From contig JAUWHO010000045.1 of the NCBI GenBank assembly GCA_030605835.1, forward strand, positions 1-64,000: a stretch of 64,000 nucleotides of DNA. The letters are read 5' to 3'. Source of the DNA: Candidatus Zixiibacteriota bacterium (GTDB lineage Bacteria; Zixibacteria; MSB-5A5; DG-27). The notes below the pieces were generated by a model. That model worked only from the letters and a program-made list of their open reading frames with translations. It ran no database searches and was not told where the DNA came from. Shown here piece by piece: positions 1-64,000 of the stretch. A program made the translations under genes and the position numbers. Numbering within the stretch: the stretch's first letter is position 1; each line of letters begins with the position of its first letter.

Positions 1-624
1 GGCGGACAGCTCGTCTATGACGGCTGGGTTTTCAATTTCATCGGCTACCCCGGCAGAGCAGACATCTGGACCTACGCCTTCGTGCCCGGCATCGGGCGCT
101 ATGGTCCGATAGACCTGTATCCCAATTTCAGGATTCCCCCCGACAGCATCGGTATGAACGAGATCAGGCAGAACGTGCCTGGGCTAGCTCCGGAAGGAGA
201 CTACACCTTGGTCGCCTACATTGGCAGCTATCCCAGCACCATAATAGACTCCTCCTATTTCTACTTCAGGAAGGAGGGTTCGGTCTCTGGTGGGATCGGA
301 GACTGGTCTGGGAGCGGTCTTCTGTCTAGAGAGAGTGATGCGGGAGGATTCGATCTTCCCAACGACTATGCTCTCTCTGGGAACTACCCCAATCCGTTCA
401 ACGCCAGCACAGTCATCAATTACCAACTTGCGGAGGCCAATCACATCAAGCTGGATGTTTACAACACCCTCGGGCAGAAGGTGACAACGTTGCTCGACGA
501 AGGGCAGCAGGCAGGCTATAAGTCAGTCATCTGGGATGCCTCGGAGGTGTCCTCAGGTCTGTACTTCTATAAGCTCACTGCTGGCGATTTCACCGAGACC
601 AGGAGGATGATGCTGGTGAAGTAA
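1..624 (+). CDS. C-terminal part of a secreted protein with T9SS-type sorting domain (5' end outside window)
   Basis: The reading frame is open from base 1, so the gene starts before the window; the first GTG seen (82) is internal. The last ~85 residues are a Por/T9SS type A (FlgD-Ig-like) sorting domain: the NYPNPFN motif, a beta-rich stretch with DVYNTLGQKV, then SGLYFYKLTAGDF and the terminal basic MMLVK. In Bacteroidetes and other FCB bacteria such domains direct proteins through the outer membrane and are usually cleaved. The preceding ~120 residues resemble an Ig-like or beta-sandwich region and I cannot assign them. A similar C-terminus is seen in the FG-GAP protein at 35121-36938 and in the orphan fragment at 21655-21921. 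The domain call is firm; the function of the passenger part is unknown. Confidence 0.85.
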   Translation, partial: GGQLVYDGWVFNFIGYPGRADIWTYAFVPGIGRYGPIDLYPNFRIPPDSIGMNEIRQNVPGLAPEGDYTLVAYIGSYPSTIIDSSYFYFRKEGSVSGGIGDWSGSGLLSRESDAGGFDLPNDYALSGNYPNPFNASTVINYQLAEANHIKLDVYNTLGQKVTTLLDEGQQAGYKSVIWDASEVSSGLYFYKLTAGDFTETRRMMLVK

Positions 625-1039
625 CCTCCATCCACAGATTGTCAGAAGAGGCGTCCAGGTTGGTCTTGGGCGCTTTCTTCGTTTGTGAATTCCGGCCCAA
701 GTCGAGCTCGAGCTAAGAGGATTCTTTCTAACCGTTTTCTAACCGCTAACTTCACTGAACTTAACTTTCGATTGAGCAATGAATTAGCCCTATTTTGTTG
801 AACCGTATGAAGTTAGCAGGAATGTGAGGTTCCGAATCCCTGCCTCCCAGCTTCTTCATTTAACTTACTATCTTGCAACGGGTTATAACAGTTAGTGGTT
901 TCTACTACATGGTGTAGCTGTTATAATAATCTGGTCTGGAGTTCTTGACTATTTGTTTGCAGAAGCGATGGTCTGATCTTACATTGTACGAGAAAAGGAG
1001 CGAGTAATTTCAGTCAGTCTTCTCAGATAGGGAAGAGAA
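625..1039. other. Intergenic region, mostly featureless
   Basis: A 415-bp AT-richer stretch between the secreted protein and the alcohol dehydrogenase. I see no gene, tRNA or palindromic repeat of the families found elsewhere. The only structure is the inverted repeat at 883-926, listed separately. Confidence 0.6.
883..926. promoter_or_regulatory. Inverted repeat upstream of alcohol dehydrogenase
   Basis: Perfect 9-bp arms TTATAACAG (883-891) and CTGTTATAA (918-926), with an inner CTAC/GTAG pair. It lies 113 bp upstream of the dehydrogenase start. It could be a hairpin or a regulator binding site; there is no T-tract, so a terminator is unlikely. Confidence 0.35.
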
Positions 1040-2038
1040 ATGCAAGCGATGATTCTCAAAGCGCCGGGGCAGCCACTTCAGGAAGCTGAACTGCCGGACC
1101 CGGCCCCGGAGCCGGGGCAGTTGTTGATTCAGGTGCACGCATGCGGTGTTTGCCGAACCGATTTGCACGTCGTCGATGGCGATCTCACCGAACCGGAGCT
1201 TCCAATTGTCCCTGGTCATCAGATTGTCGGAACAGTGGTTGAGGTTGGCCGGGGCAGTAGCCAATACCGTATGGGGGATCGGGTGGGGGTGCCCTGGCTT
1301 GGCTGGACTTGCGGTCGATGTGATTTCTGCAAAACCAGGCGGGAAAACCTCTGTGACCAGGCCCGCTACACCGGCTATCAAATCAACGGCGGGTTTGCGG
1401 AGTTGTGCACCGCTGATGAAAGATTCTGTTTTCCAATTCCGGAGGCCTATCCTGACCTTCAGGCAGCTCCCTTGCTTTGCGCCGGCCTGATCGGGTATCG
1501 GGCTCTGTGTATGACTGGTGATGCCCGCCGGCTGGGCTTTTATGGATTTGGCGCCGCTGCTCACATTATAATCCAGGTGGCCAGATATCAAGACCGTGAG
1601 GTCTATGCCTTCACCCGGCGAGGTGACACTAAAGGGCAAGATTTCGCTCGAAGGTTGGGAGCCACCTGGGCCGGGGCCTCCGATGAGATGCCCCCGGAGG
1701 TTCTCGACGCCGCCATCATTTTCGCTCCCGTGGGCGAGTTGGTGCCGGCGGCGCTGAAGGCAGTTGCCAAGGGAGGTTCAGTTGTCTGTGCCGGGATTCA
1801 CATGAGTGACATTCCCTCTTTCCCATATTCAATTCTCTGGGGCGAACGAATAGTGCGATCGGTCGCCAATCTGACCCGCAAGGACGGAGAGGAGTTCATG
1901 GCCCTGGCACCAAAAGTGCCGGTTAAAACGGAGGTGCATCCATACCCGCTTTTAAGGGCAAATGAAGCCTTGGATGATTTGCGTCACGGTCGCTTTGAGG
2001 GAGCTGCGGTTATTGTCGTTGGGTCGCAAGAGAGATAG
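1040..2038 (+). CDS. Zinc-dependent alcohol dehydrogenase family protein
   Basis: 332-residue medium-chain dehydrogenase (zinc-binding alcohol dehydrogenase, AdhA-type subgroup). The catalytic zinc ligands are visible as C38 (CGVCRTDLH) and H60 (PGHQIVG), and the structural zinc site as C91, C94, C97 and C105 (CGRCDFCKTRRENLC). The Rossmann segment reads GFYGFGAAAH around residue 155, giving a GxGxxx-type fingerprint. Expected activity is NAD(P)-dependent oxidation of alcohols or reduction of aldehydes in the cytoplasm; the substrate cannot be read from sequence. The ATG at 1040 follows a purine-rich GGGAAGAG and gives the usual N-terminus for the family. It is monocistronic: the next gene is on the opposite strand 15 bp away. 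Confidence 0.9.
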   Translation: MQAMILKAPGQPLQEAELPDPAPEPGQLLIQVHACGVCRTDLHVVDGDLTEPELPIVPGHQIVGTVVEVGRGSSQYRMGDRVGVPWLGWTCGRCDFCKTRRENLCDQARYTGYQINGGFAELCTADERFCFPIPEAYPDLQAAPLLCAGLIGYRALCMTGDARRLGFYGFGAAAHIIIQVARYQDREVYAFTRRGDTKGQDFARRLGATWAGASDEMPPEVLDAAIIFAPVGELVPAALKAVAKGGSVVCAGIHMSDIPSFPYSILWGERIVRSVANLTRKDGEEFMALAPKVPVKTEVHPYPLLRANEALDDLRHGRFEGAAVIVVGSQER

Positions 2039-2053
2039 TGGAAATTCGTTGCC

Positions 2054-2641
2054 TCAGTTTTCGGTTCGAGGCGGCTTTAGGAATACCCCGGAATAGGTAG
2101 GCCCGACAAACCTCAGCTTGCCCTCTGTGAATCCAACCTCCTCCAACCCCCCATTGGTCATAAGCTGGCGGATTTCATCGGCGGGCATTCCATGTTTCTC
2201 TTTTGTCGGCTCGCGGATGAACAGCTTGCCGGTGTCCTTCAATGTGCGCGATAGCGCGCTGACTATATCCTGGCGGAACTCCCTGTCGATATCGTGCAAC
2301 ATGATGTGAATTGCGATGACGTCAAACTGCGGGCCTGCATCGGCCAGATTTGAGATTTCGTCACACACGAATCTCACATTCGGGAATCTTCGGAGCTGTT
2401 TTCTGGCAACGTCCAACCAAGCCTCGGAAGTATCCAGACAGGTCACGTGCCCCCTTCCTTGAAGCAACCGCTTGGCAATATGGCGTGTGAGTCCTCCTCC
2501 GCCACCCCCAAAATCTAGGACCTCTTCATCTCCCTTTAGGCCGAAGGTATCAACATACTTTTTGTAGGCACCCCTCATGAGGACGTAGCTGGCCAGTGTA
2601 TGAACGAATATGTCGAAGCGACTCGGTTTTTTGAAGTCCAT
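2054..2641 (-). CDS. Class I SAM-dependent methyltransferase
   Basis: 195 residues. The glycine-rich SAM-binding loop VLDFGGGGGGLTRHIA lies near residues 41-56, with an acidic residue after strand 2 (TCLDTSEAWL) and a post-motif DVIAIHIMLHDI that fits the Rossmann-like methyltransferase fold. The acceptor substrate is unknown. It is the second gene of a two-gene operon with the DUF6485 protein (24-bp gap) and converges on the alcohol dehydrogenase. The N-terminal FVHTLASYVLMRGAYKKY helix suggests a small-molecule or membrane-proximal methylase of the UbiE/MenG-like kind, but I would not go further. Confidence 0.85.
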   Translation of the reverse strand: MDFKKPSRFDIFVHTLASYVLMRGAYKKYVDTFGLKGDEEVLDFGGGGGGLTRHIAKRLLQGRGHVTCLDTSEAWLDVARKQLRRFPNVRFVCDEISNLADAGPQFDVIAIHIMLHDIDREFRQDIVSALSRTLKDTGKLFIREPTKEKHGMPADEIRQLMTNGGLEEVGFTEGKLRFVGPTYSGVFLKPPRTEN

Positions 2642-2665
2642 CGTCGTTATCCAAAGACTATATTC

Positions 2666-2869
2666 TCAGATTTTTTTCTGATTGACTAAACGAGCGAAAT
2701 ACTCGAAAGACCTGTCGAAGGTGCGTTCGGCATCATCGGGGAAAACGCAGGCCGGAAGCTCCCGGAGTTTCAGATGGTAGCTTACGCAGTCGCAGCAGGT
2801 CCCCTTGTGAGAACAGGGGTCATAGCTGCAGTTACAGGACTTTAGAATCTGGTCTTGTTTGCATTCCAT
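2666..2869 (-). CDS. DUF6485 family small Cys-rich protein
   Basis: 67 residues with a dense cysteine pattern in the first half (MECKQDQ...CNC...DPCSHKGTCCDCVSYH) and a conserved acidic/aromatic tail (DRSFEYFARLV). The arrangement matches the DUF6485 family of short cytosolic proteins, proposed to bind zinc or an Fe-S cluster; no activity is known. First gene of the operon with the methyltransferase. The upstream region has a GC palindrome (CCGGGT/ACCCGG, about 2890-2911). Confidence 0.8.
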   Translation of the reverse strand: MECKQDQILKSCNCSYDPCSHKGTCCDCVSYHLKLRELPACVFPDDAERTFDRSFEYFARLVNQKKI

Positions 2870-3270
2870 GATGTACTCCTATTCTTTCCCGGGTTCTTCA
2901 ACTTGACCCGGAGAACTCACCCGTTCACTTGCGCGCCGGAATTAGGCAATCTACCTCAAACAACGCAAAGGTCAAGTGCCTTTGTGGCCGAGCGCGACCT
3001 AGCCTACCAGATGGCGAGCCCAGAAGCCCAACTACAGCGATATTAAGAGACAGTGGTCCTCACGGTGCGGACTTGCGAACCGGACATATCAAATTCGCTG
3101 GGGCAACAGCTATTGACATCTGTAAGATGACGTTCTATATTGCTAAATTATGGGTTTAGATGCATAGAAGAGGGTGAACGACATTAGGTTTTCAAATTCA
3201 CGAAATAGGGACCATCTAGACCACAAAGGGGAAAAGCAAGACCAACACATGGGCAAGGAGTGTATTTGTT
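2870..3270. other. Divergent intergenic region
   Basis: A 401-bp region between the minus-strand DUF6485 operon and the plus-strand hypothetical membrane protein. It holds a palindrome at about 2890-2911 (CCGGGT...ACCCGG) next to the DUF6485 start, and an AAGGAG ribosome-binding site (3255-3260) for the next gene. The short open frames here lack coding character. No repeat families. Confidence 0.5.
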
Positions 3271-3858
3271 ATGAGCGAGGAAAAGAAAGTATCTAAAGTC
3301 AAGTTTCTCCAGCCTTGGTACACAACATTAATACAGGCTGCAGCAGCCGTGGGCACAGTAATACTATTCATTATCATGTTTCAGCAACTACAAGATATTA
3401 GGCATGAGCAAGCCGTATCCTTGCGACCTTACATACATCTAGAGATAGAGCCGGCGTTTGGCGTAGTGCAGCTAACTGATTGGAGAAGCGTGGGCGGACA
3501 AACAGAGATATGGGTCCTGGGATATTGGCTTACCAATGTGGGCAAGTACCCAGCCAAGAATGTGTTTTATAAAGCGGATTGGAGTAACTCGTCAGAGATA
3601 GAGTCTCCCACGAAGTTTGACAACAATAAGCCTATCACAGTGAGTCCAGGGATGACGATGATTGCGACACAGAAAGAGTTAGCTAGGTCGGAAGTCCTTG
3701 GGGTACAGGACAGAGGCGATAGAATTTATAGACATGTCTACGTGAAGTACCAGGATGGTGACGGAAACGAATATTACTGGAAGGCCACTTGGATTCTGTC
3801 TGAATACGACGTGGGTTCTCCTATTAGATGGCACTTGCTGACAAGTGAAGGTACCTGA
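3271..3858 (+). CDS. Hypothetical single-pass membrane protein
   Basis: 195 residues that I do not recognise. A hydrophobic segment at about residues 18-40 (TLIQAAAAVGTVILFIIMF) forms one transmembrane helix after a short charged N-terminus. The rest (residues 50-195) is probably outside the membrane and looks beta-rich: YWLTNVGKYPAKNV followed by HVYVKYQDGDGNEYYWKATWI. The topology resembles small membrane-anchored proteins common on plasmids and genomic islands. The DNA is visibly more AT-rich than the flanking genes, which hints at transfer. The start is supported by AAGGAG 10 nt upstream. Confidence 0.6.
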   Translation: MSEEKKVSKVKFLQPWYTTLIQAAAAVGTVILFIIMFQQLQDIRHEQAVSLRPYIHLEIEPAFGVVQLTDWRSVGGQTEIWVLGYWLTNVGKYPAKNVFYKADWSNSSEIESPTKFDNNKPITVSPGMTMIATQKELARSEVLGVQDRGDRIYRHVYVKYQDGDGNEYYWKATWILSEYDVGSPIRWHLLTSEGT

Positions 3859-4046
3859 GGGCAGCTGCATTCTAATGTTCAATTCCTGTCCCCATCCCTA
3901 TCACCGCAAATGAGTTAGCCTGTCCTACCTCGCGCCTTTCCTACTGTTGAGGTGGGTTGCCCAGCGTATCGCCCCGTCAAGCAATCAGTGTAACACAGCA
4001 GCCCCACAGCAGTGAGGAATAGACATATCTCTCCACAACACAACCT

Positions 4047-5807
4047 CTAGCTTCGTGTCTGTGCCTTCTCAATCTTCGCCCAGGTGTCTCTCAGTGTCAC
4101 GGTGCGGTTGAATACCAGCTTGTCGTCCTTCGAATTGGGGTCAACGCAGAAATAGCCTTGTCTTAAGAACTGGTAGCGGGTTCCCGGTTTTGCACCCGCA
4201 AGACCCGGTTCGACCTTGCACGACGTCAGCGTTTCCAGCGAGTTTGGATTCAGATAGTCCTTGAAGTCCTTGCCCTCCTCCACGTCGCCGGGGTCTTCCT
4301 TTACGAAGAGATGATCGTATAAACGGACCTCGGCCTCCATGGCGTGAGCCGCAGAAACCCAGTGCAGCGTCCCCTTGACCTTCCGCGCGGCTTTAGGTCC
4401 ACCGCTTTTAGTCTCCGGGTCGTAACTGCAGTGGAGCTCCACCACTTCGCCGGTCTTCTCGTCCTTAACGACGCGCTCGCACTTGATGATATAGGCGTGC
4501 TTCAGTCGCACCTCCCGGCCAGGTGCTAAACGGAAAAACTTCCTTGGTGGATCCTCACGAAAATCCTCGCGCTCGACATACAGCAGCCGCGAAAAAGGAA
4601 CTTTTCGGGTGCCCATGGAGGGATCCTCGGGATTGTTGACGGCCTCCAATTCCTCCACATGGTCTTCCGGATAGTTGTCTATGATAACCTTAAGCGGACG
4701 CAACACCGCCATGACCCGCGGAGCTTTTTTGTTCAACTCTTCACGGAGGCAGTGTTCCAAGACCGCGATATCGACCGTGCTGTCCCGCTTGGCGACTCCG
4801 ATGCGCTCGGAGAATGTTCGGATAGATTCTGGAGTGTAGCCGCGTCTCCTCAAGCCCGAAATTGTCGGCATTCTAGGATCGTCCCATCCGTTGACATGAC
4901 CCTCTTCCACCAACTGCAAAAGCTTTCGCTTGCTCATTATAGTGTAGCTGAGATTGAGGCGGGCAAACTCGATCTGCTGGGGATGGTAAACATTCAACTG
5001 GTCGAGGAACCAATCGTACAGCGGGCGATTGTTTTCAAATTCGAGAGTGCAAAGGGAATGGGTGATCTTCTCGATAGAGTCCGAAAGGCAATGGGTGAAA
5101 TCGTACATCGGGTAGATGCACCACTTATCGCCGGTTCGGTGATGGGAGGCATGCTTGATGCGGTAAATGGTCGGATCCCGCATGTTCAGATTTCCGGAGG
5201 TCATGTCGATTTTCGCCCGAAGAACCCGGGCGCCGTCCGGAAATTCACCGGCGCGCATGCGCTCGAATAAATCCAGGTTCTCCTCGACCGAACGGTTGCG
5301 ATAGGGACTCTCCCTACCGGGTTCGGTCAAAGTGCCGCGGTATTGTCTGATCTCCTCGGCGCTCAGATCGTCAACGTAGGCCTTGCCCTCTTTCACTAGT
5401 AGAACCGCGTAATTGTACAACTGCTCGAAGTAGTCGGAAGCATAGTACAGACGGTCCTGCCAATCGAAGCCAAGCCAGCGGACATCCTCCATGATCGATT
5501 CCACATACTCGACTTCTTCCTTCGTGGGATTGGTGTCGTCGAAACGCAGATTGCACAATCCGTCATATTGTGCAGCGATACCGAAACTGAGGCAGATCGC
5601 TTTAGCGTGTCCGATGTGCAGATAGCCGTTCGGCTCCGGCGGAAACCGGGTATGAACTCGACCGCTGTATTTGTCGGTCCTCAAGTCTTCATCGATGATC
5701 TCCCGGATGAAATCGGAGGGAGTAGTAGAAGCGGTCGTGGTTGTCTTCGCACTTCCCTTCACTTTTTTCTTTTCGTTGTTGCCCGGTTCACTCTTGGGCG
5801 ATATCAC
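4047..5807 (-). CDS. glnS: Glutamine--tRNA ligase
   Basis: 586-residue class Ic aminoacyl-tRNA synthetase that charges tRNA-Gln with glutamine. The HIGH signature is at residues 64-67 ([12 protein letters not shown]) and the MSKRK variant of KMSKS follows near residue 290 ([12 protein letters not shown]); [10 protein letters not shown] is typical of GlnRS rather than GluRS. The C-terminal half is the two-barrel anticodon-binding domain (RDTWAKIEK at the end). About 30 N-terminal residues form a Lys/Thr/Ser-rich extension before the conserved [12 protein letters not shown]. The GTG start at 5807 follows an AGGAAGG Shine-Dalgarno. A GlnRS implies direct glutaminylation; it cannot be seen here whether GatCAB is also present. 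Confidence 0.96.
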
Positions 5808-5996
5808 GGCCTTCCTTCCTCAACTTCGGATTTGCTGTCAACCAATTCACCCGCATTATCCACGGGCGACTCACCACAATATATTTCCCTTGTCGAAGCC
5901 ATAAATTTAACAATTTTCGTTCGCACCTCAAGACAAATCTACGATGAGAAGTGAGGTCGTTTCACGCTGTTGAATCGAGTGCCCGGATTAACCCTC

Positions 5997-6025
5997 TTGC
6001 CAAACTGAGAGCTATTGCTTAAATT
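5997..6025 (+). promoter_or_regulatory. Candidate sigma70-type promoter for tldD-tldE
   Basis: TTGCCA (5997-6002), a 17-nt spacer, and TAAATT (6020-6025), 53 bp upstream of the tldD start. The spacing is optimal and both hexamers are close to consensus. Confidence 0.45.
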
Positions 6026-6077
6026 TGTGCCTTGAGGTTTTAGGACGCATGTCAGGTCAGATTGAGTAGGAGGTAGT

Positions 6078-7442
6078 ATGTTCGATAGACTCCGGGAAGT
6101 TTTAGGCAAACTTGACGTTGATTATGCGGACATCCGCTATGAGATCAAAAAGGCCACTGTAATCTCCTTCGACGGGAAGGAACTGACCCAGATCGGTTCC
6201 AATTCCACAGACGGATATGTATTGAGAGCTTTGAAAGACGGTGGCTTCTCTTCGGTCGTCTTCACGAAAGAAAGCGACGCCGAGAAGGCCGCTTTTGCGG
6301 CCGCCGAAAACGCACGGTTGATAGCCCAAAACATTGAAAAACCGGTAAGCTTGACTAAGGCAGAGGTGGTCAAGGATACCTCCCTCCCTCCCCTGAAAGA
6401 GGATCCCAGAGAAGTGTCCGTGGCCGAGAAGCTCGAACTGATCCGCAAGTATAACGATATTCCCCTCGGATACGAGAAGATCGCCACCACGTCTATCAGT
6501 TACCAGGAGGTCATCAGAGAAAAATACTTCACCAGCACCGAGGGAACCGAAATACGGGAAGATCTTGTGACCACGAGGTTGTCGGGAGAAATCATTAGCA
6601 AAGACGGAGATCTGACCCAGAATGTCAGGGTCAAGGCCGGGGGAAGCGAGGGCTTCTCGACCATCCGAAACCAGGAGAAGAATTTCGAGGAGCGGACAAA
6701 GATAGCGCTTGATCTTCTGAAAGCGAAACCGGTCGAGGGTGGGACTTACACTTGCGTTCTGAATCCTGAAATGGCAGGTATCTTCGCTCATGAAGCCTTC
6801 GGGCATTTTTCCGAGGGGGACATAATTGAGGCTCTTCCGGCGATGCGCGAAAAGATGAAGATGGGAGAGAAGCTCGGGAGCGACGTCTTGAATATCGTGG
6901 ATGACGCCACCCTTTCGGATCAACTGGGATTCTACAAATACGATGATGAAGGCGTCAGAGTCCACCCGACCCAGCTTATGAGAAACGGGGTTTTGACCGG
7001 GCGGCTGCACTCCCGAAGGACCGCCGCCGAATTCGGAGAACCGCTCTCCGGTCACTGCGTTGCCGAGGATTACCGTTACGCCCCCATAATCAGGATGGGG
7101 ACCATTTTCATTAAGCCGGGGACCCGCAGCTTCGACGAACTCCTGAGCATGCTCGGAGAGGGGCTGTATATTCTGGATGCCAAGGGGGGACAAACGGCGG
7201 GGGAGAATTTCACCTTCGGGGCGCAATACGGTTACCTGGTAAAGGATGGAAAGCTCGGCGAGATGGTGCGTGACATCAATATTTCAGGCAACCTATACAA
7301 GACGTTGGTGGATATTGTCGCGGTGGGAGATGACTTCGTTCTGGGCAAAGTCGGCGGATGCGGAAAGGGCCAGATAAACATCCGTTCCTGTCATGGCGGA
7401 CCCCACATACTTGTTAACAACCTTGTGGTAGGAGGCGTGTAG
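6078..7442 (+). CDS. tldD: TldD family metalloprotease subunit
   Basis: 454 residues, the usual length for TldD. The zinc site HEAFGH is at residues 238-243 (HExxxH), followed by FSEGD, which is characteristic of the TldD catalytic subunit. With TldE/PmbA it forms a heterodimeric protease that in known cases degrades unfolded peptides or trims modified peptides such as microcins. A strong AGGAGGT at 6068-6074 fixes the ATG. The stop codon overlaps the GTG of the next gene by one base, so the two subunits are translationally coupled. The long antisense open frame over this gene is a shadow. Confidence 0.94.
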   Translation: MFDRLREVLGKLDVDYADIRYEIKKATVISFDGKELTQIGSNSTDGYVLRALKDGGFSSVVFTKESDAEKAAFAAAENARLIAQNIEKPVSLTKAEVVKDTSLPPLKEDPREVSVAEKLELIRKYNDIPLGYEKIATTSISYQEVIREKYFTSTEGTEIREDLVTTRLSGEIISKDGDLTQNVRVKAGGSEGFSTIRNQEKNFEERTKIALDLLKAKPVEGGTYTCVLNPEMAGIFAHEAFGHFSEGDIIEALPAMREKMKMGEKLGSDVLNIVDDATLSDQLGFYKYDDEGVRVHPTQLMRNGVLTGRLHSRRTAAEFGEPLSGHCVAEDYRYAPIIRMGTIFIKPGTRSFDELLSMLGEGLYILDAKGGQTAGENFTFGAQYGYLVKDGKLGEMVRDINISGNLYKTLVDIVAVGDDFVLGKVGGCGKGQINIRSCHGGPHILVNNLVVGGV

Positions 7443-8755
7443 TGGAAAAACTGCTTGAGGCCGCAAAAAAGGTTTGTGATAAGGTAGAGGTTTACTCAGT
7501 TCAATACACCGGCAGTTCCGTTTCCTTTCAAGATGCGAAACTTCACGATATTGATAGCGCATATCAGTCAGGAGTGAGCCTCAGAATAATCAAAGAGGGT
7601 AAGCTTGGATTTGCTTACACCAAGAATCTGCTGAATCGCGAAGAGCTCCTGCAGAATGCGCTCGATTCTCTGGCGGGAGGAGTTGAAGCAGATTACGATT
7701 TCCCTCTCACCAAAGAGCTTCCCCAACTTGACACCTACAACCCTTCTTTAGAGAAGCTGTCCAGCAAGCAGATGGTGGAAGAGTGCGCCAGAGTCTGCGA
7801 TCTTTTGAAGTCTGAAACCGACGGCGAGATTCTGGCAAGCGCCTCTTCTCACATCGGAGACATTCGCATAATAAACAGCGAGGGGACCGATATCTCCGGG
7901 AAAGCTACCTCTTACAGTTTGGCTGGAATCGTGATATATCCGCAATCCGCCTCCGGCATTCAGCGAAGCTTCCACAGCAAAGGATTTGAGAGAACCCCCG
8001 ACGATTCTCTGAATGAGATCATAGAGCTTTACAACATCTCCTCCAGGGTTGTGGAACCCAAAGGAGGGAGGATGAAAGTGATGTTTATGCCCAACAGCAT
8101 GGTTACCCTCAGATGGAGGATCCTGAGCGGAACCAGTTCCAAGAGCGTGTATGAGAAGACCTCGCCGATTGCGGATAAGCGGGGAGAGAAGATATTCGAC
8201 GAAAAGATAACCGTCTGCGATGATCCCTTGAACGACAAATATCCGGGGGCGCGGCCTTTCGATGATGAGGGGGTGGCCTCTAAGCCCTTGACGATCGTCG
8301 AGAACGGAGTGCTGAAGAGCTTTTTCTATGATCTGAACTATGCGAGTAAATTGAACGCTGAACCTACCGGACATGGTTACAGAGTTGCGCAGTGGGGAGG
8401 AGATCCGATTACGACCAAGCCGGTGCCGGCAGTTACTCACATGAGCATAAGACCCGGAGGGAGGTCTTTCGCGGAGCTGGTGAAATCGATGGACCGAGGC
8501 CTCATAGTTGAAGAAGCCCTCGGAGCTCACAGCGGCAATATACCTCACGGCGATTATTCGATCGGAGTCAGTCCCGGACTGTATGTAGAAAACGGCGAGA
8601 TAGTGGGCCGGGTGAAAGATGCCATGGTGGCGGGCAATATCTACGAGACCTTGAAGCATGTGGTTGATGTCGGCGATAGCCTCTATCCCTCAGACGGAGG
8701 CGCGTGGGTGCCGGCAATACTGTTCGATGACGTAAGCGTCTCAACGAAGAGCTGA
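7442..8755 (+). CDS. TldE/PmbA family metalloprotease subunit
   Basis: 437 residues, homologous to TldD but lacking the HExxxH zinc motif, as expected for the non-catalytic partner TldE (PmbA). Conserved features include RSFHSKGFERTP, FDDEGVASKPLTIVENGVLKSFFYDLNYASK in the middle and SGNIPHGDYSIGVSPGLYVENGEIVGRVKDAMVAGN near the C-terminus. The GTG start at 7442 shares a base with the tldD stop; GGAGG at 7431-7435 lies six bases upstream. The pair is probably one functional heterodimer. Confidence 0.93.
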   Translation: MEKLLEAAKKVCDKVEVYSVQYTGSSVSFQDAKLHDIDSAYQSGVSLRIIKEGKLGFAYTKNLLNREELLQNALDSLAGGVEADYDFPLTKELPQLDTYNPSLEKLSSKQMVEECARVCDLLKSETDGEILASASSHIGDIRIINSEGTDISGKATSYSLAGIVIYPQSASGIQRSFHSKGFERTPDDSLNEIIELYNISSRVVEPKGGRMKVMFMPNSMVTLRWRILSGTSSKSVYEKTSPIADKRGEKIFDEKITVCDDPLNDKYPGARPFDDEGVASKPLTIVENGVLKSFFYDLNYASKLNAEPTGHGYRVAQWGGDPITTKPVPAVTHMSIRPGGRSFAELVKSMDRGLIVEEALGAHSGNIPHGDYSIGVSPGLYVENGEIVGRVKDAMVAGNIYETLKHVVDVGDSLYPSDGGAWVPAILFDDVSVSTKS

Positions 8756-8933
8756 AGAGAAGTCCTCGTCATTGAATCCCCTTTAGGAAGTATGTCACCA
8801 CCCTCTGTATGCGGGAGAGAACGTCCCCCTTACAAAGTGGAGTCCGAGAGCGACTGTCCAATAGCTATCCGGCAGCCGCGCACGAAATCAACGTTCTCTG
8901 GCTTCAGGTCGGCTGTCGACCGACACATACTGG

Positions 8934-9383
8934 GTGGGACAAACCGGCTTTTCGCTTGACATCGGTGAGGAGATGCATTTATTCGCATACTTGTTATGGG
9001 TTGGAGAGAGATTCACAGAGATCGGCGCCATGGCAGCGCAGCAGCAGCTGAGCGGAAACATAATTGGAGTATTCTTCAGCGACCCCGAGAAGGTTCCCGC
9101 AGAACAGCTGCGATGTGAACTCGGGATCCAGGTTCCTCCCGAATTCGAAGCTCCTGAGGGCTTCAAGGTGAGGGAGATTCAGGTCCAGACCGTTGCCTAC
9201 ACAGTGCTGAAGGGACCATACGAGGAGATTGCCGAGGACTACCGGAAGATGTTCTTGTGGATGAAGAAAAACGGCTATCGCGTCGCGGGTCCGGCACTGG
9301 AGATATACCTCAAGGGTGGACCGGAGGTGCCCCCGGAGGAATGTCTTACCGAGATACGCATACCGGTCATGAAGAAGGGATGA
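8934..9383 (+). CDS. GyrI-like small-molecule-binding domain protein
   Basis: 149 residues with two SHS2-like half repeats: the first ends in GVFFSDPEKVPAEQLRCELGIQV, the second contains TVAYTVLKGPYEEIAEDYRKMFLWMKKNGYRVAGPALEIYL and ends ECLTEIRIPV. This is the effector-binding fold of SbmC/GyrI and of AraC/MerR-type C-terminal domains; stand-alone copies bind or hydrolyse small ligands. The start is uncertain: GTG 8934, or ATG 8973 with GAGGAG too close. The first half repeat lacks the usual leading strand, so the N-terminus may be shortened. It sits 178 bp after tldE and 17 bp before tRNA-Glu. Confidence 0.8.
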   Translation: MGQTGFSLDIGEEMHLFAYLLWVGERFTEIGAMAAQQQLSGNIIGVFFSDPEKVPAEQLRCELGIQVPPEFEAPEGFKVREIQVQTVAYTVLKGPYEEIAEDYRKMFLWMKKNGYRVAGPALEIYLKGGPEVPPEECLTEIRIPVMKKG

Positions 9384-9400
9384 GGTCAAAGGAGATTTCC

Positions 9401-9476
9401 GGCGCTATCGTCTAGGGGTTTAGGACGGGTGGTTCTCAGCCATCAAACCGGGGTTCGATTCCCCGTAGCGCCACCA
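9401..9476 (+). tRNA. tRNA-Glu (CUC)
   Basis: 76-nt cloverleaf: 7-bp acceptor GGCGCTA (9401-9407) with TAGCGCC (9466-9472), anticodon loop TTCTCAG giving anticodon CTC for GAG codons, T arm CGGGG-TTCGATT-CCCCG, discriminator A and an encoded CCA end (9474-9476). It lies 17 bp downstream of the GyrI-like gene and is followed at once by a terminator. Confidence 0.96.
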
Positions 9477-9484
9477 CAAATTAG

Positions 9485-9519
9485 GCCTGCCGGGCAGGAG
9501 GAGGCAGGCTTTTTTTTAT
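9485..9519 (+). terminator. Rho-independent terminator after tRNA-Glu
   Basis: Stem GCCTGCC (9485-9491) with GGCAGGC (9503-9509), followed by a run of eight T and ATT. Placed 9 nt after the tRNA 3' end. Confidence 0.8.
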
Positions 9520-9778
9520 TTTCTCCAAGGGAATAGGAAATAGTAGATAGGGAACAGGGAACAGGGAACAGGGGACAGGAGATAGGGAATAGGGAATAGG
9601 TAGTAGAGTTGGAGGAGGGTTGTAGAGGAAACCTTCAGGTTTCCACAATTGAGCTCCTAAAAGAATAGGTCGGGCATTCTTGCCCGACTGCCTGTCAAAG
9701 GGTGGGGGTTCAACCCCCACCCTAGCTACTTGTTCCCATCCTAGGTGTTTGTAGTTTCCAAAGGGAAATCTCACTGTT

Positions 9779-9822
9779 GGTCACGGCCATACGGCTCGTA
9801 CGAGATGCCCTCATCCGTGACC
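9779..9822. repeat. GGTCACGG palindrome interrupted by an 18-bp insert
   Basis: GGTCACGG (9779-9786), then the 18-mer CCATACGGCTCGTACGAG (9787-9804), then ATGCCCTC and ATCCGTGACC (9805-9822). Deleting the 18-mer gives exactly the reverse complement of the uninterrupted 26-bp repeats at 22993-23018 and 62718-62743. The same 18-mer with one change interrupts a different repeat at 23048-23065. Confidence 0.9.
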
Positions 9823-9914
9823 TTTCTGGTATCGGACGGGGCGTCCGATGCCAACGTGTCGGGCAATCAGCTTAATTTGCTTAATCTTGCCTGCCTCTGG
9901 CATGGCTGTGAATA

Positions 9915-10007
9915 TACGGTGCCGTCAGGTCTTTTCCGCCGAAGGCGGATCCTTCGGACGACCTGACGGAAGTGTCAGGAGGTCGCCTCAGGCGACCTGA
10001 CACCACT
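9915..10007. repeat. Twin-hairpin composite repeat, copy 1
   Basis: First palindrome CCGTCAGGT...ACCTGACGG with a long loop that itself folds (TCCGCC/GGCGGA). Second palindrome GTGTCAGG...CCTGACAC, with loop TCGCCTCAGGCGA. The first 68 bp (9915-9982) are identical to 10155-10222. Confidence 0.9.
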
Positions 10008-10154
10008 GGGAGTTGCACGAAATCTATATGGAAAAGTCAACTCCACCTGACACACATCACAAGTTACGCCAGGACCAGAGCGAAGCGAGTCCTGGCGGAT
10101 AGCAACGGTCAGGACACGCCCGCCATAAGCGGGGCTTTGGTCCTGACCGAACCT

Positions 10155-10260
10155 TACGGTGCCGTCAGGTCTTTTCCGCCGAAGGCGGATCCTTCGGACG
10201 ACCTGACGGAAGTGTCAGGAGGAAACTCCTGACACCACGTAATGGGAAACTCCTGACACC
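10155..10260. repeat. Twin-hairpin composite repeat, copy 2
   Basis: Identical to copy 1 over 68 bp and exactly 240 bp downstream. The second palindrome here has the short loop GAAA (GTGTCAGGAG-GAAA-CTCCTGACAC), and a partial second arm AACTCCTGACACCAC is repeated at about 10247-10261. Confidence 0.9.
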
Positions 10261-10399
10261 ACGGGGATATATTTTCTCGATGAAGTGATTGTCAACCCAG
10301 GGATGGTAGCTCCCACCGATAGTCCTTCACGGAAACAGGAGAGATAGAACAGTCAGCAGGGTCTTATCCGTGAACTGGGAACCGTGAACTGTGAACCAA

Positions 10400-12031
10400 T
10401 CAGGAGAGCATCCGCTGGCGCACCAGCGAGACCGGGATGGTGCCGTAACTCAGAAGCTTGTCGTGGAACTCCTTCAGTTGAAATTTATCGCCCATCATCT
10501 TCTTGTAGTCGTCGCGCAGGCGCGTGATTTCCAGCTTGCCGACGATGTAGCTCATCGGTTGAGTCGGGGTCTGAGTGTATCTTTTCACCTCGGTGACGGC
10601 ATTTATCATCTCCAGTTTCGCCACATCTACCAACATCTGCACCGCTTCGTCGAAGCTCATGCGATTGGTGTGCAGCATTACGTCAATAACCACCCGACAG
10701 GCTCTCCAGAGTTGGTCTTTGAGCTGAATGAGCCTCACCTCCGAACTATTGTAGAAGCCTTTCTCATACATCAGCTCCTCGCAGTAGAGGGCCCAACCCT
10801 CTGCGAAAACAGAGGTGCCGAACTTTCTCCGCACCTTGGATTTGACCCTATTGGAGTGCAGAAGCTGGAGGTGATGTCCGGGATAGGCCTCGTGGAGAGC
10901 GGTCAGAACCACGCCGTATCTGTTGTGACCTTGCAGTTGCTCTTCCTGTCTTTCCGGAGGTGCGTTTTTGTCAACCGGGGTCACCCAGAAGAAGCCCTCC
11001 TGTCTCTCCTCAAAGGGTGCCGGGGAGACATAAGCGGCATAGGGTATTGTCGGTCGCTCAAAGGTGGGGGTCTCCACAATCGAGAGCACCTCCCCTTCGG
11101 GAACGGAGGCCAGATCGTTCTCCAGAACGAAATTTTTGGCACGCTCCATTTCCCCTTTGTAGAACGCAAGAAGCTCTTCTGCGGTGGGGTGTTCCTTTTT
11201 TAGCTCGGCGACGATTTCGGGCCAGCTTTTTTGGGGGTCGATCTGTTGTGCTATCCGTTTCATCTCCTCCTGGGTCTCTTCCCTGACCTGTTGTCCGATC
11301 TCTAAGAGCTCTTCGGTGTCGAACGGGAGCAGGTGATGCTCTCTGAGGAGGAAATTGAATCTCTCCTTTCCCAGGGCGAAATCCCCCCTCGATTTCGGCA
11401 GAAGTTCCTGCTCCAAAAAAGAGACATAATCTGTAAAAGCTTCACTGGCCTTACCATTTGCGGCCAGGATTTCCTCCTTCAAAGAGGGAACCCTTTCTGC
11501 CATCAGGGGGAGGAAACTGGAGAAGAACTGGAGCCCTCCCTGTGTCACTTCCAGGGCGATCTTGGTCCAGATTTCCGGGATATTCTTTCCTCTTAAGAGA
11601 TTCTGCTTGCCGTCTTTGAGAACTCTGCCGACCTCTTTTAACCTTCCCAGAACGGAGGTCATTCTCTCCTCTAGAGGGGCAAACTGCCTGAGCATTAAGA
11701 TATATATTCCATACAGAGCCACCTCCGGATAGAGGAAAGGTCGCCGCTCTAAGTCTTTGAACTCTTCTTCTCTTCTTATCTCCACCGCGAAGGATTTCGC
11801 CAGGATAGTCCTGTCCATACGATTGTCCGGAGAGAGGGATTCCTCCTCAAACTGGCTTAATCTCTTGACGTAATCCTTCGCCCTGGCGAGAAGCTCACCC
11901 CGCCACTCCCTATCGAAGCGGTCGAACTCATCATCGTATTTGTGGTAACCTTCGAAGGTGGCCTCTAAGGGGCTAACCTCCCACCTCCACTCCAGGATCT
12001 CTTCAGAGAGTTTTTCAAATTCTCTGTCCAC
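10400..12031 (-). CDS. DUF885 family protein (putative metallopeptidase-like)
   Basis: 543 residues. The hallmark HEAYPGHHLQLLH (HExxPGH) is followed by the conserved FAEGWALYCEELM about 30 residues later, the signature of DUF885, which is distantly related to M32/M3-type zinc peptidases. In the family the two His and the later Glu are presumed metal ligands; substrates are mostly unknown. No signal peptide is seen, so it is probably cytoplasmic. The start is GTG at 12031. Its 3' end abuts repeat island 1. It lies 77 bp downstream of the activase gene on the same strand and may share its transcript. Confidence 0.88.
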   Translation of the reverse strand: MDREFEKLSEEILEWRWEVSPLEATFEGYHKYDDEFDRFDREWRGELLARAKDYVKRLSQFEEESLSPDNRMDRTILAKSFAVEIRREEEFKDLERRPFLYPEVALYGIYILMLRQFAPLEERMTSVLGRLKEVGRVLKDGKQNLLRGKNIPEIWTKIALEVTQGGLQFFSSFLPLMAERVPSLKEEILAANGKASEAFTDYVSFLEQELLPKSRGDFALGKERFNFLLREHHLLPFDTEELLEIGQQVREETQEEMKRIAQQIDPQKSWPEIVAELKKEHPTAEELLAFYKGEMERAKNFVLENDLASVPEGEVLSIVETPTFERPTIPYAAYVSPAPFEERQEGFFWVTPVDKNAPPERQEEQLQGHNRYGVVLTALHEAYPGHHLQLLHSNRVKSKVRRKFGTSVFAEGWALYCEELMYEKGFYNSSEVRLIQLKDQLWRACRVVIDVMLHTNRMSFDEAVQMLVDVAKLEMINAVTEVKRYTQTPTQPMSYIVGKLEITRLRDDYKKMMGDKFQLKEFHDKLLSYGTIPVSLVRQRMLS

Positions 12032-12108
12032 TTTGACTCCCGTGTCTATATGAGCACAACTCTATTTCGACGATGGAACGATGTTCGATCAAGCTTTCAA
12101 AGAAGCGG

Positions 12109-15100
12109 TCAGGGCGAGTTTCTGGACAGCCTTACCTGCCGGGCCTGATACATAAACGCCTCCAGACGCATTAGGTCCTTGGCCTCCTCCTGCCCTTCGT
12201 AAGCGATGTTGAGCCAGGGAACCTCGGGAAATCTCTCCTGCACCTTCTTCGACAGGCCGGCGACGATATTTCCGGGCATGCAGGTAAAGGGCATCGCGTT
12301 TATCACTCCACAGGCTCCGGAGTTGAGCATCTCAATCCCCTTCCCGATGGTGAGGATGGCCTCGCCTCCCACGGAGTCGGGCAGATAGGGATGAGCCAAT
12401 CTTAAGAGTGTTCCGGTGGATTCATCACTGTAGTTCCCCAGGAAGCGATCGAAGGGTCTCGAGAGACTCTTTTTTATCCTCGTCTGTAAAAGCTCCTGCA
12501 GCTGACTGGAGAGGAAGTCCCGAAACTTGCGGAGCTTCCAGCTGTTCCGCCCGTACATGTGCGAAGTGTAAAATATCCACTCGCAGACATAGGATAAGTA
12601 AACCTCCCCGCCCAGGGATTCGATCTTGTCGACCAGATGATTGTTAGCGAAGCGATTGTTGCGGATGTATATCTCTCCGATGACAGCGATGAGGGGCTTT
12701 CTCTCCCCGTCGTCGGTGGCAATCTGACTGAAGTCACCGGCGGCCTCTCTCAACACCTTCTTCCAATCAGCTCCAACGCGGGAGGCCAGATACAGCTTCT
12801 CCAGATAATGATGATAGACCTTCTCGCTCTCCCCGGGGTTTTTCTCATAGGGACGCAGCCGCAGGAGGGTCTGACGCATGATGTCCACCGCCATCAAAGC
12901 CTCGAAGCCCCGACGACGGGTGCTTCTCCCCACGGAGGTCATATAGTCATATCCATCCTTGGAACTGGGGGAGAGAATCATCACCTCTGGAAGGCCGAGC
13001 TCTTCCACGACCAGTCGGTGAAGCTGGTGATACTGCCCGAAACGACAGGGTCCCGCCGCCGCCGGCATGAAGAAGGCGACCTCCTCCGGCTTGGGCTTCT
13101 CCTTCAGGAGGAACCTCACCAGATCCCCGGTGGTGAGAACCGCGGGGTAGCACTCTCGACCGGATGTGAATTTCCTCCCCAATTGCAGCGATTCCTGATC
13201 GGTCTCCGGAAGGACCTCCGCCTTCACTCCGGAGGATTCCAAAACCCCTGTGAAGAGCAGGGCGTGGTCGCACATATAGGGCACCATGATGGTTCTTTTT
13301 GACAAACTCCGGTTGACGTTGGGAGCTGTAGTTTTCCTCCGGGCTGGATCAACACCCTCGGGCTTGTAGTTTTTGAGGCTATCGAGAAAGGCCTCGCAGC
13401 GGGTGAGGATTCCGGCGTCGGCGGTGTGCTCGTCAATCTCCAACTGCAACAGAGGCTTGCCCTCCATGGCCTTCTTCAAGTGGTGGGAGATGAAGGAATC
13501 GGGCCCACAACCGAAGTTGGTGACGTGAATCGCAAAAAGCCTTTTGTCTCGCCTGATGAAGCGCGCCGCCGCCAGAAGCTTCTGCCCGTAGTTCCAGTAC
13601 ATGTTTATCCCTTCGGGCTCCTCTTCTTCTTCCCCTAAGGGCAGAAGGTCCATCGGGATCACCGACATCCCTAACTTTGACAGTTTCTTGGGGAGATCCA
13701 GGCTCAAACGCTCGTCGCATACGTTGTAGGGCCGACCCAAGATCACCAAGGCCCGCTCGGAATCTCTCAAGGATCCTAAGAAGTCTTGCCCCGCCTCCCT
13801 GTTTTTCCTCTCGAATCGGGCTTGAACTCTCCAGGCCGACTTCAGAGCCGATCTGATTTCCTCAGCCGATGATTTTAATTCTTTTCGCAAATCGAGAAGC
13901 TCCCGGAGGAGGAAATCGAAACCATATCCGAGGTGTAACATCGGGGAGAGGAGCTTAGCTCCCACCGCCTCGGAGAGAGTTGTCTTCAGCAGATGAGGGA
14001 AAGCCTGCACGAAAGGACAGGCATACCCGCCGCGGTCGCCCTTCTCGAAGCTTTTGACGTTTATCACCGCGGGAACAAAGAGAAGATCTATGTCTCTATT
14101 CAAAAGAGTCCTCGCCTGTCCCAGGGCAAGCTTCATGGGGAAGCAGACCTCGGAGGTGGCAGATTCCACACCCGATCTGATGATCTTGTCAGTGGTGGGG
14201 TCGGAGAGCACCATCTCCAAACCCAGGGCCTTAAAGAATTCGCTGAAGAAGGGGAGAAGTTCCCAGAAGAAGAGCAATCTGGGGATTCCAATCCTGCCCT
14301 TGAGGGCCCGGGAGGCAACATTGCCAGCTTCGATGTTCCTGAGGTTCTCGGTGAGGTTCAGATTGCGGGCCGGAAAGAGGTTCTTCACCTTTCTTTTGGG
14401 CTTCTCGGAATCTCCGACCTCGTAGCGCTCGCAGCGCCCACCGTAGAAGAGAGGTTTCTCTCCTTCGATCTCAACCTTACGGATCAAGCAAAGGTTGGAG
14501 CAATGATTGCACTCGAAAGTCGAGAGTTCGTAGTTTCTCTCTGACAGATCAAAACCTTTGAATTTGGTCGGCTTATCTTTTATCTCCTCCATGACCAGGA
14601 TGGCGGCTCCGATGGCGCCGGTGAGGTCGTGGTGGGGAGGCACCGTGATTTTTTTGTCCAGCACTCTTTCGAAGGCCGCCACCACCCCCCTGTTCCAGGC
14701 CACACCTCCCTGGAAGAAGATCTTGTCGCCGATTTTTCTCGCCCCCACGACTTTGTTCAGGTAATTCAGGACGATAGCGTATGCTAACCCCGCCACCAGA
14801 TCCTGTTTCTTGGCGCCGCTGTGCTGGTGGGAGACGAGGTCAGATTCCATGAAGACGGTGCACCTCTCACCGCACCCCACCGGGCTTTTGGCGCCGAGGC
14901 AGAGTTTTCCGAACTCCTCTTCGATCTTGATGCCTAGTTTTTCTGCCTGCTCTTGAAGGAAGGAGCCGGTTCCGGCGGCGCATGCCTTGTTCATCTCGAA
15001 ATCGATTACGGCGCCGCTTTTCAGGGAGATATATTTTGAGTCCTGGCCCCCGATCTCGAAGATGGTATCGACGGTGGGGTCGATCGATAAGGCCGCTTTG

Positions 15101-16335
15101 GCCTGGGAGGTGATTTCGTTTCTGATGACATCCGCTCCCACGAAGTCGCCGGCCAGATAGCGCCCGGAGCCGGTGGAGCCCACTCCCCTGATGGTGACCA
15201 GATTCCCCACATGTTCACTGACCTGCCGCAGACCCTTCTTGACCGCCTCCAGAGGCCGTCCGGCGGTCATCAGGTATGAGCGTGCCAGAACGTTCTTCTG
15301 GCGGTCGATTATGACCAGGTTGGTTGACAGCGAGCCGACGTCGACTCCTAAAAACGCCTCCACCCTTTTTCCATTGAGGGGCGAGACCTTGGAGGTCAAG
15401 TGGTAGAATTTACTCTGCGGGAAGGAGAAGACCAGCCTGGGGTGGGGACGGTGTCCGTCCCCGTCGAGCTTTAGAATCTCCTTCAACTGCTCGTGGTCGT
15501 AAAGGGAGAAGTGGCCACGGCCCTCCTTTATCCCCAAGAGGACGGCGCCTATCGCCCCCAGGAAGCGGTGCAATCTGGGAACGAAAAACTCCCCCTCCCC
15601 GAAGTTGAAGACCTCCTTGAAGGCTCTCACCAGACCGAGATTGGCGGCCGGTCCGCCCTGAAAAGATACCGGCGGTAGTAACTTCCTGCCGGCGGCGAGG
15701 TTGGATTTAAAATTCCGAGCCACCGCAAAGCACAGACCGGCAATGATGTCACAAACCGGGGTGGCTATCTGCTGTAAGTGGATCATGTCCGATTTGGCGA
15801 AAACCGAGCAGCGCCCCGCGATGTGAGGTGGCTTTTTCGATTGGAGCGCCAGCTCCCCGAATTCCCCTTCGACCTTTATCCCCAGCCGGGAGGCTTGCTG
15901 GTCTATGAACGAGCCGGTGCCGGCGGCACAGAGCGAATTGGTGGCGAAATCTTTTATCCTGGGACCGGAACCATCGCCGTTTTCTCCCAGGAGGATGAGC
16001 TTGGAATCCTCCCCGCCCAGTTCTATGATGCTTCTGGTCTCCGGGTGGAGATGAAAGGTCCCCTCTGCCTGGGCGATGACCTCGTTGAAATAGCTGGCCT
16101 CTATCGCCTCTGAGAAACTCTTGGCGCCAGAGCCGGTGAAAGAGACCGATGCAATTGCCTCGGAGCAAGGTCGATCCAGAAGCTCCAGAAGAAATCGGTA
16201 GGTCACCTTCGTCGGCTGACCCTCCAGACGGAGGTAGTGAGATTCCAGGACCCGCTTCTGGTCATCAAGCAAGACCGCCTTCAGGGCGACGGAGCCCAAA
16301 TCCAAACCTACGTGAACATTACCTTTTGCAGACAT
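12109..16335 (-). CDS. Acyl-CoA dehydratase activase-related protein (BadF/BadG/BcrA/BcrD type, DUF2229)
   Basis: 1408 residues. Two ASKHA ATPase domains in tandem: residues ~7-275 (GLDLGSVALKAV; cluster cysteines C136 in CAAGTGSF and C176 in GRCSVF) and ~325-600 (GVDVGSLSTNLV; again CAAGTGSF and CGERCTVF). These resemble the [4Fe-4S]-bridged activator of 2-hydroxyacyl-CoA dehydratases and benzoyl-CoA reductases. The remainder is the DUF2229 and dehydratase-subunit-like region (CYPAVLTTGDLVRFLL, FMPAAAGPCRFGQYH, NAMPFTCMPGNIV). Such fused giants are common in anaerobes and remain without proven function. No separate dehydratase subunits are adjacent. The ATG follows GGAGGAGGAT. It begins 62 bp after ccmF, so it may be read from the ccm transcript. 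Confidence 0.88.
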   Translation of the reverse strand: MSAKGNVHVGLDLGSVALKAVLLDDQKRVLESHYLRLEGQPTKVTYRFLLELLDRPCSEAIASVSFTGSGAKSFSEAIEASYFNEVIAQAEGTFHLHPETRSIIELGGEDSKLILLGENGDGSGPRIKDFATNSLCAAGTGSFIDQQASRLGIKVEGEFGELALQSKKPPHIAGRCSVFAKSDMIHLQQIATPVCDIIAGLCFAVARNFKSNLAAGRKLLPPVSFQGGPAANLGLVRAFKEVFNFGEGEFFVPRLHRFLGAIGAVLLGIKEGRGHFSLYDHEQLKEILKLDGDGHRPHPRLVFSFPQSKFYHLTSKVSPLNGKRVEAFLGVDVGSLSTNLVIIDRQKNVLARSYLMTAGRPLEAVKKGLRQVSEHVGNLVTIRGVGSTGSGRYLAGDFVGADVIRNEITSQAKAALSIDPTVDTIFEIGGQDSKYISLKSGAVIDFEMNKACAAGTGSFLQEQAEKLGIKIEEEFGKLCLGAKSPVGCGERCTVFMESDLVSHQHSGAKKQDLVAGLAYAIVLNYLNKVVGARKIGDKIFFQGGVAWNRGVVAAFERVLDKKITVPPHHDLTGAIGAAILVMEEIKDKPTKFKGFDLSERNYELSTFECNHCSNLCLIRKVEIEGEKPLFYGGRCERYEVGDSEKPKRKVKNLFPARNLNLTENLRNIEAGNVASRALKGRIGIPRLLFFWELLPFFSEFFKALGLEMVLSDPTTDKIIRSGVESATSEVCFPMKLALGQARTLLNRDIDLLFVPAVINVKSFEKGDRGGYACPFVQAFPHLLKTTLSEAVGAKLLSPMLHLGYGFDFLLRELLDLRKELKSSAEEIRSALKSAWRVQARFERKNREAGQDFLGSLRDSERALVILGRPYNVCDERLSLDLPKKLSKLGMSVIPMDLLPLGEEEEEPEGINMYWNYGQKLLAAARFIRRDKRLFAIHVTNFGCGPDSFISHHLKKAMEGKPLLQLEIDEHTADAGILTRCEAFLDSLKNYKPEGVDPARRKTTAPNVNRSLSKRTIMVPYMCDHALLFTGVLESSGVKAEVLPETDQESLQLGRKFTSGRECYPAVLTTGDLVRFLLKEKPKPEEVAFFMPAAAGPCRFGQYHQLHRLVVEELGLPEVMILSPSSKDGYDYMTSVGRSTRRRGFEALMAVDIMRQTLLRLRPYEKNPGESEKVYHHYLEKLYLASRVGADWKKVLREAAGDFSQIATDDGERKPLIAVIGEIYIRNNRFANNHLVDKIESLGGEVYLSYVCEWIFYTSHMYGRNSWKLRKFRDFLSSQLQELLQTRIKKSLSRPFDRFLGNYSDESTGTLLRLAHPYLPDSVGGEAILTIGKGIEMLNSGACGVINAMPFTCMPGNIVAGLSKKVQERFPEVPWLNIAYEGQEEAKDLMRLEAFMYQARQVRLSRNSP

Positions 16336-16397
16336 CTTTTTTTTGATCCTCCTCCGACCGCTTCCGCTGCCGGGAGGCGTCGGGGTGTCAGTTCCCC

Positions 16398-18545
16398 CTA
16401 CAGTTTGGAAAATCTCCTCTTGGTTGCGAGTAACATCCCGACCGAAATCAGAATCACTCCCAGCCAGACGAAGTTGATCAACGGCTTTCTGGAGACCTCC
16501 AGAAACAGGATCTCTTCGCCGGAGCCGAGGGTGATCTGGATCTGACCCGCATCCGCCCTGATTTGGTCGAGGTGGATTAAGCCAGCTTTGTCGGGGAGCT
16601 CCGCCGGTTTCGAAATCCGTCTCCCCTGAGCATCGTGCAGCAGGGCGGGAGTGACCCGGGCTTGCATCTGTTCCCCGGAGACCTCCAGAGTTGCCCCCAC
16701 GCCTCTCCCTTCGGCGGCGTTGTGGAAGGAGAGGTCGAAGTCGAGAAATTTTATCAGGTAACCCCCTATCTCTTTTTCTTCCCCCTTGCCTAAGACCAGA
16801 CTCTCTCCCTCTTCCCCCTGGTTAGTACTGATCTGCTCTGGTGATATATAAAAATCCGAGAAGAGGTATTTCTTTATGAAGGGAGTCCGCACCAGACCTT
16901 GATCTCCCATGATGAAAAGTGGTTTGGCGATGAAGCTGTCTACTCCATTTCTCACCTCTATCCAGACTTCTGCTCTCTTCGGGGAGAGCTCCCTCACCTT
17001 CTGGAATGTCAGCTCGTGACCCAAAGCCGATTCCGTCCTCCCCTCCGCGATCGCAACCCTCTCGGAGCTGTCGTATCCCGAGGAGGCCAAAACCCCGATG
17101 AGCATTATCGCCAGCCCGAAGTGAGCAAGATAACCGCCCAACTCCACCCAGCTCTCACGCAATCTGGAGACTAAGACCTCGACGTTGACGAAAGCCGCCA
17201 GCAGGGAAGTGAAGAGCAGGAGAACGAGCTTTATCTCCTTGACCTTGAGGATGAAAGCCACCACCGTAACTAACAGGGCGGCGATGAGCGGTGGAAGAAT
17301 CGACCTGGCAATCTCAGAGAAGGTAGTCCCCGACCAGGCCAGAAGGGGGCAGAAGGCCAAAAGCAGTCCCAGGACAATCGCTATCGGCAGGTGGGTGTTG
17401 AGGTAATAGTCTATCTGGACCGCGGAGGCCTGGCCGAAAATCCGAGTCAGAATGGGGGCAGAGGTTCCCACCAGAATCAACACCGCCGAGAGACAGAGGA
17501 AGAGCAGAGTTAAAAAAACCGTGAACTGTTGGGACAAGAGCCTCTTGGAAAAGACCGGGGCGGTGATGCCTTTCGATCTGTAAATCAGAAGACCGAGCGA
17601 GAAGAGGGCAAAGATGCCCATGAAGAGAATCAGGTAGTTATTGATTCCCAGATCCCCGAAGGAGTGCACCGAGAAATCGGCCAGAACTCCGCTTCTGGTG
17701 AGGAAGGTTCCATACAGCACCAAAAGGAAACAGAGGATCGCCAGAAAGAGGTTCGTCTTCCTCAGGCTCCCCTTGGAGCTTTCGATCAACATCCCGTGGA
17801 GGAGGGCGAGGCTGAACAGCCAGGGGATCAGGGAGGCGTTTTCCACCGGGTCCCAACCCCAGTAACCGCCCCACCCCAGGGTCTCGTAAGCCCAGTAGCC
17901 GCCGATGAAGATTCCGACCCCGAGACTTAAAGCCGAGAAGATCACCCAGGGGAAGGTGGTTTTTGCCCACCCTTTATAGTCGTCGGTGACCAGGGAGCTC
18001 AAGGCGAAGCTGAAGGGTATGGCTAAGGCGGCATACCCGATGAACACTATCGGGGGATGAATCACCATCCAGAAATTCTGCAGCAAGGGATTGAGGCCCC
18101 TCCCCTCAGTTGGGGTGAAGGTCAGTTTCGCGAAGGGGCTATTGACGAAAATCATGACGAACAAGAACAGTTGGCAGATGAGGTAGAAGAACATCACCCA
18201 GCCCTCGCGGCTTTTGGCCCTCTTCATCACCCAGAGTCCCAGAAGGGAGGCGAACCAGAGCCACAACAGAAAGGTCCCCTCCTGACCGGCCCAGAGAGCC
18301 GAGACCTTCAGAAGCAAGGATAGATCTGTGGAGCTGTATCCGGCCACATACCCGTATTCGAAGCGGTCTCCCAGAAAAAGGGAGAAAAGGTAAACAGAGG
18401 CTAAGGTGATGAAGGTCGCCAACAGATAATAAGAAATCCTCCCCACCCTGAGCGCTTTGGGGTGCCCCCCGGCGAGTCTCAGATAGTAGAGTGCCGAGAC
18501 CACCAGGGTGGTCAAAGCCAAGATGAGGGAGATAGTGCCGAACAT
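16398..18545 (-). CDS. ccmF: Cytochrome c heme lyase subunit CcmF
   Basis: About 715 residues with many transmembrane helices. The WWD heme-handling motif is clear (LGWGGYWGWDPVENASLIPWL), as is HPPIVFIGYAALAIPFSFAL. CcmF takes heme from CcmE and ligates it to apocytochrome c in the periplasm. I place the start at the ATG 18545, which overlaps the ccmE stop as TGATG; an in-frame start 33 bp further upstream would overlap ccmE and adds a non-family N-terminus. Last gene of ccmABCDEF. Confidence 0.94.
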   Translation of the reverse strand: MFGTISLILALTTLVVSALYYLRLAGGHPKALRVGRISYYLLATFITLASVYLFSLFLGDRFEYGYVAGYSSTDLSLLLKVSALWAGQEGTFLLWLWFASLLGLWVMKRAKSREGWVMFFYLICQLFLFVMIFVNSPFAKLTFTPTEGRGLNPLLQNFWMVIHPPIVFIGYAALAIPFSFALSSLVTDDYKGWAKTTFPWVIFSALSLGVGIFIGGYWAYETLGWGGYWGWDPVENASLIPWLFSLALLHGMLIESSKGSLRKTNLFLAILCFLLVLYGTFLTRSGVLADFSVHSFGDLGINNYLILFMGIFALFSLGLLIYRSKGITAPVFSKRLLSQQFTVFLTLLFLCLSAVLILVGTSAPILTRIFGQASAVQIDYYLNTHLPIAIVLGLLLAFCPLLAWSGTTFSEIARSILPPLIAALLVTVVAFILKVKEIKLVLLLFTSLLAAFVNVEVLVSRLRESWVELGGYLAHFGLAIMLIGVLASSGYDSSERVAIAEGRTESALGHELTFQKVRELSPKRAEVWIEVRNGVDSFIAKPLFIMGDQGLVRTPFIKKYLFSDFYISPEQISTNQGEEGESLVLGKGEEKEIGGYLIKFLDFDLSFHNAAEGRGVGATLEVSGEQMQARVTPALLHDAQGRRISKPAELPDKAGLIHLDQIRADAGQIQITLGSGEEILFLEVSRKPLINFVWLGVILISVGMLLATKRRFSKL

Positions 18546-18922
18546 CAGTTGAGACTTCCCTGATATTTGGAGGGACACTTCACTAAGAGCTGGTCGGCGA
18601 CGAACTTTTCTCCATCGTAGTTGCCGATGACAACGATCTCGGTGGCGTCCTCGAAATTGGCGGGCTTGGGTCCGAAGCTATAGACCACTGGCAAGAGTTC
18701 CCCCTCTTTGCCGGTAAGCTGGAAAGATAGAAAGACCAGACTGGTGTCGTAAGCGGAGGAGCCGGGCACCAACTTTCCGATTATCTGCACCGTCTCTCCG
18801 GAAGCTTTCGCCTCGCTGAAGCTGACATACGGGGTTATCGATTCTCTGAAGGAGGAGAATGCTAGAATCAGGAAAAGCGCGATTACGATGAATCCAACTA
18901 AGTAGTAGTATCTTCTGTTCAT
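18545..18922 (-). CDS. ccmE: Heme chaperone CcmE, CxxxY variant
   Basis: 125 residues: an N-terminal membrane anchor (YYYLVGFIVIALFLILAF) and a periplasmic OB-fold domain (VQIIGKLVPGS, VVYSFGPKPANFEDATEIVVIGNYDGEKFVADQLLVKCPSKY). In most CcmE the heme is held covalently by a His in an HxxxY motif. Here the position is Cys: C116-P-S-K-Y120, the CxxxY form known from some sulfate reducers and archaea. It overlaps the ccmD stop by 4 bp (ATGA) and the ccmF start by one base. Confidence 0.93.
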   Translation of the reverse strand: MNRRYYYLVGFIVIALFLILAFSSFRESITPYVSFSEAKASGETVQIIGKLVPGSSAYDTSLVFLSFQLTGKEGELLPVVYSFGPKPANFEDATEIVVIGNYDGEKFVADQLLVKCPSKYQGSLN

Positions 18923-19026
18923 TTCCGGTTTAGCTTTTTGACCTTCCTATCGAGCCGCACCAGGTAGAGGAAAATCCCCAGCCAGATTATCAGAACCGCC
19001 ATCATGGCCACGAGGTTCGTTGACAT
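18919..19026 (-). CDS. ccmD: CcmD-like small membrane protein
   Basis: A 35-residue ORF found by reading between ccmC and ccmE. One hydrophobic helix (LVAMMAVLIIWLGIFLYLV) is followed by a positively charged tail (RLDRKVKKLNRK), the classical CcmD layout. CcmD stabilises the CcmABC-CcmE complex and aids release of holo-CcmE. The ATG at 19026 directly follows the ccmC stop (TAA-ATG), and its TGA overlaps the ccmE ATG. Position, size and topology all agree; sequence identity is too low in this family to add more. Confidence 0.85.
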   Translation of the reverse strand: MSTNLVAMMAVLIIWLGIFLYLVRLDRKVKKLNRK

Positions 19027-19683
19027 TTACAGTTTCCTTTCTCTCTCCATATCTCCTCCGATGACGATCTGTAATCTGTGCATCCAGATGAAGATCAGAG
19101 TGAAGCAGACAAGCGATGCCAGGAATGTCACCAAAATCGGTGCCGGCATCTGAATCTTCCCGGAGGCGTCGATGATGGAGTCAGCCGGATGCAGAGACTG
19201 ATAAACCCTCGGAGTTGCAAAGACCAGAAAGACCGCCGCCGGGAACGCGAATATGCAGTAAACGCTGGAGAGGGCGGCTTTTCTCTCCGGCTCTCTCACC
19301 GCGGAGCGCAGGGCCAGGTAGGCGCCGTAGATCAGAAGCAGGATCAAGATGGAGGTCTGTCGCGGATCCCAGTTCCAGAAACTCCCCCAGGTCGTCTTGG
19401 CGAAGATAGAACCGGTGATGGTCGCCAGAATACAGAAAAGAGTCCCCAACTCTGCGGCGCTGGAGGCTTTGAGGTCATAAAGGAGCTCTTTTCTTCTCAA
19501 ATAGAGGACCGACTGGCGCATGGCGACGAAGTATGCCAATACTGTCACCCAGGCCGCCGGGATGTGAAAGTAGAATAGGCGAGAGACCTCCCCCAACTGA
19601 TTCTGAGGCGGCTCCATCACCCACACTGCGATGATCACCGCGCTCATCAAGAGAAGCAGAAAGAATTTCCAGAAGTTGGGCAT
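19027..19683 (-). CDS. ccmC: Heme exporter/handling protein CcmC
   Basis: 218 residues, six predicted transmembrane segments, WWD motif WGSFWNWDPRQTSILILLL and the conserved FYFHIPAAWVTVLAYF. CcmC loads heme onto CcmE at the outer face of the inner membrane. It lies 3 bp after ccmB; its stop is immediately followed by the ccmD ATG. Confidence 0.95.
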   Translation of the reverse strand: MPNFWKFFLLLLMSAVIIAVWVMEPPQNQLGEVSRLFYFHIPAAWVTVLAYFVAMRQSVLYLRRKELLYDLKASSAAELGTLFCILATITGSIFAKTTWGSFWNWDPRQTSILILLLIYGAYLALRSAVREPERKAALSSVYCIFAFPAAVFLVFATPRVYQSLHPADSIIDASGKIQMPAPILVTFLASLVCFTLIFIWMHRLQIVIGGDMERERKL

Positions 19684-19686
19684 AAA

Positions 19687-20370
19687 TCACTCGCTCCAGA
19701 CGAAGTCGAAGAGCATGAGCGAAACCGTGATCATCACCACCAGATAGGAGAGGAGTATCTTCAGTTCCGAAAATCCACTCATAAAAACCTCGCCCCTGAA
19801 CGACAGCTCCGTTCCCCGGATGGCGGTGACCAGAAGCGGCAAGAGTATCGGAAAGGACAAAGCTGCAAAAAGCGCTCCCTTCACCGCGGCCTTGGAGACG
19901 ATGGCCGCAATCAAAGTGGTGGCGGCCGCCAATCCCAGGCTCGCTAATATAAGCACCGTAAAAAACAAAAGCAAGTTGGCGCCTCCGACATTGGAGAGCA
20001 GAAAAAAGAGGGGCACAATCACAACCTCCAGGGTGAGCAAAAGGGCGATATTGAAAGTCAATTTTCCCAGATAGATGCTGTTGGGGGAGGTTACTAACTT
20101 CAAGGTGCTGGCGGTTTTGGTCTCCTCCTCTTTTATGAAGGTTTGCGCCAGGCCCGACAGGGCGGAGAAGAATACCACGATCCAGAAGAGAGCGGCCAAG
20201 AGCTTTTCTCCGAGGCCAAATTGCCCCACCGCGAAATTTACCGCCACCAGAGTCGTGACCGCAAACATCAAAAGGGCGTTTATGGCGTAACGATTCCGCA
20301 GTTCGGATTTGAGGTCCTTGCTGAAGATACACCAGCCCTTATAGACCAAGCTGGAGGGTTTTCTCTCCAT
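19687..20370 (-). CDS. ccmB: Heme ABC transporter permease CcmB
   Basis: 227 residues, about six hydrophobic segments (YAINALLMFAVTTLVAVNFAVG; LIAAIVSKAAVKGALFAALSFPILLPLLV). It matches CcmB, the membrane partner of CcmA in the CcmABCD complex that powers release of holo-CcmE. The start overlaps the last 32 bases of ccmA. Confidence 0.93.
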   Translation of the reverse strand: MERKPSSLVYKGWCIFSKDLKSELRNRYAINALLMFAVTTLVAVNFAVGQFGLGEKLLAALFWIVVFFSALSGLAQTFIKEEETKTASTLKLVTSPNSIYLGKLTFNIALLLTLEVVIVPLFFLLSNVGGANLLLFFTVLILASLGLAAATTLIAAIVSKAAVKGALFAALSFPILLPLLVTAIRGTELSFRGEVFMSGFSELKILLSYLVVMITVSLMLFDFVWSE

Positions 20371-20962
20371 AATTTAGCTCAGAGCCTTCGTTGGTGGCCA
20401 AGACCACAATGGCGTCCCTCTTCTGGGATTTGATTATCTCGTCGACCAGCCGCACCCCCTCCTCGTCTAAGTTTGCGGTCGGCTCGTCTAAGAGTAGAAA
20501 CTTCGGCTCTTTGAGGAGAGCGTGGAGGTATTTCAACCTCTGTTTCATGCCGGAAGAGAAAGAACCGACCAGGTCGTTGCCTCTGTCGGTCAGGCCGAAT
20601 TTAGAAAGCTTCTCCACCAGCTCCTCTTCACTGAAATGACAATCCTGGATTCGAGAGAGGAAGTGGAGGTTTTCCAACGCCGTTAGCTCATCGTATAGAG
20701 CCAGGTCCTGTGAGACCAGACTCAACTTTCTTCTGAGCCCTTGTCTTTGTATGACTGAGTTTCCCAGAAAATACTCCACCGATCCCTCACCGGCTCGCAG
20801 AAGACCGGCCATTATGCGCAAAAGGGTGGTCTTTCCGGAACCGTTCGGGCCGGTGATGACCAAGCACTCTCCCTGACTGACGGCCTCGGTGATATCTGCA
20901 AAAACATCTCTTCCGTCGAAAGATTTCGAAAGTCCCGAGATTTTTATCTGAGCAGTAGACAT
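20339..20962 (-). CDS. ccmA: Heme ABC transporter ATPase CcmA
   Basis: 207 residues. Walker A GPNGSGKTT at 38-46, ABC signature FSSGMKQRLKYLHAL, Walker B FLLLDEPTANLDEEG, and an H-loop replaced by Asn in VVLATNEGSEL (where CcmA usually has ...TTHQ.). First gene of the ccm operon. It ends 32 bp inside ccmB, implying coupled translation. A consensus promoter lies 48 bp upstream of the start. Confidence 0.94.
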   Translation of the reverse strand: MSTAQIKISGLSKSFDGRDVFADITEAVSQGECLVITGPNGSGKTTLLRIMAGLLRAGEGSVEYFLGNSVIQRQGLRRKLSLVSQDLALYDELTALENLHFLSRIQDCHFSEEELVEKLSKFGLTDRGNDLVGSFSSGMKQRLKYLHALLKEPKFLLLDEPTANLDEEGVRLVDEIIKSQKRDAIVVLATNEGSELNYGEKTLQLGL

Positions 20963-21009
20963 TAATCAGAAAGTGAGGAATATTTCCCTATAAATGCAAA
21001 ATTTTTCCG

Positions 21010-21038
21010 AATATATGAAGCCCGTACGATTATGTCAA
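21010..21038 (-). promoter_or_regulatory. Consensus sigma70-type promoter of the ccm operon
   Basis: Read on the minus strand: TTGACA (21038-21033), a 17-nt spacer, TATATT (21015-21010). This is a perfect -35, optimal spacing and a near-perfect -10, placed 48 bp upstream of the ccmA ATG. Confidence 0.75.
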
Positions 21039-21039
21039 G

Positions 21040-21570
21040 CTAACTAGCAACCAGCAAGCAGTAAAGAGGAAACAGGAAACAGGAGACAGGGAACAGGGAA
21101 CAGGAGATATGAGATAGGAGATAGGAGATAGGTTGCAGCGGAAACCTTTAGGTTTCCAAACATGGCAGACAGCAGGCAGGAAACGGGAAACAGGGGTCAG
21201 GAAACAAGACACGTAAGACAGGGAACAGGGAACAGGGAACAGGGGTAGGGGAGCCCACTTACCACTTTGCGTTGCGTCAGGACCGAAGTCCCCCTGAGGC
21301 GGACGTGTCCTGACGCCTATGCCGTCGGGACTCACCCGTCGCGCCGGGTTCCGGTCCCGACGGAACCGGAAAAAAAGCAGGAGACATTGGATAGTCGCCG
21401 GAGGCGACCCGCCTCTGGCGGGGAAACAGGGAACAGGGAACAGGAAACAGCAGAGAGGAGATAGGAGATAGGTTGTAGCGGAAACCTTTAGGTTTCCAAA
21501 CATGGCACACAGCAGGCAGGAAACAGGAGACAGGGGACAGGAAACAAGACACGGAAGACAGGGAAAAGCG
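21040..21570. repeat. Intergenic repeat island 2
   Basis: Low-complexity tracts of GGGAACAGG/GGAAACAGG/ATAGG units (about 21057-21130, 21170-21242, 21420-21475, 21515-21566). They surround two near-identical ~65-bp copies (21119-21183 and 21459-21523, offset 340 bp) of a unit containing the GGAAACC/GGTTTCC palindrome. Between them are two palindromes, GCGTCAGGAC/GTCCTGACGC (21274-21316) and CCGTCGGGAC/GTCCCGACGG (21322-21363), of the same design as those at 10067 and 10107 but with other loops. Confidence 0.88.
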
Positions 21571-21654
21571 ATCGGCGCGATAGTGTGGACTGTTCGGAGG
21601 TTTCAGTCACAACTTACCCTTCAGCGGCAAAAAAAATCTCTTTTTCGGTGATAA

Positions 21655-21921
21655 TCGTATGTTCCTTTTCGTGCTCGTATTGGCCCGAATCCCTTCAACG
21701 GCGCTGCCAGTCTCAGTTTGGAGTTGCCGGTTGGAAGTTCTGTCACCCTGGAGGTTTTCAACGTCAAGGGACAGAGAGTTGCCAAATCCTTTGAGGGGAA
21801 GTTGTCGGGCGGTGAGCAAGAGCTGATAGTTGCTCTTCCGGACCAGCCTTCGGGGGTCTATTTCTACAGAATAGGCGTGAACGGCAACTGCTCCATCGGG
21901 AAGATGGTCTTATTGAAATAA
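21655..21921 (+). pseudogene. Orphan T9SS-type C-terminal sorting domain fragment
   Basis: This frame reads PNPFNGAASLSLELPVGSS, then LEVFNVKGQRVAKSF, SGVYFYRIGVNG and the terminal MVLLK*, a complete Por-type sorting domain of about 80 residues. It is open only back to 21655 (in-frame stop at 21652). There is no convincing start codon or ribosome-binding site before the NPFN motif and no passenger domain or signal peptide upstream; repeat island 2 lies there instead. It is best read as the 3' remnant of a secreted-protein gene whose 5' part was lost or replaced. An ATG at 21718 could give a 67-residue peptide, but it would start inside the domain. Confidence 0.7.
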
Positions 21922-22008
21922 GGCCAGTCGACTTCCGCTTCCTCGTTCATCGCCAATAATTGTCTGTGAGGTTTGACAACGTCCCTCGGGATTCCGTATT
22001 ATTAAAGC

Positions 22009-22911
22009 ATGTTGAATCAATATAAGCGCCTTGACGTCTTTCGCTGTCGGCATCTCTCCCACCGGGATTTTCAGAATCGGGTCTCGGTCTATCACGTCCT
22101 GAAGGAGAAAAAATGCTATCCGGAGGGGTGTATGCAATTCCTCTGGAGATGTCAGATCCTGAACAAGGGTGGCTCTTGCCCCAAAGGATACAGGCACGTC
22201 GGCAGGAATTGCTTCGATTGCAAATCCTATTTCGAGGAGAAACTTCAGTGCCGACCGGAAGTGATTGTGACCGCTGAAGAGGAAAAAGAGTTCCGGGAGT
22301 TGTATCGAGACTTTGAAGACTGGCTGAACAACAGCCGAAATCGTCAGGTGGAATTCTCCGGAAAGGTCAGCTCTGTTAAGCCCCACTTCCGGAAGTTGGT
22401 CTCTTCAAGGGAGAACAGCTTTCGACTTTTAGGTTTCCTTCTCGGATTGAAGGAGGGATTCATCGGGAGAACCCGGCTCGACGACCATCTTTATGTGAAT
22501 ATCTCTCTGCGGTTTCAGGAGAGGCATCGTTTTGCGGTCGGTGATGAGCTTGACGGCATTGCAATATTGACCGAGGACCGGGGACGGATGATTTTAGCCA
22601 GACCGCGTCAGATCGAATTCAACTTCAGGTCCGGAGCTGAAAGCTTCAGCCCTCAGCAGGCGCTGGTGGCTTTCAAGACCGGAAAGGAATTAAGCTCCCA
22701 GCCGGAGGAATGTCTCTCCTGTCGCTGGGGAGTTTTAGTGGACAAGGTTCAGAGGGAGAGGATTCACCTCAGGAAGCGCCGGACTCTCTTTTGCCTGCGG
22801 GGAGTCGCCAATCCAGAGGAATGCCCCTTCCTGTTAGCTTCGAAACTGGAATCTTCGGGCTGTATCCTGCCGGAGAAGATTGAATCTAAGATCCTGACCC
22901 ACATTTCGTAA
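22009..22911 (+). CDS. Cysteine-rich protein of unknown function
   Basis: 300 residues that I do not recognise. The N-terminal ~80 residues carry at least eight cysteines (RCRHL; CYPEGCMQFLWRC; SCPKGYRHVGRNCFDCKSYFEEKLQC), a pattern suited to one or two metal clusters. The middle (residues ~85-225) looks like a beta-barrel/OB-like region with VEFSGKVSSVKPHF and RLDDHLYVNISLRFQERHRFAVGDELDGIAIL. The C-terminal part has a second cysteine group (CLSCRWG; FCLRGVANPEECPFLL; GCILP). No signal peptide. The order suggests a nucleic-acid or metal-binding redox protein, but no function is claimed. It lies between two repeat islands near a pair of radical SAM genes on the other strand. Confidence 0.7.
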   Translation: MLNQYKRLDVFRCRHLSHRDFQNRVSVYHVLKEKKCYPEGCMQFLWRCQILNKGGSCPKGYRHVGRNCFDCKSYFEEKLQCRPEVIVTAEEEKEFRELYRDFEDWLNNSRNRQVEFSGKVSSVKPHFRKLVSSRENSFRLLGFLLGLKEGFIGRTRLDDHLYVNISLRFQERHRFAVGDELDGIAILTEDRGRMILARPRQIEFNFRSGAESFSPQQALVAFKTGKELSSQPEECLSCRWGVLVDKVQRERIHLRKRRTLFCLRGVANPEECPFLLASKLESSGCILPEKIESKILTHIS

Positions 22912-23034
22912 ATGGAATAAAACCCAGCAGGTGCCACGTTCAGCGGGAGGCCACTTCGTGTTGGTATCGGGCGCCACGTCCGGTACCGAAAGGGTCACGG
23001 ATGAGGGCATCCGTGACCAACAGTGCTGCTCTTT

Positions 23035-23070
23035 GGAAACTTGAAGGCCATACGGCTCGTATGAGTTTCC
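23035..23070. repeat. GGAAACC palindrome interrupted by the 18-bp insert
   Basis: GGAAACTTGAAGG (23035-23047), the 18-mer CCATACGGCTCGTATGAG (23048-23065), TTTCC (23066-23070). Without the 18-mer this is the GGAAACCTGAAGG-TTTCC repeat seen intact at 62767-62784, apart from one C/T change. The 18-mer is itself palindromic (CATACG/CGTATG). Confidence 0.88.
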
Positions 23071-23236
23071 GCTACAGGCCGACTCCGGGGCAGGAATGCT
23101 CCGGCTATGCATGGATGTTTGTTTTATCCGAATAGGCTGGGCTGACCAGCCCAGCCTTATGTGTGGCGTCAGATGCCCCGTGGGATACACAAAAGGTCAC
23201 GGATGAGGGCATCCATGACCAACAGTCGTAGCCTTT

Positions 23237-23275
23237 GGAAACCTGAAGATTTCCGCCCGATCGGTTGAGGTTTCC
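23237..23275. repeat. GGAAACC palindrome interrupted by a different 20-bp insert
   Basis: GGAAACCTGAAG (23237-23248), 20 bp containing the palindrome CCGATCGG (23249-23268), then GGTTTCC (23269-23275). Removing the 20 bp restores the intact repeat. Allowing for base ambiguity, the insertion point is the same as in the copy at 23035-23070. Confidence 0.85.
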
Positions 23276-23359
23276 AGTGCTCTCGGTGTTTTCCTCCCGA
23301 CAGAGACCGCCAAGTCGTCCGAAGGATCCGCCTTCGGCGGAAAAGACCTGACGGCACTG
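23276..23359. repeat. Twin-hairpin composite repeat, inverted copy
   Basis: Reverse orientation of the units at 9915, 10155, 31176 and 37611: a degenerate TCGGNG/CTCCCGA-type palindrome followed by CGTC...GACCTGACGGCAC, with the same TCCGCC/GGCGGA inner hairpin as copies 1 and 2. Confidence 0.8.
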
Positions 23360-23388
23360 GAAGTCAGCGCTTCTGCGACGCTATGTGA

Positions 23389-24357
23389 CTAATATGGTCG
23401 GATGAACTTATCGAACACGTATTTGGCTTTGGAGCTGAGGCTCTGCACGAAATAACGATCGAAGCCGTAAGCAAAAGAGGGATCAAAATAGCAGTTGATG
23501 GTGCATCCTTCGCAGAAAGGCAAGCTTCCCTCCTTTTGCCTGAACTCTCGAACCTCCTTGGAGTGATATGCCTCGTACAGGTCTCCGTTGATTTCGACTT
23601 TCTCGACCTGATGATGAAAGCAGGGGAGAAGGAGCTCTCCCCGGGGAGAGACTGCCACGGTGGAGGTCATGGCCCGACAGCGGGGCCTGGAGGGGAGATT
23701 GCCACCCCTCTGAATCAGAGTGAGAAAAGCATGATTCGTGTACACATAAGGTCTTTTGCCGTAGTCTCTCAGATACTGCAGATGGGTGGGCTTGAAGCCG
23801 TTATTGCCGAAGTAGGAAAACTCCGGGTTGACAATCAGAACCAGCTTCTCGCGGTAGGCTAAGCGAGAAAGCCCCTCCAAGGCTCCGATATTGTCGCCGT
23901 TGACGGTGAAAAGCAGATCCGGACGCTCGCCTAACTCCCTCGCAATCTCGAGACTCTCCCGGAAACGGTGGAAACTCTTCACTCCCCTTATGCGGTCGTG
24001 TTCTTCGGGATGGTCGGAGTCCACTGAGAAGTGCAGGAAATCGACCAGACCTTTCAGCCTCTCCGCATATTTGGGGTAGAGGATGCAATTGGTGGTCACC
24101 GAGGTGTAAAGCGACATGTTCTTGGCATGCTCCAAGAGCGCCACCAACTGCGGGTACAAAAGCGGTTCTCCGCCGGTCAAATCGACGAACTTCACCCCTA
24201 ACCTTTTGGCATCGGTGACGATGTTTTTCGCCTGGTAGAGGGGAAGGGAGTCGCTATTCTCGCTACCGGTTGAGTTTCGCCAGATATCACAGAAGCTGCA
24301 CCTGGCATTGCAGCGGTAGGTGACGAAAAAGTGAAGGAGAATCGGTCCCCGCATCAT
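23389..24357 (-). CDS. Radical SAM protein with C-terminal Cys cluster
   Basis: 322 residues. The radical SAM [4Fe-4S] motif is CNARCSFC at residues 16-23 (CxxxCxxC), with GGEPLL as the SAM-binding strand. C-terminal cysteines (RPRCRAM, LLPCFHHQ, FCEGCTINCYF) suggest an auxiliary SPASM/Twitch-like cluster. Substrate unknown; family members modify peptides, lipids or hopanoids. It follows the other radical SAM gene with a 1-bp gap, and its AGAGGTGAG ribosome-binding site overlaps that gene's stop. Both proteins are 322 residues. Confidence 0.85.
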   Translation of the reverse strand: MMRGPILLHFFVTYRCNARCSFCDIWRNSTGSENSDSLPLYQAKNIVTDAKRLGVKFVDLTGGEPLLYPQLVALLEHAKNMSLYTSVTTNCILYPKYAERLKGLVDFLHFSVDSDHPEEHDRIRGVKSFHRFRESLEIARELGERPDLLFTVNGDNIGALEGLSRLAYREKLVLIVNPEFSYFGNNGFKPTHLQYLRDYGKRPYVYTNHAFLTLIQRGGNLPSRPRCRAMTSTVAVSPRGELLLPCFHHQVEKVEINGDLYEAYHSKEVREFRQKEGSLPFCEGCTINCYFDPSFAYGFDRYFVQSLSSKAKYVFDKFIRPY

Positions 24358-24358
24358 C

Positions 24359-25327
24359 TCACCTCTCTTTCGAGAACATGTGGCTCCAGTATGGTTCCAG
24401 AGCCCGCCAGACCTCCTTCAAAGAGGTAAAGGAACTGGTGGCGAAGTATTGGTACCAGCCACATCTTTTATCACAACCCGACATCAGCTTCCGACACCCG
24501 GCCGCCTCCTGCGTCAGAAGATATTCTCTCAAGGGCACCTTTGTCAAATCCGGCCCCTTTCCATTTAGATTCTTGCAGGGGTAGAAAAGTTTACCGTCGG
24601 TGTCCACTATTATCGAGGAGGTGGTGCAACCGTGTTCCCAGGATAGCTTCTCATAGTAGCTTCTTGGAGATATGACCGTCTTGGGGAATCTTTTTTTAAG
24701 CTCCAGACAGATCTTCTGGAATGCCTCCACATCGGGATAGAGATCCTCGGCCCCCTCCATCGGGACCGCCGGCATCACCAGGATTTTGGCTCCGGCCTGA
24801 AAACACCTCTTTACCTTCCACTGCAGAGCCTCCAGGTCGCTATTGGTGACCACCGTCTGGACGCAGAGGTTCTTATTCCATTTCTTGAAATCCTCCAACT
24901 GTTCGAAAAGCTCCAAGTTCCGGTGTCCCTCGTCTATGGAGATGTGCAGAAAGTCTACGTACGGAGCGTACCTCTCCATGGGGTAGTCCTGGAGGTTTTG
25001 CTCGCTGGTGGTGAAGAGGAGATAGAAGGGTTGAGTGCGTGCGAATCTCAGTAGCTCCTCCAGATCCTTCCGCAGTAAGGGTTCACCCCCTTCGAAGCTG
25101 ACTAAGATGATCGAGGAGCGTCCCAAATTCTCAAGCAGCTTGAAGAACTCTTCGGTCGAGAGCTCTGGAGTCTTCTCCCTCCAGACGTTGCAGAAGCTAC
25201 ACCTGAAATGACAGCGGTTGGTGAGCTTCAGGGAAGCGTAAAAAGGATAAACCGCCTCCCCCTTCACGAAGTTGTAGCCAATGGCAGAGGCCACCCGGAG
25301 GTACTTTCTCAGGCCTAAGAATCTCAT
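24359..25327 (-). CDS. Radical SAM protein with C-terminal Cys cluster
   Basis: 322 residues. Radical SAM motif CHFRCSFC at residues 39-46, FEGGEPLLRKDLEELL, and C-terminal cysteines (HGCTTSS, YPCKNLNGKG, GCRKLMSGCDKRCGW) that may hold an auxiliary cluster. An N-terminal stretch before the motif (YLRVASAIGYNFVKGEAVYPFYASLKLTNRC) resembles membrane-proximal members such as the HpnH-like group. First gene of a two-gene operon with the other radical SAM protein; likely diverged tandem paralogues acting on the same or successive substrates. Confidence 0.85.
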   Translation of the reverse strand: MRFLGLRKYLRVASAIGYNFVKGEAVYPFYASLKLTNRCHFRCSFCNVWREKTPELSTEEFFKLLENLGRSSIILVSFEGGEPLLRKDLEELLRFARTQPFYLLFTTSEQNLQDYPMERYAPYVDFLHISIDEGHRNLELFEQLEDFKKWNKNLCVQTVVTNSDLEALQWKVKRCFQAGAKILVMPAVPMEGAEDLYPDVEAFQKICLELKKRFPKTVISPRSYYEKLSWEHGCTTSSIIVDTDGKLFYPCKNLNGKGPDLTKVPLREYLLTQEAAGCRKLMSGCDKRCGWYQYFATSSFTSLKEVWRALEPYWSHMFSKER

Positions 25328-25929
25328 GACGTTCCAAGCTAATTATAAAACATCAAGAGAGCAAAAAGTCAAGGGTTTATCGGGAGAAAGACCTTCCGGT
25401 TCCCCTTGCGTGGGTGGATTTGCAGACCACCAGGGGTAGGGTATAGTTGGTGCGCTGAGCTTTCTGAATAGGCCGGGCTTTCGAGCCCGGCATGAGTAAC
25501 TTGCACGTAACGACTTCGGCGAATGCTGTGGATGCTCCTGATCTTGACGTCGTTTTCAAGTTGTCTGCGGCGCAAGAATGCGCCGCCTATTCCGTTCCGT
25601 TGTTTCGTGCGTTTCCGAATTGGCTGGGCTTTTCCACCGGAGGCCTGCCCGAGGGCAACAGAGTCGCCTAAAGCAGGCAAGCGGATCAGCCTCTGGCTGA
25701 CCAGACCATTGTGGAGATATTCTGGGGCAAGAATGCCCCGGCTATTCTTAGGTGGTTGTCTCATTCGAATGGTTAGGCTCGTCAGTATTTACCATTAACC
25801 ATTCACTACGCACTATCGCTTAAGTCGTGGGCAAAAAACCTCTTGCATCGACAATTCCTATACGGTATTTTTCAAAATCGATTTTGCGGTAACGGGTTTT
25901 AGCTTATAAGAGAGACTTGACTTAAAGGT
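25328..25929. repeat. Intergenic repeat island 4
   Basis: About 600 bp without a gene. Several palindromes of the GAATAGG-CGGGC/GCCCG type, with varying spacer words: GGCCGGGCT/AGCCCGGC (about 25472-25493) and GGGGCAAGAATGCCCC (about 25724-25740), with further words such as TGCGCCGCCTATTC and GGCTGGGCTTTTCC at 25578-25636. A candidate promoter for purD lies at the right end. Confidence 0.75.
25843..25871 (+). promoter_or_regulatory. Candidate promoter for purD-purE
   Basis: TTGCAT (25843-25848), 17-nt spacer, TATTTT (25866-25871), 67 bp upstream of the purD ATG. Confidence 0.4.
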
Positions 25930-25938
25930 TTGAAAACC

Positions 25939-27222
25939 ATGAGGGTACTGGTAGTTGGAGGGGGAGGCCGGGAGCATGTTTTGGTCTGGAAGCTATCTCA
26001 ATCGAAGCTGGTCAAAAAGATCTATGCCGCCCCGGGAAATGCCGGCATTGCTGAGATGGCCGAGTGCGCGGATATCGCCGTCCACGACCTGAAGGGACTG
26101 GCCGATTTCGCGCAGGCAAACGGGGTCGACTTGACCGTCGTGGGGCCGGAGCTCCCGCTGACTCTGGGGATAGTGGATGAGTTCGAGGAGCGGGGTTTGA
26201 GGATCTTCGGACCCTCCAAGTCCGCGGCTCAAATAGAGGGGAGCAAAGTTTTCGCCAAGGAGTTCATGAAGCGCTATCATATCCCCACCGCCAGCTTCCG
26301 GATCTTTGGCTCCAGAGAAGAAGCCATCCAGTTTGCCCGCTCGGCCGATGTCCCCATCGTCATAAAGGCCGATGGCCTTGCGGCCGGCAAGGGGGCGGTT
26401 ATCCCCGAAAGCGGGGAGGAGGCCGAGAGGGTGATCGACGATATGATGCTCAGAAAGGTTTTCCAGGAGGCCGGCTCTAAGATAGTGATCGAGCACTTCC
26501 TGGAGGGGGAAGAGCTCACGGTAATGGCTTTCACCGACGGTGAGCATGTCTTCCCGATGCTCTCCTCCCAGGATCACAAAAAGATCTATGACGGGGACAA
26601 AGGTCCCAACACCGGTGGGATGGGGGCTTACGCCCCTACCAGGGTGGTGTCGGAGGGGTTGATGGAAACCATAGGGCAGGAGATTCTGGAGCCGGTGATC
26701 GAAGGATTGAACCAGGAGGGTCGGGTGTACAAGGGAGTGTTCTATGCCGGCTTGATGATCACCGATACGGGCCCTAAAGTCTTAGAATTCAACTGTCGTT
26801 TCGGCGACCCCGAAGCTCAGGCGGTTTTGCCCCTTCTCGAAAGTGATCTGGCGGAGGTATTCTGTCACATTGTCGATGGCGACCTCCACGCCGACACGAT
26901 CAAATGGCAAGACAAATGCGCGGTTTGCGTGGTTTTGGCCTCTCGGGGCTATCCGGTGGAGTATGAAAAGGGGAAGGAGATCAAGGGCCTGAGAAGGCTT
27001 GCCGGTCGGGATACTATGGTCTTCCACGCCGGCACCAGATCCGAAGGGAACAGGTTCTACACCAATGGGGGTCGGGTTCTGGGGGTCACCGCGGTGGAAA
27101 AGAGTCTATCGCGGGCAATTGACAAGGTGTATAATGCCGCTCGGAAGATCTCCTTCGAGGGGATGCAATACCGGAAGGACATCGGCGCCCGGGGGCTCAA
27201 CGCCAAAACCTCCTTTTTCTAA
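25939..27222 (+). CDS. purD: Phosphoribosylamine--glycine ligase
   Basis: 427 residues from the ATG at 25939 (MRVLVVGGGGREHVL, the standard GARS N-terminus); a TTG nine bases upstream is in frame but unlikely. ATP-grasp features: VIKADGLAAGKGAVIP, EEFLEGEELTV-like EHFLEGEELTVMAF, GPNTGGMGAYAP, and LEFNCRFGDPEAQ for metal/ATP binding. It joins 5-phosphoribosylamine and glycine in the second step of purine synthesis. It is followed 6 bp later by purE. Confidence 0.97.
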   Translation: MRVLVVGGGGREHVLVWKLSQSKLVKKIYAAPGNAGIAEMAECADIAVHDLKGLADFAQANGVDLTVVGPELPLTLGIVDEFEERGLRIFGPSKSAAQIEGSKVFAKEFMKRYHIPTASFRIFGSREEAIQFARSADVPIVIKADGLAAGKGAVIPESGEEAERVIDDMMLRKVFQEAGSKIVIEHFLEGEELTVMAFTDGEHVFPMLSSQDHKKIYDGDKGPNTGGMGAYAPTRVVSEGLMETIGQEILEPVIEGLNQEGRVYKGVFYAGLMITDTGPKVLEFNCRFGDPEAQAVLPLLESDLAEVFCHIVDGDLHADTIKWQDKCAVCVVLASRGYPVEYEKGKEIKGLRRLAGRDTMVFHAGTRSEGNRFYTNGGRVLGVTAVEKSLSRAIDKVYNAARKISFEGMQYRKDIGARGLNAKTSFF

Positions 27223-27228
27223 GTTGCT

Positions 27229-27690
27229 ATGTCGCAAAAAACCGTTCTGGTCGTGATCGGTAGTAAGTCCGATGAAAGATATATTCAGGGCTGTTGTCAA
27301 CTGTTAGAGGAGTTCGGCATCGGCTACGAGCTGGTCATCTCCTCGGCACATCGCAAGCCTGATCAGTCTGCCAGACTGGCCAAGGAGGCGGCCCGCAAAG
27401 GTTTTTCGGTCATCATTGCCGCTGCCGGATTCGCCGCCCATCTCCCGGGGACGATAGCGGCTCACAGCTCGCTGCCGGTCATCGGGGTTCCATTGCCGAC
27501 CTCCCATCTGAAGGGGACCGACTCCTTCATCTCGATATTGCAGATGCCCTCCGGGGTACCGGTGGCGACGATGTCAGTCGGCGACGCCGGTGGAAAAAAC
27601 GCCGCCATCCTGGCGGCGCAGATATTGGCTTTGTCCGATCCGAAGTTGAAGAGGAGATTGGCGAGGTTCAAAAAGGGGTTGTCAAAATGA
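27229..27690 (+). CDS. purE: 5-(carboxyamino)imidazole ribonucleotide mutase
   Basis: 153 residues, the size of class I PurE. GSKSD near the N-terminus (usually GSDSD/GSxSD), SAHRKPD, AAAGFAAHLPG, GVPLPTSHLKGTDS and VGDAGGKNAAILAAQIL are the active-site blocks. It catalyses the N5-CAIR to CAIR step; the SAH(R) element carries the catalytic His. Same transcript as purD. No purK is visible in the window. Confidence 0.95.
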   Translation: MSQKTVLVVIGSKSDERYIQGCCQLLEEFGIGYELVISSAHRKPDQSARLAKEAARKGFSVIIAAAGFAAHLPGTIAAHSSLPVIGVPLPTSHLKGTDSFISILQMPSGVPVATMSVGDAGGKNAAILAAQILALSDPKLKRRLARFKKGLSK

Positions 27691-27724
27691 AACCGCTGGG
27701 GCAGGTGGTTTCTCAAAGCTAACC

Positions 27725-28996
27725 ATGAGCGACAAAATCTTCATATTCGAAGACGATAAATACTCCAACTTCTATCCTTTGACCTTCAATCGCCCGGTCT
27801 ATCAACTCCTGAGCGGAATGAGCCTCCTCCGGGAAAAGATAGCCGCCCTCTATTCAGACAGCGAAATAAACCTCCTTTGCCGGGAAGAGTTAGCACCGGT
27901 TCTGCAAGAGAAGACCGGATTGCGGGTCAACCGGTTCGATTTCAGACCCTTCGACCGCCACCTTTTTCTGAACGGCCGGGTACGTTGCCTCCCAGAACTT
28001 CCCTCCAAGGTCGATTTCGACCGAGAGAATGTAGTTTACACAAATGGTGGAGAGGTGGTGGCCTTTTGCGTTGACGATGAGAACAGAAAGAGGCTGTTCC
28101 CCCGGATAACCGAACTTCACAAATCTGAAAACTTGGAAGTCCTCAAGGGTGAACTCGAGCAGATCGATGTGGAGCTTGGTCTTTTCTCCTACATCTGGGA
28201 GCTGGTTACGGAAAACCCGGACATCCTCCGTCAGGAAATGGGCCAAAAACTGTCCGAGACCCTGATAGGTGGCAAACTCGATCCCAGGGCGATCTTGATG
28301 GACGAAAACCCAATCTTCATCGGCAAAGATGCCATTGTTGATGGGGGCGTCGTCCTGGACAGCCGGCAAGGACCGATATATATCGAGCCTGGCGCCCAAG
28401 TGGGCAATCTCACTTGCCTGGAGGGGCCGGCCTACATCGGCAGAGATTCACGTCTTGCCGGGGGAAGGATAACCGGTGGCTGCTCTTTCGGTCCGCAGTG
28501 CCGCGTGGGGGGGGAGGTTGAAAATACGATTGTTCTCGGTTATCTCAACAAATGGCATCACGGATTTCTGGGGCATTCCTATCTCGGCGAGTGGGTCAAT
28601 CTGGGGGCACTGACCACCAATTCGGATCTGAAGAACAACTACTCTCCCGTCCGGGTCGATTTCGGTGAGAAGACCGTCGACAGTGGGCAGATCAAAGTCG
28701 GCAGCTTCATTGGAGATCATGTCAAGACCGGCATCGGGACGCTTCTGAATACCGGCGCCGTCCTCGGTTTCGGCTCTAATATATTTGGAGGCGGACTGGT
28801 GGAGAAAAAACATGTTCCCCCCTTCTCCTGGGGAGATGGCAAGAGCTTCGTCCCCTATGAAATAGAGAAATTCATTGCCAACGCCAAGACGGTGATGGCA
28901 AGAAGGGAGCAAGAGCTCTCCGACAGCGAAGAGAAGCTATTCAGGCTACTCGTGGCACAGGAAACCTCAAACCGGAGACCGGAAACAGGGTTGTAG
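27725..28996 (+). CDS. GlmU-like sugar nucleotidyltransferase/acetyltransferase family protein
   Basis: 423 residues. The N-terminal half resembles the degenerate nucleotidyltransferase domain of the putative sugar nucleotidyl transferases annotated GlmU family in Bacteroidetes and relatives (FEDDKYSNFYPLTFNRPVYQLLSG). The C-terminal half is a left-handed beta-helix with hexapeptide repeats (IFIGKDAIVDGGVVLD, YIGRDSRLAGGRITGGCSFG, GTLLNTGAVLGFGSNIFGGG). It probably makes an activated sugar; the actual sugar is unknown. The last residues (QETSNRRPETGL) are encoded by repeat DNA: the CDS runs into a GGAAAC-type repeat that supplies the stop codon. Confidence 0.8.
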   Translation: MSDKIFIFEDDKYSNFYPLTFNRPVYQLLSGMSLLREKIAALYSDSEINLLCREELAPVLQEKTGLRVNRFDFRPFDRHLFLNGRVRCLPELPSKVDFDRENVVYTNGGEVVAFCVDDENRKRLFPRITELHKSENLEVLKGELEQIDVELGLFSYIWELVTENPDILRQEMGQKLSETLIGGKLDPRAILMDENPIFIGKDAIVDGGVVLDSRQGPIYIEPGAQVGNLTCLEGPAYIGRDSRLAGGRITGGCSFGPQCRVGGEVENTIVLGYLNKWHHGFLGHSYLGEWVNLGALTTNSDLKNNYSPVRVDFGEKTVDSGQIKVGSFIGDHVKTGIGTLLNTGAVLGFGSNIFGGGLVEKKHVPPFSWGDGKSFVPYEIEKFIANAKTVMARREQELSDSEEKLFRLLVAQETSNRRPETGL

Positions 28997-29014
28997 CGGA
29001 AACCTTCAGTTTCC
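28975..29014. repeat. Repeat at the 3' end of the GlmU-like gene
   Basis: GGAAACAGGG low-complexity unit followed by TTGTAGC and the palindrome GGAAACCTTCAGTTTCC (28998-29014). The stop codon of the upstream gene lies inside this repeat. Confidence 0.75.
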
Positions 29015-29032
29015 AGAAGCTGATAAACAAAG

Positions 29033-31144
29033 ATGCCAGATATACGGGAGCTGAAGTTTGTAGGGCGGGGCGACGAAATAAAACGCCTCAACAGTTTTGT
29101 CTTTGACAAGGTCGCGGGTGGAATTCTGTTGCTGGTGGGTAGAGAAGGGATGGGCAAATCTCGTTTGGTGAGACAATACCATGAGGATTTAGGGCATGCC
29201 TCTAGGTCTAAGGTCGGAAAACTCCTTTTCAAAATCGCCGAACATTGGTCGCCGGAGGTCTATTTCACAAATCTACTAGTAGAGGTGAGCAAGGGGAAGT
29301 TTCTGTGGGGTAGTCGCAAGGAATGGGCGGACTTAGTAGGTAACATCCCAGAAGTCGGCCCTTTTCTAAAGATGCTTCTTTCTCCGAAGACCGTTGAGCC
29401 TGCACCGGATAAGTTCTTCAAGGTCCTGAAGAGTGTGGCACGTGGACTTGGCGAAGGAGAGCGACTGGTCGTTTTCCTTGATCCTGACAAGTATCTAAAA
29501 CCTGAGTCACTCTCGGTGTTCAGATATTTTCGGGATAGTATCCCCAATTCTGTGAAATTCATCATCCCCCAAAGACCGGAGGATGTTCTTTTTTCCGATG
29601 CAGAGTTCTGCTCTAATCAGGCTGTGGATATTCTCGAGTTGCAGGAAATCGCGGAAAACGATAGGGATGAACTATACCACGAAGCCATGCCAAGCAAGGT
29701 CTTTGAAAAAGGCTTAGGGGATGAGGTGAAGAGACTTTGTGGCGGCTGGCCAATATTCGTGGAAGATATGGGAAAGCTTCTCCGGAGAGCGGATGATGTA
29801 GAAACGGAATTTAAAGAGATTGATGCCCAGCAGCTCGACTTACTAGGTGCTCAGAGCAGGTTATTCAAGCCCTTGTTAGATCCGCAATACGCAAAGGAGC
29901 GGTGGACGGTTTACGGGATGTCGATTCTTTCTGGGTCTCAGGATAGGTCTTTGCTCGGCGATTATTTGAGCATGGAACCGGATGAGGTCGGGGACTTTTT
30001 GACCTCCCAGGTCATGAGTGACGCTATAAAGGTCACTGAAGGTGTGGGAGAGAAGAAGTACCAACTATATCACCAGACCTTCAACGAATATGTTCAGAAG
30101 CGCATTGGAGATGAAAAGGATGTTGATCTTGGCAAGCTTCACAAGGAGGCTGCTGCGGCCTTCTACAAGAGAATAGAGAAAGACCGCAACGACGCTGAAG
30201 CTCTGACTGAGTTCACTCACCACCTGAGGGAAAGCGGAGACCAACAGGCTTTCATGGAGGGGCTCGACAATGTACACGGTGATAAGGAAAGAATCGGCCT
30301 ATACAGGCAGCTCAGAGATGAACTTACGGAGGCCTTGAGTTACAAGGTGATGGCCGGGGATTCCCCAAGAAAGGCTTGGTTTTTAAGTATGCAGGGGATT
30401 GTCAATCAAAAGCTGGCAGAACCGGACGAGGCGTTGAAGTCTTACGAGCAGGCGAGGGAGGTTTTTCGCCGGCTTGGAGACGAGAGTGGTGTAGCGGCCC
30501 AGGAAAGCAACATCGGTATTACACTTGCTGATAAGGGCGATGTTGACGCAGCACTCAAGTGTTTTGAAAAGGACTTGTCCATAAGTGAAAGCATCGGAGA
30601 TAAGCGCGGTTCAGTCAGGGCGTGTTGTAACATTGGGAACCTTCTTGCCCAACTTGGCGACCTCGAGGGAGCTCTGAAGAAATACACACATACACTCAAG
30701 AAGCCAGCTGCGATCGGAGATGCTTCAGGCGTGGCTGCGACCTATAACAATATGGCTGTGTCTCTGAGGCGTAAAGGAGATCTCGATGGAGCAGCGGAAT
30801 ATGCGAACGCGGCGCTAGGCATGTATGTGATCATTGGCGATCCTTACGGTGTTGCTGCTGCGAGTCTCAACATCGCGAACATCTCTTTTCACAGGCAGGA
30901 CTACAGGTTGTCTGCGCTGCTCGACATTGAAGCTCTCTTACTCTTTGCAGCAATTGGGGCAAAGGCGGAGTTTGACAAGACAAAGGGCAAGCTTGCTCTA
31001 TCAATTACCGTACTGAGGCAGCGTGGGGAATTCCAGGACTTCTTACAGGAGGCGAAGGAGCAGTTTGGGGAGGAGGTTGAGAAGTTATTGGGCGGCTTAT
31101 TCACAGCAGATGAAGGAGATGAAACGGATTCCCCATCTGCTTAA
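29033..31144 (+). CDS. STAND-like P-loop NTPase with TPR repeats
   Basis: 703 residues. Starts with FVGRGDEIKRL, then Walker A GREGMGKS at 36-43, and a hydrophobic strand ending in acidic residues (LVVFLDPDKYL) as a Walker B candidate near residues 144-153. Residues ~200-420 look like the winged-helix and helical region of AAA/STAND ATPases. Residues ~450-650 contain about five 40-residue tetratricopeptide repeats (ALKSYEQAREVFRRLGDESGVAAQESNIG, ALKCFEKDLSISESIGDKRGSVRACCNIG and so on). This layout is that of signalling or defence NTPases that oligomerise on ligand binding, but no effector domain is recognisable. Its base composition looks more AT-rich than purD/purE. It stands alone between repeats and selC. 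Confidence 0.75.
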   Translation: MPDIRELKFVGRGDEIKRLNSFVFDKVAGGILLLVGREGMGKSRLVRQYHEDLGHASRSKVGKLLFKIAEHWSPEVYFTNLLVEVSKGKFLWGSRKEWADLVGNIPEVGPFLKMLLSPKTVEPAPDKFFKVLKSVARGLGEGERLVVFLDPDKYLKPESLSVFRYFRDSIPNSVKFIIPQRPEDVLFSDAEFCSNQAVDILELQEIAENDRDELYHEAMPSKVFEKGLGDEVKRLCGGWPIFVEDMGKLLRRADDVETEFKEIDAQQLDLLGAQSRLFKPLLDPQYAKERWTVYGMSILSGSQDRSLLGDYLSMEPDEVGDFLTSQVMSDAIKVTEGVGEKKYQLYHQTFNEYVQKRIGDEKDVDLGKLHKEAAAAFYKRIEKDRNDAEALTEFTHHLRESGDQQAFMEGLDNVHGDKERIGLYRQLRDELTEALSYKVMAGDSPRKAWFLSMQGIVNQKLAEPDEALKSYEQAREVFRRLGDESGVAAQESNIGITLADKGDVDAALKCFEKDLSISESIGDKRGSVRACCNIGNLLAQLGDLEGALKKYTHTLKKPAAIGDASGVAATYNNMAVSLRRKGDLDGAAEYANAALGMYVIIGDPYGVAAASLNIANISFHRQDYRLSALLDIEALLLFAAIGAKAEFDKTKGKLALSITVLRQRGEFQDFLQEAKEQFGEEVEKLLGGLFTADEGDETDSPSA

Positions 31145-31175
31145 TTCGTTTAATCCGCTGTGAATCACTCCAAGA

Positions 31176-31242
31176 GTGCCGTCAGGTGTTTCCACCTGAC
31201 GGAAGACTGTCGGGAGGTCGCCTCAGGCGACCCGACAGCACT
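31176..31242. repeat. Twin-hairpin composite repeat, copy 4
   Basis: CCGTCAGGT-GTTTCC-ACCTGACGG followed by CTGTCGGGAGG, loop TCGCCTCAGGCGA and CCCGACAGCAC. The second loop is the same 13-mer as in the copy at 9915-10007, while the first loop matches the copy at 37611-37665. Confidence 0.88.
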
Positions 31243-31360
31243 GAAAATGGCAACCTGACGCCACTACTGAGGTAGGCAGCAAAGAGTAGACAGGTCTTAA
31301 GTGGGGGCGAGGGGGCGTGGTTCCGTGAACCGTGAACTGTCAACCGTGAACCAAAAAAAA

Positions 31361-31456
31361 CGGAAGGAGTGGGAATCGAACCCACCGCGGCTACCTCAAC
31401 GGTAAACCGCCTACGGTTTTGAAGACCGCGAGGGCCACCAGACCCTATCCTCTTCC
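31361..31456 (-). tRNA. selC: tRNA-Sec (UCA), selC
   Basis: 96-nt RNA on the minus strand. Anticodon loop CTTCAAA gives anticodon TCA, reading UGA. Diagnostic bacterial tRNA-Sec features: 6-bp D stem AGGGTC/GGCCCT with the 4-nt loop TGGT, and a long extra arm (GCGGTTTACC...GGTAGCCGC). The T arm is GTGGG-TTCGATT-CCCAC and the discriminator is G. The acceptor pairs GGAAG with CTTCC; then A6 is unpaired or mismatched, so the helix is 7 bp with a bulge or 8 bp with an A-C mismatch. CCA is not encoded; a run of eight T follows. Its presence implies UGA recoding in this genome, although no selA, selB or selD is in the window. Confidence 0.9.
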
Positions 31457-31621
31457 AGACTAAATCTATCAAAATTCATGCGGGTTCGCAACAGAATTCT
31501 CAAAATTTGAACTCGCCGAAGAGATCTATGCTCGATATTCATTCAAAACCGCACTTGAGAAGCGCCTTTAGCGGTCGATAGAAATTGAGGCAAGATAAAC
31601 CTTAAACCTTATCACCAAAGC

Positions 31622-32164
31622 TTGAAAAAAATAGCGGGGCAACTATTTCGACTGGTGGAATCGTCCGAAGATTTCCTGTTGAGGAAGTTCTATAACTATG
31701 TCTCCTTTGCCGGTTACACCGACTACATGGGAAAGGATCTGCAGTTGTGGCGGGCAATCCTAGGGAGGACGGCATCGCGGTTCCTCTCCTACCTACAAGA
31801 GTCGGATACTCCGGAGGAGATGCCCGTCGATGAGGATATCACCCGTAATTCAGCCGGCGCCCGCGGCATAACCGAGGCGCACAGCTACTATCACAGAGGA
31901 TTTCTGCTGGTGAGGATCTTGGGGATCATCAAATACCTGCGCGACTCCTTCCTGGATCTGGCCGACTCCGGCATTCACAGATCCGGGGAGCGAGAGAAGG
32001 CCCGATTGCTGATCTGGAGATATTTCGACAAATTCGAAATCGGGTTTGTGAACGAGTGGGTGAATTTGGAACTCGGTTCCCAGAAGATGCAGGAGGCCTC
32101 CGCACCGCACCTGCTCCGCTCCGAAAGCAAACGTCCTTACAACACCCTGGCCACCGACCAGTAA
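31622..32164 (+). CDS. Stand-alone sensor-type helical domain protein
   Basis: 180 residues, mostly helical. Elements such as FYNYVSFAGYTDYMGKDLQLWRAIL, GITEAHSYYHRGFLLVRILGIIKYLRDSFLDLADSG and WRYFDKFEIGFVNEWV resemble the N-terminal sensory region found ahead of PAS and histidine-kinase domains in many deltaproteobacterial kinases (from memory, not a search). Here no kinase follows. The start is TTG at 31622 with no good ribosome-binding site; there is no upstream ATG before the in-frame stop at 31586. It could be a partner or antagonist of a separate kinase, or a truncated kinase. It converges on bshB1. Confidence 0.55.
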   Translation: MKKIAGQLFRLVESSEDFLLRKFYNYVSFAGYTDYMGKDLQLWRAILGRTASRFLSYLQESDTPEEMPVDEDITRNSAGARGITEAHSYYHRGFLLVRILGIIKYLRDSFLDLADSGIHRSGEREKARLLIWRYFDKFEIGFVNEWVNLELGSQKMQEASAPHLLRSESKRPYNTLATDQ

Positions 32165-32182
32165 GGCTCACCCCGATGAGCC
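32165..32182. terminator. Small hairpin between convergent genes
   Basis: GGCTCA (32165-32170) with TGAGCC (32177-32182), immediately after the sensor-domain gene stop and before the bshB1 stop on the other strand. There is no T-tract, so this is weak as an intrinsic terminator. Confidence 0.3.
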
Positions 32183-32194
32183 ACCAGGAGTGAG

Positions 32195-32944
32195 CTATAT
32201 TGATCTATTGAGCAGCCTCATGGGGTCTTCTACTTCGGTCATTTCCTTGGTGAGGAAGGCTTCCCCGTACTTTTTGCCGATGAGAGAACCGTAATGACGG
32301 GCCCTTACTTCCAAGAAATCGAAGACATCCTCGGCCGGTCGGAAAATGGTCGGTTCCCACTTCTCCGAGAACTGGCTCTGGTAACACCTCACCGCCTCCA
32401 ATTTGCGCTCAAACTGCTCGGTGATGTCCACGACAAATGTATGCTGAACCTCGACAAATGAGGTCGAATAGACAATCCTATGGGGGCGGAATGGTTCCCC
32501 CGGTGCATTCAGCTTTGTCAAACCCGAAAGGTAAGAGGCCTCGTAAATCAATCGGGAGCCTTTGGAGTGGTCGGGATGGCGTTGCTCCCAGTAAGGCAAA
32601 AGCAGAAGGTGGGGGCGATATTTCCTCAGAAGGTGGACCACCCCAAGGCGGTTTTCAAAGCTGTTTTCGACTCTGGAGTCCAGCAGTCTAAGATTCTCTC
32701 TGAGATGGACGCCCATAACTCCGGCGGCACATTTTGCCTCCTCTGATCTCTGGCGGACAGTGCCGCGAGTCGCCATCTCCCCCTGGGTGAGGTCGATGAG
32801 CCCGACCCGGTATCCCAAGTCAACCAGCTTGATGATAGTGCCCCCGCAGGTGAGCTCGGCATCGTCGGGATGAGCGAAGATCGCCAGGGCGTCGAGAGTC
32901 TGTTTCACTTTTCGAGAAGCCATCGCAAATAGATTTCCATTCAT
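32195..32944 (-). CDS. bshB1: PIG-L family deacetylase, bacillithiol biosynthesis BshB1 type
   Basis: 249 residues. Zinc motif AHPDDAE in LDALAIFAHPDDAELTCGGTI and the later RHPDH (third zinc ligand). The DLTQGEMATRGTVRQRSEEAKCAAGVMGV block is typical of BshB1, which deacetylates GlcNAc-malate on the way to bacillithiol, the low-molecular-weight thiol of Firmicutes, Bacteroidetes and relatives. bshA and bshC are not in the window. The start is either ATG 32944 or ATG 32923 (MASRKVKQTLD); the latter gives the more usual N-terminus. Confidence 0.88.
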   Translation of the reverse strand: MNGNLFAMASRKVKQTLDALAIFAHPDDAELTCGGTIIKLVDLGYRVGLIDLTQGEMATRGTVRQRSEEAKCAAGVMGVHLRENLRLLDSRVENSFENRLGVVHLLRKYRPHLLLLPYWEQRHPDHSKGSRLIYEASYLSGLTKLNAPGEPFRPHRIVYSTSFVEVQHTFVVDITEQFERKLEAVRCYQSQFSEKWEPTIFRPAEDVFDFLEVRARHYGSLIGKKYGEAFLTKEMTEVEDPMRLLNRSI

Positions 32945-33079
32945 AATAGATCGGCCATGAAAGGGTTTCTGTCAAGTCTTTTGCTTTCGGTTTTCCCAAT
33001 CGAGGGGAGTTGCCAGTGGCCGAACAGTCTCCACCGGGGGGAAACTCGACAGTGGTGACAGAAACGTGACACAAAGCCC

Positions 33080-33108
33080 TTGCAGGTTTTTGGCAAGCTT
33101 CGTATTTT
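33080..33108 (+). promoter_or_regulatory. Candidate promoter of the TPR protein
   Basis: TTGCAG (33080-33085), 17-nt spacer, TATTTT (33103-33108), 42 bp upstream of the GTG start. Confidence 0.45.
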
Positions 33109-33149
33109 CACAAGACTTCAACCGGTGCTCCGATTAGGAGGATAGTCCC

Positions 33150-34760
33150 GTGAAGCGATTGCTGTTGCTGTTTTTCCTACTCACGCTTTCAGTCGCAAGC
33201 GCCACCGAAAGAAAGGTGGTGGCAGTCTTACCTTTTACGAATCTAACGCACGATGAGACCACCGCCTGGCTGTCTGAGGCGATACCCGCTACACTGACCT
33301 CCAAGTTGGGGAGAGTCTCTGCACTTGAGTTGGTGCCGCGGGTTCGCATGAACGATTTTTTCTCGATAATCGAGCTACAACACACAAGTACGATAGATGA
33401 CGAGACCGCCGTCAAGGCCGGAGAGACCTTCGAGGCGGAGATAGTCGTTGCCGGAGAGTATCTGAAGGGAGGCAGCCAGATCAAGATAGCCTGTAGATTC
33501 CTCGACACGAAATCGGGACGGGTTCTGAACGCTGCCGAAGTGAACGGCCCTTACTCAGACATATTCAGGCTGCAGGATGAGCTGACGTTCGACTTGTTTA
33601 AAACCCTGGAGGTGATTCCCACCCCAGAGGAAGAGGCAAAAATAGTGGAGGTGCCCACCCAATCGCTGGAGGCGTACGAGTGGTTCAGCAAGGCTCACTA
33701 TGAAAGCACCAAAGATCTCGTCAAAATCAATCTGATAATCGACTATTATCGCAGGGCGGTTGAATTCGACTCTACCTACTTCGATGCTCACAGCAACCTG
33801 GGACTGGCATACGCCGGCAGAGGTTTTCTGGACAAGGCCATTCAGGAACGCAAGAAGGCGTTAAAGATCAAACCGAATCATGCCGAGGCTCACGCCAATC
33901 TGGGGGCTGCTTATTATGTTAAAGGACTTTTCGACGAAGCGATCAGCGAATTCCAGAAGGCCTTGGGAATTCGACCCGATTACCCCGAGGTTCACAACAA
34001 CTTAGGACTAGCTTACGCAGGCAAGGGCCTTTTGGATGATGCCATTCGGGAATACAAGGAGGCCTTGAGGATCAACCCGGAAGATGCCCAGGCGCACACG
34101 AATCTGGCGACGGCATACCATCTCAAGGGTCTTTTGGATGAGGCCGTTGGGGAGTTCAGGGAGGCCTTGAGGATTAAGCCACGCCACCTCGATGCGCGCA
34201 TAGGTCTGGGGCGCGCTTACGAGGCTGAAGGTCTTCTGGATGAAGCCATGCTGGAGTATGAGGAAGCTTCGAGCATCAATCCGGATGACGCCAAGGCTCA
34301 CGGTGCCCTCGGAAATGTTTATGCAAGAAAAGGGCTTCCCGATGCCGCCATCGGGGAATGGCAAGAGGCGGTGAGGATAGATCCCGATTTCGCCGGAGCT
34401 CATTACAACCTGGCGATTGCTTACAAGGGTACAGGCCTTTTGGACGACGCCATAACGGAGTTCAACGAGGTCTTGCGGATCTATCCGGATGATCTCGGGG
34501 CTCACTATAATCTGGGAAATGTGTATGTATACAAAGGCCTTCTGGATGATGCCATTCGAGAATACAATGAGGCCATAAGGATTAAGCCGGATCACACCGA
34601 TGCCAATTACAATCTGGCGTTGGCGTACGAATACAAGGGGGACCGACAAACGGCTTTAGAGCAGTGGAAAAGATACGTGGAAGTCGCTAAGGATAGGTTC
34701 GACCAGGCACAGTCGATTCGAAAGGCGAGAGAGCGCATCAAAGCATTACAGGGGGAATAG
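33150..34760 (+). CDS. Exported TPR-repeat protein with FlgO/TolB-like N-terminal domain
   Basis: 536 residues. An N-terminal signal peptide (MKRLLLLFFLLTLSVASA) is followed by a ~130-residue domain (VVAVLPFTNLTHDETTAWLSEAIPATLTSKLG...VVAGEYLKGGSQIKIACRFLDTKSGRVL) of the kind that precedes TPRs in FlgO-like and TolB-N proteins. From residue ~210 there are nine clear 34-residue TPRs (consensus AHxNLGxAYxxKGLLDDAIxEYxEALRIxPDx), and the last residues are helical. It probably acts as a periplasmic scaffold for protein-protein contacts. GTG start, supported by AGGAGG at 33136-33141. Confidence 0.85.
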   Translation: MKRLLLLFFLLTLSVASATERKVVAVLPFTNLTHDETTAWLSEAIPATLTSKLGRVSALELVPRVRMNDFFSIIELQHTSTIDDETAVKAGETFEAEIVVAGEYLKGGSQIKIACRFLDTKSGRVLNAAEVNGPYSDIFRLQDELTFDLFKTLEVIPTPEEEAKIVEVPTQSLEAYEWFSKAHYESTKDLVKINLIIDYYRRAVEFDSTYFDAHSNLGLAYAGRGFLDKAIQERKKALKIKPNHAEAHANLGAAYYVKGLFDEAISEFQKALGIRPDYPEVHNNLGLAYAGKGLLDDAIREYKEALRINPEDAQAHTNLATAYHLKGLLDEAVGEFREALRIKPRHLDARIGLGRAYEAEGLLDEAMLEYEEASSINPDDAKAHGALGNVYARKGLPDAAIGEWQEAVRIDPDFAGAHYNLAIAYKGTGLLDDAITEFNEVLRIYPDDLGAHYNLGNVYVYKGLLDDAIREYNEAIRIKPDHTDANYNLALAYEYKGDRQTALEQWKRYVEVAKDRFDQAQSIRKARERIKALQGE

Positions 34761-35120
34761 CCCACCACCCCCCATCCCAACCAGCAAACAGTCGCCGTAG
34801 GCGATCCGCCTCAGGCGGGCAAACAGTAGACAGTAGACAGGGAACAGGGGACAGGAAAACCGCCCACCTGGGTAGCCCGGTGGCCTCCGCCACCGGGACC
34901 TGATCACGCCGTTTGGAAAACCACGGCAGTAATGTTCACTGTTTGTGAAAACGTAGTGCGGGGAATTCATCCCCGCATCCGCCTGGGTGGGATAAATTCC
35001 CACCCCTACGGATTGTGTTCTGGCGGTTTGGCAAACGCCCTCCGCCTGTAGTGTGGGGAATTCATCCCCGCTTGGGTGTTGGGGCAGGGGTTCAACCCCT
35101 GCCCCAGCGAATGTGCGTGC
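34761..35120. repeat. Intergenic repeat island 5
   Basis: 360 bp with no gene. A short GAACAGGGGACAGG tract (about 34825-34857) and a CCCGGTGG/CCACCGGG palindrome (34876-34898). Two CGGGGAATTCATCCCCG-type palindromes preceded by GTAG (34953-34976, 35048-35071), GGGTGGGATAAATTCCCACCC followed by CTACGG (34986-35011), and GGGGCAGGGGTTCAACCCCTGCCCC (35080-35104). Confidence 0.85.
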
Positions 35121-36938
35121 TCACTTGATGAGCGTCATCTTCCTCACCAGGAGGTCATCCCCGTATTTCAGGCGATAGAAGTAGATGCCGGAGCTGACGG
35201 ATTGGCTGTAATTGTCGGTTCCATCCCAGGTGAAAGTGTAGCCTGCGGGGCCGTTGCCCGGCACGTATCTCTGCACAATCTCAGACGACCTCTTCACCCG
35301 TCGCCCATGGATGTCAAAGACCTCTAAGGTGACCTCGCCGCTCTTACCCCTGGGGAGATTGAACCTGATGGTGGTCTCCTCATTGAAGGGATTGGGGTAG
35401 TTCTGGTAGAGCCTGAAGCCGAAAGGAACGGTGGCACTGCCTCCCTTGACCTGAGTGACTGGCGGAACCTTAAAGTGAAAATTGCTGGTGTGGTACTGGT
35501 CGTGACCATACTTGGGCCAGAACATCAAGTCGGGATTGACAGGTACGCCTATATCGTAGAGCCAAGCGTGGAAAGTGGCCGTGCGGGGGGGGTAAAAGTT
35601 GTGAACAGTACTGCTGGAGACCGCCATATTCAGAGAGGAATCACTATTGATGTCAAGGAAAGTGGCGCCAACGTAAGCTGTCAAGTCGTAGACTATGACC
35701 GGCCAACCACTAAGCAGGACACCGTCCTTATCGTAGGCGTAATATGCCCCGCAGACGGTATCTTCACAGACATTCATGTTCGTGCTGACGACAATATCGG
35801 CATAACCGTTGTTATCCACATCAACAATCACCGGGCCGAAGTGGTCAACACCCCAACCATCCATTTGCCAGGAATTCTCTACAGCTCCGTTTGTGCTGAG
35901 CACGTATATATTATCTACAGGTCCAGTTGGGTTCAGGACTACCACTATCTCCAGTTCTCCGTCGTTGTCAACGTCCCCCACGGTGGGGGTGGTGACGGGG
36001 ATAGCGTCCGAGAAATTTACCGGCCATCCATCCATTATGCTCCCGTCGGAATGATAGACGAATACTTGTCCGTAAAGGAACTGCGACCACTCGTAAGTTG
36101 AGAACAGTATTTCCAGACAGTCATCACCGTCAAGGTCTGCGAGTGCGGGTGCTGAGGATAAAGAGGGGTAAAGGTCATCTGGTATATCTCCTGGCCAGCC
36201 GGCAAGGTCCTCTCCCTCACTGTTCCAGACGTAAACGTGATTCCGACTCAAAGCCACGATATCGAAATACCCATCCTTGTCAATGTCCCCCACGGAGACC
36301 GGACTACCCCAGAAGTTGTCCGGACCGATATTTTTCGGCCAGCCCGGAAGGAATTGACCGTAACAATTAACCAGACAGGCAATGGAATCCGAACACATTG
36401 TGAACGCGATTTCGAGAGTGCCGTTTTTGTCAAAATCACATAAAACCTGAGAGGTGGGCGCAGGTCTCCCTAATGAACCACCCCTCCGGTCAATCTCCAG
36501 CGGGAACCCGGGAAGGTCACTTCCGTCCAGGCGAAAGGCGTGAACCCAAGAACGAATATGCCGCGGGTCACCATCATCATGAAAGTCGACTATCACCTCC
36601 TCGTAACCGTCAGCGTTGATGTCACCAACAGTCACCGCCCCCAGTACATACCCCTCCCCTTTTACTGGCCATCCCTCAAGTTCCTCGCACTGGTAGTCCA
36701 GAATGTGAACTGTAGAGTCCCTCAAACCGAATACTATCCTCCTCTGACCTTCCAGGTCCGGGGAAAGGTAGCTTATACCCTCACAGGCCCCTAAAACGTA
36801 GTGATATGGCCAATCGGGTATCGCCAAGTAGAACGGCCATCCGGGCATCAGCTCAGGTGGGCCACACATGCCATCTAGCAAAAAACACAAGGTCAAAAGG
36901 GCAAGAGCTGCAACTGCTGTTTTAGATCCGAATTTCAA
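35121..36938 (-). CDS. Secreted FG-GAP/VCBS beta-propeller protein with T9SS sorting domain
   Basis: 605 residues. An N-terminal hydrophobic signal (AVAALALLTLCFLLDG). About seven FG-GAP/VCBS-type repeats follow, each with a calcium-binding D-x-D-x-D/N-G loop (GDINADGYEEVIVD, CDFDKNGTLEIAFT, GDIDKDGYFDIVAL, ADLDGDDCLEILFS, GDVDNDGELEIVVV, VDVDNNGYADIVVS, LDINSDSSLNMAVS), consistent with a seven-bladed propeller. The C-terminus is a Por/T9SS domain (NYPNPFNEETTIRF, LEVFDIHGRRVKR, SGIYFYRLKYGDDLLVRKMTLIK). It is expected at the cell surface or released; ligand unknown. Confidence 0.9.
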   Translation of the reverse strand: MKFGSKTAVAALALLTLCFLLDGMCGPPELMPGWPFYLAIPDWPYHYVLGACEGISYLSPDLEGQRRIVFGLRDSTVHILDYQCEELEGWPVKGEGYVLGAVTVGDINADGYEEVIVDFHDDGDPRHIRSWVHAFRLDGSDLPGFPLEIDRRGGSLGRPAPTSQVLCDFDKNGTLEIAFTMCSDSIACLVNCYGQFLPGWPKNIGPDNFWGSPVSVGDIDKDGYFDIVALSRNHVYVWNSEGEDLAGWPGDIPDDLYPSLSSAPALADLDGDDCLEILFSTYEWSQFLYGQVFVYHSDGSIMDGWPVNFSDAIPVTTPTVGDVDNDGELEIVVVLNPTGPVDNIYVLSTNGAVENSWQMDGWGVDHFGPVIVDVDNNGYADIVVSTNMNVCEDTVCGAYYAYDKDGVLLSGWPVIVYDLTAYVGATFLDINSDSSLNMAVSSSTVHNFYPPRTATFHAWLYDIGVPVNPDLMFWPKYGHDQYHTSNFHFKVPPVTQVKGGSATVPFGFRLYQNYPNPFNEETTIRFNLPRGKSGEVTLEVFDIHGRRVKRSSEIVQRYVPGNGPAGYTFTWDGTDNYSQSVSSGIYFYRLKYGDDLLVRKMTLIK

Positions 36939-37610
36939 TTTAGACCACCTCCATTACTGCTCTGAATGCAAAGGAACGATCCGAAAACTGGAATATGTCC
37001 ACGAGCGGGCCATGAGCCACAGATGAAGATTCAAGGTTGCTGTTTCTAATTCTACTTACCGTATTCAAGGTAGCCCCGTGTAAGTTTTTGTCAAGCATTT
37101 TCCTACTTTTTTGCCGTGTATTTCCGGTTCGGTCAGGACACGCCCGCGTCAGGTGGTCTCTGCTCCTGACCGAGGAAGGATGGATCACGAAATCGATTTG
37201 GCGGCGATAAATTCGCCGCCCTACGCTGGAGGGTTTTACCTGCTGCTTCAATCCCCAAAACGTAGAGCGGAGAATTCACCCCCGCACCCGTTTGGGTGGG
37301 ATAAATTCCCACCCCTACGGATTGTGTTCTGGCGATTTCGCAAATGCGTGTTGGTTACGGACGCCCTCGTCCGTGACCCCTGCAGGTATCAGACGGGGCA
37401 TCCGATGCCAACAGGAGGGGGTCCTTTCCGGTGCTGTCGAATGCCCACATTTGACAGTTGGCGTGCAGGGCGGGGGTTCAACCCCCACCCTAGCTGTTTG
37501 TGGCTATCTGAAATTGCTCGGATGACCCATCCTCTTACTTCCACCGGGAGTTCATTCGCAGCCCTCCAGAGGCGGGCAAGCAGATTGAGCAGACTAAGGA
37601 GACTTGTGGT

Positions 37611-37665
37611 CCGGTCAGGTGTTTCCACCTGACGGCCTCTGTCGGGAGGAAACTCCCGACAGCAC
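37611..37665. repeat. Twin-hairpin composite repeat, copy 5
   Basis: CCGGTCAGGT-GTTTCC-ACCTGACGG, CCT, then CTGTCGGGAG-GAAA-CTCCCGACAGCAC. The GAAA loop is shared with copy 2, the GTTTCC loop with copy 4. Confidence 0.88.
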
Positions 37666-37729
37666 TGTTCACTGTCTCTCCTCACCGTAGCGCGGGGAAT
37701 TTATCCCCGCGTCCCTATCTCTGGATAAA

Positions 37730-37746
37730 CTGACAGATTCTGTCAG
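37730..37746. promoter_or_regulatory. Perfect palindrome upstream of zinc-ribbon/helicase promoter
   Basis: CTGACAG-ATT-CTGTCAG, ending 20 bp before the -35 box. It is followed by a T-rich stretch, so it could also act as a terminator blocking read-through from upstream; no plus-strand gene precedes it closely, so an operator is as likely. Confidence 0.45.
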
Positions 37747-37766
37747 AGATTTTCTTATTTTTTTAC

Positions 37767-37795
37767 TTGACAACCGCACATCTGTGCAGTATATT
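37767..37795 (+). promoter_or_regulatory. Consensus promoter with palindrome in the spacer
   Basis: TTGACA (37767-37772), 17-nt spacer, TATATT (37790-37795), 50 bp before the zinc-ribbon ATG. The spacer contains GCACA-TC-TGTGC (37776-37787), a placement typical of repressor operators that block RNA polymerase. Same hexamers and spacing as the ccm promoter. Confidence 0.7.
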
Positions 37796-37845
37796 GGAAA
37801 CGTGCCGATATGAGAGATGACGAGCTCGGTTTTCGGAGGTGAATT

Positions 37846-38034
37846 ATGGTCCGGCAGATGCAATATGACCTTTTGGTCAGCGAAAAATGCAGGTGTGGGG
37901 GAAGATTGATTCACGACGGCAGATATTTTATCTGCGAGAAGTGCCTCAGAGTCCACTGCCCCATCTGCAACTCTCAACTCATAAGGGAAGGCAACTGTTT
38001 CCTCTGCCGGCAATGCGGCTGGGGAGACTGCTAA
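37846..38034 (+). CDS. Small zinc-ribbon protein
   Basis: 62 residues with ten cysteines: C15, C17, C30, C33, C38, C41, C51, C54, C57 and C62. CxxC pairs alternate with short basic/hydrophobic stretches (RCGGRLIHDGRYFICEKC; CPICNSQLIREGNCFLCRQCGWGDC), i.e. two zinc ribbons in tandem. GGAGGT at 37835-37840 sets the ATG. It ends 33 bp before the helicase, so it is probably co-expressed and may help bind nucleic acid; this is inference. Confidence 0.75.
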   Translation: MVRQMQYDLLVSEKCRCGGRLIHDGRYFICEKCLRVHCPICNSQLIREGNCFLCRQCGWGDC

Positions 38035-38067
38035 CTTAAAACTCATTCGCAATCCATAGGGAAGGGG

Positions 38068-40723
38068 ATGACCATGGAGGTAGGTTATCTAAGTCGTTTC
38101 GGTATTTCCGAAAAGGTTTTACCCTCCTGGAGGGAGTCGGGTTACACCGAGCTTTTACCGCTGCAGGTGAAGGCGATTGAGGAGGGAGAACTGTTAGGGG
38201 AGGAAAACCTGATAATTTCAGCCCCGGCCTCCTCCGGCAAGACTTTTTGTGCCGAGATAGCCACCATCGGGGCTATCTCCAAGCTGAAGAAGGTGGTTTT
38301 CTTGGTTCCCCTCAAGGCGGTGGCAGAGGAGAAGTTCCTTGACTTCAGGAGCAAATATGAACCGTTAGGATTGAAGGTGGTGATCTCCAGTGCCGACCGG
38401 TCTGAGTTCGACGAGATGATCACGAAAGGTCAGTTCGACCTCGCCGTCATCATCTACGAGAAGTTCAACCGCTTTTTAGTGAAAAACATAAACCTCCTGA
38501 AAACCCTGGATCTGGTGATAATCGACGAACTTCAGATGCTGGGGGATGAAAAGAGGGGAGAGGTTCTCTCTCTAATCCTGACAAAAATATCGGAAGGGGC
38601 TAATGCTCCCCGACTGCTGTGTCTGGCACCGCTGGGAGGAGACTTAAGAGAGGTTGCCTCTCTCATCGATGCCCGGGGTCCTCCACGAGAGAAATCGGCC
38701 GGTGGAGCTCTTAAGGGGGGTGTTGGAGTCCGGAGAGTTCAGGTATCGGAAGTTCAACGACCTCTCGGAAGCGTCCGAACTGCTGTTCCCACATGAGGAG
38801 GTTGAAGAGGAGGGGTCTTACCCTCACCTCAACGGGTTTTTCGCTGCGGTGGAGAAGTTCACCTCAAGCGGGGAGCAGGTTTTAGTCTTCCTTAAATCCA
38901 GACCTGACACCATCGTCTGTGCCCGGGCCCTGGCCGAGAGGTTGAAGTTGCCGCCGGCCACAAATTCCCTGGAATGTCTGAAGGACTTGGAGGAGACCAC
39001 TCTGTCGCAGAGTCTGGTCACCTGCCTGCAGGCGGGATGTGCCTTTCACAATGCGGACCTGAGTTTGGAGGAGAGGTTTTTGGTGGAGAGCGGTTTTCGC
39101 GCTGGCGACATTCGGCTTCTCTGCTCCACCACCACCCTGGCGATGGGAGTGAACCTCCCCGCCAAGAACGTCTTTCTGGAGACACAGAAATACTTCCACA
39201 GTCCCGATTGTGACCGCTCTGTCCTGGTGCCGATCAGCAGGGGAGAGTTCGAGAATATGTCCGGTAGAGCCGGTCGTTTGGGGGCGGAGGCGGAATTCGG
39301 GCGCTCCCTGGTGATCGCTCCGAATAAGCTCCAGAGCGAGCTGTTGTGGGACAAGTATATCCGTGGCAGCTCCGGGGAGTTGTCCACCACGAAAAGAACT
39401 CTGTCTCTGCCGGAGATTATCCTGGATCTGGTCATCTCCGGCTCGGCAAGGGATTTCCCCGCTCTGCAGAGGCATCTAGAGAAGATGGGACAACTCTGCG
39501 GAGGCGAGGAAGTCTCCACAGCCCAGATCGAGAATAGCCTGAGCCGGCTTTTGGAACTTGGGGTTCTGCGGACAACATCCTCCGGATTCAACGGGACGAA
39601 GTTGGGGGAGGCCTTCGCCGCCTCGGGACTGAAGCTGGATACCGGACGGGCGATATTGAAACTGCTTGAGGAGGGAGAGGGCTTCACTCTGCCCGACTGG
39701 GTCTTCCACCTATGTCAGACACCGGATGGCGACGAGAACTACCTGCCGGTGAGAGATTTCGAGAAGAGGCGGGGTCATTTCCGCGGGGCCATAGAGGCGG
39801 AGGTTTCATCACCAGAATTGTTGGGGCTTATAAGTGGCGAGATTGTCGGCAACACCAGAGAGATCCGCCACTTGAAAGTGGCTCTGATTCTCTCCGACTG
39901 GACAAGCGAGATGACCACTATTGAAATCGAGAAGAGGTATCAGGTCTTATCGGGGACGATCCGGAGGATTGCGGAGAGGACCAGCTGGCTTCTGAGGGGG
40001 GTGGTCTCTCTGGGAGAGGCCAAAGCGATGGAGGAACGCTACCTCAGAAGGATTGAGGAGTTTGCGATCTCCCTGCTTTTCGGGATCAGCCCCCCGGGCT
40101 TCGGGCTTGCCACTCTCAGGCTTCCGGGGATGGGGAGAGATTTCCTCTGGCGGTTGAAGGAGTCTGGGATAACTAACCTGCCTTCGGTTTTGGAGGCTGA
40201 CCTCGACCTTCTCAACAAGCTTCTTCCCGAAAGGCTGGCCTTGTCGCTCAAGCAGGCAGCAGAGGAATCAAAAGAGGGAAAAAAGAGGCGAAGGGTTTCC
40301 CCTTTCTTCTTTGGAACCACTCCGTTGAGTTCTGAGCGAAAGGAATTGAATAGGGAGAGTTCAAAGAACTTGCAGGAGACTCAAGTTCCGCATGCGGGCA
40401 TAGCCAGATTGAGAATCGAGGGCAAAGCGGTAAAGAATCGCTTCCTGGTGGAGGTGAACGGGAAAAGTCTGCTTCTGACACACAAGCTGTACCACTATCT
40501 TCTGAAGCTGGTGGGGGCATTGTACAAAAAGGAGGGAGGCTGGATCAATAAGTTCGATTTCGAGGGGGGAGACAATCAATCCCGTTATCTCTGGAGATTG
40601 AAGAGAGCCTCAGAACCACACTGCCCCAAGGGCAGCCTCATAATCGACAACAACCGTATGGGAGGCTATCGCCTAAATACTGGCTTGAAGAACATCCTCA
40701 TTTCGGAGGAGCTTCTGACTTAG
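38068..40723 (+). pseudogene. Ski2/Hel308-like SF2 helicase, interrupted by one frameshift
   Basis: Two overlapping frames together make one ~880-residue helicase. Frame one (38068 to about 38680): Q-motif region YTELLPLQVKAIEEG, Walker A APASSGKT, DELQ box (LVIIDELQMLGD) and LCLAPLGGDLREVASLIDA. Frame two (about 38670 to 40723): GVLHERNRPVELLRGVL, STTTLAMGVNLPAKNVFLETQ (motif V), FENMSGRAGRLG (motif VI), a winged-helix part and a helix-hairpin-helix (LRLPGMGRDFLWRLKESGI). The break is a one-base shift at the run of four G at about 38676; removing one G restores a continuous protein. This may be a sequencing or assembly error rather than a dead gene. Predicted 3'-5' helicase acting on branched DNA or RNA. 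Confidence 0.8.
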
Positions 40724-40938
40724 AGCTTCCGGCTCTGAAGCCACGATTTTCATTGATAATCGAACCTCTCCTTCGTATATTCTCAGCTGGGTTAAGTTGT
40801 CCGGGTTTTCGGAAAGGAGAGGAAGAGCTAGTTTTCGTTTTTCTCGGGGATTAAGTGAGGTTCTTTCTCGACTAGTTCTTTTTTTCACAAGCGTCGCCGT
40901 GGTTCTTCTCTTCTGCGGTGCGAAGAAGGAGAAAACCG

Positions 40939-41418
40939 ATGATTAAACTTCCTCAAGGCATAGATTGGGAGCCGGTGCCTCTGGATAAGAGGTATCGGAG
41001 CATCACCCGAGCTCTGATGAGCCGCATCAACGCCATCTACGAAGGTTTATACGGTCGTTTTGGTGAGGCCGGTTTAGACCTCATCAGGGAGGTCAGCCGC
41101 CAATACGGAGAGGAGATCGCCGCCAGAAGTAAAAAATATGTCCACAATGGAAGCGCCAAGGAGCTGGGGCTTCTGCTGATCAGAATCTTTGAGAACATCA
41201 ACTCCGAGGGGGAGGTGACGGAGTTCTCCGATGACCGCGTCGTCATCGAACTGCCGGAGTGCCCGTATCCCTTCACGAATCCGGAGATCTGTGCCGCTCA
41301 CACCACCATGGAGGAGACGGTGGTGGAGCTTTTGGGAGAAAATCTCGGTTACGCCATCCCCCGCAGTCGCCCCAAGGGGGATCCGGTTTGCGCCCACCTG
41401 GTGTACCGCAAGCGCTAA
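40939..41418 (+). CDS. L-2-amino-thiazoline-4-carboxylate hydrolase-like/DUF6125-like protein
   Basis: 159 residues from the ATG at 40939, which has AAGGAG (40926-40931) at ideal distance; a GTG 21 bases upstream is in frame but adds only RRRRKP. The helical N-terminal half (AIYEGLYGRFGEAGLDLIREVSRQYGEEIA) and the C-terminal cysteines (ELPECPYPFTNPEICAAHTTMEETVVELLGE...GDPVCAHLVYRK) resemble the ATC-hydrolase-like/DUF6125 group. In that group some members carry a catalytic Cys; here function is uncertain. The 215 bp before it contain no gene. Confidence 0.6.
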   Translation: MIKLPQGIDWEPVPLDKRYRSITRALMSRINAIYEGLYGRFGEAGLDLIREVSRQYGEEIAARSKKYVHNGSAKELGLLLIRIFENINSEGEVTEFSDDRVVIELPECPYPFTNPEICAAHTTMEETVVELLGENLGYAIPRSRPKGDPVCAHLVYRKR

Positions 41419-41809
41419 TGCATCCACGGTAAACTGCCGAAAACACAAAGGGTAACATAAGCGAAGGGGGGAGCCCGCCGATACAGCGGGGGCTCGAGGT
41501 GAAGTGAGCGAACCGTAATCTCTAACGGATAGCGCAAATGGGGGGAAGATCACATAAACGACTTCCCCGGTTACGCATCTTGCTTCACGTGGACTTGTAG
41601 GTCTGAGATACAGGAAGAGAACTCTCGAGGGCTCTTTGCAGCCAGACCGGCGGGATAGATGTTGTTTTAGAGGTAGTGAGTGGTACAGAAAGTCGATGGC
41701 TGGTCAAAGGACTTGACCGGCTGGACTTCCCAAAACCCGATAGGGTCGAACCAACCCTTTGAGTTCTCATTGGGGGCGATCTCCGCGAAAGTGACAACTG
41801 GGGGGGCGT
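41419..41809 (+). ncRNA. Unassigned structured region upstream of the giant kinase
   Basis: No ORF in 391 bp, but a series of strong hairpins by eye: GAGCCCGC/GCGGGGGCTC (about 41471-41495), CCGT/ACGG (41513-41527), GGGGAAG/CTTCCCC (41543-41568), GGTCTG/CAGACC enclosing AAGAG/CTCTT (41600-41649), and a long helix AAGTC...GGCTGGTCAA with TTGACCGGCTGGACTT (41690-41728). Purine-rich single strands such as ACATAAACGA lie between. This density fits a large structured RNA: a cis-regulatory leader, a stand-alone ncRNA, or the 5' part of a degenerate group II intron without its ORF. I cannot assign it to a family; no domain V hairpin is visible. Confidence 0.4.
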
Positions 41810-44800
41810 ATGATGGGAACATCTGAAGCTAGACGAGAAAGATCTAAAATTGTGTTTATGGCCACCCTTCTGGCCGGTGCTTGCCTTCTCACTTACTTTT
41901 TTCATGAGGTACTGAAGTACGAGGGATTCTATACCCATCTATTCTATATCCCCATAATTCTGGCATCTGTTTGGTGGAAGAAAAAGGGCATAATTATCAG
42001 TCTTTTTTTGGCGGGACTGCTGATTTTGAGCCACATTTTCTTTAGAACTGATGTGGCGATTCTTACTGACCTCCTTCGAGCTTCTGTGCTCATAGCTATT
42101 AGTGTTTTTGTCGCCATATTGAGTGAACATATTGCGAAGGCGAAGGAGGCGCTGCGGGGGAGCGAGGAGCGCTTCTCTGTGGTGCTGCACAACTCCAGAG
42201 ATATGGTTTACAGACTTCATCCCAAGACCGGCAAGTTCGATTATGTCAGCCCGTCGGCAATAGAGCTAACCGGCTTCACCCCGGGGGAGTTAACTCTTAT
42301 GGGTCTTGAAGGGGTTATAGAGAGGATAGACCCTGAGGATAGAGACCGTTTTATGGTGCACTTCGAGAATGTGCTCAAACAGACTTTCGAGGACGGTCTG
42401 GCGCCGACAATCGAATACCGCTGGAAGCATAAAGAGGGTGAATACCGATGGTTCAGTGATAACCGCGCCGTCATTCGCGATACAGACGGCAACCCGGTGA
42501 GCCTAATCGGCAGCGTCCGGGACGTCACCGAGCAGAAGGTGGCGGAGTGGGCTTTATGGGAATCGGAGAAGAAGTACCGCACCATGGTTGAAACCGCCCA
42601 GGAGGGAATCGGGATAACTTCGCTCGGGGAGGAGCTTGTTTTCGTCAACAAGGCATTTGCCTCCATATTGGGATATGAGCCCTCAGAGCTGGTGGGCAGA
42701 AACCTCCGCGAGTTCGTGACCGAGGAACGGTTCGAGGCCTTCCAGATGGAGACCGGGAAGAGACAGTGGGGTACCTCCGGCGGCTACGAAACCGAGATGC
42801 GCCATCGGGACGGAAGCCACCGCTCTCTTCTGGTCTCGGCCTCTCCCCTCTACGATCGCGAGGGTAACTACAATGGCACCCTCGGGATGGTGACTGACAT
42901 CACCGAGCGCAAGAAGGCGGAGGAGGCTCTGCGCGAAAGGGAAAAGAGGTATAGAGACACAACGGAGAATACCTTGGAGTGGATTTGGGAGGTTGACGCC
43001 AATGGCAAATTCACTCACACCAGCCCTGTTGTCGAGAAGATCTTAGGTTATAAACCGGAGGAGGTACTTGGAAAGCATTTTTATGACCTATTCGATGCTG
43101 AAGACCGCGAAGAACTGAAGAAGGTGGCGTTTGAAGCCTTCGCCAAAAAGGAGTCGTTCCGCGAGTTCATAAACCGTAATGTGCACAAGAACGGTGAAAC
43201 AGTTTGGCTCTCGACAAGTGGAGTTCCCATACTCGATGAAGCAGGAAACCTTCTCGGATATCGAGGTGCTGATACGGACATCACCGAGCGCAAGAAGGAG
43301 CAGGAGATTCAGTCGGCATTATTCAGGATTTCTCAAGCAGTCACCTCCACGGGCAACCTGGAGGAATTGGTACAGACTGCCCACGAAGTGCTGGGTGAGT
43401 TGATTGACACCACCAATTACTTTGTTGCCCTCTATGATGCCGAGAAGGAAGAGTATTCCTTCCCCTATAGTGTTGACCAGGACGAGGAAACAGATTTTTC
43501 GACACGTCAACTCAAAAAAAGCCTCACCGACTATGTCCGCAGAACTGGAAGGCCGCTTCTGGTAGATGAAGAAACCAACAAAAAGCTAATGGAAAAAGGT
43601 GAAGTAGAGTTAGTAGGGAGACCGGGACCCATCTGGCTCGGTGTGCCCTTGAAGACCCCGCGGGGTGTCATTGGGGTTGCCGTAGTTCAACACTACTCAG
43701 ATCCGAGCGCTTACTCAGAGGCTGATCTTGACATCCTGTCATTTGTCTCCGGGCATCTTGCAGTGGCAATTGAGCGTAAGCGCGCGCAGGAGGAGCTGCA
43801 GGAGAGTGAAGAGAGATATCGGGACCTGTTTGAAAACGCCAGTGACCTTATTCAGAGCGTGGCCCCGGACGGTCGCTTCGTATACGTCAATCGAGCGTGG
43901 AGGGAGGCCCTAGGTTATAGCAAGGAGGAAATCGCCGGGCTCAACATGTTCGACATCATCCACCCCGATAGCCGAGCGCACTGCACGAAGGTGTTTCAGC
44001 GTGTGCTCTCCGGCGAACAGGTTCATAAGGTTGAAGCTCTGTTCGTTGCGAAGGGGGGGAACGAGATCCTGGTTGAGGGGACTGCCAACTGCAAGTTCGT
44101 AGACGGAAAGCCGATTGCCACCAGGGGCATTTTCCGTGATATCACCGAGCGCAAGCAGGCGGAGGAGGCGCTGTGGGAAAGCGAGGAGAAATACCGGCTG
44201 GTGAGTGAGAACATCCCCGTTGTGGTTTATTCAGCACTGCCTGATGAACATTCTACTACTACTCTAATTTCCGGAAGAATCATGGAGCTTACCGGATATT
44301 CTCATCAGGAATTTGTGGAACATGTGGAGTTGTGGACACAGATCATTCATCCGGATGACCGAGAGTATGTGTGGAAAAAAATCGAAGAGCACCGTGAGAA
44401 GATGGCACCGCTTGATGTCGAGTATCGGATAACAACTAAGGACAATACCGTCAAATGGATAAGAGATAGAGCGACACCAATGGTTGACGAAAATGGGCAG
44501 CTCATCAGAATCAACGGTTTCATGGAAGACATCACCGAGCGCAGGAAGGCGGAGGAGGAGGTCCGGGAAGCGATGGAGTTCAGAGAGCGTCTTCTGGCTT
44601 CGATGCATGACGGATTGTCTGTGCTCGACAAGGACGGGGTACACATTGACGTTAACCTCGCACTGTGCGAAATGACGGGCTTCTCCAGAGAGGAACTGAT
44701 CGGTGTTGGGCCGCCGCACCCTTACTGGGCCACGGAGTCCTTGGAAGATACTAAGAAAGCATTCGAGAAGACCGTGCGTGGTGAATTTCAGACCTTCGAG

Positions 44801-47800
44801 TTGACCTTCATGCGCAAGCAGGGGGAGCGCTTCCCAGTCCTGGTCAGCCCTTCCTGGTTGAAAGACGAGCACGACAACGTTCTGTGTTACTTCGCTACCT
44901 TCAAGGACATCACCGAGCGCAAGCGGGCGGAGGAGAGAATCAAACAGCAGAGCGAGTTCTTGAAGAGCACAATAGAAGCTCTTGCTCATCCATTCTATGT
45001 CATAGATGCCAATGACTACACGGTCAAGATGGCAAATTCAGCCGCGGGCTTTGGTGCTCTGTCCGAGAAGTCAACCTGCTATGCTCTCACTCATAGACGC
45101 GAGGAACCGTGTGAAGGAGAAGAGCATCCCTGTCCCCTTAGGATCGCCAAGGAAACCAGGAAACCCGCGATCGTAGAGCATACTCATTATGATGAAGATG
45201 GGAATGCCAGAATCTTCCAGGTTCACGGCTATCCGATCTTTGATGATGAAGGAAACGTTGTCCAGCTTATCGAGTACACCCTTGACATCACCGAGCGCAA
45301 GAAGGCGGAGGAGGCAGTACAGAAGACCGCGGCGGAGTGGGAGACCACATTCAACTCCATCAGCGACTTGGTTTCTGTTCATGATAACGATTTCAGGTTT
45401 ATCCGGGTCAATAAGGCTTTTGCTGATCTGCTCAAGATGAAGCCGGAAGAGCTGGTGGGCAAAAAGTGTTACCAGGTGGTTCATGGGAGAGAGAGCCCTC
45501 CCGCAGATTGCCCTCATAAGCAGCTGCTGGAGAGTAAGAAAGCAGTGACCTCGGAATTCTTCGACCCTCATCTGGGAGCTTATCTGCAGGCGTCTGCCTC
45601 ACCAATCTTTGACGAAGATGGCGAGGTTGCCGGCTGCGTCCATATTGTCAAGGACATCACCGAGCGCAAGAAGGCGGAGGAGGCGCTGCGGGAGAGCGAA
45701 GAACGTTTGAAAGAAGCGCAGAGAGTCGGAGCAGTTGGCGACTGGGTGTTCGATGTCCAAACCCAGCAGATCACCTGGTCGGAACAAGTCTACAGGCTCT
45801 TCGAGCGTGACCCGGCAAAGGGTCCTCCAGACTATGAAGAGAACATGGCATACTATTACCCGGAGGATTCAAAAAAGCTGCAGGAGCAGGTGCGCCGGGC
45901 GATAGAATTTGGGGAGGAGTCTGATGCTGACTATCGTTTGAAGCTGCCAAGCGGGAAGTCTGTCTATCAACGTGGTCTCATCAGGACAATAAGAGACGAA
46001 AATGGAAAGATTGTGAAGCTGTTTGGCACGGTGCAAGACATCACCGAGCGCAAGCGGGCGGAAGAAGAATTATCAAAGGAAAGAGCCCTGCTTAAGGCCA
46101 TCATTGATAAGATTCCGGTATTGCTCACCCAGTATGACCCCGACACCAATATGCTGTATTTAAATAAAGAGTTTGAAAAAATAGTTGGCTGGAAAACCGA
46201 AGAAGTTAAAGATATCGACCTGATGGAAAAGGTATATCCCGACCCGGATTACCGCAAACAAGCCATGGAGTACATGCAAAAAGCCAGTACGGAATGGCGT
46301 GAATTCCGGGTTCAGTCCAAATCCGGAAAAATAATTAATTCAGAATGGTCAAACATTCGTCTGGATGATGGGACCCAGATAGGTATCGGAATAGACATCA
46401 CCGAGCGCAAGAAGGCGGAGGAGGCGCTGCGGGAGAGCGAGGCTGAATACCGTTCCCTGTTCGAGAATATGCTGGACGGTTTCGCTTACTGCAAAATGAT
46501 TGTTGACGAGAACGACAAGCCCATAGATTTTGTGTACCTTGAAGTCAACGAGGCCTTTGAGAGATTGACGGGGCTGAAAAGGGAAAATGTCGTCGGGAAA
46601 AAAGTAACGGAGGCCATACCGGGCACAAGAGATTCACATCCGGAGCTGTTGGACACATATGGCAAAGTTGCCTCCACCGGTAAAGAGACCAGATTTGACA
46701 TCCACTTCGAGCCTTTAGACATATGGCTCTCCATTTCTGTCTATTGTCCAAGAAAGGGTTATTTCGTTGCTGTTTTTGACAACATCACCGAGCGCAAGAA
46801 GGCCGCGGAGGCTGTGAGAATCTCAGAAGAGCAGCTTAGAGCCATCTTGGACAGCGCCGACGATATTATCTTCGCTAAAGACCGGGAGGGGCATTACACC
46901 CGAGTCAATTATGCGTGCGCCCGACTACACGGAATCTCCGAAGAGGAGTTCGTCGGCAAGACAGATTTCGACCTCTTTCCAGAAGAGCAAGCAAGACACT
47001 CAGCCGAAATCGACCGTCAGGTGCTTGTGGAGGGAAGAACCTTCACCGGCGAATACGACAGACAAATAAGAGGCAAGACACTGACATTGAGCATGGTCAA
47101 GACGCCTCTGCACGGACCCGATGGTTCAACAATCGGTTTGTGTGGTATTGCCAGGGATATAACCGAGCAAAAAAGCTTGGAGGAGCAGTTCCGCCAGGCG
47201 CAGAAGATGGAGGCTCTGGGAACTTTAGCGGGGGGCGTTGCTCACGATTTCAATAATCTTCTGGGAGGCATTCTCGGCTACGTCGGCCTGATGAAAGGGG
47301 ACTACTCACCTGAGGAGAAACACTACGCTATGTTAGAGCTGGTTGAGAAAGCCAGTATGAGAGCTGCAGAGCTGACCAACCAGCTCCTGGCCTTCTCCAG
47401 AAAGGGGAAATACGAGCTACGAGCGGTTGACCTGAACAACAGCGTCGAAGATGTGTTGAAGCTGCTCGGCAGGACTCTGGACAAAAACATTGAGATCGCA
47501 ACCGAGCTTCAGGAGAAGCTTCCCTCCGTTGAAGGTGACCCCGGCCAACTCGAACAGGCCATCATCAACCTCTGCGTAAACGCTGCCGAAGCTATGCCCG
47601 GCGGCGGGAAGCTCCAGTTAGAGACCAGAGTGGTGGCCTTAGAGGAGGAATTTGCCCGCAAGTATCTCGGCTCCGACCCCGGGGATTACGTCCTTTTGAG
47701 CGTGTCCGACACCGGCATCGGAATGGATTCTGAAACCCTGTCCCGGATGTTTGAGCCCTTCTTCACCACCAAGGAGATGGGAAAGGGGACCGGTCTGGGG

Positions 47801-48316
47801 CTCTCGACGGTTTACGGGATCGTCAAGAATCACGGTGGTTACGTCGATGTTCGCAGCCAACCCGGCAAGGGCAGCACCTTTGATATCTATCTGCCGGTGT
47901 CGAAGAAACAGTTCACGCCTCCGCGACCACGGGCGGCGGAACTGCAGACCGGCCACGAGACCATCCTGGCGGTGGATGACGAGGAGATTATCCGAAGCCT
48001 CTTAGAGGAGACGCTGAAGAAGCTTGGTTATAAGGTGATTCTGGCCAATGATGGAGAAGAGGCGGTCCAGATTTACGAAGAGAGAAAGGATGAGATCGAC
48101 GCCGTCATCATCGATATGATCATGCCCCACCTGGGGGGACGTGAGACCTTCCGGGAGATAAAGATGCGCAACCCAGACGTCAGAGTGCTCCTCGTAAGTG
48201 GTTTCTCCCAGGACGGCGCCGCCCAGCGGATCTTAGATGAAGGTGTCAGAGGTTTCATTCAGAAGCCCTTCGAGCTGGTGGAGCTGAGCCAGAAGCTGCG
48301 GCAGGTCCTTGACTGA
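41810..48316 (+). CDS. Giant multi-PAS hybrid sensor histidine kinase
   Basis: 2168 residues. Three to four transmembrane helices in the first ~100 residues form a MASE-like membrane sensor. Then 12 PAS domains and one GAF domain (residues ~500-660, between PAS3 and PAS4) are joined by linkers of the DITERKKAEEALRESE type. PAS7 and PAS8 carry Cys/His groups (CYALTHRREEPCEGEEHPCPL; CYQVVHGRESPPADCPHKQ), which could bind metal or sense redox. The kinase core has the H-box GGVAHDFNNLL, N-box NLCVNAAEAM, G-boxes DTGIGMD and GTGLGL and F-box FEPFFTTK. A C-terminal receiver domain carries the phospho-Asp in AVIIDMIMP and the conserved Lys in IQKPFE. No DNA-binding output is attached, so phosphate probably moves to another regulator. 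Confidence 0.95.
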   Translation: MMGTSEARRERSKIVFMATLLAGACLLTYFFHEVLKYEGFYTHLFYIPIILASVWWKKKGIIISLFLAGLLILSHIFFRTDVAILTDLLRASVLIAISVFVAILSEHIAKAKEALRGSEERFSVVLHNSRDMVYRLHPKTGKFDYVSPSAIELTGFTPGELTLMGLEGVIERIDPEDRDRFMVHFENVLKQTFEDGLAPTIEYRWKHKEGEYRWFSDNRAVIRDTDGNPVSLIGSVRDVTEQKVAEWALWESEKKYRTMVETAQEGIGITSLGEELVFVNKAFASILGYEPSELVGRNLREFVTEERFEAFQMETGKRQWGTSGGYETEMRHRDGSHRSLLVSASPLYDREGNYNGTLGMVTDITERKKAEEALREREKRYRDTTENTLEWIWEVDANGKFTHTSPVVEKILGYKPEEVLGKHFYDLFDAEDREELKKVAFEAFAKKESFREFINRNVHKNGETVWLSTSGVPILDEAGNLLGYRGADTDITERKKEQEIQSALFRISQAVTSTGNLEELVQTAHEVLGELIDTTNYFVALYDAEKEEYSFPYSVDQDEETDFSTRQLKKSLTDYVRRTGRPLLVDEETNKKLMEKGEVELVGRPGPIWLGVPLKTPRGVIGVAVVQHYSDPSAYSEADLDILSFVSGHLAVAIERKRAQEELQESEERYRDLFENASDLIQSVAPDGRFVYVNRAWREALGYSKEEIAGLNMFDIIHPDSRAHCTKVFQRVLSGEQVHKVEALFVAKGGNEILVEGTANCKFVDGKPIATRGIFRDITERKQAEEALWESEEKYRLVSENIPVVVYSALPDEHSTTTLISGRIMELTGYSHQEFVEHVELWTQIIHPDDREYVWKKIEEHREKMAPLDVEYRITTKDNTVKWIRDRATPMVDENGQLIRINGFMEDITERRKAEEEVREAMEFRERLLASMHDGLSVLDKDGVHIDVNLALCEMTGFSREELIGVGPPHPYWATESLEDTKKAFEKTVRGEFQTFELTFMRKQGERFPVLVSPSWLKDEHDNVLCYFATFKDITERKRAEERIKQQSEFLKSTIEALAHPFYVIDANDYTVKMANSAAGFGALSEKSTCYALTHRREEPCEGEEHPCPLRIAKETRKPAIVEHTHYDEDGNARIFQVHGYPIFDDEGNVVQLIEYTLDITERKKAEEAVQKTAAEWETTFNSISDLVSVHDNDFRFIRVNKAFADLLKMKPEELVGKKCYQVVHGRESPPADCPHKQLLESKKAVTSEFFDPHLGAYLQASASPIFDEDGEVAGCVHIVKDITERKKAEEALRESEERLKEAQRVGAVGDWVFDVQTQQITWSEQVYRLFERDPAKGPPDYEENMAYYYPEDSKKLQEQVRRAIEFGEESDADYRLKLPSGKSVYQRGLIRTIRDENGKIVKLFGTVQDITERKRAEEELSKERALLKAIIDKIPVLLTQYDPDTNMLYLNKEFEKIVGWKTEEVKDIDLMEKVYPDPDYRKQAMEYMQKASTEWREFRVQSKSGKIINSEWSNIRLDDGTQIGIGIDITERKKAEEALRESEAEYRSLFENMLDGFAYCKMIVDENDKPIDFVYLEVNEAFERLTGLKRENVVGKKVTEAIPGTRDSHPELLDTYGKVASTGKETRFDIHFEPLDIWLSISVYCPRKGYFVAVFDNITERKKAAEAVRISEEQLRAILDSADDIIFAKDREGHYTRVNYACARLHGISEEEFVGKTDFDLFPEEQARHSAEIDRQVLVEGRTFTGEYDRQIRGKTLTLSMVKTPLHGPDGSTIGLCGIARDITEQKSLEEQFRQAQKMEALGTLAGGVAHDFNNLLGGILGYVGLMKGDYSPEEKHYAMLELVEKASMRAAELTNQLLAFSRKGKYELRAVDLNNSVEDVLKLLGRTLDKNIEIATELQEKLPSVEGDPGQLEQAIINLCVNAAEAMPGGGKLQLETRVVALEEEFARKYLGSDPGDYVLLSVSDTGIGMDSETLSRMFEPFFTTKEMGKGTGLGLSTVYGIVKNHGGYVDVRSQPGKGSTFDIYLPVSKKQFTPPRPRAAELQTGHETILAVDDEEIIRSLLEETLKKLGYKVILANDGEEAVQIYEERKDEIDAVIIDMIMPHLGGRETFREIKMRNPDVRVLLVSGFSQDGAAQRILDEGVRGFIQKPFELVELSQKLRQVLD

Positions 48317-48409
48317 CTGGGTCGCACAGACGTATGTTCCTGAGGTGAATATCGAACTGACACACGGATGTCTGTCTTTGAATCTTGACGATCTTCGATA
48401 GAGGGAGCT

Positions 48410-50869
48410 ATGCAAAAACCGAAATTCATCCTGTGGTTTGAAGAGCTGGGGCTGAAGGACCTCCAGAGGGTTGGAGGAAAGAACGCCTCCCTGGGGGAGA
48501 TGTATCGGAACTTGAGTTCCGAGGGGGTAAAAATTCCCAATGGCTTTGCCATAACCGCTTCCGCTTACTTCCACCTGCTTAACAGCGCGAATCTGAATGC
48601 CGTCATGAGAGAAACCCTTCAGGGGCTGAACACCCAAAACGTTCGCGATTTGGCGCGCCGGGGAGGGAAGATTCGAGGGCTCATCGAAAAAGCCCCTTTG
48701 CCTCCAGACCTGGAGGCGGAGATAATTGAGCATTATCGCCTGCTGGAGAAAGAGTATGGAGTCAATGTCGATGTGGCGGTGAGGTCTTCCGCCACTGCCG
48801 AGGATCTGCCGGAGGCCTCCTTCGCCGGACAGCAGGAAACCTACCTCAACGTCAGAGGTTCAAAGGAACTGCTTCGAGCCTGTCGCCGTTGTTTCGCCTC
48901 CCTGTTCACCGACCGCGCTATCAGTTACCGGGATGACAAAGGGTTTGACCATTTCTCCATCGGGCTTTCCGTCGGGGTGCAGAAGATGGTGCGCTCCGAT
49001 AAGTCGTGCTCCGGAGTGATGTTCTCCATAGACACCGAGACCGGCTTTTCGAATGCAGTGATCATAAGCGGTTCCTGGGGACTGGGGGAGAGCATCGTCG
49101 GTGGGAGGGTCATACCGGATGAATTCTGTGTCTTCAAGCCGACCCTATCACAGGGCTACAGAGCGATCATCTCCAAGAAGTTGGGTGCCAAAGATACCAA
49201 GATCACTTACGGCACCGGACCCAACCCCACCAAGACGGTGGCCACCACTGCCCAGGAGAGGCGGAGTTTCGTCTTGGACGATGAGGAGATTCTGCAGTTG
49301 GCTCGATGGGCACTCACGATCGAGGAGCATTATAGTCGAAGGGCGGGCCGTCTTTGCCCCATGGATATGGAATGGGCCAAGGATGGTGTGAGCGGAGAGC
49401 TTTACATCGTGCAGGCGCGTCCGGAGACGGTGCAGTCGCTGAAGAACAACTTAGTCTTGACGGAATATCGCCTCTGCGAGAACGGCGAGCTTTTACTCAC
49501 CGGTGCCCCGGTGGGAGGCAAGATCGGGCAGGGGAGGGCCAACGTCATCTTGGACGTCCAGGACATCGCCAAGTTCAAGGTGAACCAGGTTCTGGTCACC
49601 CGCATGACCGACCCCGATTGGGAACCGATCATGAAGATGGCCGCTGCCATCGTTACCGATAGGGGCGGGAGGACCTGCCATGCTGCAATCATCTCCAGGG
49701 AGTTAGGGATTCCCTGCGTGGTGGGCGCCGAGGTGGCAACCAAGAAAATCGAATCGGGGCAAAACGTCACCGTCTCCTGCGCCGAGGGGGAGGTCGGCAA
49801 GGTTTACCAGGGTTTGCTCAAATACCAGGTCAAGCAGACCGATATAGCCAATCTCGAGCGGCCGATAACGAAGATCATGATGAACCTGGGAAACCCGGAG
49901 CTGGCCTTCAGCTTAAGCTCCATCCCCAACAACGGGGTGGGGCTGGCTCGAGAGGAGTTCATCATCAGCTCCTACATCAAGATTCATCCCTTGGCCCTGA
50001 TCCACTTCGACAGATTGAAGGACCAGGAAGCCAAAAGGGAGATTGAGAGGCTCACCGCCGGCTATGAGAGCAAGGAGCAGTTCTTCGTCGACCGCCTGGC
50101 GCAGGGGATTGCCATCATCGGGGCGGCCTTCTACCCTCAAGATGTGATTGTCAGGCTGTCCGATTTCAAGTCCAACGAGTATGCCAACCTTATAGGGGGA
50201 GCGGAATTCGAACCTCAGGAGGCCAACCCGATGCTGGGCTGGAGGGGTGCTTCCCGATACTACGATGTGAACTTCAGGTCCGCCTTCGGACTGGAATGCC
50301 GGGCCTTGAAAAAGGTGCGGGAACAGATGGGACTTCTGAACGTCAAGGTCATGGTTCCCTTCTGTCGCACCGTTTTAGAGGGGAGAAAGGTGGAGGCGGA
50401 AATGGCCAGACATGGCTTGGTGCGGGGCGAAAACGGCCTGGAGATCTACGTCATGTGCGAGATCCCCTCCAATGTGATCCTGGCTGACGAGTTCGCCGAG
50501 ATCTTCGATGGCTTCTCCATCGGTTCCAACGACCTCACCCAACTGGCCCTCGGAATCGACCGGGATTCGGAGCTGGTGGCTCACATTTACGACGAGAGGA
50601 ACGAAGCCGTAAAAAGGCTCATCAGCCAGGTCATCAAGGCCGCCAAAAAGAGAGGAAGAAAAATCGGCATCTGCGGACAGGCCCCCTCGGATTTCCCCGA
50701 CTTCGCCGAATTCCTAGTAACAGAGGGAATTGACAGCATCTCTCTGAATCCCGATACCGTGATCAAGACCACTTTGAGAATCCTGGAGGTCGAGAGAAAA
50801 CTCTCCACAGCTAAGTCCCGGCGCAAGCGGGGTGCTGGTAGACAGTCAATGGTGAACAGTAAGTGGTAG
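48410..50869 (+). CDS. ppsA: Phosphoenolpyruvate synthase
   Basis: 819 residues. N-terminal nucleotide-binding domain (GGKNASLGEMYRNL, VRSSATAEDLPEASFAGQQETYLNV), the swivelling phosphohistidine domain with RGGRTCHAAIISRELGIPCVVG, and the PEP-binding barrel (GLAREEFII, GSNDLTQLALGIDRDSELVAH, and GICGQAPSDFPDFAEFLV with the catalytic Cys). It converts pyruvate and ATP to PEP, AMP and phosphate for gluconeogenesis. The last ~12 residues (AGRQSMVNSKW) are encoded by low-complexity GTAGACAGTCAATGG-type repeat DNA, so the natural C-terminus has been extended or replaced. Single-gene unit 93 bp after the kinase. Confidence 0.96.
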   Translation: MQKPKFILWFEELGLKDLQRVGGKNASLGEMYRNLSSEGVKIPNGFAITASAYFHLLNSANLNAVMRETLQGLNTQNVRDLARRGGKIRGLIEKAPLPPDLEAEIIEHYRLLEKEYGVNVDVAVRSSATAEDLPEASFAGQQETYLNVRGSKELLRACRRCFASLFTDRAISYRDDKGFDHFSIGLSVGVQKMVRSDKSCSGVMFSIDTETGFSNAVIISGSWGLGESIVGGRVIPDEFCVFKPTLSQGYRAIISKKLGAKDTKITYGTGPNPTKTVATTAQERRSFVLDDEEILQLARWALTIEEHYSRRAGRLCPMDMEWAKDGVSGELYIVQARPETVQSLKNNLVLTEYRLCENGELLLTGAPVGGKIGQGRANVILDVQDIAKFKVNQVLVTRMTDPDWEPIMKMAAAIVTDRGGRTCHAAIISRELGIPCVVGAEVATKKIESGQNVTVSCAEGEVGKVYQGLLKYQVKQTDIANLERPITKIMMNLGNPELAFSLSSIPNNGVGLAREEFIISSYIKIHPLALIHFDRLKDQEAKREIERLTAGYESKEQFFVDRLAQGIAIIGAAFYPQDVIVRLSDFKSNEYANLIGGAEFEPQEANPMLGWRGASRYYDVNFRSAFGLECRALKKVREQMGLLNVKVMVPFCRTVLEGRKVEAEMARHGLVRGENGLEIYVMCEIPSNVILADEFAEIFDGFSIGSNDLTQLALGIDRDSELVAHIYDERNEAVKRLISQVIKAAKKRGRKIGICGQAPSDFPDFAEFLVTEGIDSISLNPDTVIKTTLRILEVERKLSTAKSRRKRGAGRQSMVNSKW

Positions 50870-50925
50870 ATAGTATATAGTAAGTAGTAATCGGTGATTG
50901 GTATTGGTAGTTACAGCTGCTTCCT
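50835..50925. repeat. Low-complexity tract at the 3' end of ppsA
   Basis: Units of GGTAGACAGT/GGTGAACAGTAAGT/GGTAGATAGTATATAGTAAGT. The ppsA stop codon lies within it. It is related in style to the GTCAATAGTCAATAGTC tract at about 59816-59852. Confidence 0.65.
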
Positions 50926-51006
50926 ATTTGCGACTCACCAGTAACCAATAAGGCCTCACCAAATCAACTGTGAGGCAAAAATGTCGATCTCTGGGAAGAA
51001 AACAGT

Positions 51007-51034
51007 TTGCTAATTAGAGGAGATTTTATATAAT
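51007..51034 (+). promoter_or_regulatory. Promoter of the PpiD/SurA-like gene
   Basis: TTGCTA (51007-51012), 16-nt spacer, perfect TATAAT (51029-51034), 48 bp before the ATG. Confidence 0.6.
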
Positions 51035-51081
51035 AGGGGGTCAGAGTCTATGATTTTGAAGATGGAGGCGAGACTGCCGTT

Positions 51082-52911
51082 ATGATGAGCAAACTGCGAC
51101 AATACACCAAGAGCGTCCTCTGGGTAGTCATCGTGGCATTCGTGGGGACGATCATATTCGCCTGGGGTAAGGGTGGATTCAACGGTGGTGGCAGGGACCG
51201 CGACCTCGTCGGGGAGGTCGAAGGTTACCAGGTCCGGAGTCGTGATTTCTTTATGCTCTATGACCAGCTGTATCGGCAAATCATAGAGGAGAAGGGGGAG
51301 GTCGACGACGAGGACCAGGAACGTCTGCACGAAAGCACCTGGGCCCAGATAAGGAACGAGATTCTAATCCAGAGCTGGATCGAGGATTTGGGCCTGGTGG
51401 TGACCGATCAAGAGCTGGTGGAGTTGATAAAAGCCTACCCCCCGGGGGAATGGATTGAAAACCCTCCGGAGTGGGTGGCCACCGATGGGGAGTTCGATTA
51501 CAACAAATATCTGCAACTTCTGGCCTCCAACGAGCCCATGGTGGTCCAACAGCTCTTCGTTCCCCTTGAGCAACGTTACCGCCGCCGGATGATCGTCGAC
51601 AAGGTGCAGCGGCTCGTAGCCTCCACCAGCCGAGCGACAGGCCCGGAGGTTCAGCGCGACTACATAAATAGAAACGAGAAGGTCAAAGTTCGTTATCTCT
51701 TCATCGATGCCGCCGAGTTCGAGGGAAAGGAGGCTGAGGTCTCCGAAGAGGAAATCCGCAACTATTACATCACCAATAAGGACAAGAAGTTCACGCACGG
51801 TGAGGGTGCCAATCTCAAATATGTGAAATTCCAGATAGAGCCGGCCCAGGAGGAGATCGACTCCGTCAAGGCCGAAATAGTAGAGATCCGGGGGATGATT
51901 GAAAGGGGCGATGATTTCGCGCAGTTAGCTTCTGCCTATTCCGACCATCCCTCTGCCTCCAGGGGAGGCGAGATTGGCTGGTTGCGGAAAGGACCCCGCT
52001 CCGGGGAGTTAGATGAGGTGGCATTCTCTCTGAAGGTGGGGGAGGTCTCAGAGCCATTGAAGAGCCCCGGGGGCTGGGAAATCCTCAAGGTCACAGACCG
52101 GAAACGGGAAAAGAACAGAGAGGGAGAGTGGGAGACTCAGGTCCAGACCAGCACCATCCTGCTCAAAGTGGTGGCCTCGGATGCTACCCGGGAGAGGATC
52201 TACAGCCGGGCGCAGGACTTTCTGGGTCGGGCCGACAAGAAGAACTTTGAGCAGTTGTCTGAAGAGTTCGGTCTGGAGGCCAAAGAGACTGGGGTTTTCG
52301 TCCCCGGACCTATGATCCCGGGCATAGGTGAAAACCAGGAAATCAACGACTTCGTTTTCGCCCACAAGCCCGGGACCATCTCCCCTGTCTTTCACGCCAA
52401 GAGCGGTTATCACATCTGCCTGGTCTTCGAGCGGATAAAGCCAGGTTATATTCCCTTCGAGGAAGTCAAGGATCGGGTCAGGGAGGTACTCACCTATCGT
52501 CGCTGGGCGAAGTTGGCGGAAGAGAAGGCCAGGGAGATTTATGCCGAGGTGACCGCCGCCGGGGGTTTCAGGAAGGCCGCAAGGAAACACGGATACGAGA
52601 TCAAGGAAACCCCGTATTTCGCCCGATCCGACCGGGTGCCGGGGGTGGGGAGGCTTGCGGAGTTCATCGTCACCGCTTTCAGCCTCGATGAGGAAAAGCC
52701 TCTCCGGGTGGCAAGCTCCGAAGGCGGCAGTTACCTGCTAGAATTGGTCGATCATACCCCCGCCGATATGGTGAGGTTCGCAATCGAGAACCAGACCCTA
52801 CGATCGGAGGCGGTAACGAAGGCTCAGGAGATAACCATGAATCATTGGTATGTCTACATTGTCGAACATGGAGATATAAGAGATTACCGCAGCCGTTTCT
52901 TCGGACGCTGA
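51082..52911 (+). CDS. PpiD/SurA-like peptidylprolyl isomerase
   Basis: 609 residues. One N-terminal transmembrane anchor (SVLWVVIVAFVGTIIFAWG), a SurA_N/PpiD-like chaperone region (residues ~45-215), a parvulin/rotamase domain at ~265-345 (DDFAQLASAYSDHPSASRGGEIGWLRKGPRSGELDEVAFSLKVGEVSEPLKSPGGWEILKV), and a second weaker rotamase-like unit at ~390-460 (INDFVFAHKPGTISPVFHAKSGYHICLV). The likely role is folding of outer-membrane and secreted proteins in the periplasm, tethered to the inner membrane, which suits a genome with T9SS cargo. It converges on mfd. Confidence 0.9.
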   Translation: MMSKLRQYTKSVLWVVIVAFVGTIIFAWGKGGFNGGGRDRDLVGEVEGYQVRSRDFFMLYDQLYRQIIEEKGEVDDEDQERLHESTWAQIRNEILIQSWIEDLGLVVTDQELVELIKAYPPGEWIENPPEWVATDGEFDYNKYLQLLASNEPMVVQQLFVPLEQRYRRRMIVDKVQRLVASTSRATGPEVQRDYINRNEKVKVRYLFIDAAEFEGKEAEVSEEEIRNYYITNKDKKFTHGEGANLKYVKFQIEPAQEEIDSVKAEIVEIRGMIERGDDFAQLASAYSDHPSASRGGEIGWLRKGPRSGELDEVAFSLKVGEVSEPLKSPGGWEILKVTDRKREKNREGEWETQVQTSTILLKVVASDATRERIYSRAQDFLGRADKKNFEQLSEEFGLEAKETGVFVPGPMIPGIGENQEINDFVFAHKPGTISPVFHAKSGYHICLVFERIKPGYIPFEEVKDRVREVLTYRRWAKLAEEKAREIYAEVTAAGGFRKAARKHGYEIKETPYFARSDRVPGVGRLAEFIVTAFSLDEEKPLRVASSEGGSYLLELVDHTPADMVRFAIENQTLRSEAVTKAQEITMNHWYVYIVEHGDIRDYRSRFFGR

Positions 52912-52941
52912 GGCTTTGTTTCCGACTAGCAAAAGGGAACG

Positions 52942-52979
52942 GCCCAAGATTGTCGGGAGACACTGTTGTGTCGGGCCTC
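52942..52979. terminator. Hairpin between convergent ppiD-like gene and mfd
   Basis: GGCCC...GGGCC enclosing GACAC-TGTT-GTGTC. There is no clear T-tract, so this is only a candidate bidirectional terminator. Confidence 0.3.
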
Positions 52980-53015
52980 TTCTGAGTCGATGCCAACGTT
53001 AGGGTCCTTGACTCC

Positions 53016-56000
53016 TCACCCAGCAGTCAGTCTTTTCAAAATATCCCAGACCTCTGAGACCTTCTTCCCCTCCTCCGTCTTGATGAGCGAGATGACCATC
53101 CCGAATCTCGCTCCGGAGACAAACTCCACCGGCTGCCTCAGTTTGCTCAGGAAGAATTGAACCCGCTCCTTAGTGATCTTCGCCTGGGGATGAAACTGCA
53201 GTGTCAACTTCTCCTCTCTGGAGGTGATCCTCTCCAGCTTCAACTTGGTTCCCAGCATTTTGATCTCCGCCAGCCGGAAAAGCTGCCCCATCTGCGGAGG
53301 GGGTTTGCCGAAGCGGTCCGAGAGTTCGGAGCGGAGCTCTTCAGTATCCTTGTCGGTTTTCGCCTCCGCCAGCATCTGGTAAACCTGAACGCGGTGAGGC
53401 TTCTCTGAGATGTAGTCTTCCGGCAGATATATTTCAGAGTCCAGGTCAACTCTTATGGGGAGCTCCCTTTCCAGAGGCTGCCCCCGGAGCTCTGATACCG
53501 CCTCCTCCAATAGCTTGGTGTAAAGATCGAAGCCCACCTCCTCGATGAATCCGTGTTGTTGAGCTCCGAGGAGATTTCCGGCACCTCGGATTTCCAGATC
53601 TCGCAGCGCCAGATGGAATCCGGAGCCCAGCTCCGTGAACTCCTCTATGGCCTTCAAGCGTTTGCGGGCGGTGGGGGAGAGGAATCTGGGGGCAGGGACC
53701 AGAAGGTAGGCGTGAGCCTTGAGGCTGGAACGTCCCACCCGTCCCCTCAGCTGATAGAGCTGAGCCAGCCCCAGCTTGTCGGCGCGCGCCACGATAATGG
53801 TGTTGACGGTGGGGATGTCCAGCCCGGACTCGATGATGGTGGTGGACAGCAAGACCTGATAGCGACCCTCCAGAAAGTCCAGCATGATCCTCTCCAATCT
53901 CGACTCCGGCATCTGACCGTGGGCGACGGCGATATTCACCTCCGGCAATAGATTCTGGAGGTAGCGATGAACCGCCATGATAGACTGCACCCGGTTGTGA
54001 ACGAAATATATCTGACCGCCGCGGGAAAGCTCTCCCTTTATCGCCTCCACTATTACCTGGGGCGAGAATTTCGCAAGCTGAGTGTGTATCGGTAGACGGT
54101 CTTTGGGAGGGGTGTCTATCACCGAGGTATCTTTCGCGCCATAGAGGGAGAGCTGCATGGTGCGGGGGATGGGGGTGGCGGTCAGGGTGAGGACGTCAAC
54201 CAGAGTCCGCCACCTTTTCAACTTTTCCTTGTGTTTGACCCCGAAACGCTGTTCCTCGTCGATTATCACTAACCCTAAATCCTTGAACTCCACGTCTTTG
54301 CTCAAGAGGCGGTGGGTGCCGATGACGATGTCGCAACGACCGCTCTTCACCTCCTCTAAGATCTGTTTCTGCTCCCCTCTTTTTTTGAATCGCGACAGCA
54401 TCTCGATTTTGACCGGAAAGGCGGCCAATCTCTCTCTGAAGGTGTGGTAGTGTTGTTGCGCCAGAATTGTGGTGGGAACCAACAACGCCACCTGCTTGCC
54501 GTTGTCGACGGCCTTGAAGGCGGCCCGGATGGCCACCTCGGTCTTTCCGTAGCCGACATCGCCGCAGATTAGACGATCCATCGGGTAAGGAGCCTCCATG
54601 TCTCTCTTGACCTCCTCGATGGCCTTCATCTGGTCGGGAGTTTCCTCGTAGACGAAGGAGGCCTCCAGCTCCCTCTGCCAGGGGGTGTCGGCAGCACTGG
54701 CGAAGCCTGGATGGGCAATCCTCTGGGCGTAGATCTTTATCAGGCCCACGGCCATATCCATTATGGCTTTCTTGGCCCGGGTCTTGATTTTCTGCCAGCC
54801 CGGGCCCCCCAGCTTGGTGAGCTTAGGATGTCCCTCCCTGCCGGCATATTTCTGCACCCGGTTGAACTGCTCGATGGGGACGTAGAGCTTATCATTCCCC
54901 TGATAGACTATCAAGAGGCAATCGCGTTTTCTGTCCTCGATGGTGATGGTCTCCAGCCCCAGGTATTTCCCGATCCCGAAATCGATATGGACGATGTAGT
55001 CCCCCTCCCTAAGGCTGGTGTAGCTCTGCAGGGCGATCCCCTCCTTAAACCTCCGGCGTCTCTCCCGGATTCGGTGGCGGGGGAAGATCTGGTGGTCGGT
55101 CAAAACCGCCAGTCTGGCCTCCGGAAAGATGAACCCCCCTTCAAGTTCTGCCACCGGAAGGTTTACTCTTACGGAGAACTGGTCTAAAAGCTCCCCGATG
55201 CGCTCTCTCTGACCGGCGTTGGCGCAGCACACGAAAACCTCCATGCCCTCCGATAGATAATCCTCCAGCCTCTTTTTGAATTGGCCCAAACTGGAGTCGC
55301 TCGGTTGCGGATGAGTCTCTATTCTGATGGCATCCCCTTTCAGAGCGAGGTCTTCCAGATCGAGTCGCTGATAGCTGTCAATAGTCTCCCAGAGGGAGTT
55401 CCCCTCCGAACCGGAGTCGCCTTCTGCGGGGAGGAAGTAGCTCATCTTAAGAGGCGGGAGGGGACCGTATTTCTCAACCATATCAGAACGGGCACTGCTG
55501 GCGAGCTGGATAAAATCTTTTAGCCCCGAGGCTAAAAGCTCCGCCTCCGCGGTCACCACGATGGTGTCTTTCGGGAGATAATCGAAGATGGTGGCTTGAG
55601 GAATTCCCAAAAACGGCGCGAACCATTCCAATCCCTCGAAACCTCTCTCATCTTGGAGCAGCTCTTTGGATTCCGGGGACAAGATCTCGGGGGAGGATTT
55701 TAGCTTTCTTGAAAGCTCACTTCGGTCGATCAAAAATTCCCTCTGGGGCCAAAGGCTGAATTCAGAAAGCCTTCTTTTTGACCTCTGGGTGTTGATGGAG
55801 AAGAGGCGCAGCGATTCCACCGCCTCCCCCCAGAACTCGATTCTTATCGGGTATTCGCTGGAGTTGGGGAAAAAGTCGATTATCCCCCCCCGGACCGCAA
55901 AATCGCCGACCTCCTCAACGAGGGGGACGCGGTTGAAATTCAGCCTGGCCAATTTCGCAGCCAAGTCCTCGTGGCCGAAATCGATCCCCTCTCTCAACAT

Positions 56001-56426
56001 AATTGAGCTGGCCTCCAGCACCTCGGGGGTGATGGTCTTCTCGATGACTGCCTTCAGGGTGGTGACCACAAGTAGCGGGTTGGCTCGGCGGAGTTGACCC
56101 AGACATTCCAATCTGCCTCCGGAGTTCTCAGGATAGGGAGTTTTCAGCTCGTAAGGCTCAATCCCCCAGGAGGGGAAAAGACTGACCCCCTTCTCTCCGG
56201 AAAGGGACCTCAAGTCTCCGAAGAGACCGTTTGCCGACTCATCGGAGTCTGTGATGACGATTAGCGACCGTCGGAGGGAGTTGAAAAGGTGAGCAATCAG
56301 GAGTGACCTGGAGGAGGCCTCCAACCCGGAGACCTGGATGGTTTTTTCTCCCTCCTTCAGGGAACTCAATATCCTTCGCAAGGAGGGAGTGCGGTTAAGA
56401 GCCTGGAACAGTTTCGAGAGCGACAT
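53016..56426 (-). CDS. mfd: Transcription-repair coupling factor Mfd
   Basis: About 1136 residues from the ATG at 56426 (MSLSKLFQAL); an in-frame TTG at 56444 would add six residues. The N-terminal UvrB-like module (residues ~30-330) recruits UvrA. The RNA-polymerase-interacting domain (LREGDYIVHIDFGIGKYLGLETI...YVPIEQFNRVQKYAG) precedes the SF2 translocase, with Walker A GDVGYGKTEVA, DEEQ box VIIDEEQRFGVKHKE, motif III TLTATPIPRTM and motif VI QLRGRVGRS, then the C-terminal TRCF domain. Mfd removes stalled RNA polymerase at DNA lesions and hands over to UvrABC. It lies downstream of a methyltransferase gene, separated by a hairpin. Confidence 0.97.
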   Translation of the reverse strand: MSLSKLFQALNRTPSLRRILSSLKEGEKTIQVSGLEASSRSLLIAHLFNSLRRSLIVITDSDESANGLFGDLRSLSGEKGVSLFPSWGIEPYELKTPYPENSGGRLECLGQLRRANPLLVVTTLKAVIEKTITPEVLEASSIMLREGIDFGHEDLAAKLARLNFNRVPLVEEVGDFAVRGGIIDFFPNSSEYPIRIEFWGEAVESLRLFSINTQRSKRRLSEFSLWPQREFLIDRSELSRKLKSSPEILSPESKELLQDERGFEGLEWFAPFLGIPQATIFDYLPKDTIVVTAEAELLASGLKDFIQLASSARSDMVEKYGPLPPLKMSYFLPAEGDSGSEGNSLWETIDSYQRLDLEDLALKGDAIRIETHPQPSDSSLGQFKKRLEDYLSEGMEVFVCCANAGQRERIGELLDQFSVRVNLPVAELEGGFIFPEARLAVLTDHQIFPRHRIRERRRRFKEGIALQSYTSLREGDYIVHIDFGIGKYLGLETITIEDRKRDCLLIVYQGNDKLYVPIEQFNRVQKYAGREGHPKLTKLGGPGWQKIKTRAKKAIMDMAVGLIKIYAQRIAHPGFASAADTPWQRELEASFVYEETPDQMKAIEEVKRDMEAPYPMDRLICGDVGYGKTEVAIRAAFKAVDNGKQVALLVPTTILAQQHYHTFRERLAAFPVKIEMLSRFKKRGEQKQILEEVKSGRCDIVIGTHRLLSKDVEFKDLGLVIIDEEQRFGVKHKEKLKRWRTLVDVLTLTATPIPRTMQLSLYGAKDTSVIDTPPKDRLPIHTQLAKFSPQVIVEAIKGELSRGGQIYFVHNRVQSIMAVHRYLQNLLPEVNIAVAHGQMPESRLERIMLDFLEGRYQVLLSTTIIESGLDIPTVNTIIVARADKLGLAQLYQLRGRVGRSSLKAHAYLLVPAPRFLSPTARKRLKAIEEFTELGSGFHLALRDLEIRGAGNLLGAQQHGFIEEVGFDLYTKLLEEAVSELRGQPLERELPIRVDLDSEIYLPEDYISEKPHRVQVYQMLAEAKTDKDTEELRSELSDRFGKPPPQMGQLFRLAEIKMLGTKLKLERITSREEKLTLQFHPQAKITKERVQFFLSKLRQPVEFVSGARFGMVISLIKTEEGKKVSEVWDILKRLTAG

Positions 56427-56445
56427 GGAAAAGAGAAACAGCAAA

Positions 56446-56514
56446 ACCCCAGAGTTGAAAAACCCTGGGTTCGGTCCTTTTTCGATTTTCGCCTCTCGGG
56501 AACGGAGTCCCGAG
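56446..56514 (-). terminator. Two hairpins between methyltransferase and mfd
   Basis: CTCGGGA/TCCCGAG (56495-56501, 56508-56514) just after the methyltransferase stop, and ACCCAG/CTGGG-T type (56446-56470) just before mfd. On the minus strand the second is followed by GTTTTGC. These may terminate most methyltransferase transcripts or act as an mfd leader structure. Confidence 0.4.
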
Positions 56515-56520
56515 GGAGCC

Positions 56521-57291
56521 CTACGATTCCCTTTTGGCCTTAGTTTTTGCCCTCTCCCTGGGCTTATTGGCCATTATGATCATTCGGGGGGAGTCGGCGC
56601 TGTATTGACCCAGTTTGAAATCCCCGAACACCGCTTCCAGGTAAAGATTCGCTTTCCTGAGCATCTCAAGTAGCTCCACTAAGGTGTAAAGCCTCAGGGA
56701 GAAGTTGGATTTCTTGCTCTCATGGTCGTCGTGGATGAGAGTGCGGTTCACCTCCAATACCCCTCTGAAGAAGTCAAACAACATTTCCTCCAGCAGGATA
56801 AAGTCGGTCTGTTTCGACCACCTTTTCGGCTGCCAGTTTTTAAGGAGATGCTCGCGGTTGAGGACGTCCATCAGGAAGACCCCGCCGGGCTTCAAGGCTT
56901 TGAAGACTTCGCTTAGAACCTTCTGGTTGTCCTCTTCCTGCTCGAAGTATCCGAAGGCGGTAAACATACTTATGACGGCGTCGAACTCGTCCTCGAAGGG
57001 GAGCTGGCGGGTATCGCCGTGGATCAGTCTCAAGGTAACCCCGGACTCCTCGGCGGCCTGAGCGGCTCTCTGGAGGAGATGTTCGGAGAAATCGAAGCCG
57101 GTGATCTGGAAATCCTTCTTCGCCAGGGGGATGGCGTGACGTCCGTGGCCACAACAGAGGTCGAGGATCTTCGATTTCGGCTTCAGCTCCGTCATCTGGA
57201 GAATGGCCTCAACCTCGAGAGGTGCCTCCTCGTCGAGATGAGGTTCAATGGCGAGGTAGTCTTCGTTGAACAGCTTTTTCCACCAGGGCAT
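56521..57291 (-). CDS. Class I SAM-dependent methyltransferase
   Basis: 256 residues. SAM motif I ILDLCCGHGRHAIPLAKK, motif II ITGFDFSEHLLQRA, then INGD-like LIHGDTRQLPFEDEFDAVISMFTAFGYF and LKPGGVFLMDVLNRE, typical of the methyltransferase-25/11 families. The C-terminal part (FSLRLYTLVELLEMLRKANLYLEAVFGDF) is also conserved in this group. Acceptor unknown. A Lys/Arg-rich tail (KPRERAKTKAKRES) ends the protein. Confidence 0.88.
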   Translation of the reverse strand: MPWWKKLFNEDYLAIEPHLDEEAPLEVEAILQMTELKPKSKILDLCCGHGRHAIPLAKKDFQITGFDFSEHLLQRAAQAAEESGVTLRLIHGDTRQLPFEDEFDAVISMFTAFGYFEQEEDNQKVLSEVFKALKPGGVFLMDVLNREHLLKNWQPKRWSKQTDFILLEEMLFDFFRGVLEVNRTLIHDDHESKKSNFSLRLYTLVELLEMLRKANLYLEAVFGDFKLGQYSADSPRMIIMANKPRERAKTKAKRES

Positions 57292-57462
57292 CGTATCCGC
57301 CAGCAGTCTTTTTTGAGATAATCGTCAAATATCCCGCTTTCATTAATATGTTCCCAGCTTCAACCAATTGCAAGGCTTTTTGCTCGATTGTCGTCCGGAT
57401 CGGAGTGACCAGACCGCTGTTGCTATCGAGACAGACTCTTCAGAGGTGCTGAGGGTGCAGTT

Positions 57463-57783
57463 CTATTCCCCCTCCACCACCACCGCGGTCCCGTATGCCA
57501 AAAGCTCTGCGGCCCCCTGCATGAGCATGGAGGTTGCAAAGCGCAGGGTGACGATGGCGTTGGCGCCCCTCTTTTCGGCCTCGGCGACCATGCGGTCTAA
57601 AGCCTGTTCCCTCGCCTCCGCCAACATCTTGGTGTAATCGACAACCTCCCCGCCAACCACATTCCTCAGTGCCGCCAAGAGATCCCGCCCGAGGTGGCGG
57701 GCACGAATGGTGTTCCCCTTAACCAGCCCCAGAGTCTCAACGATTCTTTTGCCAGCTACAGTATCAGAGGTGGTTATTATCAT
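57463..57783 (-). CDS. YbjQ family (UPF0145) protein
   Basis: 106 residues. MIITTSDTVAGKRIVETLGLVKGNTIRARHLGRD and EAEKRGANAIVTLRFATS...LLAYGTAVVVE match the YbjQ/UPF0145 heavy-metal-binding-like family, which forms pentamers; biochemical role unknown. Its start overlaps the anti-sigma stop by 4 bp (ATGA), placing it in the ECF sigma operon. Confidence 0.92.
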   Translation of the reverse strand: MIITTSDTVAGKRIVETLGLVKGNTIRARHLGRDLLAALRNVVGGEVVDYTKMLAEAREQALDRMVAEAEKRGANAIVTLRFATSMLMQGAAELLAYGTAVVVEGE

Positions 57784-58226
57784 CTCTGGACCTCCTTATA
57801 TCTGTCGCGCCGGTAGGCGAAGATTCTCTCACGGATAACGGATACCAACAGAATGATGAAACCGAGTCCCAAGGTGCTCACTCCGATTTTGACCAGAAGC
57901 GAAACTTCCGGATCGGCGAGGAACTGCGAAAGGGACTCATACAGCCCGAAGCTGATCAAGATAATTGCCCCCGCGGAGAGGAGAATCCAGCCCAGACTGC
58001 GTTCGACCCGTCTGTAAATGCTCTTCCAGTATCCAGCCCAGACCTCCTCCGACAGATCTTTGAACCTCACCGAATCGGTCACCTCCTTCAATCTCAAAAG
58101 CTCTTCGTGTTTTCTGCGACATTTCTCACAGACCCGAAGATGTCCTCTCAGCATCTGCTCCTGAGAGGTATCAAGCTCCCGGTCCAACAGGCCGCTTATC
58201 AGAAATTCGAACTTCTCACATCCCAT
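57780..58226 (-). CDS. Anti-sigma factor with zinc-finger (ZAS) domain
   Basis: 148 residues. The N-terminal zinc anti-sigma motif is H29-xxx-C33-xx-C36 (HLRVCEKC), with C3 as a possible fourth ligand. Two hydrophobic segments (~78-98 and ~111-132) anchor it in the membrane, unlike the single pass of many RsiW-type factors. It should sequester the sigma factor encoded 6 bp upstream until an envelope signal releases it. Confidence 0.88.
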   Translation of the reverse strand: MGCEKFEFLISGLLDRELDTSQEQMLRGHLRVCEKCRRKHEELLRLKEVTDSVRFKDLSEEVWAGYWKSIYRRVERSLGWILLSAGAIILISFGLYESLSQFLADPEVSLLVKIGVSTLGLGFIILLVSVIRERIFAYRRDRYKEVQR

Positions 58227-58232
58227 AGCCGC

Positions 58233-58797
58233 TCAGATCAGATCTTTCAACTCCTCCTTCAACTTCATCCGGGCATAGTAGAGCCTTGACATCACGCTTC
58301 CGAGAGGAATCTGGAGAATCTCGGAGATCTCCCTATACGAGAAACATCGAAAGTGTCTCAGGATTATTATCTCCTTGAAATCTGGTGGGAGATTGCTCAA
58401 CCCCTCCCAGAGCTTCTTTTTCAGCTCCTTTTGCTCATAGATGGTTGCGGGGTCAAGCTTTGAGGTTGTCAACTCAAATGGGACCTCCTCCAGACTGACC
58501 TCGTATTTCCTGCGGACTCTCCGTTTCTCCAGGTTAGTTAGGCAAAGATTGGACAGAATCTTATAGAACCAGGTGAAGAATCTGAAATCGGGCTTGTATC
58601 TGTGTATGGCTTTGTAAGCTCTCACGAAGGCTTCCTGGGAGAGATCCAAGGCGGCCTCCCTGTTTCCCACAAAGCCGTAGGCGATGAAGTAGGCGTGGCC
58701 GTTTGTATTTCTCCACCAAAACCTCGAAAGCTCTCATCTCTCCACCCTTGGCCTGGAGGGCCAACTCTTCGTCTGTGCGAGAACTCACCTCGCTCAT
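58233..58797 (-). pseudogene. ECF-type RNA polymerase sigma factor, one frameshift
   Basis: Sigma-70 family of ~187 residues split over two frames. The 5' part (58797 to ~58703) reads MSEVSSRTDEELALQAKGGEMRAFEVLVEKYKR, the start of region 2. The 3' part (~58699 to 58233) continues GHAYFIAYGFVGNREAALDLSQEAFVRAYKAI, then region 4 LPPDFKEIIILRHFRCFSYREISEIL with PLGSVMSRLYYARMKLKEEL. The shift lies within about 58697-58705; dropping one base rejoins the frames. The downstream GTG at 58670 is internal and would lack region 2.1. It could be an assembly error or a real lesion that would leave the anti-sigma without a partner. Confidence 0.8.
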
Positions 58798-59210
58798 AGA
58801 TGCTTTACCGTTCTCTCCCGAAATTATTCAAATCTGGGGTAGTTGATAAATCTTCTCGGCTCAATTATCAAGACCTTTTTGCGATCTTCAAGGATTTGCG
58901 GCTCTGAGGTGACATGCTTCGGGGAACGCCCGATTTGCTCGCCTGACGAACACGCTCGCATAAGGCAAGGGGAAACAGAAGGACTGTTTCATCAAGAGGT
59001 GTGGGTGTTCTCCTTCCGGGTGTTGGGCTCCTCCAATTCTTCTCTTAGGTTTCTATATGGAGGAGAACTGCCTTTCAGGCCAACCAGTCACTGTAATCCT
59101 TTGCAGTTCAAAGGCTAGCGGATGATGAGAGACGGGCGTACAGCTGTGGCACTATCTTTGAGACTATGTTGAGGTCAAAGTCAAAGCTAACCCCAAGAGG
59201 AGGAGGTAAC
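58798..59210. other. Intergenic region between sigma operon and lipoprotein
   Basis: About 410 bp with no gene. A weak minus-strand promoter candidate for the sigma operon is TTGATA (58871-58866), 17 nt, TATCAA (58848-58843). An AGGAGGT ribosome-binding site for the lipoprotein lies at 59201-59207. None of the repeat families is evident. Confidence 0.5.
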
Positions 59211-59756
59211 ATGAGACTGAACAAGGCGGTCAAGTGGCTTATCCTTTTATCGTTGGTAACCATCGGCGGCTTCGTGTTTGTGGTCGGGTGCGGCAACAAT
59301 TCCACCCCCGTCGACTATCTATATGAGGGTGCCGAAGGCAACAAGCTACCACAATTTCTTGAGAAACCGGCGGACGCAACAGAAGTCTCGCAATACCTCG
59401 ACGCCGATGCGGATGGCGAGATCGAGTTTGAGTGCGACGGCGGCGAGCACGAATTCGTGGTGGCCGCTGGATCGATGCCCGCCAGCTGCACCATCTACAT
59501 TAGCGCCTGGACCAAATTGTACCAGGGCGACAAGGTTCTGAGATTGAACTTCGGGCCAGCAGGGTTGGAGTTTGATCCTTCCGCGCAGCTGGTGGTCGAT
59601 GTGGTTCCCATCTGGGAGAGCGAAAGCGAGCTGAAGCTCTACTGGTATGATCCCGACGATGGGGAATGGGAGTTACAGGAAGCAGCTGCGGTCGACGTCA
59701 ACGGCAAAGCCGGCTTCCACGTCGAGCACTTCTCCAAGTACGCGATCTCTCGTTAG
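59211..59756 (+). CDS. Predicted lipoprotein of unknown function
   Basis: 181 residues from the ATG at 59211, which follows AGGAGGT; an upstream in-frame start at 59166 has no such support. The signal ends in a lipobox V-V-G-C27, so the mature protein starts CGNNSTP and is lipid-anchored. The rest is acidic and beta-rich (EIEFECDGGEHEFVVAAGSMPASCTIYISAWTKLY; LYWYDPDDGEWEL) and ends GFHVEHFSKYAISR. The HFSKY(A/G) ending is seen in secreted beta-sandwich (ZU5-like) domains of uncultured bacteria. Binding partner unknown. Confidence 0.75.
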   Translation: MRLNKAVKWLILLSLVTIGGFVFVVGCGNNSTPVDYLYEGAEGNKLPQFLEKPADATEVSQYLDADADGEIEFECDGGEHEFVVAAGSMPASCTIYISAWTKLYQGDKVLRLNFGPAGLEFDPSAQLVVDVVPIWESESELKLYWYDPDDGEWELQEAAAVDVNGKAGFHVEHFSKYAISR

Positions 59757-59780
59757 GGTTCAGAATGTGTGCGACGATGT

Positions 59781-59809
59781 GACAAAGCCCGCCGGAGGCG
59801 GGCTTTGTC
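59781..59809. terminator. Perfect 13-bp hairpin after the lipoprotein gene
   Basis: GACAAAGCCCGCC (59781-59793), loop GGA, GGCGGGCTTTGTC (59797-59809), 24 bp after the stop. It is strong and GC-rich with a T-rich distal arm; likely an intrinsic terminator. Confidence 0.65.
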
Positions 59810-59907
59810 GTTCATGGTTCATAGTTGATAGTCAATAGTCAATAGTCAATAGCTCGCAGACCACCATTCCGCCTGGTGATGGGCGTGATGACCTCAGGAG
59901 CAAGTGC

Positions 59908-60828
59908 CTATTTGTCCTTCCCAGTTTCCCGTTTCCTAGTTAGGTTCCACAGTTTGCTGCTTCGTATTGACGAATAGTTAACGATATAGATCCCCAGAAA
60001 AACTAAAGCGGTCCCCAGAAGTGTCCTGATATCGACTTTCTCACCGTAGGTCGCCCACCCCAAGAATAGAGCCACAACCGGGGTGGCAAAAGCGATAATG
60101 GCCAAGCGAGTGGCCTCCATTCTCCTCAACAGCCAGTAATACAAGCTGAAAGCGAGAGCGGAACCGACCAGGGACAGATACAGAAGCGATCCCACTGAGG
60201 AAGGGGTGAACCTCATAGCTCGTATGTCCTCAGTTAAGAATCCCAGTGAGAGTATAATAAGTGCCGCCAGAGTCATCTGCATGCTGGTCAGAACGATGGG
60301 AGAAAGCTCGGTGAGATGCCGCTTCACCAGGACTGCAGCGTAGCCGCTGGTGGCAGCACTGGCTACCAAGGCTACCATCCCCCAGAAGGCCAAGTCCGAG
60401 CCCAAGCCCAGTCTTTCGGAGAAGATCACCAGAACACCTGCGACCCCCAGGAACAATCCCATCCCCTTGGCGAGGGTGAATCGCTCCGCAGACAGAATCG
60501 AGTGAGCGAAGAGAGCCACAAAGAAAGGGTGGGTGGAAAACAGAACCGAGGCCAGACCGGAGGAGATATACTGTGCGCCCCAATAGACGAGAATATACGT
60601 CGCAACATACATGAAAATGGTGGTAACACATATGCGAAAGCACGTGGACAGATCTTTAGGGAAACGGGCCTTTTGCACTTTGGCGATCAAAAAGAGCACC
60701 AGGGCTGCGATGACGAAACGCAACCCCGCAGACAGAAAGGGTGGGAAATCCTCCAGTCCGATCTTTATCCCCAGCCAGGTGGAACCCCAGATGAGGCACA
60801 GAAGTGCCACCAGAAAGAAGTTCAGCAA
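59908..60828 (-). CDS. EamA/DMT family transporter
   Basis: 306 residues with ten hydrophobic segments in two repeats of five, the EamA layout. The first repeat begins LVALLCLIWGSTWLGIKIGLEDFPPFLSAGLRFVIAALVL; the second includes SSVGSLLYLSLVGSALAFSLYYWLLRRMEATRLAIIAFATPVVALFLGWATYGE. Members export amino acids, metabolites or drugs; the substrate is not predictable. A short GTCAATAGTCAATAGTC tract lies just downstream. Confidence 0.92.
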   Translation of the reverse strand: MLNFFLVALLCLIWGSTWLGIKIGLEDFPPFLSAGLRFVIAALVLFLIAKVQKARFPKDLSTCFRICVTTIFMYVATYILVYWGAQYISSGLASVLFSTHPFFVALFAHSILSAERFTLAKGMGLFLGVAGVLVIFSERLGLGSDLAFWGMVALVASAATSGYAAVLVKRHLTELSPIVLTSMQMTLAALIILSLGFLTEDIRAMRFTPSSVGSLLYLSLVGSALAFSLYYWLLRRMEATRLAIIAFATPVVALFLGWATYGEKVDIRTLLGTALVFLGIYIVNYSSIRSSKLWNLTRKRETGKDK

Positions 60829-61125
60829 ATCTCTATCCTTTTAAACCGAAAGTCTCTCAACTTGAGAGGCAAACTTAAGGATTTTGACCTCCGTGGTCAA
60901 CTCGAAACTCAAGGGAACGCTCTCAGAGGATTTGCCGGGCAGGAATGCCCGACCTATTTCTCTGCATAATTCTCCGCAGGGGTCCGAATCTATCCGATCG
61001 GGAAGAGATGGAGTTATCGGTTCGGATGCGCATGGGGATGTCGGATGTTCTTCAGAAAATGATATGAAAAAGCCCCGGGACAAGGCCCCGGGGCTTGGTG
61101 GTTACCTGCCAGAGACTGACTCGCA
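60829..61125. other. Gap between EamA transporter and icd
   Basis: Contains one copy of the GCCGGGCAGGAATGCCCGACC-type palindrome followed by TATTTC (about 60931-60961) and the icd terminator (61070-61096). No gene. Confidence 0.6.
61070..61096 (-). terminator. Rho-independent terminator of icd
   Basis: On the minus strand: AAGCCCCGGG (61096-61087), 7-nt loop, CCCGGGGCTT (61079-61070), then TTTC. It lies 30 bp after the icd stop. Confidence 0.8.
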
Positions 61126-62517
61126 TCAGGCGGCCATGTTCTTGATGATGTTGCTCGCAAACTGGGAGGTTGAGACTTTGGTCGCTCCCTTCATCTGGCG
61201 GTGGAGGTCGTAGGTGACAGTCTTCTTTACTATGGTCTTCTCAATGCCGTTTACGACCAGATTCGCGGCCTCCTTCCAGCCAAGATACTCGAGCATCAAC
61301 ACCGCCGAGAGGATCAGGGAGCCGGGGTTGACCATGTCTTTGCCCGCGTACTTGGGTGCGGTTCCGTGGGTGGCCTCGAAAAGCCCCACATAGTCGCCGA
61401 TGTTGGCGCCGGGCGCCATTCCCAGACCCCCCACCTGAGCCGCGCAGGCATCGGAGAGATAATCCCCGTTCAGATTGGGGGTGGCGAGGACGTCGTATTC
61501 ATCGGAACGAGTCAGAACCTGCTGGAACATGCTGTCGGCGATGCGGTCCTTGATCATAAGCTTTTTCTTCCACTTCCCGTTGCCGTGAGTCTTCCAGATT
61601 TCATCGAGGCAGTCCTTGACCTCTTTGACGATCGGCCTCTGCTTCCCTTTCGGGAGGCGATCAAATCCGGGCTCGATCATGCGGGCGTTGTCTTCGAGGC
61701 TCAGCTTGGGGTTGGCCTCTTTGTTGCCCACAATCCAGGACTCCCGCTCGGTGACAATCTGTCTCCGGAACTCCTTTTTGGCGAGCTCGTAGCCCCAGTC
61801 TCTGAAGGCGCCCTCGGTGTATTTCATTATGTTGCCCTTGTGTACCAGGGTGACGGATCTGCGTTTGTTGGTGAGGGCATACTGGATGGCTTTCCTGACC
61901 AGCCTCTTGGTGCCGGTTACCGAAATCGGTTTGATGCCGATACCGGAGTCAGTCCGGACTTTCGTTCCCATCCTCTGGTTTAAGAAGCTGATGACCTTTT
62001 TGACCTCCTTGCTGCCCTTGGGCCATTCGATTCCGGCGTAGACATCCTCAGTGTTCTCACGGTAGATGACGACATTCATTTTCTCGGGATGGGTGACCGG
62101 CGAGGGAACTCCCTGGAAGTATCTGACCGGACGGACGCAGGCATAAAGATTCAGAGTCTGTCTGAGGGTGACGTTCAGGGAGCGATAACCTCCTCCCACC
62201 GGCGTGGTGAGAGGTCCCTTCAGGGCGACGATGAAGCCTTTGATGGCGTTGAACGTGTCCTGAGGTAGGACTTCACGATAGATGTCCATGGCCTTGTCGC
62301 CGGCATAGATATCGAACCAGACGATTCTCTTTTTGCCACGATAGGCTTTTTCGACGGCGGCATCGACCACCCGGCGGCAGGCTCGCATGATGTCCGGCCC
62401 GATACCGTCACCTTCAATCACCGGGATTATGGGGTGATCCGGAATTCGCAGTTTGCCGTTTTTGACTGTTATGCGTTTGCCCTCTTTGGGGACAGTTAAT
62501 TTTTTGAATTTGACCAT
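61126..62517 (-). CDS. icd: NADP-dependent isocitrate dehydrogenase
   Basis: 463 residues, slightly longer than the ~416 of E. coli Icd, like the cyanobacterial-type long forms. Active-site blocks: [45 protein letters not shown] (with the regulatory-type Ser), [69 protein letters not shown] and [15 protein letters not shown], the last two with the usual NADP-specificity region. It catalyses oxidative decarboxylation of isocitrate to 2-oxoglutarate. GGAGG precedes the ATG, and a CRP/FNR-type palindrome lies 26 bp upstream. Confidence 0.96.
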
Positions 62518-62542
62518 CGGTCCTCCGCACGATATTTCAGTT

Positions 62543-62558
62543 TGTGATTCTTGTCACA
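62543..62558. promoter_or_regulatory. CRP/FNR-family-like palindrome upstream of icd
   Basis: TGTGA-TTCTTG-TCACA, an exact match to the TGTGA-N6-TCACA core. It is centred 33 bp upstream of the icd ATG, where a regulator would most likely repress. The regulator itself is not in the window. Confidence 0.5.
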
Positions 62559-62687
62559 TGCTAACAGGCCTATAATTAATGTCAAAGAGGTTCAAAAGGC
62601 AAGTGATTGTTGAGACCAGAGCCGCATTGGAGCTCCTTCATTTCGGGCTGCGGTCTAAGCCGCGCCAGAGGCGGACATCAGCCCGTT

Positions 62688-62784
62688 GGTATCGGACGCC
62701 CCGTCCGATACCCAAAAGGTCACGGATGAGGGCATCCGTGACCAACAGTAGTGCGTGGTGGCTTTTGGAAACCTGAAGGTTTCC
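62688..62784. repeat. Composite palindrome unit, intact copy
   Basis: GGTATCGGAC.../GTCCGATACC (62688-62712), CAAAA, GGTCACGGAT.../ATCCGTGACC (62718-62743), AACAGT, then GGAAACCTGAAGGTTTCC (62767-62784). It is the only copy with all three palindromes uninterrupted, and serves as the reference for the copies at 22963-23075, 23164-23275 and (inverted) 9757-9852. Confidence 0.9.
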
Positions 62785-62828
62785 GCTACATTATCTGCCA
62801 CAATGTCCGTGGGGGATGTCGGTGACGA

Positions 62829-63287
62829 TCAGCCGAGATGGACTTCGTCGGGGAGCTCGTCGATGTCATCTTCTTGATAGGGGAAATGCTCCTTGAGCAT
62901 CTGCCCCACCTCGGATACGACCTCGCAGAGACCATCCTTGAATCTCTTTTCACGGAAGTACGAACTCATTTGTCCAGCGAGTTCTTGCCATCTCCCCTCC
63001 GGGATGACCTCATTGATCCCGGTATCACCCCAGATTATGAAGCGCCGGGGTTTGACCACCAAAAGTATCAAAACTCCGTTGTCCAATCTGGTGTTGGTGA
63101 TCCCCAACTCCACGAACTGTTGATGGGCAAGGGTGCGCAAAGCTTCCTCCGGTTCGGTCTCTCTCAATTCCTTTGGAAAATCCTTGAAGACCGATACCCT
63201 TATCTCGCCGGAGGTCTCCAGTTCCGCAGCCTTTACGGCCTCCTTGACCTCTTCGAGCTTCTTTTTGTTTAGGATTAGCTTCACCAT
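62829..63287 (-). CDS. TPM domain protein, cytosolic
   Basis: 152 residues from the ATG at 63287, preceded by AGAGGTGA; a GTG nine bases upstream is less likely. SGEIRVSVFKDFPKEL, FVELGITNTRLDNGVLILLVVKPRRFIIWGDTGINEVIPEGRWQELAGQMSSYFREKRFKDGLCEVVSEVGQML is the TPM (TLP18.3/Psb32/MOLO-1) fold. No signal or membrane segment. The family has been linked to phosphatase activity and to membrane-protein turnover. Second gene after a larger TPM protein; overlapping roles are likely. Confidence 0.85.
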   Translation of the reverse strand: MVKLILNKKKLEEVKEAVKAAELETSGEIRVSVFKDFPKELRETEPEEALRTLAHQQFVELGITNTRLDNGVLILLVVKPRRFIIWGDTGINEVIPEGRWQELAGQMSSYFREKRFKDGLCEVVSEVGQMLKEHFPYQEDDIDELPDEVHLG

Positions 63288-63310
63288 TTCACTCACCTCT
63301 TCTCATCACA

Positions 63311-64000
63311 TTACCAGCCACCTGAAGCTCCGCCGCCACCGAAGCTGCCGCCGCCAAAGCCGCTGAAACCGCCACCTCCACCGGAGCTGTGACCTCCAAA
63401 ACCTCCACCTCCCATGAAGAATCCGCCGAAAGGTCCGCCCCAGAAGAGCCCCCTTCTTCTCCGAGACAGACCTCCGAAGATGAAGACGGGCAGAAAAGCG
63501 GCCATTATCAGAAGATATATGAGGTTTCCAACCGTCCTCCCACTCCGGCCTGCAGCGGTCGGTGGTTTGCCGGGGATGGCATCGTATTCCTGCTTGGCGG
63601 CAGACATCATCGCCTCCACGCCTCCGTCGATGCCTCTGGAGAAGTTGCCGGCTTTGAATTCGGGAACGATGATGTTATTGATTATGCGTCCGGCGATGAT
63701 GTCGGGAATAATACCCTCCAGACCCTGACCGACCTCTATTCTCAAGCGGTGGTCGTTTTTGGAGATTAACAAGATGGCGCCGTTGTCCAGCCCTTTTTGC
63801 CCCACCTTCCATTTTTCCGCCACCCTGATGGCGAAATCCTCAATCGTCTCACCCTCCAGACTGTTTATGGTCAAGACCGCTATCTGCGTAGAGGTGGAGC
63901 TATTGAATTCGCGGAGTTTCATCTCCAGAGAGGTCCTCTCCGACCCGGACAGAAGGTTGGCGTAGTCGCTGACGAATCCCTGATAGTCGGGAATGTCTCT
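63311..64000 (-). CDS. TPM domain membrane protein, YgcG-like (5' end outside window)
   Basis: The frame stays open to base 64000, reading RDIPDYQGFVSDYANLLSGSERTSLEMKL at the start of the visible part, so the ATG at 63922 is internal. TPM domain: QIAVLTINSLEGETIEDFAIRVAEKWKVGQKGLDNGAILLISKNDHRLRIEVGQGLEGIIPDIIAGRI. Then comes a transmembrane helix (LIYLLIMAAFLPVFIFGGL) and a glycine/serine/phenylalanine-rich tail ending GGGGASGGW, as in YgcG proteins. An N-terminal signal peptide is expected outside the window. It is followed 23 bp later by the cytosolic TPM protein. Confidence 0.9.
   Translation of the reverse strand, partial: RDIPDYQGFVSDYANLLSGSERTSLEMKLREFNSSTSTQIAVLTINSLEGETIEDFAIRVAEKWKVGQKGLDNGAILLISKNDHRLRIEVGQGLEGIIPDIIAGRIINNIIVPEFKAGNFSRGIDGGVEAMMSAAKQEYDAIPGKPPTAAGRSGRTVGNLIYLLIMAAFLPVFIFGGLSRRRRGLFWGGPFGGFFMGGGGFGGHSSGGGGGFSGFGGGSFGGGGASGGW

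Follow-up and report, generated by a model that had tools for sequence, protein, structure and literature searches.

A discrete 18-bp hairpin insert at fixed points of REP and REPIN-like palindromes in a Zixibacteria genome

The window analysed here, a stretch of 64,000 nucleotides, comes from a Zixibacteria genome of 2.68 Mb; the sole other member of the same genus found is Zixibacteria bacterium DG_27. Repeats were surveyed by genome-wide pattern searches of the 53-contig assembly and in the loci fetched around the matches. Two families of palindromes recur in the window (Table 1). Palindrome C, in its empty form GGAAACCTGAAGGTTTCC, reads on the other strand as a GTAG-tagged REP, GTAGCGGAAACCTTCAGGTTTCC, with GTAG at the hairpin foot as in the GTAG superfamily. 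The second family is an inverted dimer of the GTTGGT type, GTTGGTATCG..CGTGACCAAC, whose A and B halves form two inverted REPs, as in a REPIN. Several other repeats are found in the window. Degenerate 7-bp units (AGGGAAC, AGGAAAC, AGGAGAT etc.) form arrays at 9518-9606, 21036-21256, 21404-21575 and 34818-34858, several of them adjoining palindrome C. A CGTCAGG-type hairpin repeat of 68 bp occurs in two identical copies 240 bp apart (9915-9982 and 10155-10222), and a related, inverted copy is present at 23307-23363. Eleven copies of a ACATCACCGAGCGCAAGAAGGCGGAGGAG-like motif at 42499-46816, spaced mostly 360-390 bp, are probably repeated sensor domains of one protein, and eight repeats spaced exactly 102 bp at 33818-34588 likely correspond to tetratricopeptide-type protein repeats.

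Table 1. Palindromic repeats of the window, their inserts, and the RAYT gene on contig 40 (^, insertion point)
Feature	Position	Strand	Remarks
REPIN-like inverted dimer, empty	22960..23021	+	A half GTTGGTATCG.., B half ..CGTGACCAAC
5' part of host palindrome C, GGAAACTTGAAG	23035..23046	+	Consensus GGAAACCTGAAG^GTTTCCGCTACA, one C-to-T change here; GTAG-tagged REP on opposite strand
18-bp insert GCCATACGGCTCGTATGA	23047..23064	+	Hairpin CATACG-GCT-CGTATG
3' part of host palindrome C, GTTTCCGCTACA	23065..23076	+	
Second REPIN-like dimer, empty	23164..23223	+	Degenerate
Second copy of palindrome C, GGAAACCTGAAGATTTCCGC	23237..23256	+	Uninterrupted; intact save one G-to-A change
Region of the formerly proposed second insert and second GGTTTCC	23257..23275	+	Flanking sequence, no insert
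Empty palindrome C	9627..9644	-	
REPIN-like dimer with 18-bp insert in B half	9776..9855	-	Insert 9786-9803, + strand reading GCCATACGGCTCGTACGA
Empty palindrome C	21140..21157	-	TAAAG loop variant
Empty palindrome C	21480..21497	-	TAAAG loop variant
Empty REPIN-like dimer	62685..62746	+	Reference for uninterrupted form
Empty palindrome C, GGAAACCTGAAGGTTTCC	62767..62784	+	
REP-associated tyrosine transposase (RAYT) gene, contig 40	L138 1246-1827		Basis NF047646

The original prediction for this DNA had proposed two GGAAACC palindromes interrupted at one position by different inserts. The first, at 23048, is borne out: the palindrome GGAAACCTGAAGGTTTCC at 23035 is split after GAAG by GCCATACGGCTCGTATGA, and 23035-23070 reads GGAAACTTGAAG, GCCATACGGCTCGTATGA and GTTTCC, after which comes the usual GCTACA. 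The second proposed site, 23249, holds no insert. Positions 23237-23256 match empty palindrome C and the first bases of its normal flank at 19 of 20 positions, the one difference being a G-to-A change. Over 24 bases the intact and insert readings tie at 20/24; the insert reading requires an extra 21-bp insertion, ends in GTTTCCAGTGCT without the usual palindrome C flank, and yields a supposed insert, CCGATCGGTTGAGG, that is present in no other repeat of the fetched DNA. An interrupted palindrome at 23249 was rejected given the intact copy with its flank and the non-recurrence of the putative insert. Two different inserts at one position is thus wrong for the pair at 23035 and 23249, because the latter reads as an intact palindrome; it is right elsewhere, in copies of palindrome C that hold 17, 18, 33 or 53 bp at one point.

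The inserted unit is an 18-bp word, GCCATACGGCTCGTAYGA, that forms a single hairpin with a 6-bp stem and a 3-nt loop. Its 15-bp core has 15 matches genome-wide at no more than one mismatch and none in a reversed control. Each of the 15 near-exact copies interrupts a host palindrome at a fixed point, and the hosts are three: GGAAACCTGAAG^GTTTCC, GTTGGTCACG^GATGCC and GTTGGTATCG^GACGCC. Eight copies are in the B half of the REPIN-like dimer (GTTGGTCACG^GATGCCCTCATCCGTGACC), five in the A half (GTTGGTATCG^GACGCCCCGTCCGATACC or variants) and two in palindrome C. The point within each host is usually preceded by CG or AG, with G as the next base, and removal of exactly 18 bp gives back the host sequence. 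Chance similarity or decay of both palindromes, with no insertion at all, accounts for the 23249 site; as an explanation of both sites it is extremely improbable, being refuted at 23047 by the 15 dispersed near-exact cores against none in the control. Ambiguity at the junction amounts to one G, the first base of the insert and also the next base of the host, and any target-site duplication is at most this ambiguous 1 bp. The unit may accordingly be 17 bp long with a 1-bp duplication, as far as the letters at the junction can tell. No known RNA family in Rfam matches the word, and a search of viral contigs for phage carriage returned no match.

Palindrome C is mostly found empty. The pattern GGAAACCTGAAGN{0,40}GTTTCC has 21 matches in the genome, 20 of them uninterrupted GGAAACCTGAAGGTTTCC, and 33 empty copies occur in the fetched loci when mismatches are allowed. 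Its inserts in these loci measure 17, 18, 18, 18, 18, 33 and 53 bp, all preceded by GAAG (or AAAG/GAAA) and followed by GTTTCC or a variant. One 18-bp insert in palindrome C, GTTATATGACTGGTAGGA at L006, is a diverged copy of the word, and a 33-bp insert at L017 sits in a stem-variant host (GGAAGGCTGAAG^CCTTCC) with its inner module apparently inverted. A further host family of this genome is seen in L006 near 1116 (minus strand), where the loop variant CCCATACGGGTCGAACGA, of the type found in the WOR-3 phylum, lies in a GGAGTTCAACTC^CTGCCCC palindrome.

For the REPIN-like dimers a strict pattern recovered 11 empty copies, 8 with a filled B half (seven of 18 bp, one of 33 bp) and 1 with a filled A half; more filled A halves were seen outside the strict pattern. 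The insertion point lies 7 nt into the 11-bp stem and is confined to the outer arms, though the inner arms share the local sequence (strict pattern, 6 filled/35 empty outer arms vs 0/37 inner; p = 0.027 for copies that may be non-independent). Such a position speaks against replication slippage with template switching, in which a polymerase stalls in the palindrome, jumps to a word-bearing hairpin, copies the word and returns. As slippage would have it, insertion points do fall at or near stem-loop borders in three cases: palindrome C, the 18-bp hairpin and the 15-bp module described below. Predicted single-stranded DNA folds shift in opposite directions on filling, palindrome C becoming more stable (-7.6 vs -4.9 kcal/mol when empty) and the B half less so (-9.3 vs -12.4 kcal/mol), and therefore stability by itself does not account for which sites are used.

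The word is itself a host. The 33- and 53-bp inserts are nested insertions within it: a 15-bp module, CCTGCCCGGCCAGGG and variants, sits at GCCATACG^GCTCGTATGA of the word, and a 20-bp module, TCCATACGGATCCGAAGGGA, sits inside the 15-bp module at CCTG^, with the boundaries of both set by sequence reading. At three loci (L007, L046 and L247) a long nested insert has palindrome C to its left and a REPIN A half to its right, in one configuration, and the inserts therefore also mark points of recombination or exchange. This strand exchange at the insert is compatible with slippage. The recurrence of one configuration also fits a single origin of the composites, by which the filled REPs that arose from one or a few ancient insertions were multiplied by their own RAYT while gene conversion kept the junction uniform. 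The near restriction of the CGTACGA spelling of the word to B-half hosts points the same way. However, filled and empty REPINs are equally diverse, and dimers with a filled B half form no clade separate from empty dimers (permutation p = 0.23), which suggests repeated insertion or exchange and not one amplified copy. Moreover, the host sequences, at least three here besides those of the WOR-3 phylum, share no clear junction homology, so that several host-to-host transfers would be needed. A single origin is consequently regarded as unlikely.

Related words were found in a second phylum. A genome scan for the 18-bp word, accepting G or C in the loop, covered 132 genomes of the same phylum and 147 of the WOR-3 phylum (records named WOR-3, TA06 and Stahlbacteria); the word is present in 2 of the former (the genome of the window and DG_27) and 6 of the latter. 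So patchy an occurrence suggests that the word spread horizontally. The two copies of DG_27 both interrupt palindrome C. In loci of the WOR-3 phylum, near-identical words add exactly 18 bp to other palindromes and to one non-palindromic repeat. For instance, the host CCATACG^GATG is empty in 7 instances, and the pattern CCATACG..GATGCTGTG has 15 sites with 15-20 bp at the point, those shown being mostly GCCCTACGGCTCGTATGA. At the CCATACG^GATGCTGTG site of a single genome (G056), one locus (L220) holds the inverted 18-bp loop variant GTCGTACGACCCGTATGG and another (L208) a 17-bp relative. Hosts of the form CTGCCTACC..GGCAGG are empty in 11 cases and filled in 3. Gains of exactly 18 bp are likewise seen in the host GCAACC(A)^GGAGGTTGC and in the non-palindromic target AACCG^CAGAG. 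The target motif CG^GAYG is common to both phyla. Another arrangement is found in the WOR-3 copy of L119 near 1501 (minus strand), where two word-like units, CCATACGGGTCGTATGA and CCTATACAGGTCGTATGA, stand in tandem in one host. Related words with more changes occur in GGGCCC-type contexts at five loci of Phycisphaerae GSL_GB14_14 (L103, L108, L114, L120 and L124), e.g. TCATACGACTCGTACGA after CCCATACG. Exact 18-mer matches in Pontibacillus, Enterococcus, Frigoribacterium, Actinobacillus, Anaerolineae and a Phycisphaerales bacterium (L068) were discounted as chance, since a rough calculation predicts about 15 of them for the collection searched; the contexts in Pontibacillus and in Enterococcus presumably represent pyruvate kinase genes, which they resemble.

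Within the genus, the genes flanking the window sites align with those of DG_27 at 86-90%. DG_27 has 1.1 kb in place of the 474-bp intergenic region of the 23035 site, with neither repeat family in it, and the window genome's own counterpart of a DG_27 insert (L076) is a GTAG REP in the opposite orientation with no word. The repeats thus turn over quickly here. A clean pair of filled and empty sites at an orthologous locus, sought at these two loci between the genome of the window and DG_27, was not found.

Across many copies, then, the shared insertion point of the original prediction holds, with the reservation that one of the two sites on which it relied contains no insertion; inserts did not scatter over the repeat in the copies mapped, and different inserts sharing one point are seen in the WOR-3 palindrome CCATACG^GATGCTGTG, one of them inverted. 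Its placement of the point in a hairpin loop applies approximately to palindrome C, near the stem-loop border, and fails for the REPIN halves and for the one non-palindromic WOR-3 target. Of the mechanisms on a folded hairpin that it put forward, cleavage and joining is favoured. Simple slippage is disfavoured because the insertions are target-specific, involve one defined 18-bp sequence and are not confined to hairpin loops. Slippage should give locally templated inserts of variable content, whereas one exact 18-bp sequence is found in unrelated hosts and in another phylum, and microhomology at the junctions is just about 1 base; it is accordingly held to be improbable.

RAYT genes are present in the genome. 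The gene on contig 40 scores 118.5 bits against NF047646 (cut-off 80) and has GTTGGT REPIN palindromes on both sides, a REPtron arrangement in Zixibacteria. It is one of four Y1 loci of the genome, and the other three adjoin other palindromes. Palindrome C was found beside none of the four (0/4), and has no cognate RAYT among them. That the word might be a RAYT's own REP was rejected, as no Y1 gene examined in the genome or in the WOR-3 loci is flanked by it. The same observation is in keeping with movement by a recombinase or an RNA-templated (retro-) route separate from RAYTs, and RNA-mediated copying has been suspected for the GC clusters of yeast mitochondria (PMC4478555). The searches identified no candidate gene for such a route, which no result here favours directly and which is considered doubtful.

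It is on balance probable that the word is a discrete nano-element, REP-like and non-autonomous, which an enzyme that processes single-strand hairpins puts in place. The reading as a mobile element is based on the many dispersed copies, the otherwise intact hosts, the several unrelated hosts and the filled sites, which include inverted forms. Insertion would take place on single-stranded folded DNA, either on the lagging strand or in an extruded hairpin, and a nuclease of the HUH/Y1 type (RAYT-like) would cut beside the hairpin foot and rejoin the ends. Filled hosts would then be copied on as REP or REPIN units and could recombine with one another, giving chimeric copies. Cutting and rejoining by such a nuclease is favoured because it fits the defined unit, the fixed point, the lack of duplication beyond 1 bp, the inverted copies, the preference for REP hairpins and the reuse of the word across phyla. 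TnpA-REP reportedly cleaves and rejoins REPs (PMC6006769), and a RAYT-type route is consistent with the RAYT genes of the genome, one of them flanked by the host REPIN palindromes. Against the enzyme stand the missing RAYT partner and GTAG tag of the word, and its single hairpin, much shorter than would be expected of a TnpA substrate or a single-strand circle. The requirement for a hairpin is unproven, since some WOR-3 targets are non-palindromic. The description of a discrete 18-bp insert at a fixed point is much firmer than the reading that invokes the enzyme. A bolder proposal, conceivable and short of probable, is that the word may be a hyperparasitic 18-bp hairpin that uses the single-strand machinery of REPs and RAYTs (or a similar enzyme), inserts into REP palindromes at sequence-defined points, offers its own loop to nano-inserts and has passed horizontally between Zixibacteria and WOR-3.

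With its defined target and its clear empty and filled host sites, the 18-bp insert acts like a mobile DNA element that ranks among the smallest on record, below the size of the bacterial mobile repeats in the literature cited here. Since two phyla hold near-identical words and a common CG^GAYG target, the way in which such tiny repeats move can be put to the test, and an enzyme that reads the word hairpin should be common to the few genomes that bear the word.

The word departs in part from each of several established classes. Like elements of the IS200/IS605 type it makes no target-site duplication, the 1-bp G ambiguity aside, but its 18 bp hold one hairpin in place of two subterminal ones. 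MITEs have terminal inverted repeats and target-site duplications and span 70-300 bp, in contrast to 18 bp and a duplication of at most 1 bp here. REPs have been found inserted in other palindromes in a few bacteria (PMC3733652). The host palindromes resemble the known REPs, REPINs and RAYTs (PMC3733652; PMC3116915; PMC6006769), in that palindrome C is GTAG-tagged and GTTGGT palindromes border a RAYT gene. Unlike REPs, the word carries no GTAG/GTGG (or CGTC) tag at its hairpin foot, has no RAYT partner and is a guest, not a host.

Another comparison is offered by SDR5, which in cyanobacteria is inserted at a fixed point of HIP1 (PMC4390886); Elhai et al. (2008), cited in PMC4390886 and PMC3733652, described it along with further small dispersed repeats from Nostoc and its relatives. 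The word is likewise a very small bacterial repeat module with precise insertion inside another repeat family, and it differs from the cyanobacterial SDR5 in its phyla, its REP and REPIN palindrome hosts, its several unrelated hosts and its nested insertion. In the organelle DNA of Volvox carteri, short palindromic repeats lie within other palindromes and build composites in both orientations (PMC2670323), as here; the word, in contrast, resides in bacterial chromosomes, at a fixed point and as a defined 18-bp unit. The GC clusters of yeast mitochondria are also short mobile palindromes that merge and shuffle, by a mechanism that is unsettled (PMC4478555), but they are accompanied by AG or ACT direct repeats resembling target-site duplications, whereas the word shows at most the ambiguous 1-bp G. 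Compared with these known kinds, the word is smaller, occurs in other phyla, uses several hosts and is itself nested.

Follow-up and report, generated by a model that had tools for sequence, protein, structure and literature searches.

The DIT motif has been described as coupling a PAS domain to the coil that follows it (PMC3183031), and a likeness to the multi-PAS hybrid histidine kinases with a DIT plus signalling-helix linker is plain in the gene analysed here, designated W: PAS domains ending in DIT, a heptad coil, HisKA, HATPase_c and a receiver. W differs from these kinases in that a single chain holds 12 PAS domains and in a uniformity of linker DNA far beyond what is usual in the class. 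In hybrid kinases of Azospirillum, recombination between kinase genes alters domain composition (PMC4618731), and the shuffling treated there is at the level of domains, whereas here the joint is mapped to linker DNA, to hybrid linkers and to the gain or loss of single modules between congeners. Domain shuffling in histidine kinases is thus already known, and W is an unusually legible new case of that process. The way in which bacteria acquire new input domains on signalling kinases is commonly deduced from domain charts; in the present case the joint is readable base by base, and in the open-licence literature we found no paper mapping PAS shuffling to linker DNA.

KRAB zinc fingers are joined by a short conserved inter-finger linker. 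Their arrays in mammals consist of tandem modules whose number shifts fast between close species (PMC3126818), and as a working likeness, not a claim of membership, they are the closest analogue in behaviour. KRAB arrays are eukaryotic DNA-binding fingers, whereas the units of the present case are sensor modules from bacteria, each about 125 codons long, which also move from gene to gene and from family to family.

Architecture and linker DNA of gene W

The window, that is, the whole stretch of DNA that was analysed, comprises 64,000 nucleotides from a Candidatus Zixiibacteriota bacterium (GCA_030605835.1 JAUWHO010000045.1:1-64000). Within it, the plus-strand ORF at 41810-48316 (2168 aa) is W, predicted to be a hybrid sensor histidine kinase with a PAS array: a short hydrophobic N-terminus, three PAS domains, one GAF domain, nine further PAS domains, HisKA, HATPase_c and a receiver (Table 1). 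Multiple PAS domains score above the Pfam cut-off, as does HisKA (33.0 bits, cut-off 26.9), with HATPase_c at 85.4 and Response_reg at 85.7. Such a protein presumably integrates many cytoplasmic signals, whatever their ligands, through a chain of coiled coils onto one kinase and one receiver. The earlier note on this DNA had seen about ten near-identical linker copies in the array, which stands; its extent has to be corrected to 12 PAS domains and one GAF domain, beginning at about 42170.

Most W PAS domains are followed by DITERKxAEEAL, a DIT motif plus heptad coil. At up to 3 mismatches, GACATCACCGAGCGCAAG occurs 11 times in the whole window, always within this ORF (0.1 in shuffles). A repeat search gives linker spacings of 357-390 nt (861 nt where the GAF domain intervenes), every one a multiple of 3, and self-blastn finds 47 identical nt common to two of them (gene nt 3844-3890 and 4585-4631). 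Over ten 10-codon linkers, synonymous-codon identity is 0.916 (p<=0.001), against 0.45 expected when the codons of the linker residues are redrawn according to codon usage in 21 genes of the window and 0.42 when they are redrawn from W's own cores (1000 simulations, simulated maximum 0.62); for DITERK alone it is 0.968 versus 0.43 expected. The near-identity claimed for the linkers thus includes third codon positions. The 12 codons before and after the linkers are at chance level (0.36 versus 0.34 and 0.38 versus 0.37, respectively).

CGC accounts for 18% of Arg codons and GCG for 24% of Ala codons, a minority in each case, yet both are nearly invariant in the W linkers, and the T-E and E-R codon contexts show no bias to ACC and CGC of comparable size. 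The same peptide motif class-wide prefers ACC (0.68) and CGC (0.55); since ACC is likewise favoured (0.63-0.69 at two of three sites) by invariant threonines in the kinase cores of relatives, this mild class-wide bias is ordinary. At the linker alanine of relatives, GCG makes up only 29%. Codon bias, codon-pair context and bias at other invariant residues explain part of the mild ACC/CGC preference of the class; as the cause of the linker identity in W, which exceeds all three, they are rejected.

W is also the extreme of its class for linker homogeneity (z about 14). Unselected multi-PAS genes mostly show no excess, with z>=3 in three of 47 unbiased multi-PAS ORFs of relatives, and because most of these genes lack linker homogeneity, linker exchange is not always homogenising. 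Copies of the window's linker 30-mer are rare across the class: its own genome has nine matches, and no other of 133 has more than six. The remaining PAS genes of its genome carry different linkers.

Table 1. Features of gene W, in window positions
Feature	Position	Strand	Basis and remarks
N-terminal hydrophobic (membrane) region and start of first coil	41810..42136	+	Hydrophobic stretches in translation; GC 0.416
PAS1	42170..42520	+	Pfam; closest homologues 40-43%, in three other genomes
Linker PAS1/2	42521..42562	+	DVTEQK; most divergent copy
PAS2	42563..42895	+	Pfam, homologue comparison
Linker PAS2/3	42896..42937	+	Consensus GACATCACCGAGCGCAAGAAGGCGGAGGAG
PAS3	42938..43276	+	Pfam; best match 60% (G033); 53% to another own-genome kinase (contig C37)
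Linker PAS3/GAF	43277..43318	+	Repeat and motif search, codon test
GAF domain	43319..43774	+	Pfam; GAFs of other genomes match at up to 64% (best match G055)
PAS4	43817..44137	+	Pfam; 78.7% DNA identity with first PAS of K (contig C20), dS 0.96
Linker PAS4/5	44138..44179	+	Left parent, K PAS1/PAS2 joint
PAS5	44180..44527	+	Pfam
Linker PAS5/6	44528..44569	+	Repeat and motif search
PAS6	44570..44905	+	Pfam
Linker PAS6/7	44906..44947	+	Repeat and motif search
PAS7	44948..45283	+	Pfam; best match 54% (G077 and G032 modules)
Linker PAS7/8	45284..45325	+	Right parent, K PAS1/PAS2 joint
PAS8	45326..45652	+	Pfam; 85.9% DNA identity with second PAS of K, dS 0.34; runner-up in class 41%
Linker PAS8/9	45653..45694	+	47 nt identical to linker PAS10/11
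PAS9	45695..46036	+	Pfam; best match 46% (G088)
Linker PAS9/10	46037..46078	+	Repeat and motif search
PAS10	46079..46393	+	Lowest GC among PAS cores (0.425; GC3 0.486)
Linker PAS10/11	46394..46435	+	47 nt identical to linker PAS8/9
PAS11	46436..46780	+	Pfam; best match 53% (G012 module)
Linker PAS11/12	46781..46822	+	NITERK
PAS12	46823..47155	+	Pfam
DITEQK joint to kinase core	47156..47191	+	Not homogenised: GATATAACCGAGCAAAAA
HisKA and HATPase_c kinase core	47192..47914	+	Pfam
C-terminal receiver domain	47957..48313	+	Pfam

Module histories and kinase K

The PAS cores between the linkers had been said to differ widely, and the comparison bears this out: self-blastn finds no DNA similarity among them, its matches being linkers only, and over their length they mostly share less than about 30% protein identity. 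The closest homologues of the W modules, sought core by core, are scattered over different genes and different genomes (best matches in Table 1), and W-like modules stand in scrambled order in the related genes; PAS5, PAS6 and PAS10 have no close relative among the loci compared. Partners at the DNA level exist for PAS4 and PAS8 only. The remaining modules show mosaic ancestry at the protein level, so that what is seen for most of W is a mosaic ancestry as distinct from a dated exchange.

Both DNA-level partners lie in a single kinase of the same genome, here called K, a protein of 1111 aa on contig C20 with dCache, HAMP, three PAS domains and a kinase core unlike that of W. Its first two PAS domains, which are adjacent, match PAS4 and PAS8, which three other modules separate in W. 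Read base by base, the joint between them in K follows the PAS4/5 joint of W up to DIT and the PAS7/8 joint beyond, the switch point lying inside the DITER linker. The search for each PAS core's nearest homologue, proposed in the earlier note, thus yields for these two modules counterparts in changed order, and they differ in divergence: dS is 0.96 (0.61-1.67) for the PAS4 pair and 0.34 (0.20-0.55) for the PAS8 pair, against a species dS of about 0.5. Since the two values are unequal, a single copying event is insufficient, and the modules of W do not share one history. At linker synonymous sites, which are few, W and K differ with pS 0.27-0.52, about equal to the divergence of core sites, so linkers do not stay frozen from one gene to another.

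The genus is represented by just one further genome, 52% complete; no W orthologue was found in it, nor any syntenic match to the neighbourhood of W. It does carry a syntenic orthologue of K with the upstream neighbour. Sensor, HAMP and coil of the two K genes share 83.7% DNA identity (dS 0.49), and identity then falls from about 0.85 to about 0.2 inside GAGGAACGCAAGCAG, after which the PAS modules are unrelated. The homology of K to W PAS4 starts within about ten bases of this drop, and because the two positions coincide, three sequences bracket one joint. What is read in the congener is the left-hand side of the joint, its contig ending within the second PAS domain.

Breakpoints and module changes among relatives

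A class-wide comparison set the internal ends of DNA homology against module junctions in 108 non-redundant multi-PAS ORFs, whose 620 modules were placed by an HMM built from the W modules. At >=75% identity, all 40 of 40 breakpoints fall at module junctions (0.35 expected, p about 1e-18), and at >=70% identity 85 of 92 do so. A DITxR regular expression used as junction marker puts 42% of breakpoints at linkers, as it misses variant linkers. When breakpoints are kept only where homology resumes at another offset, 28 of 32 are found between -20 and +80 nt relative to DIT (expected 0.30, p 2e-11), the four exceptions being weak self-matches in one gene; because about 16 gene pairs supply all the breakpoints, which are thus not independent, these p values overstate independence. 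This last test excludes unequal module conservation without recombination. The offsets are multiples of 3 in 28 of the 32 cases, and the joints, which scatter from -10 to +48 nt from DIT, are seamless, with no remnant or duplicated linker pieces and with switch points within shared sequence. Assembly errors could account for some of the joints, since many of the genomes have the look of draft assemblies.

Number differences between close orthologues are seen in four pairs (L156/L157, L079/L185, L084/L096 and L187/L194). The congeneric L156 and L157 differ by exactly one 375-nt module between flanks 88% and 95% identical, and L157 has a hybrid linker, following the left linker of L156 as far as GCCGAGGACCAA and its right linker from there on. 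In a second congeneric pair, L084 and L096, there is a 393-nt tandem module duplication (L084, array ORF nt 1231-2030) and one module replacing two, with all joints at linkers. L079 and L185 (2159 and 1510 aa) share four blocks 85-95% identical that are displaced by whole modules, and an L185 module that L079 lacks at the corresponding position has an 89.8% identical counterpart in G106, of another family.

Probable recombination in the linkers

The sensory half of W is very probably a PAS mosaic whose modules have been gained, lost and traded by recombination inside the linkers. Exchange or insertion at these sites, the earlier proposal, draws support from the W-K switch, the congener breakpoints and linker identity beyond codon bias. 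The unit of exchange would be a linker-to-linker cassette made up of a DITERK heptad coil, a PAS core and the next DITERK. DITERKxAEEAL must be kept because the segment couples each PAS domain to the next coil, and the linker DNA would therefore stay similar enough, over about 20-47 bp, to act as a homologous joint within the same gene, with other kinases or with transferred DNA. At 30-47 bp, the identity tracts in W are longer than the minimum commonly cited for RecA-dependent recombination in E. coli, and the agent may be ordinary homologous recombination or replication slippage. With every spacing divisible by 3, crossover or slippage involving any two linkers would delete, duplicate or replace whole modules in frame, a linker-linker crossover leaving a hybrid linker behind. 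Repeated events may homogenise the linkers while the cores keep unrelated histories; because homogeneity tracks detected exchange weakly (p=0.02 over all loci, 0.066 without pattern-sourced loci), this is the least secure link. W's own module number might also vary in the population, which could alter which signals are integrated. More tentatively, and with more doubt than belief on our part, the PAS arrays of the phylum could form an open cassette system, in which ongoing conversion keeps linkers uniform as a standing recombination joint, PAS numbers and orders differ within a population, and cassettes spread between genes and families.

Among the other explanations, the one deserving most attention, though unlikely, is selection on the linker nucleotides themselves, for translation speed, mRNA structure or a protein-binding site, with shuffling a separate matter of domain-level, illegitimate recombination plus selection. 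The linker sequence does recur in other families with AT-rich cores (L078, GC3 0.83 in the linker versus 0.40 in the core), and selection for working proteins would retain linker joints anyway. However, the linker synonymous sites of W and K diverge about as the cores do, ordinary multi-PAS genes lack any such constraint, and the seamless joints, the in-frame offsets and the switches inside shared sequence are hard to reconcile with it. Codon bias and amino-acid conservation alone, whereby a conserved DITERKKAEE peptide is written in genome-preferred codons with no recombination, make a very improbable account. The class-wide taste for ACC and CGC, shared for ACC by core threonines, speaks in its favour, as do matches of 80-99% identity to the linker 47-mer in Sinorhizobium, Azospirillum and haloarchaeal plasmids, but the observed identity lies well above the simulated maximum, the near-invariant CGC and GCG are not preferred codons, GCG is infrequent at the linker alanine of relatives, codon context shows no comparable bias, and the breakpoints and hybrid linkers are left unexplained.

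We give hardly any credence to the idea that one PAS module was recently amplified in tandem and that the cores then diverged fast: such a duplication exists in L084, but the W cores share no DNA similarity and little protein identity, and almost every core is closer to a module from another gene or genome than to the other W cores. The chance that site-specific recombination or another programmed rearrangement acts at the linkers seems just as slight. Short near-identical repeats at regular spacing would suit such a system, but these are direct repeats coding for a conserved peptide, no recombinase is found among eight neighbouring window proteins examined, and the position of the joint varies, unlike that of a fixed site.

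On the favoured reading, recombination inside the linkers, a conserved 10-codon linker would double as a recombination site that holds both frame and coiled-coil register, so that every exchange is a potentially working sensor. Sensor evolution would thereby become directly testable, with natural design rules for chimeric PAS kinases, and there is a warning as well, in that multi-PAS genes should not count as single-history orthologues.

Base composition had also been brought forward, the PAS core at about 46085-46390 being described as clearly more AT-rich than its neighbours. PAS10 indeed has the lowest GC among the PAS cores but is not set apart, standing at the low end of a continuum with PAS5 (0.451, GC3 0.491), PAS11 and PAS3 close to it. 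Its AT-richness is modest and weak as evidence for exchange, and base composition is rejected as a sign of foreign modules. GC3 is heterogeneous among the W modules (chi2 p=2e-5), with a spread (sd 0.088) little above that of ordinary window genes (sd 0.073).

A PAS module and linker DNA in other lineages

The array ORFs (multi-PAS reading frames) of loci L185 and L078, from genomes that belong to two different families, match at 89.8% DNA identity over a stretch that comprises one PAS module together with its linkers, and outside this module the two genes have no comparable similarity. Judged from these sequences, the shared module looks like a transfer of one module. The 47-nt linker of the hybrid histidine kinase in the window finds matches in plasmid records of Sinorhizobium, Azospirillum, Microvirga and haloarchaea, mostly at 80–95% identity, so that linker DNA is similar between very distant lineages.

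Many contig ends in the class fall within or right next to multi-PAS genes (L075, L076, L082, L084, L086, L099, L106, L171), as if the repeated modules had broken the assemblies; for such genomes, the count of PAS arrays may be too low.

Cys/His motifs and neighboring genes

Modules PAS7 and PAS8 of the window's kinase carry the Cys/His motifs CYALTHRREEPCEGEEHPCPL and CYQVVHGRESPPADCPHKQL, which look like a putative metal or Fe-S site within a PAS domain, and the corresponding motif is present in the PAS8 copy of kinase K, encoded elsewhere in the same genome. On contig C20, two sensor kinases with related kinase cores lie in tandem, the upstream one without PAS, the downstream one with three PAS modules placed between HAMP coil and kinase core. 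In the window, two overlapping ORFs in different frames lie around a helicase with an archaeal-type domain 4 (Pfam), possibly a single frameshifted gene.

Coordinates of the features discussed
Feature	Record	Position
Matching module, L185	L185 array ORF	nt 1871-2291
Matching module, L078	L078 array ORF	nt 1751-2171
47-nt linker match, example	NC_003078 (plasmid)	1159413-1159459
PAS7 and PAS8	window	44948-45652
Tandem sensor kinases	L060 (contig C20)	911-6240
Helicase region	window	38068-40723
First helicase-region ORF	window	38068-38796
Second helicase-region ORF	window	38654-40723
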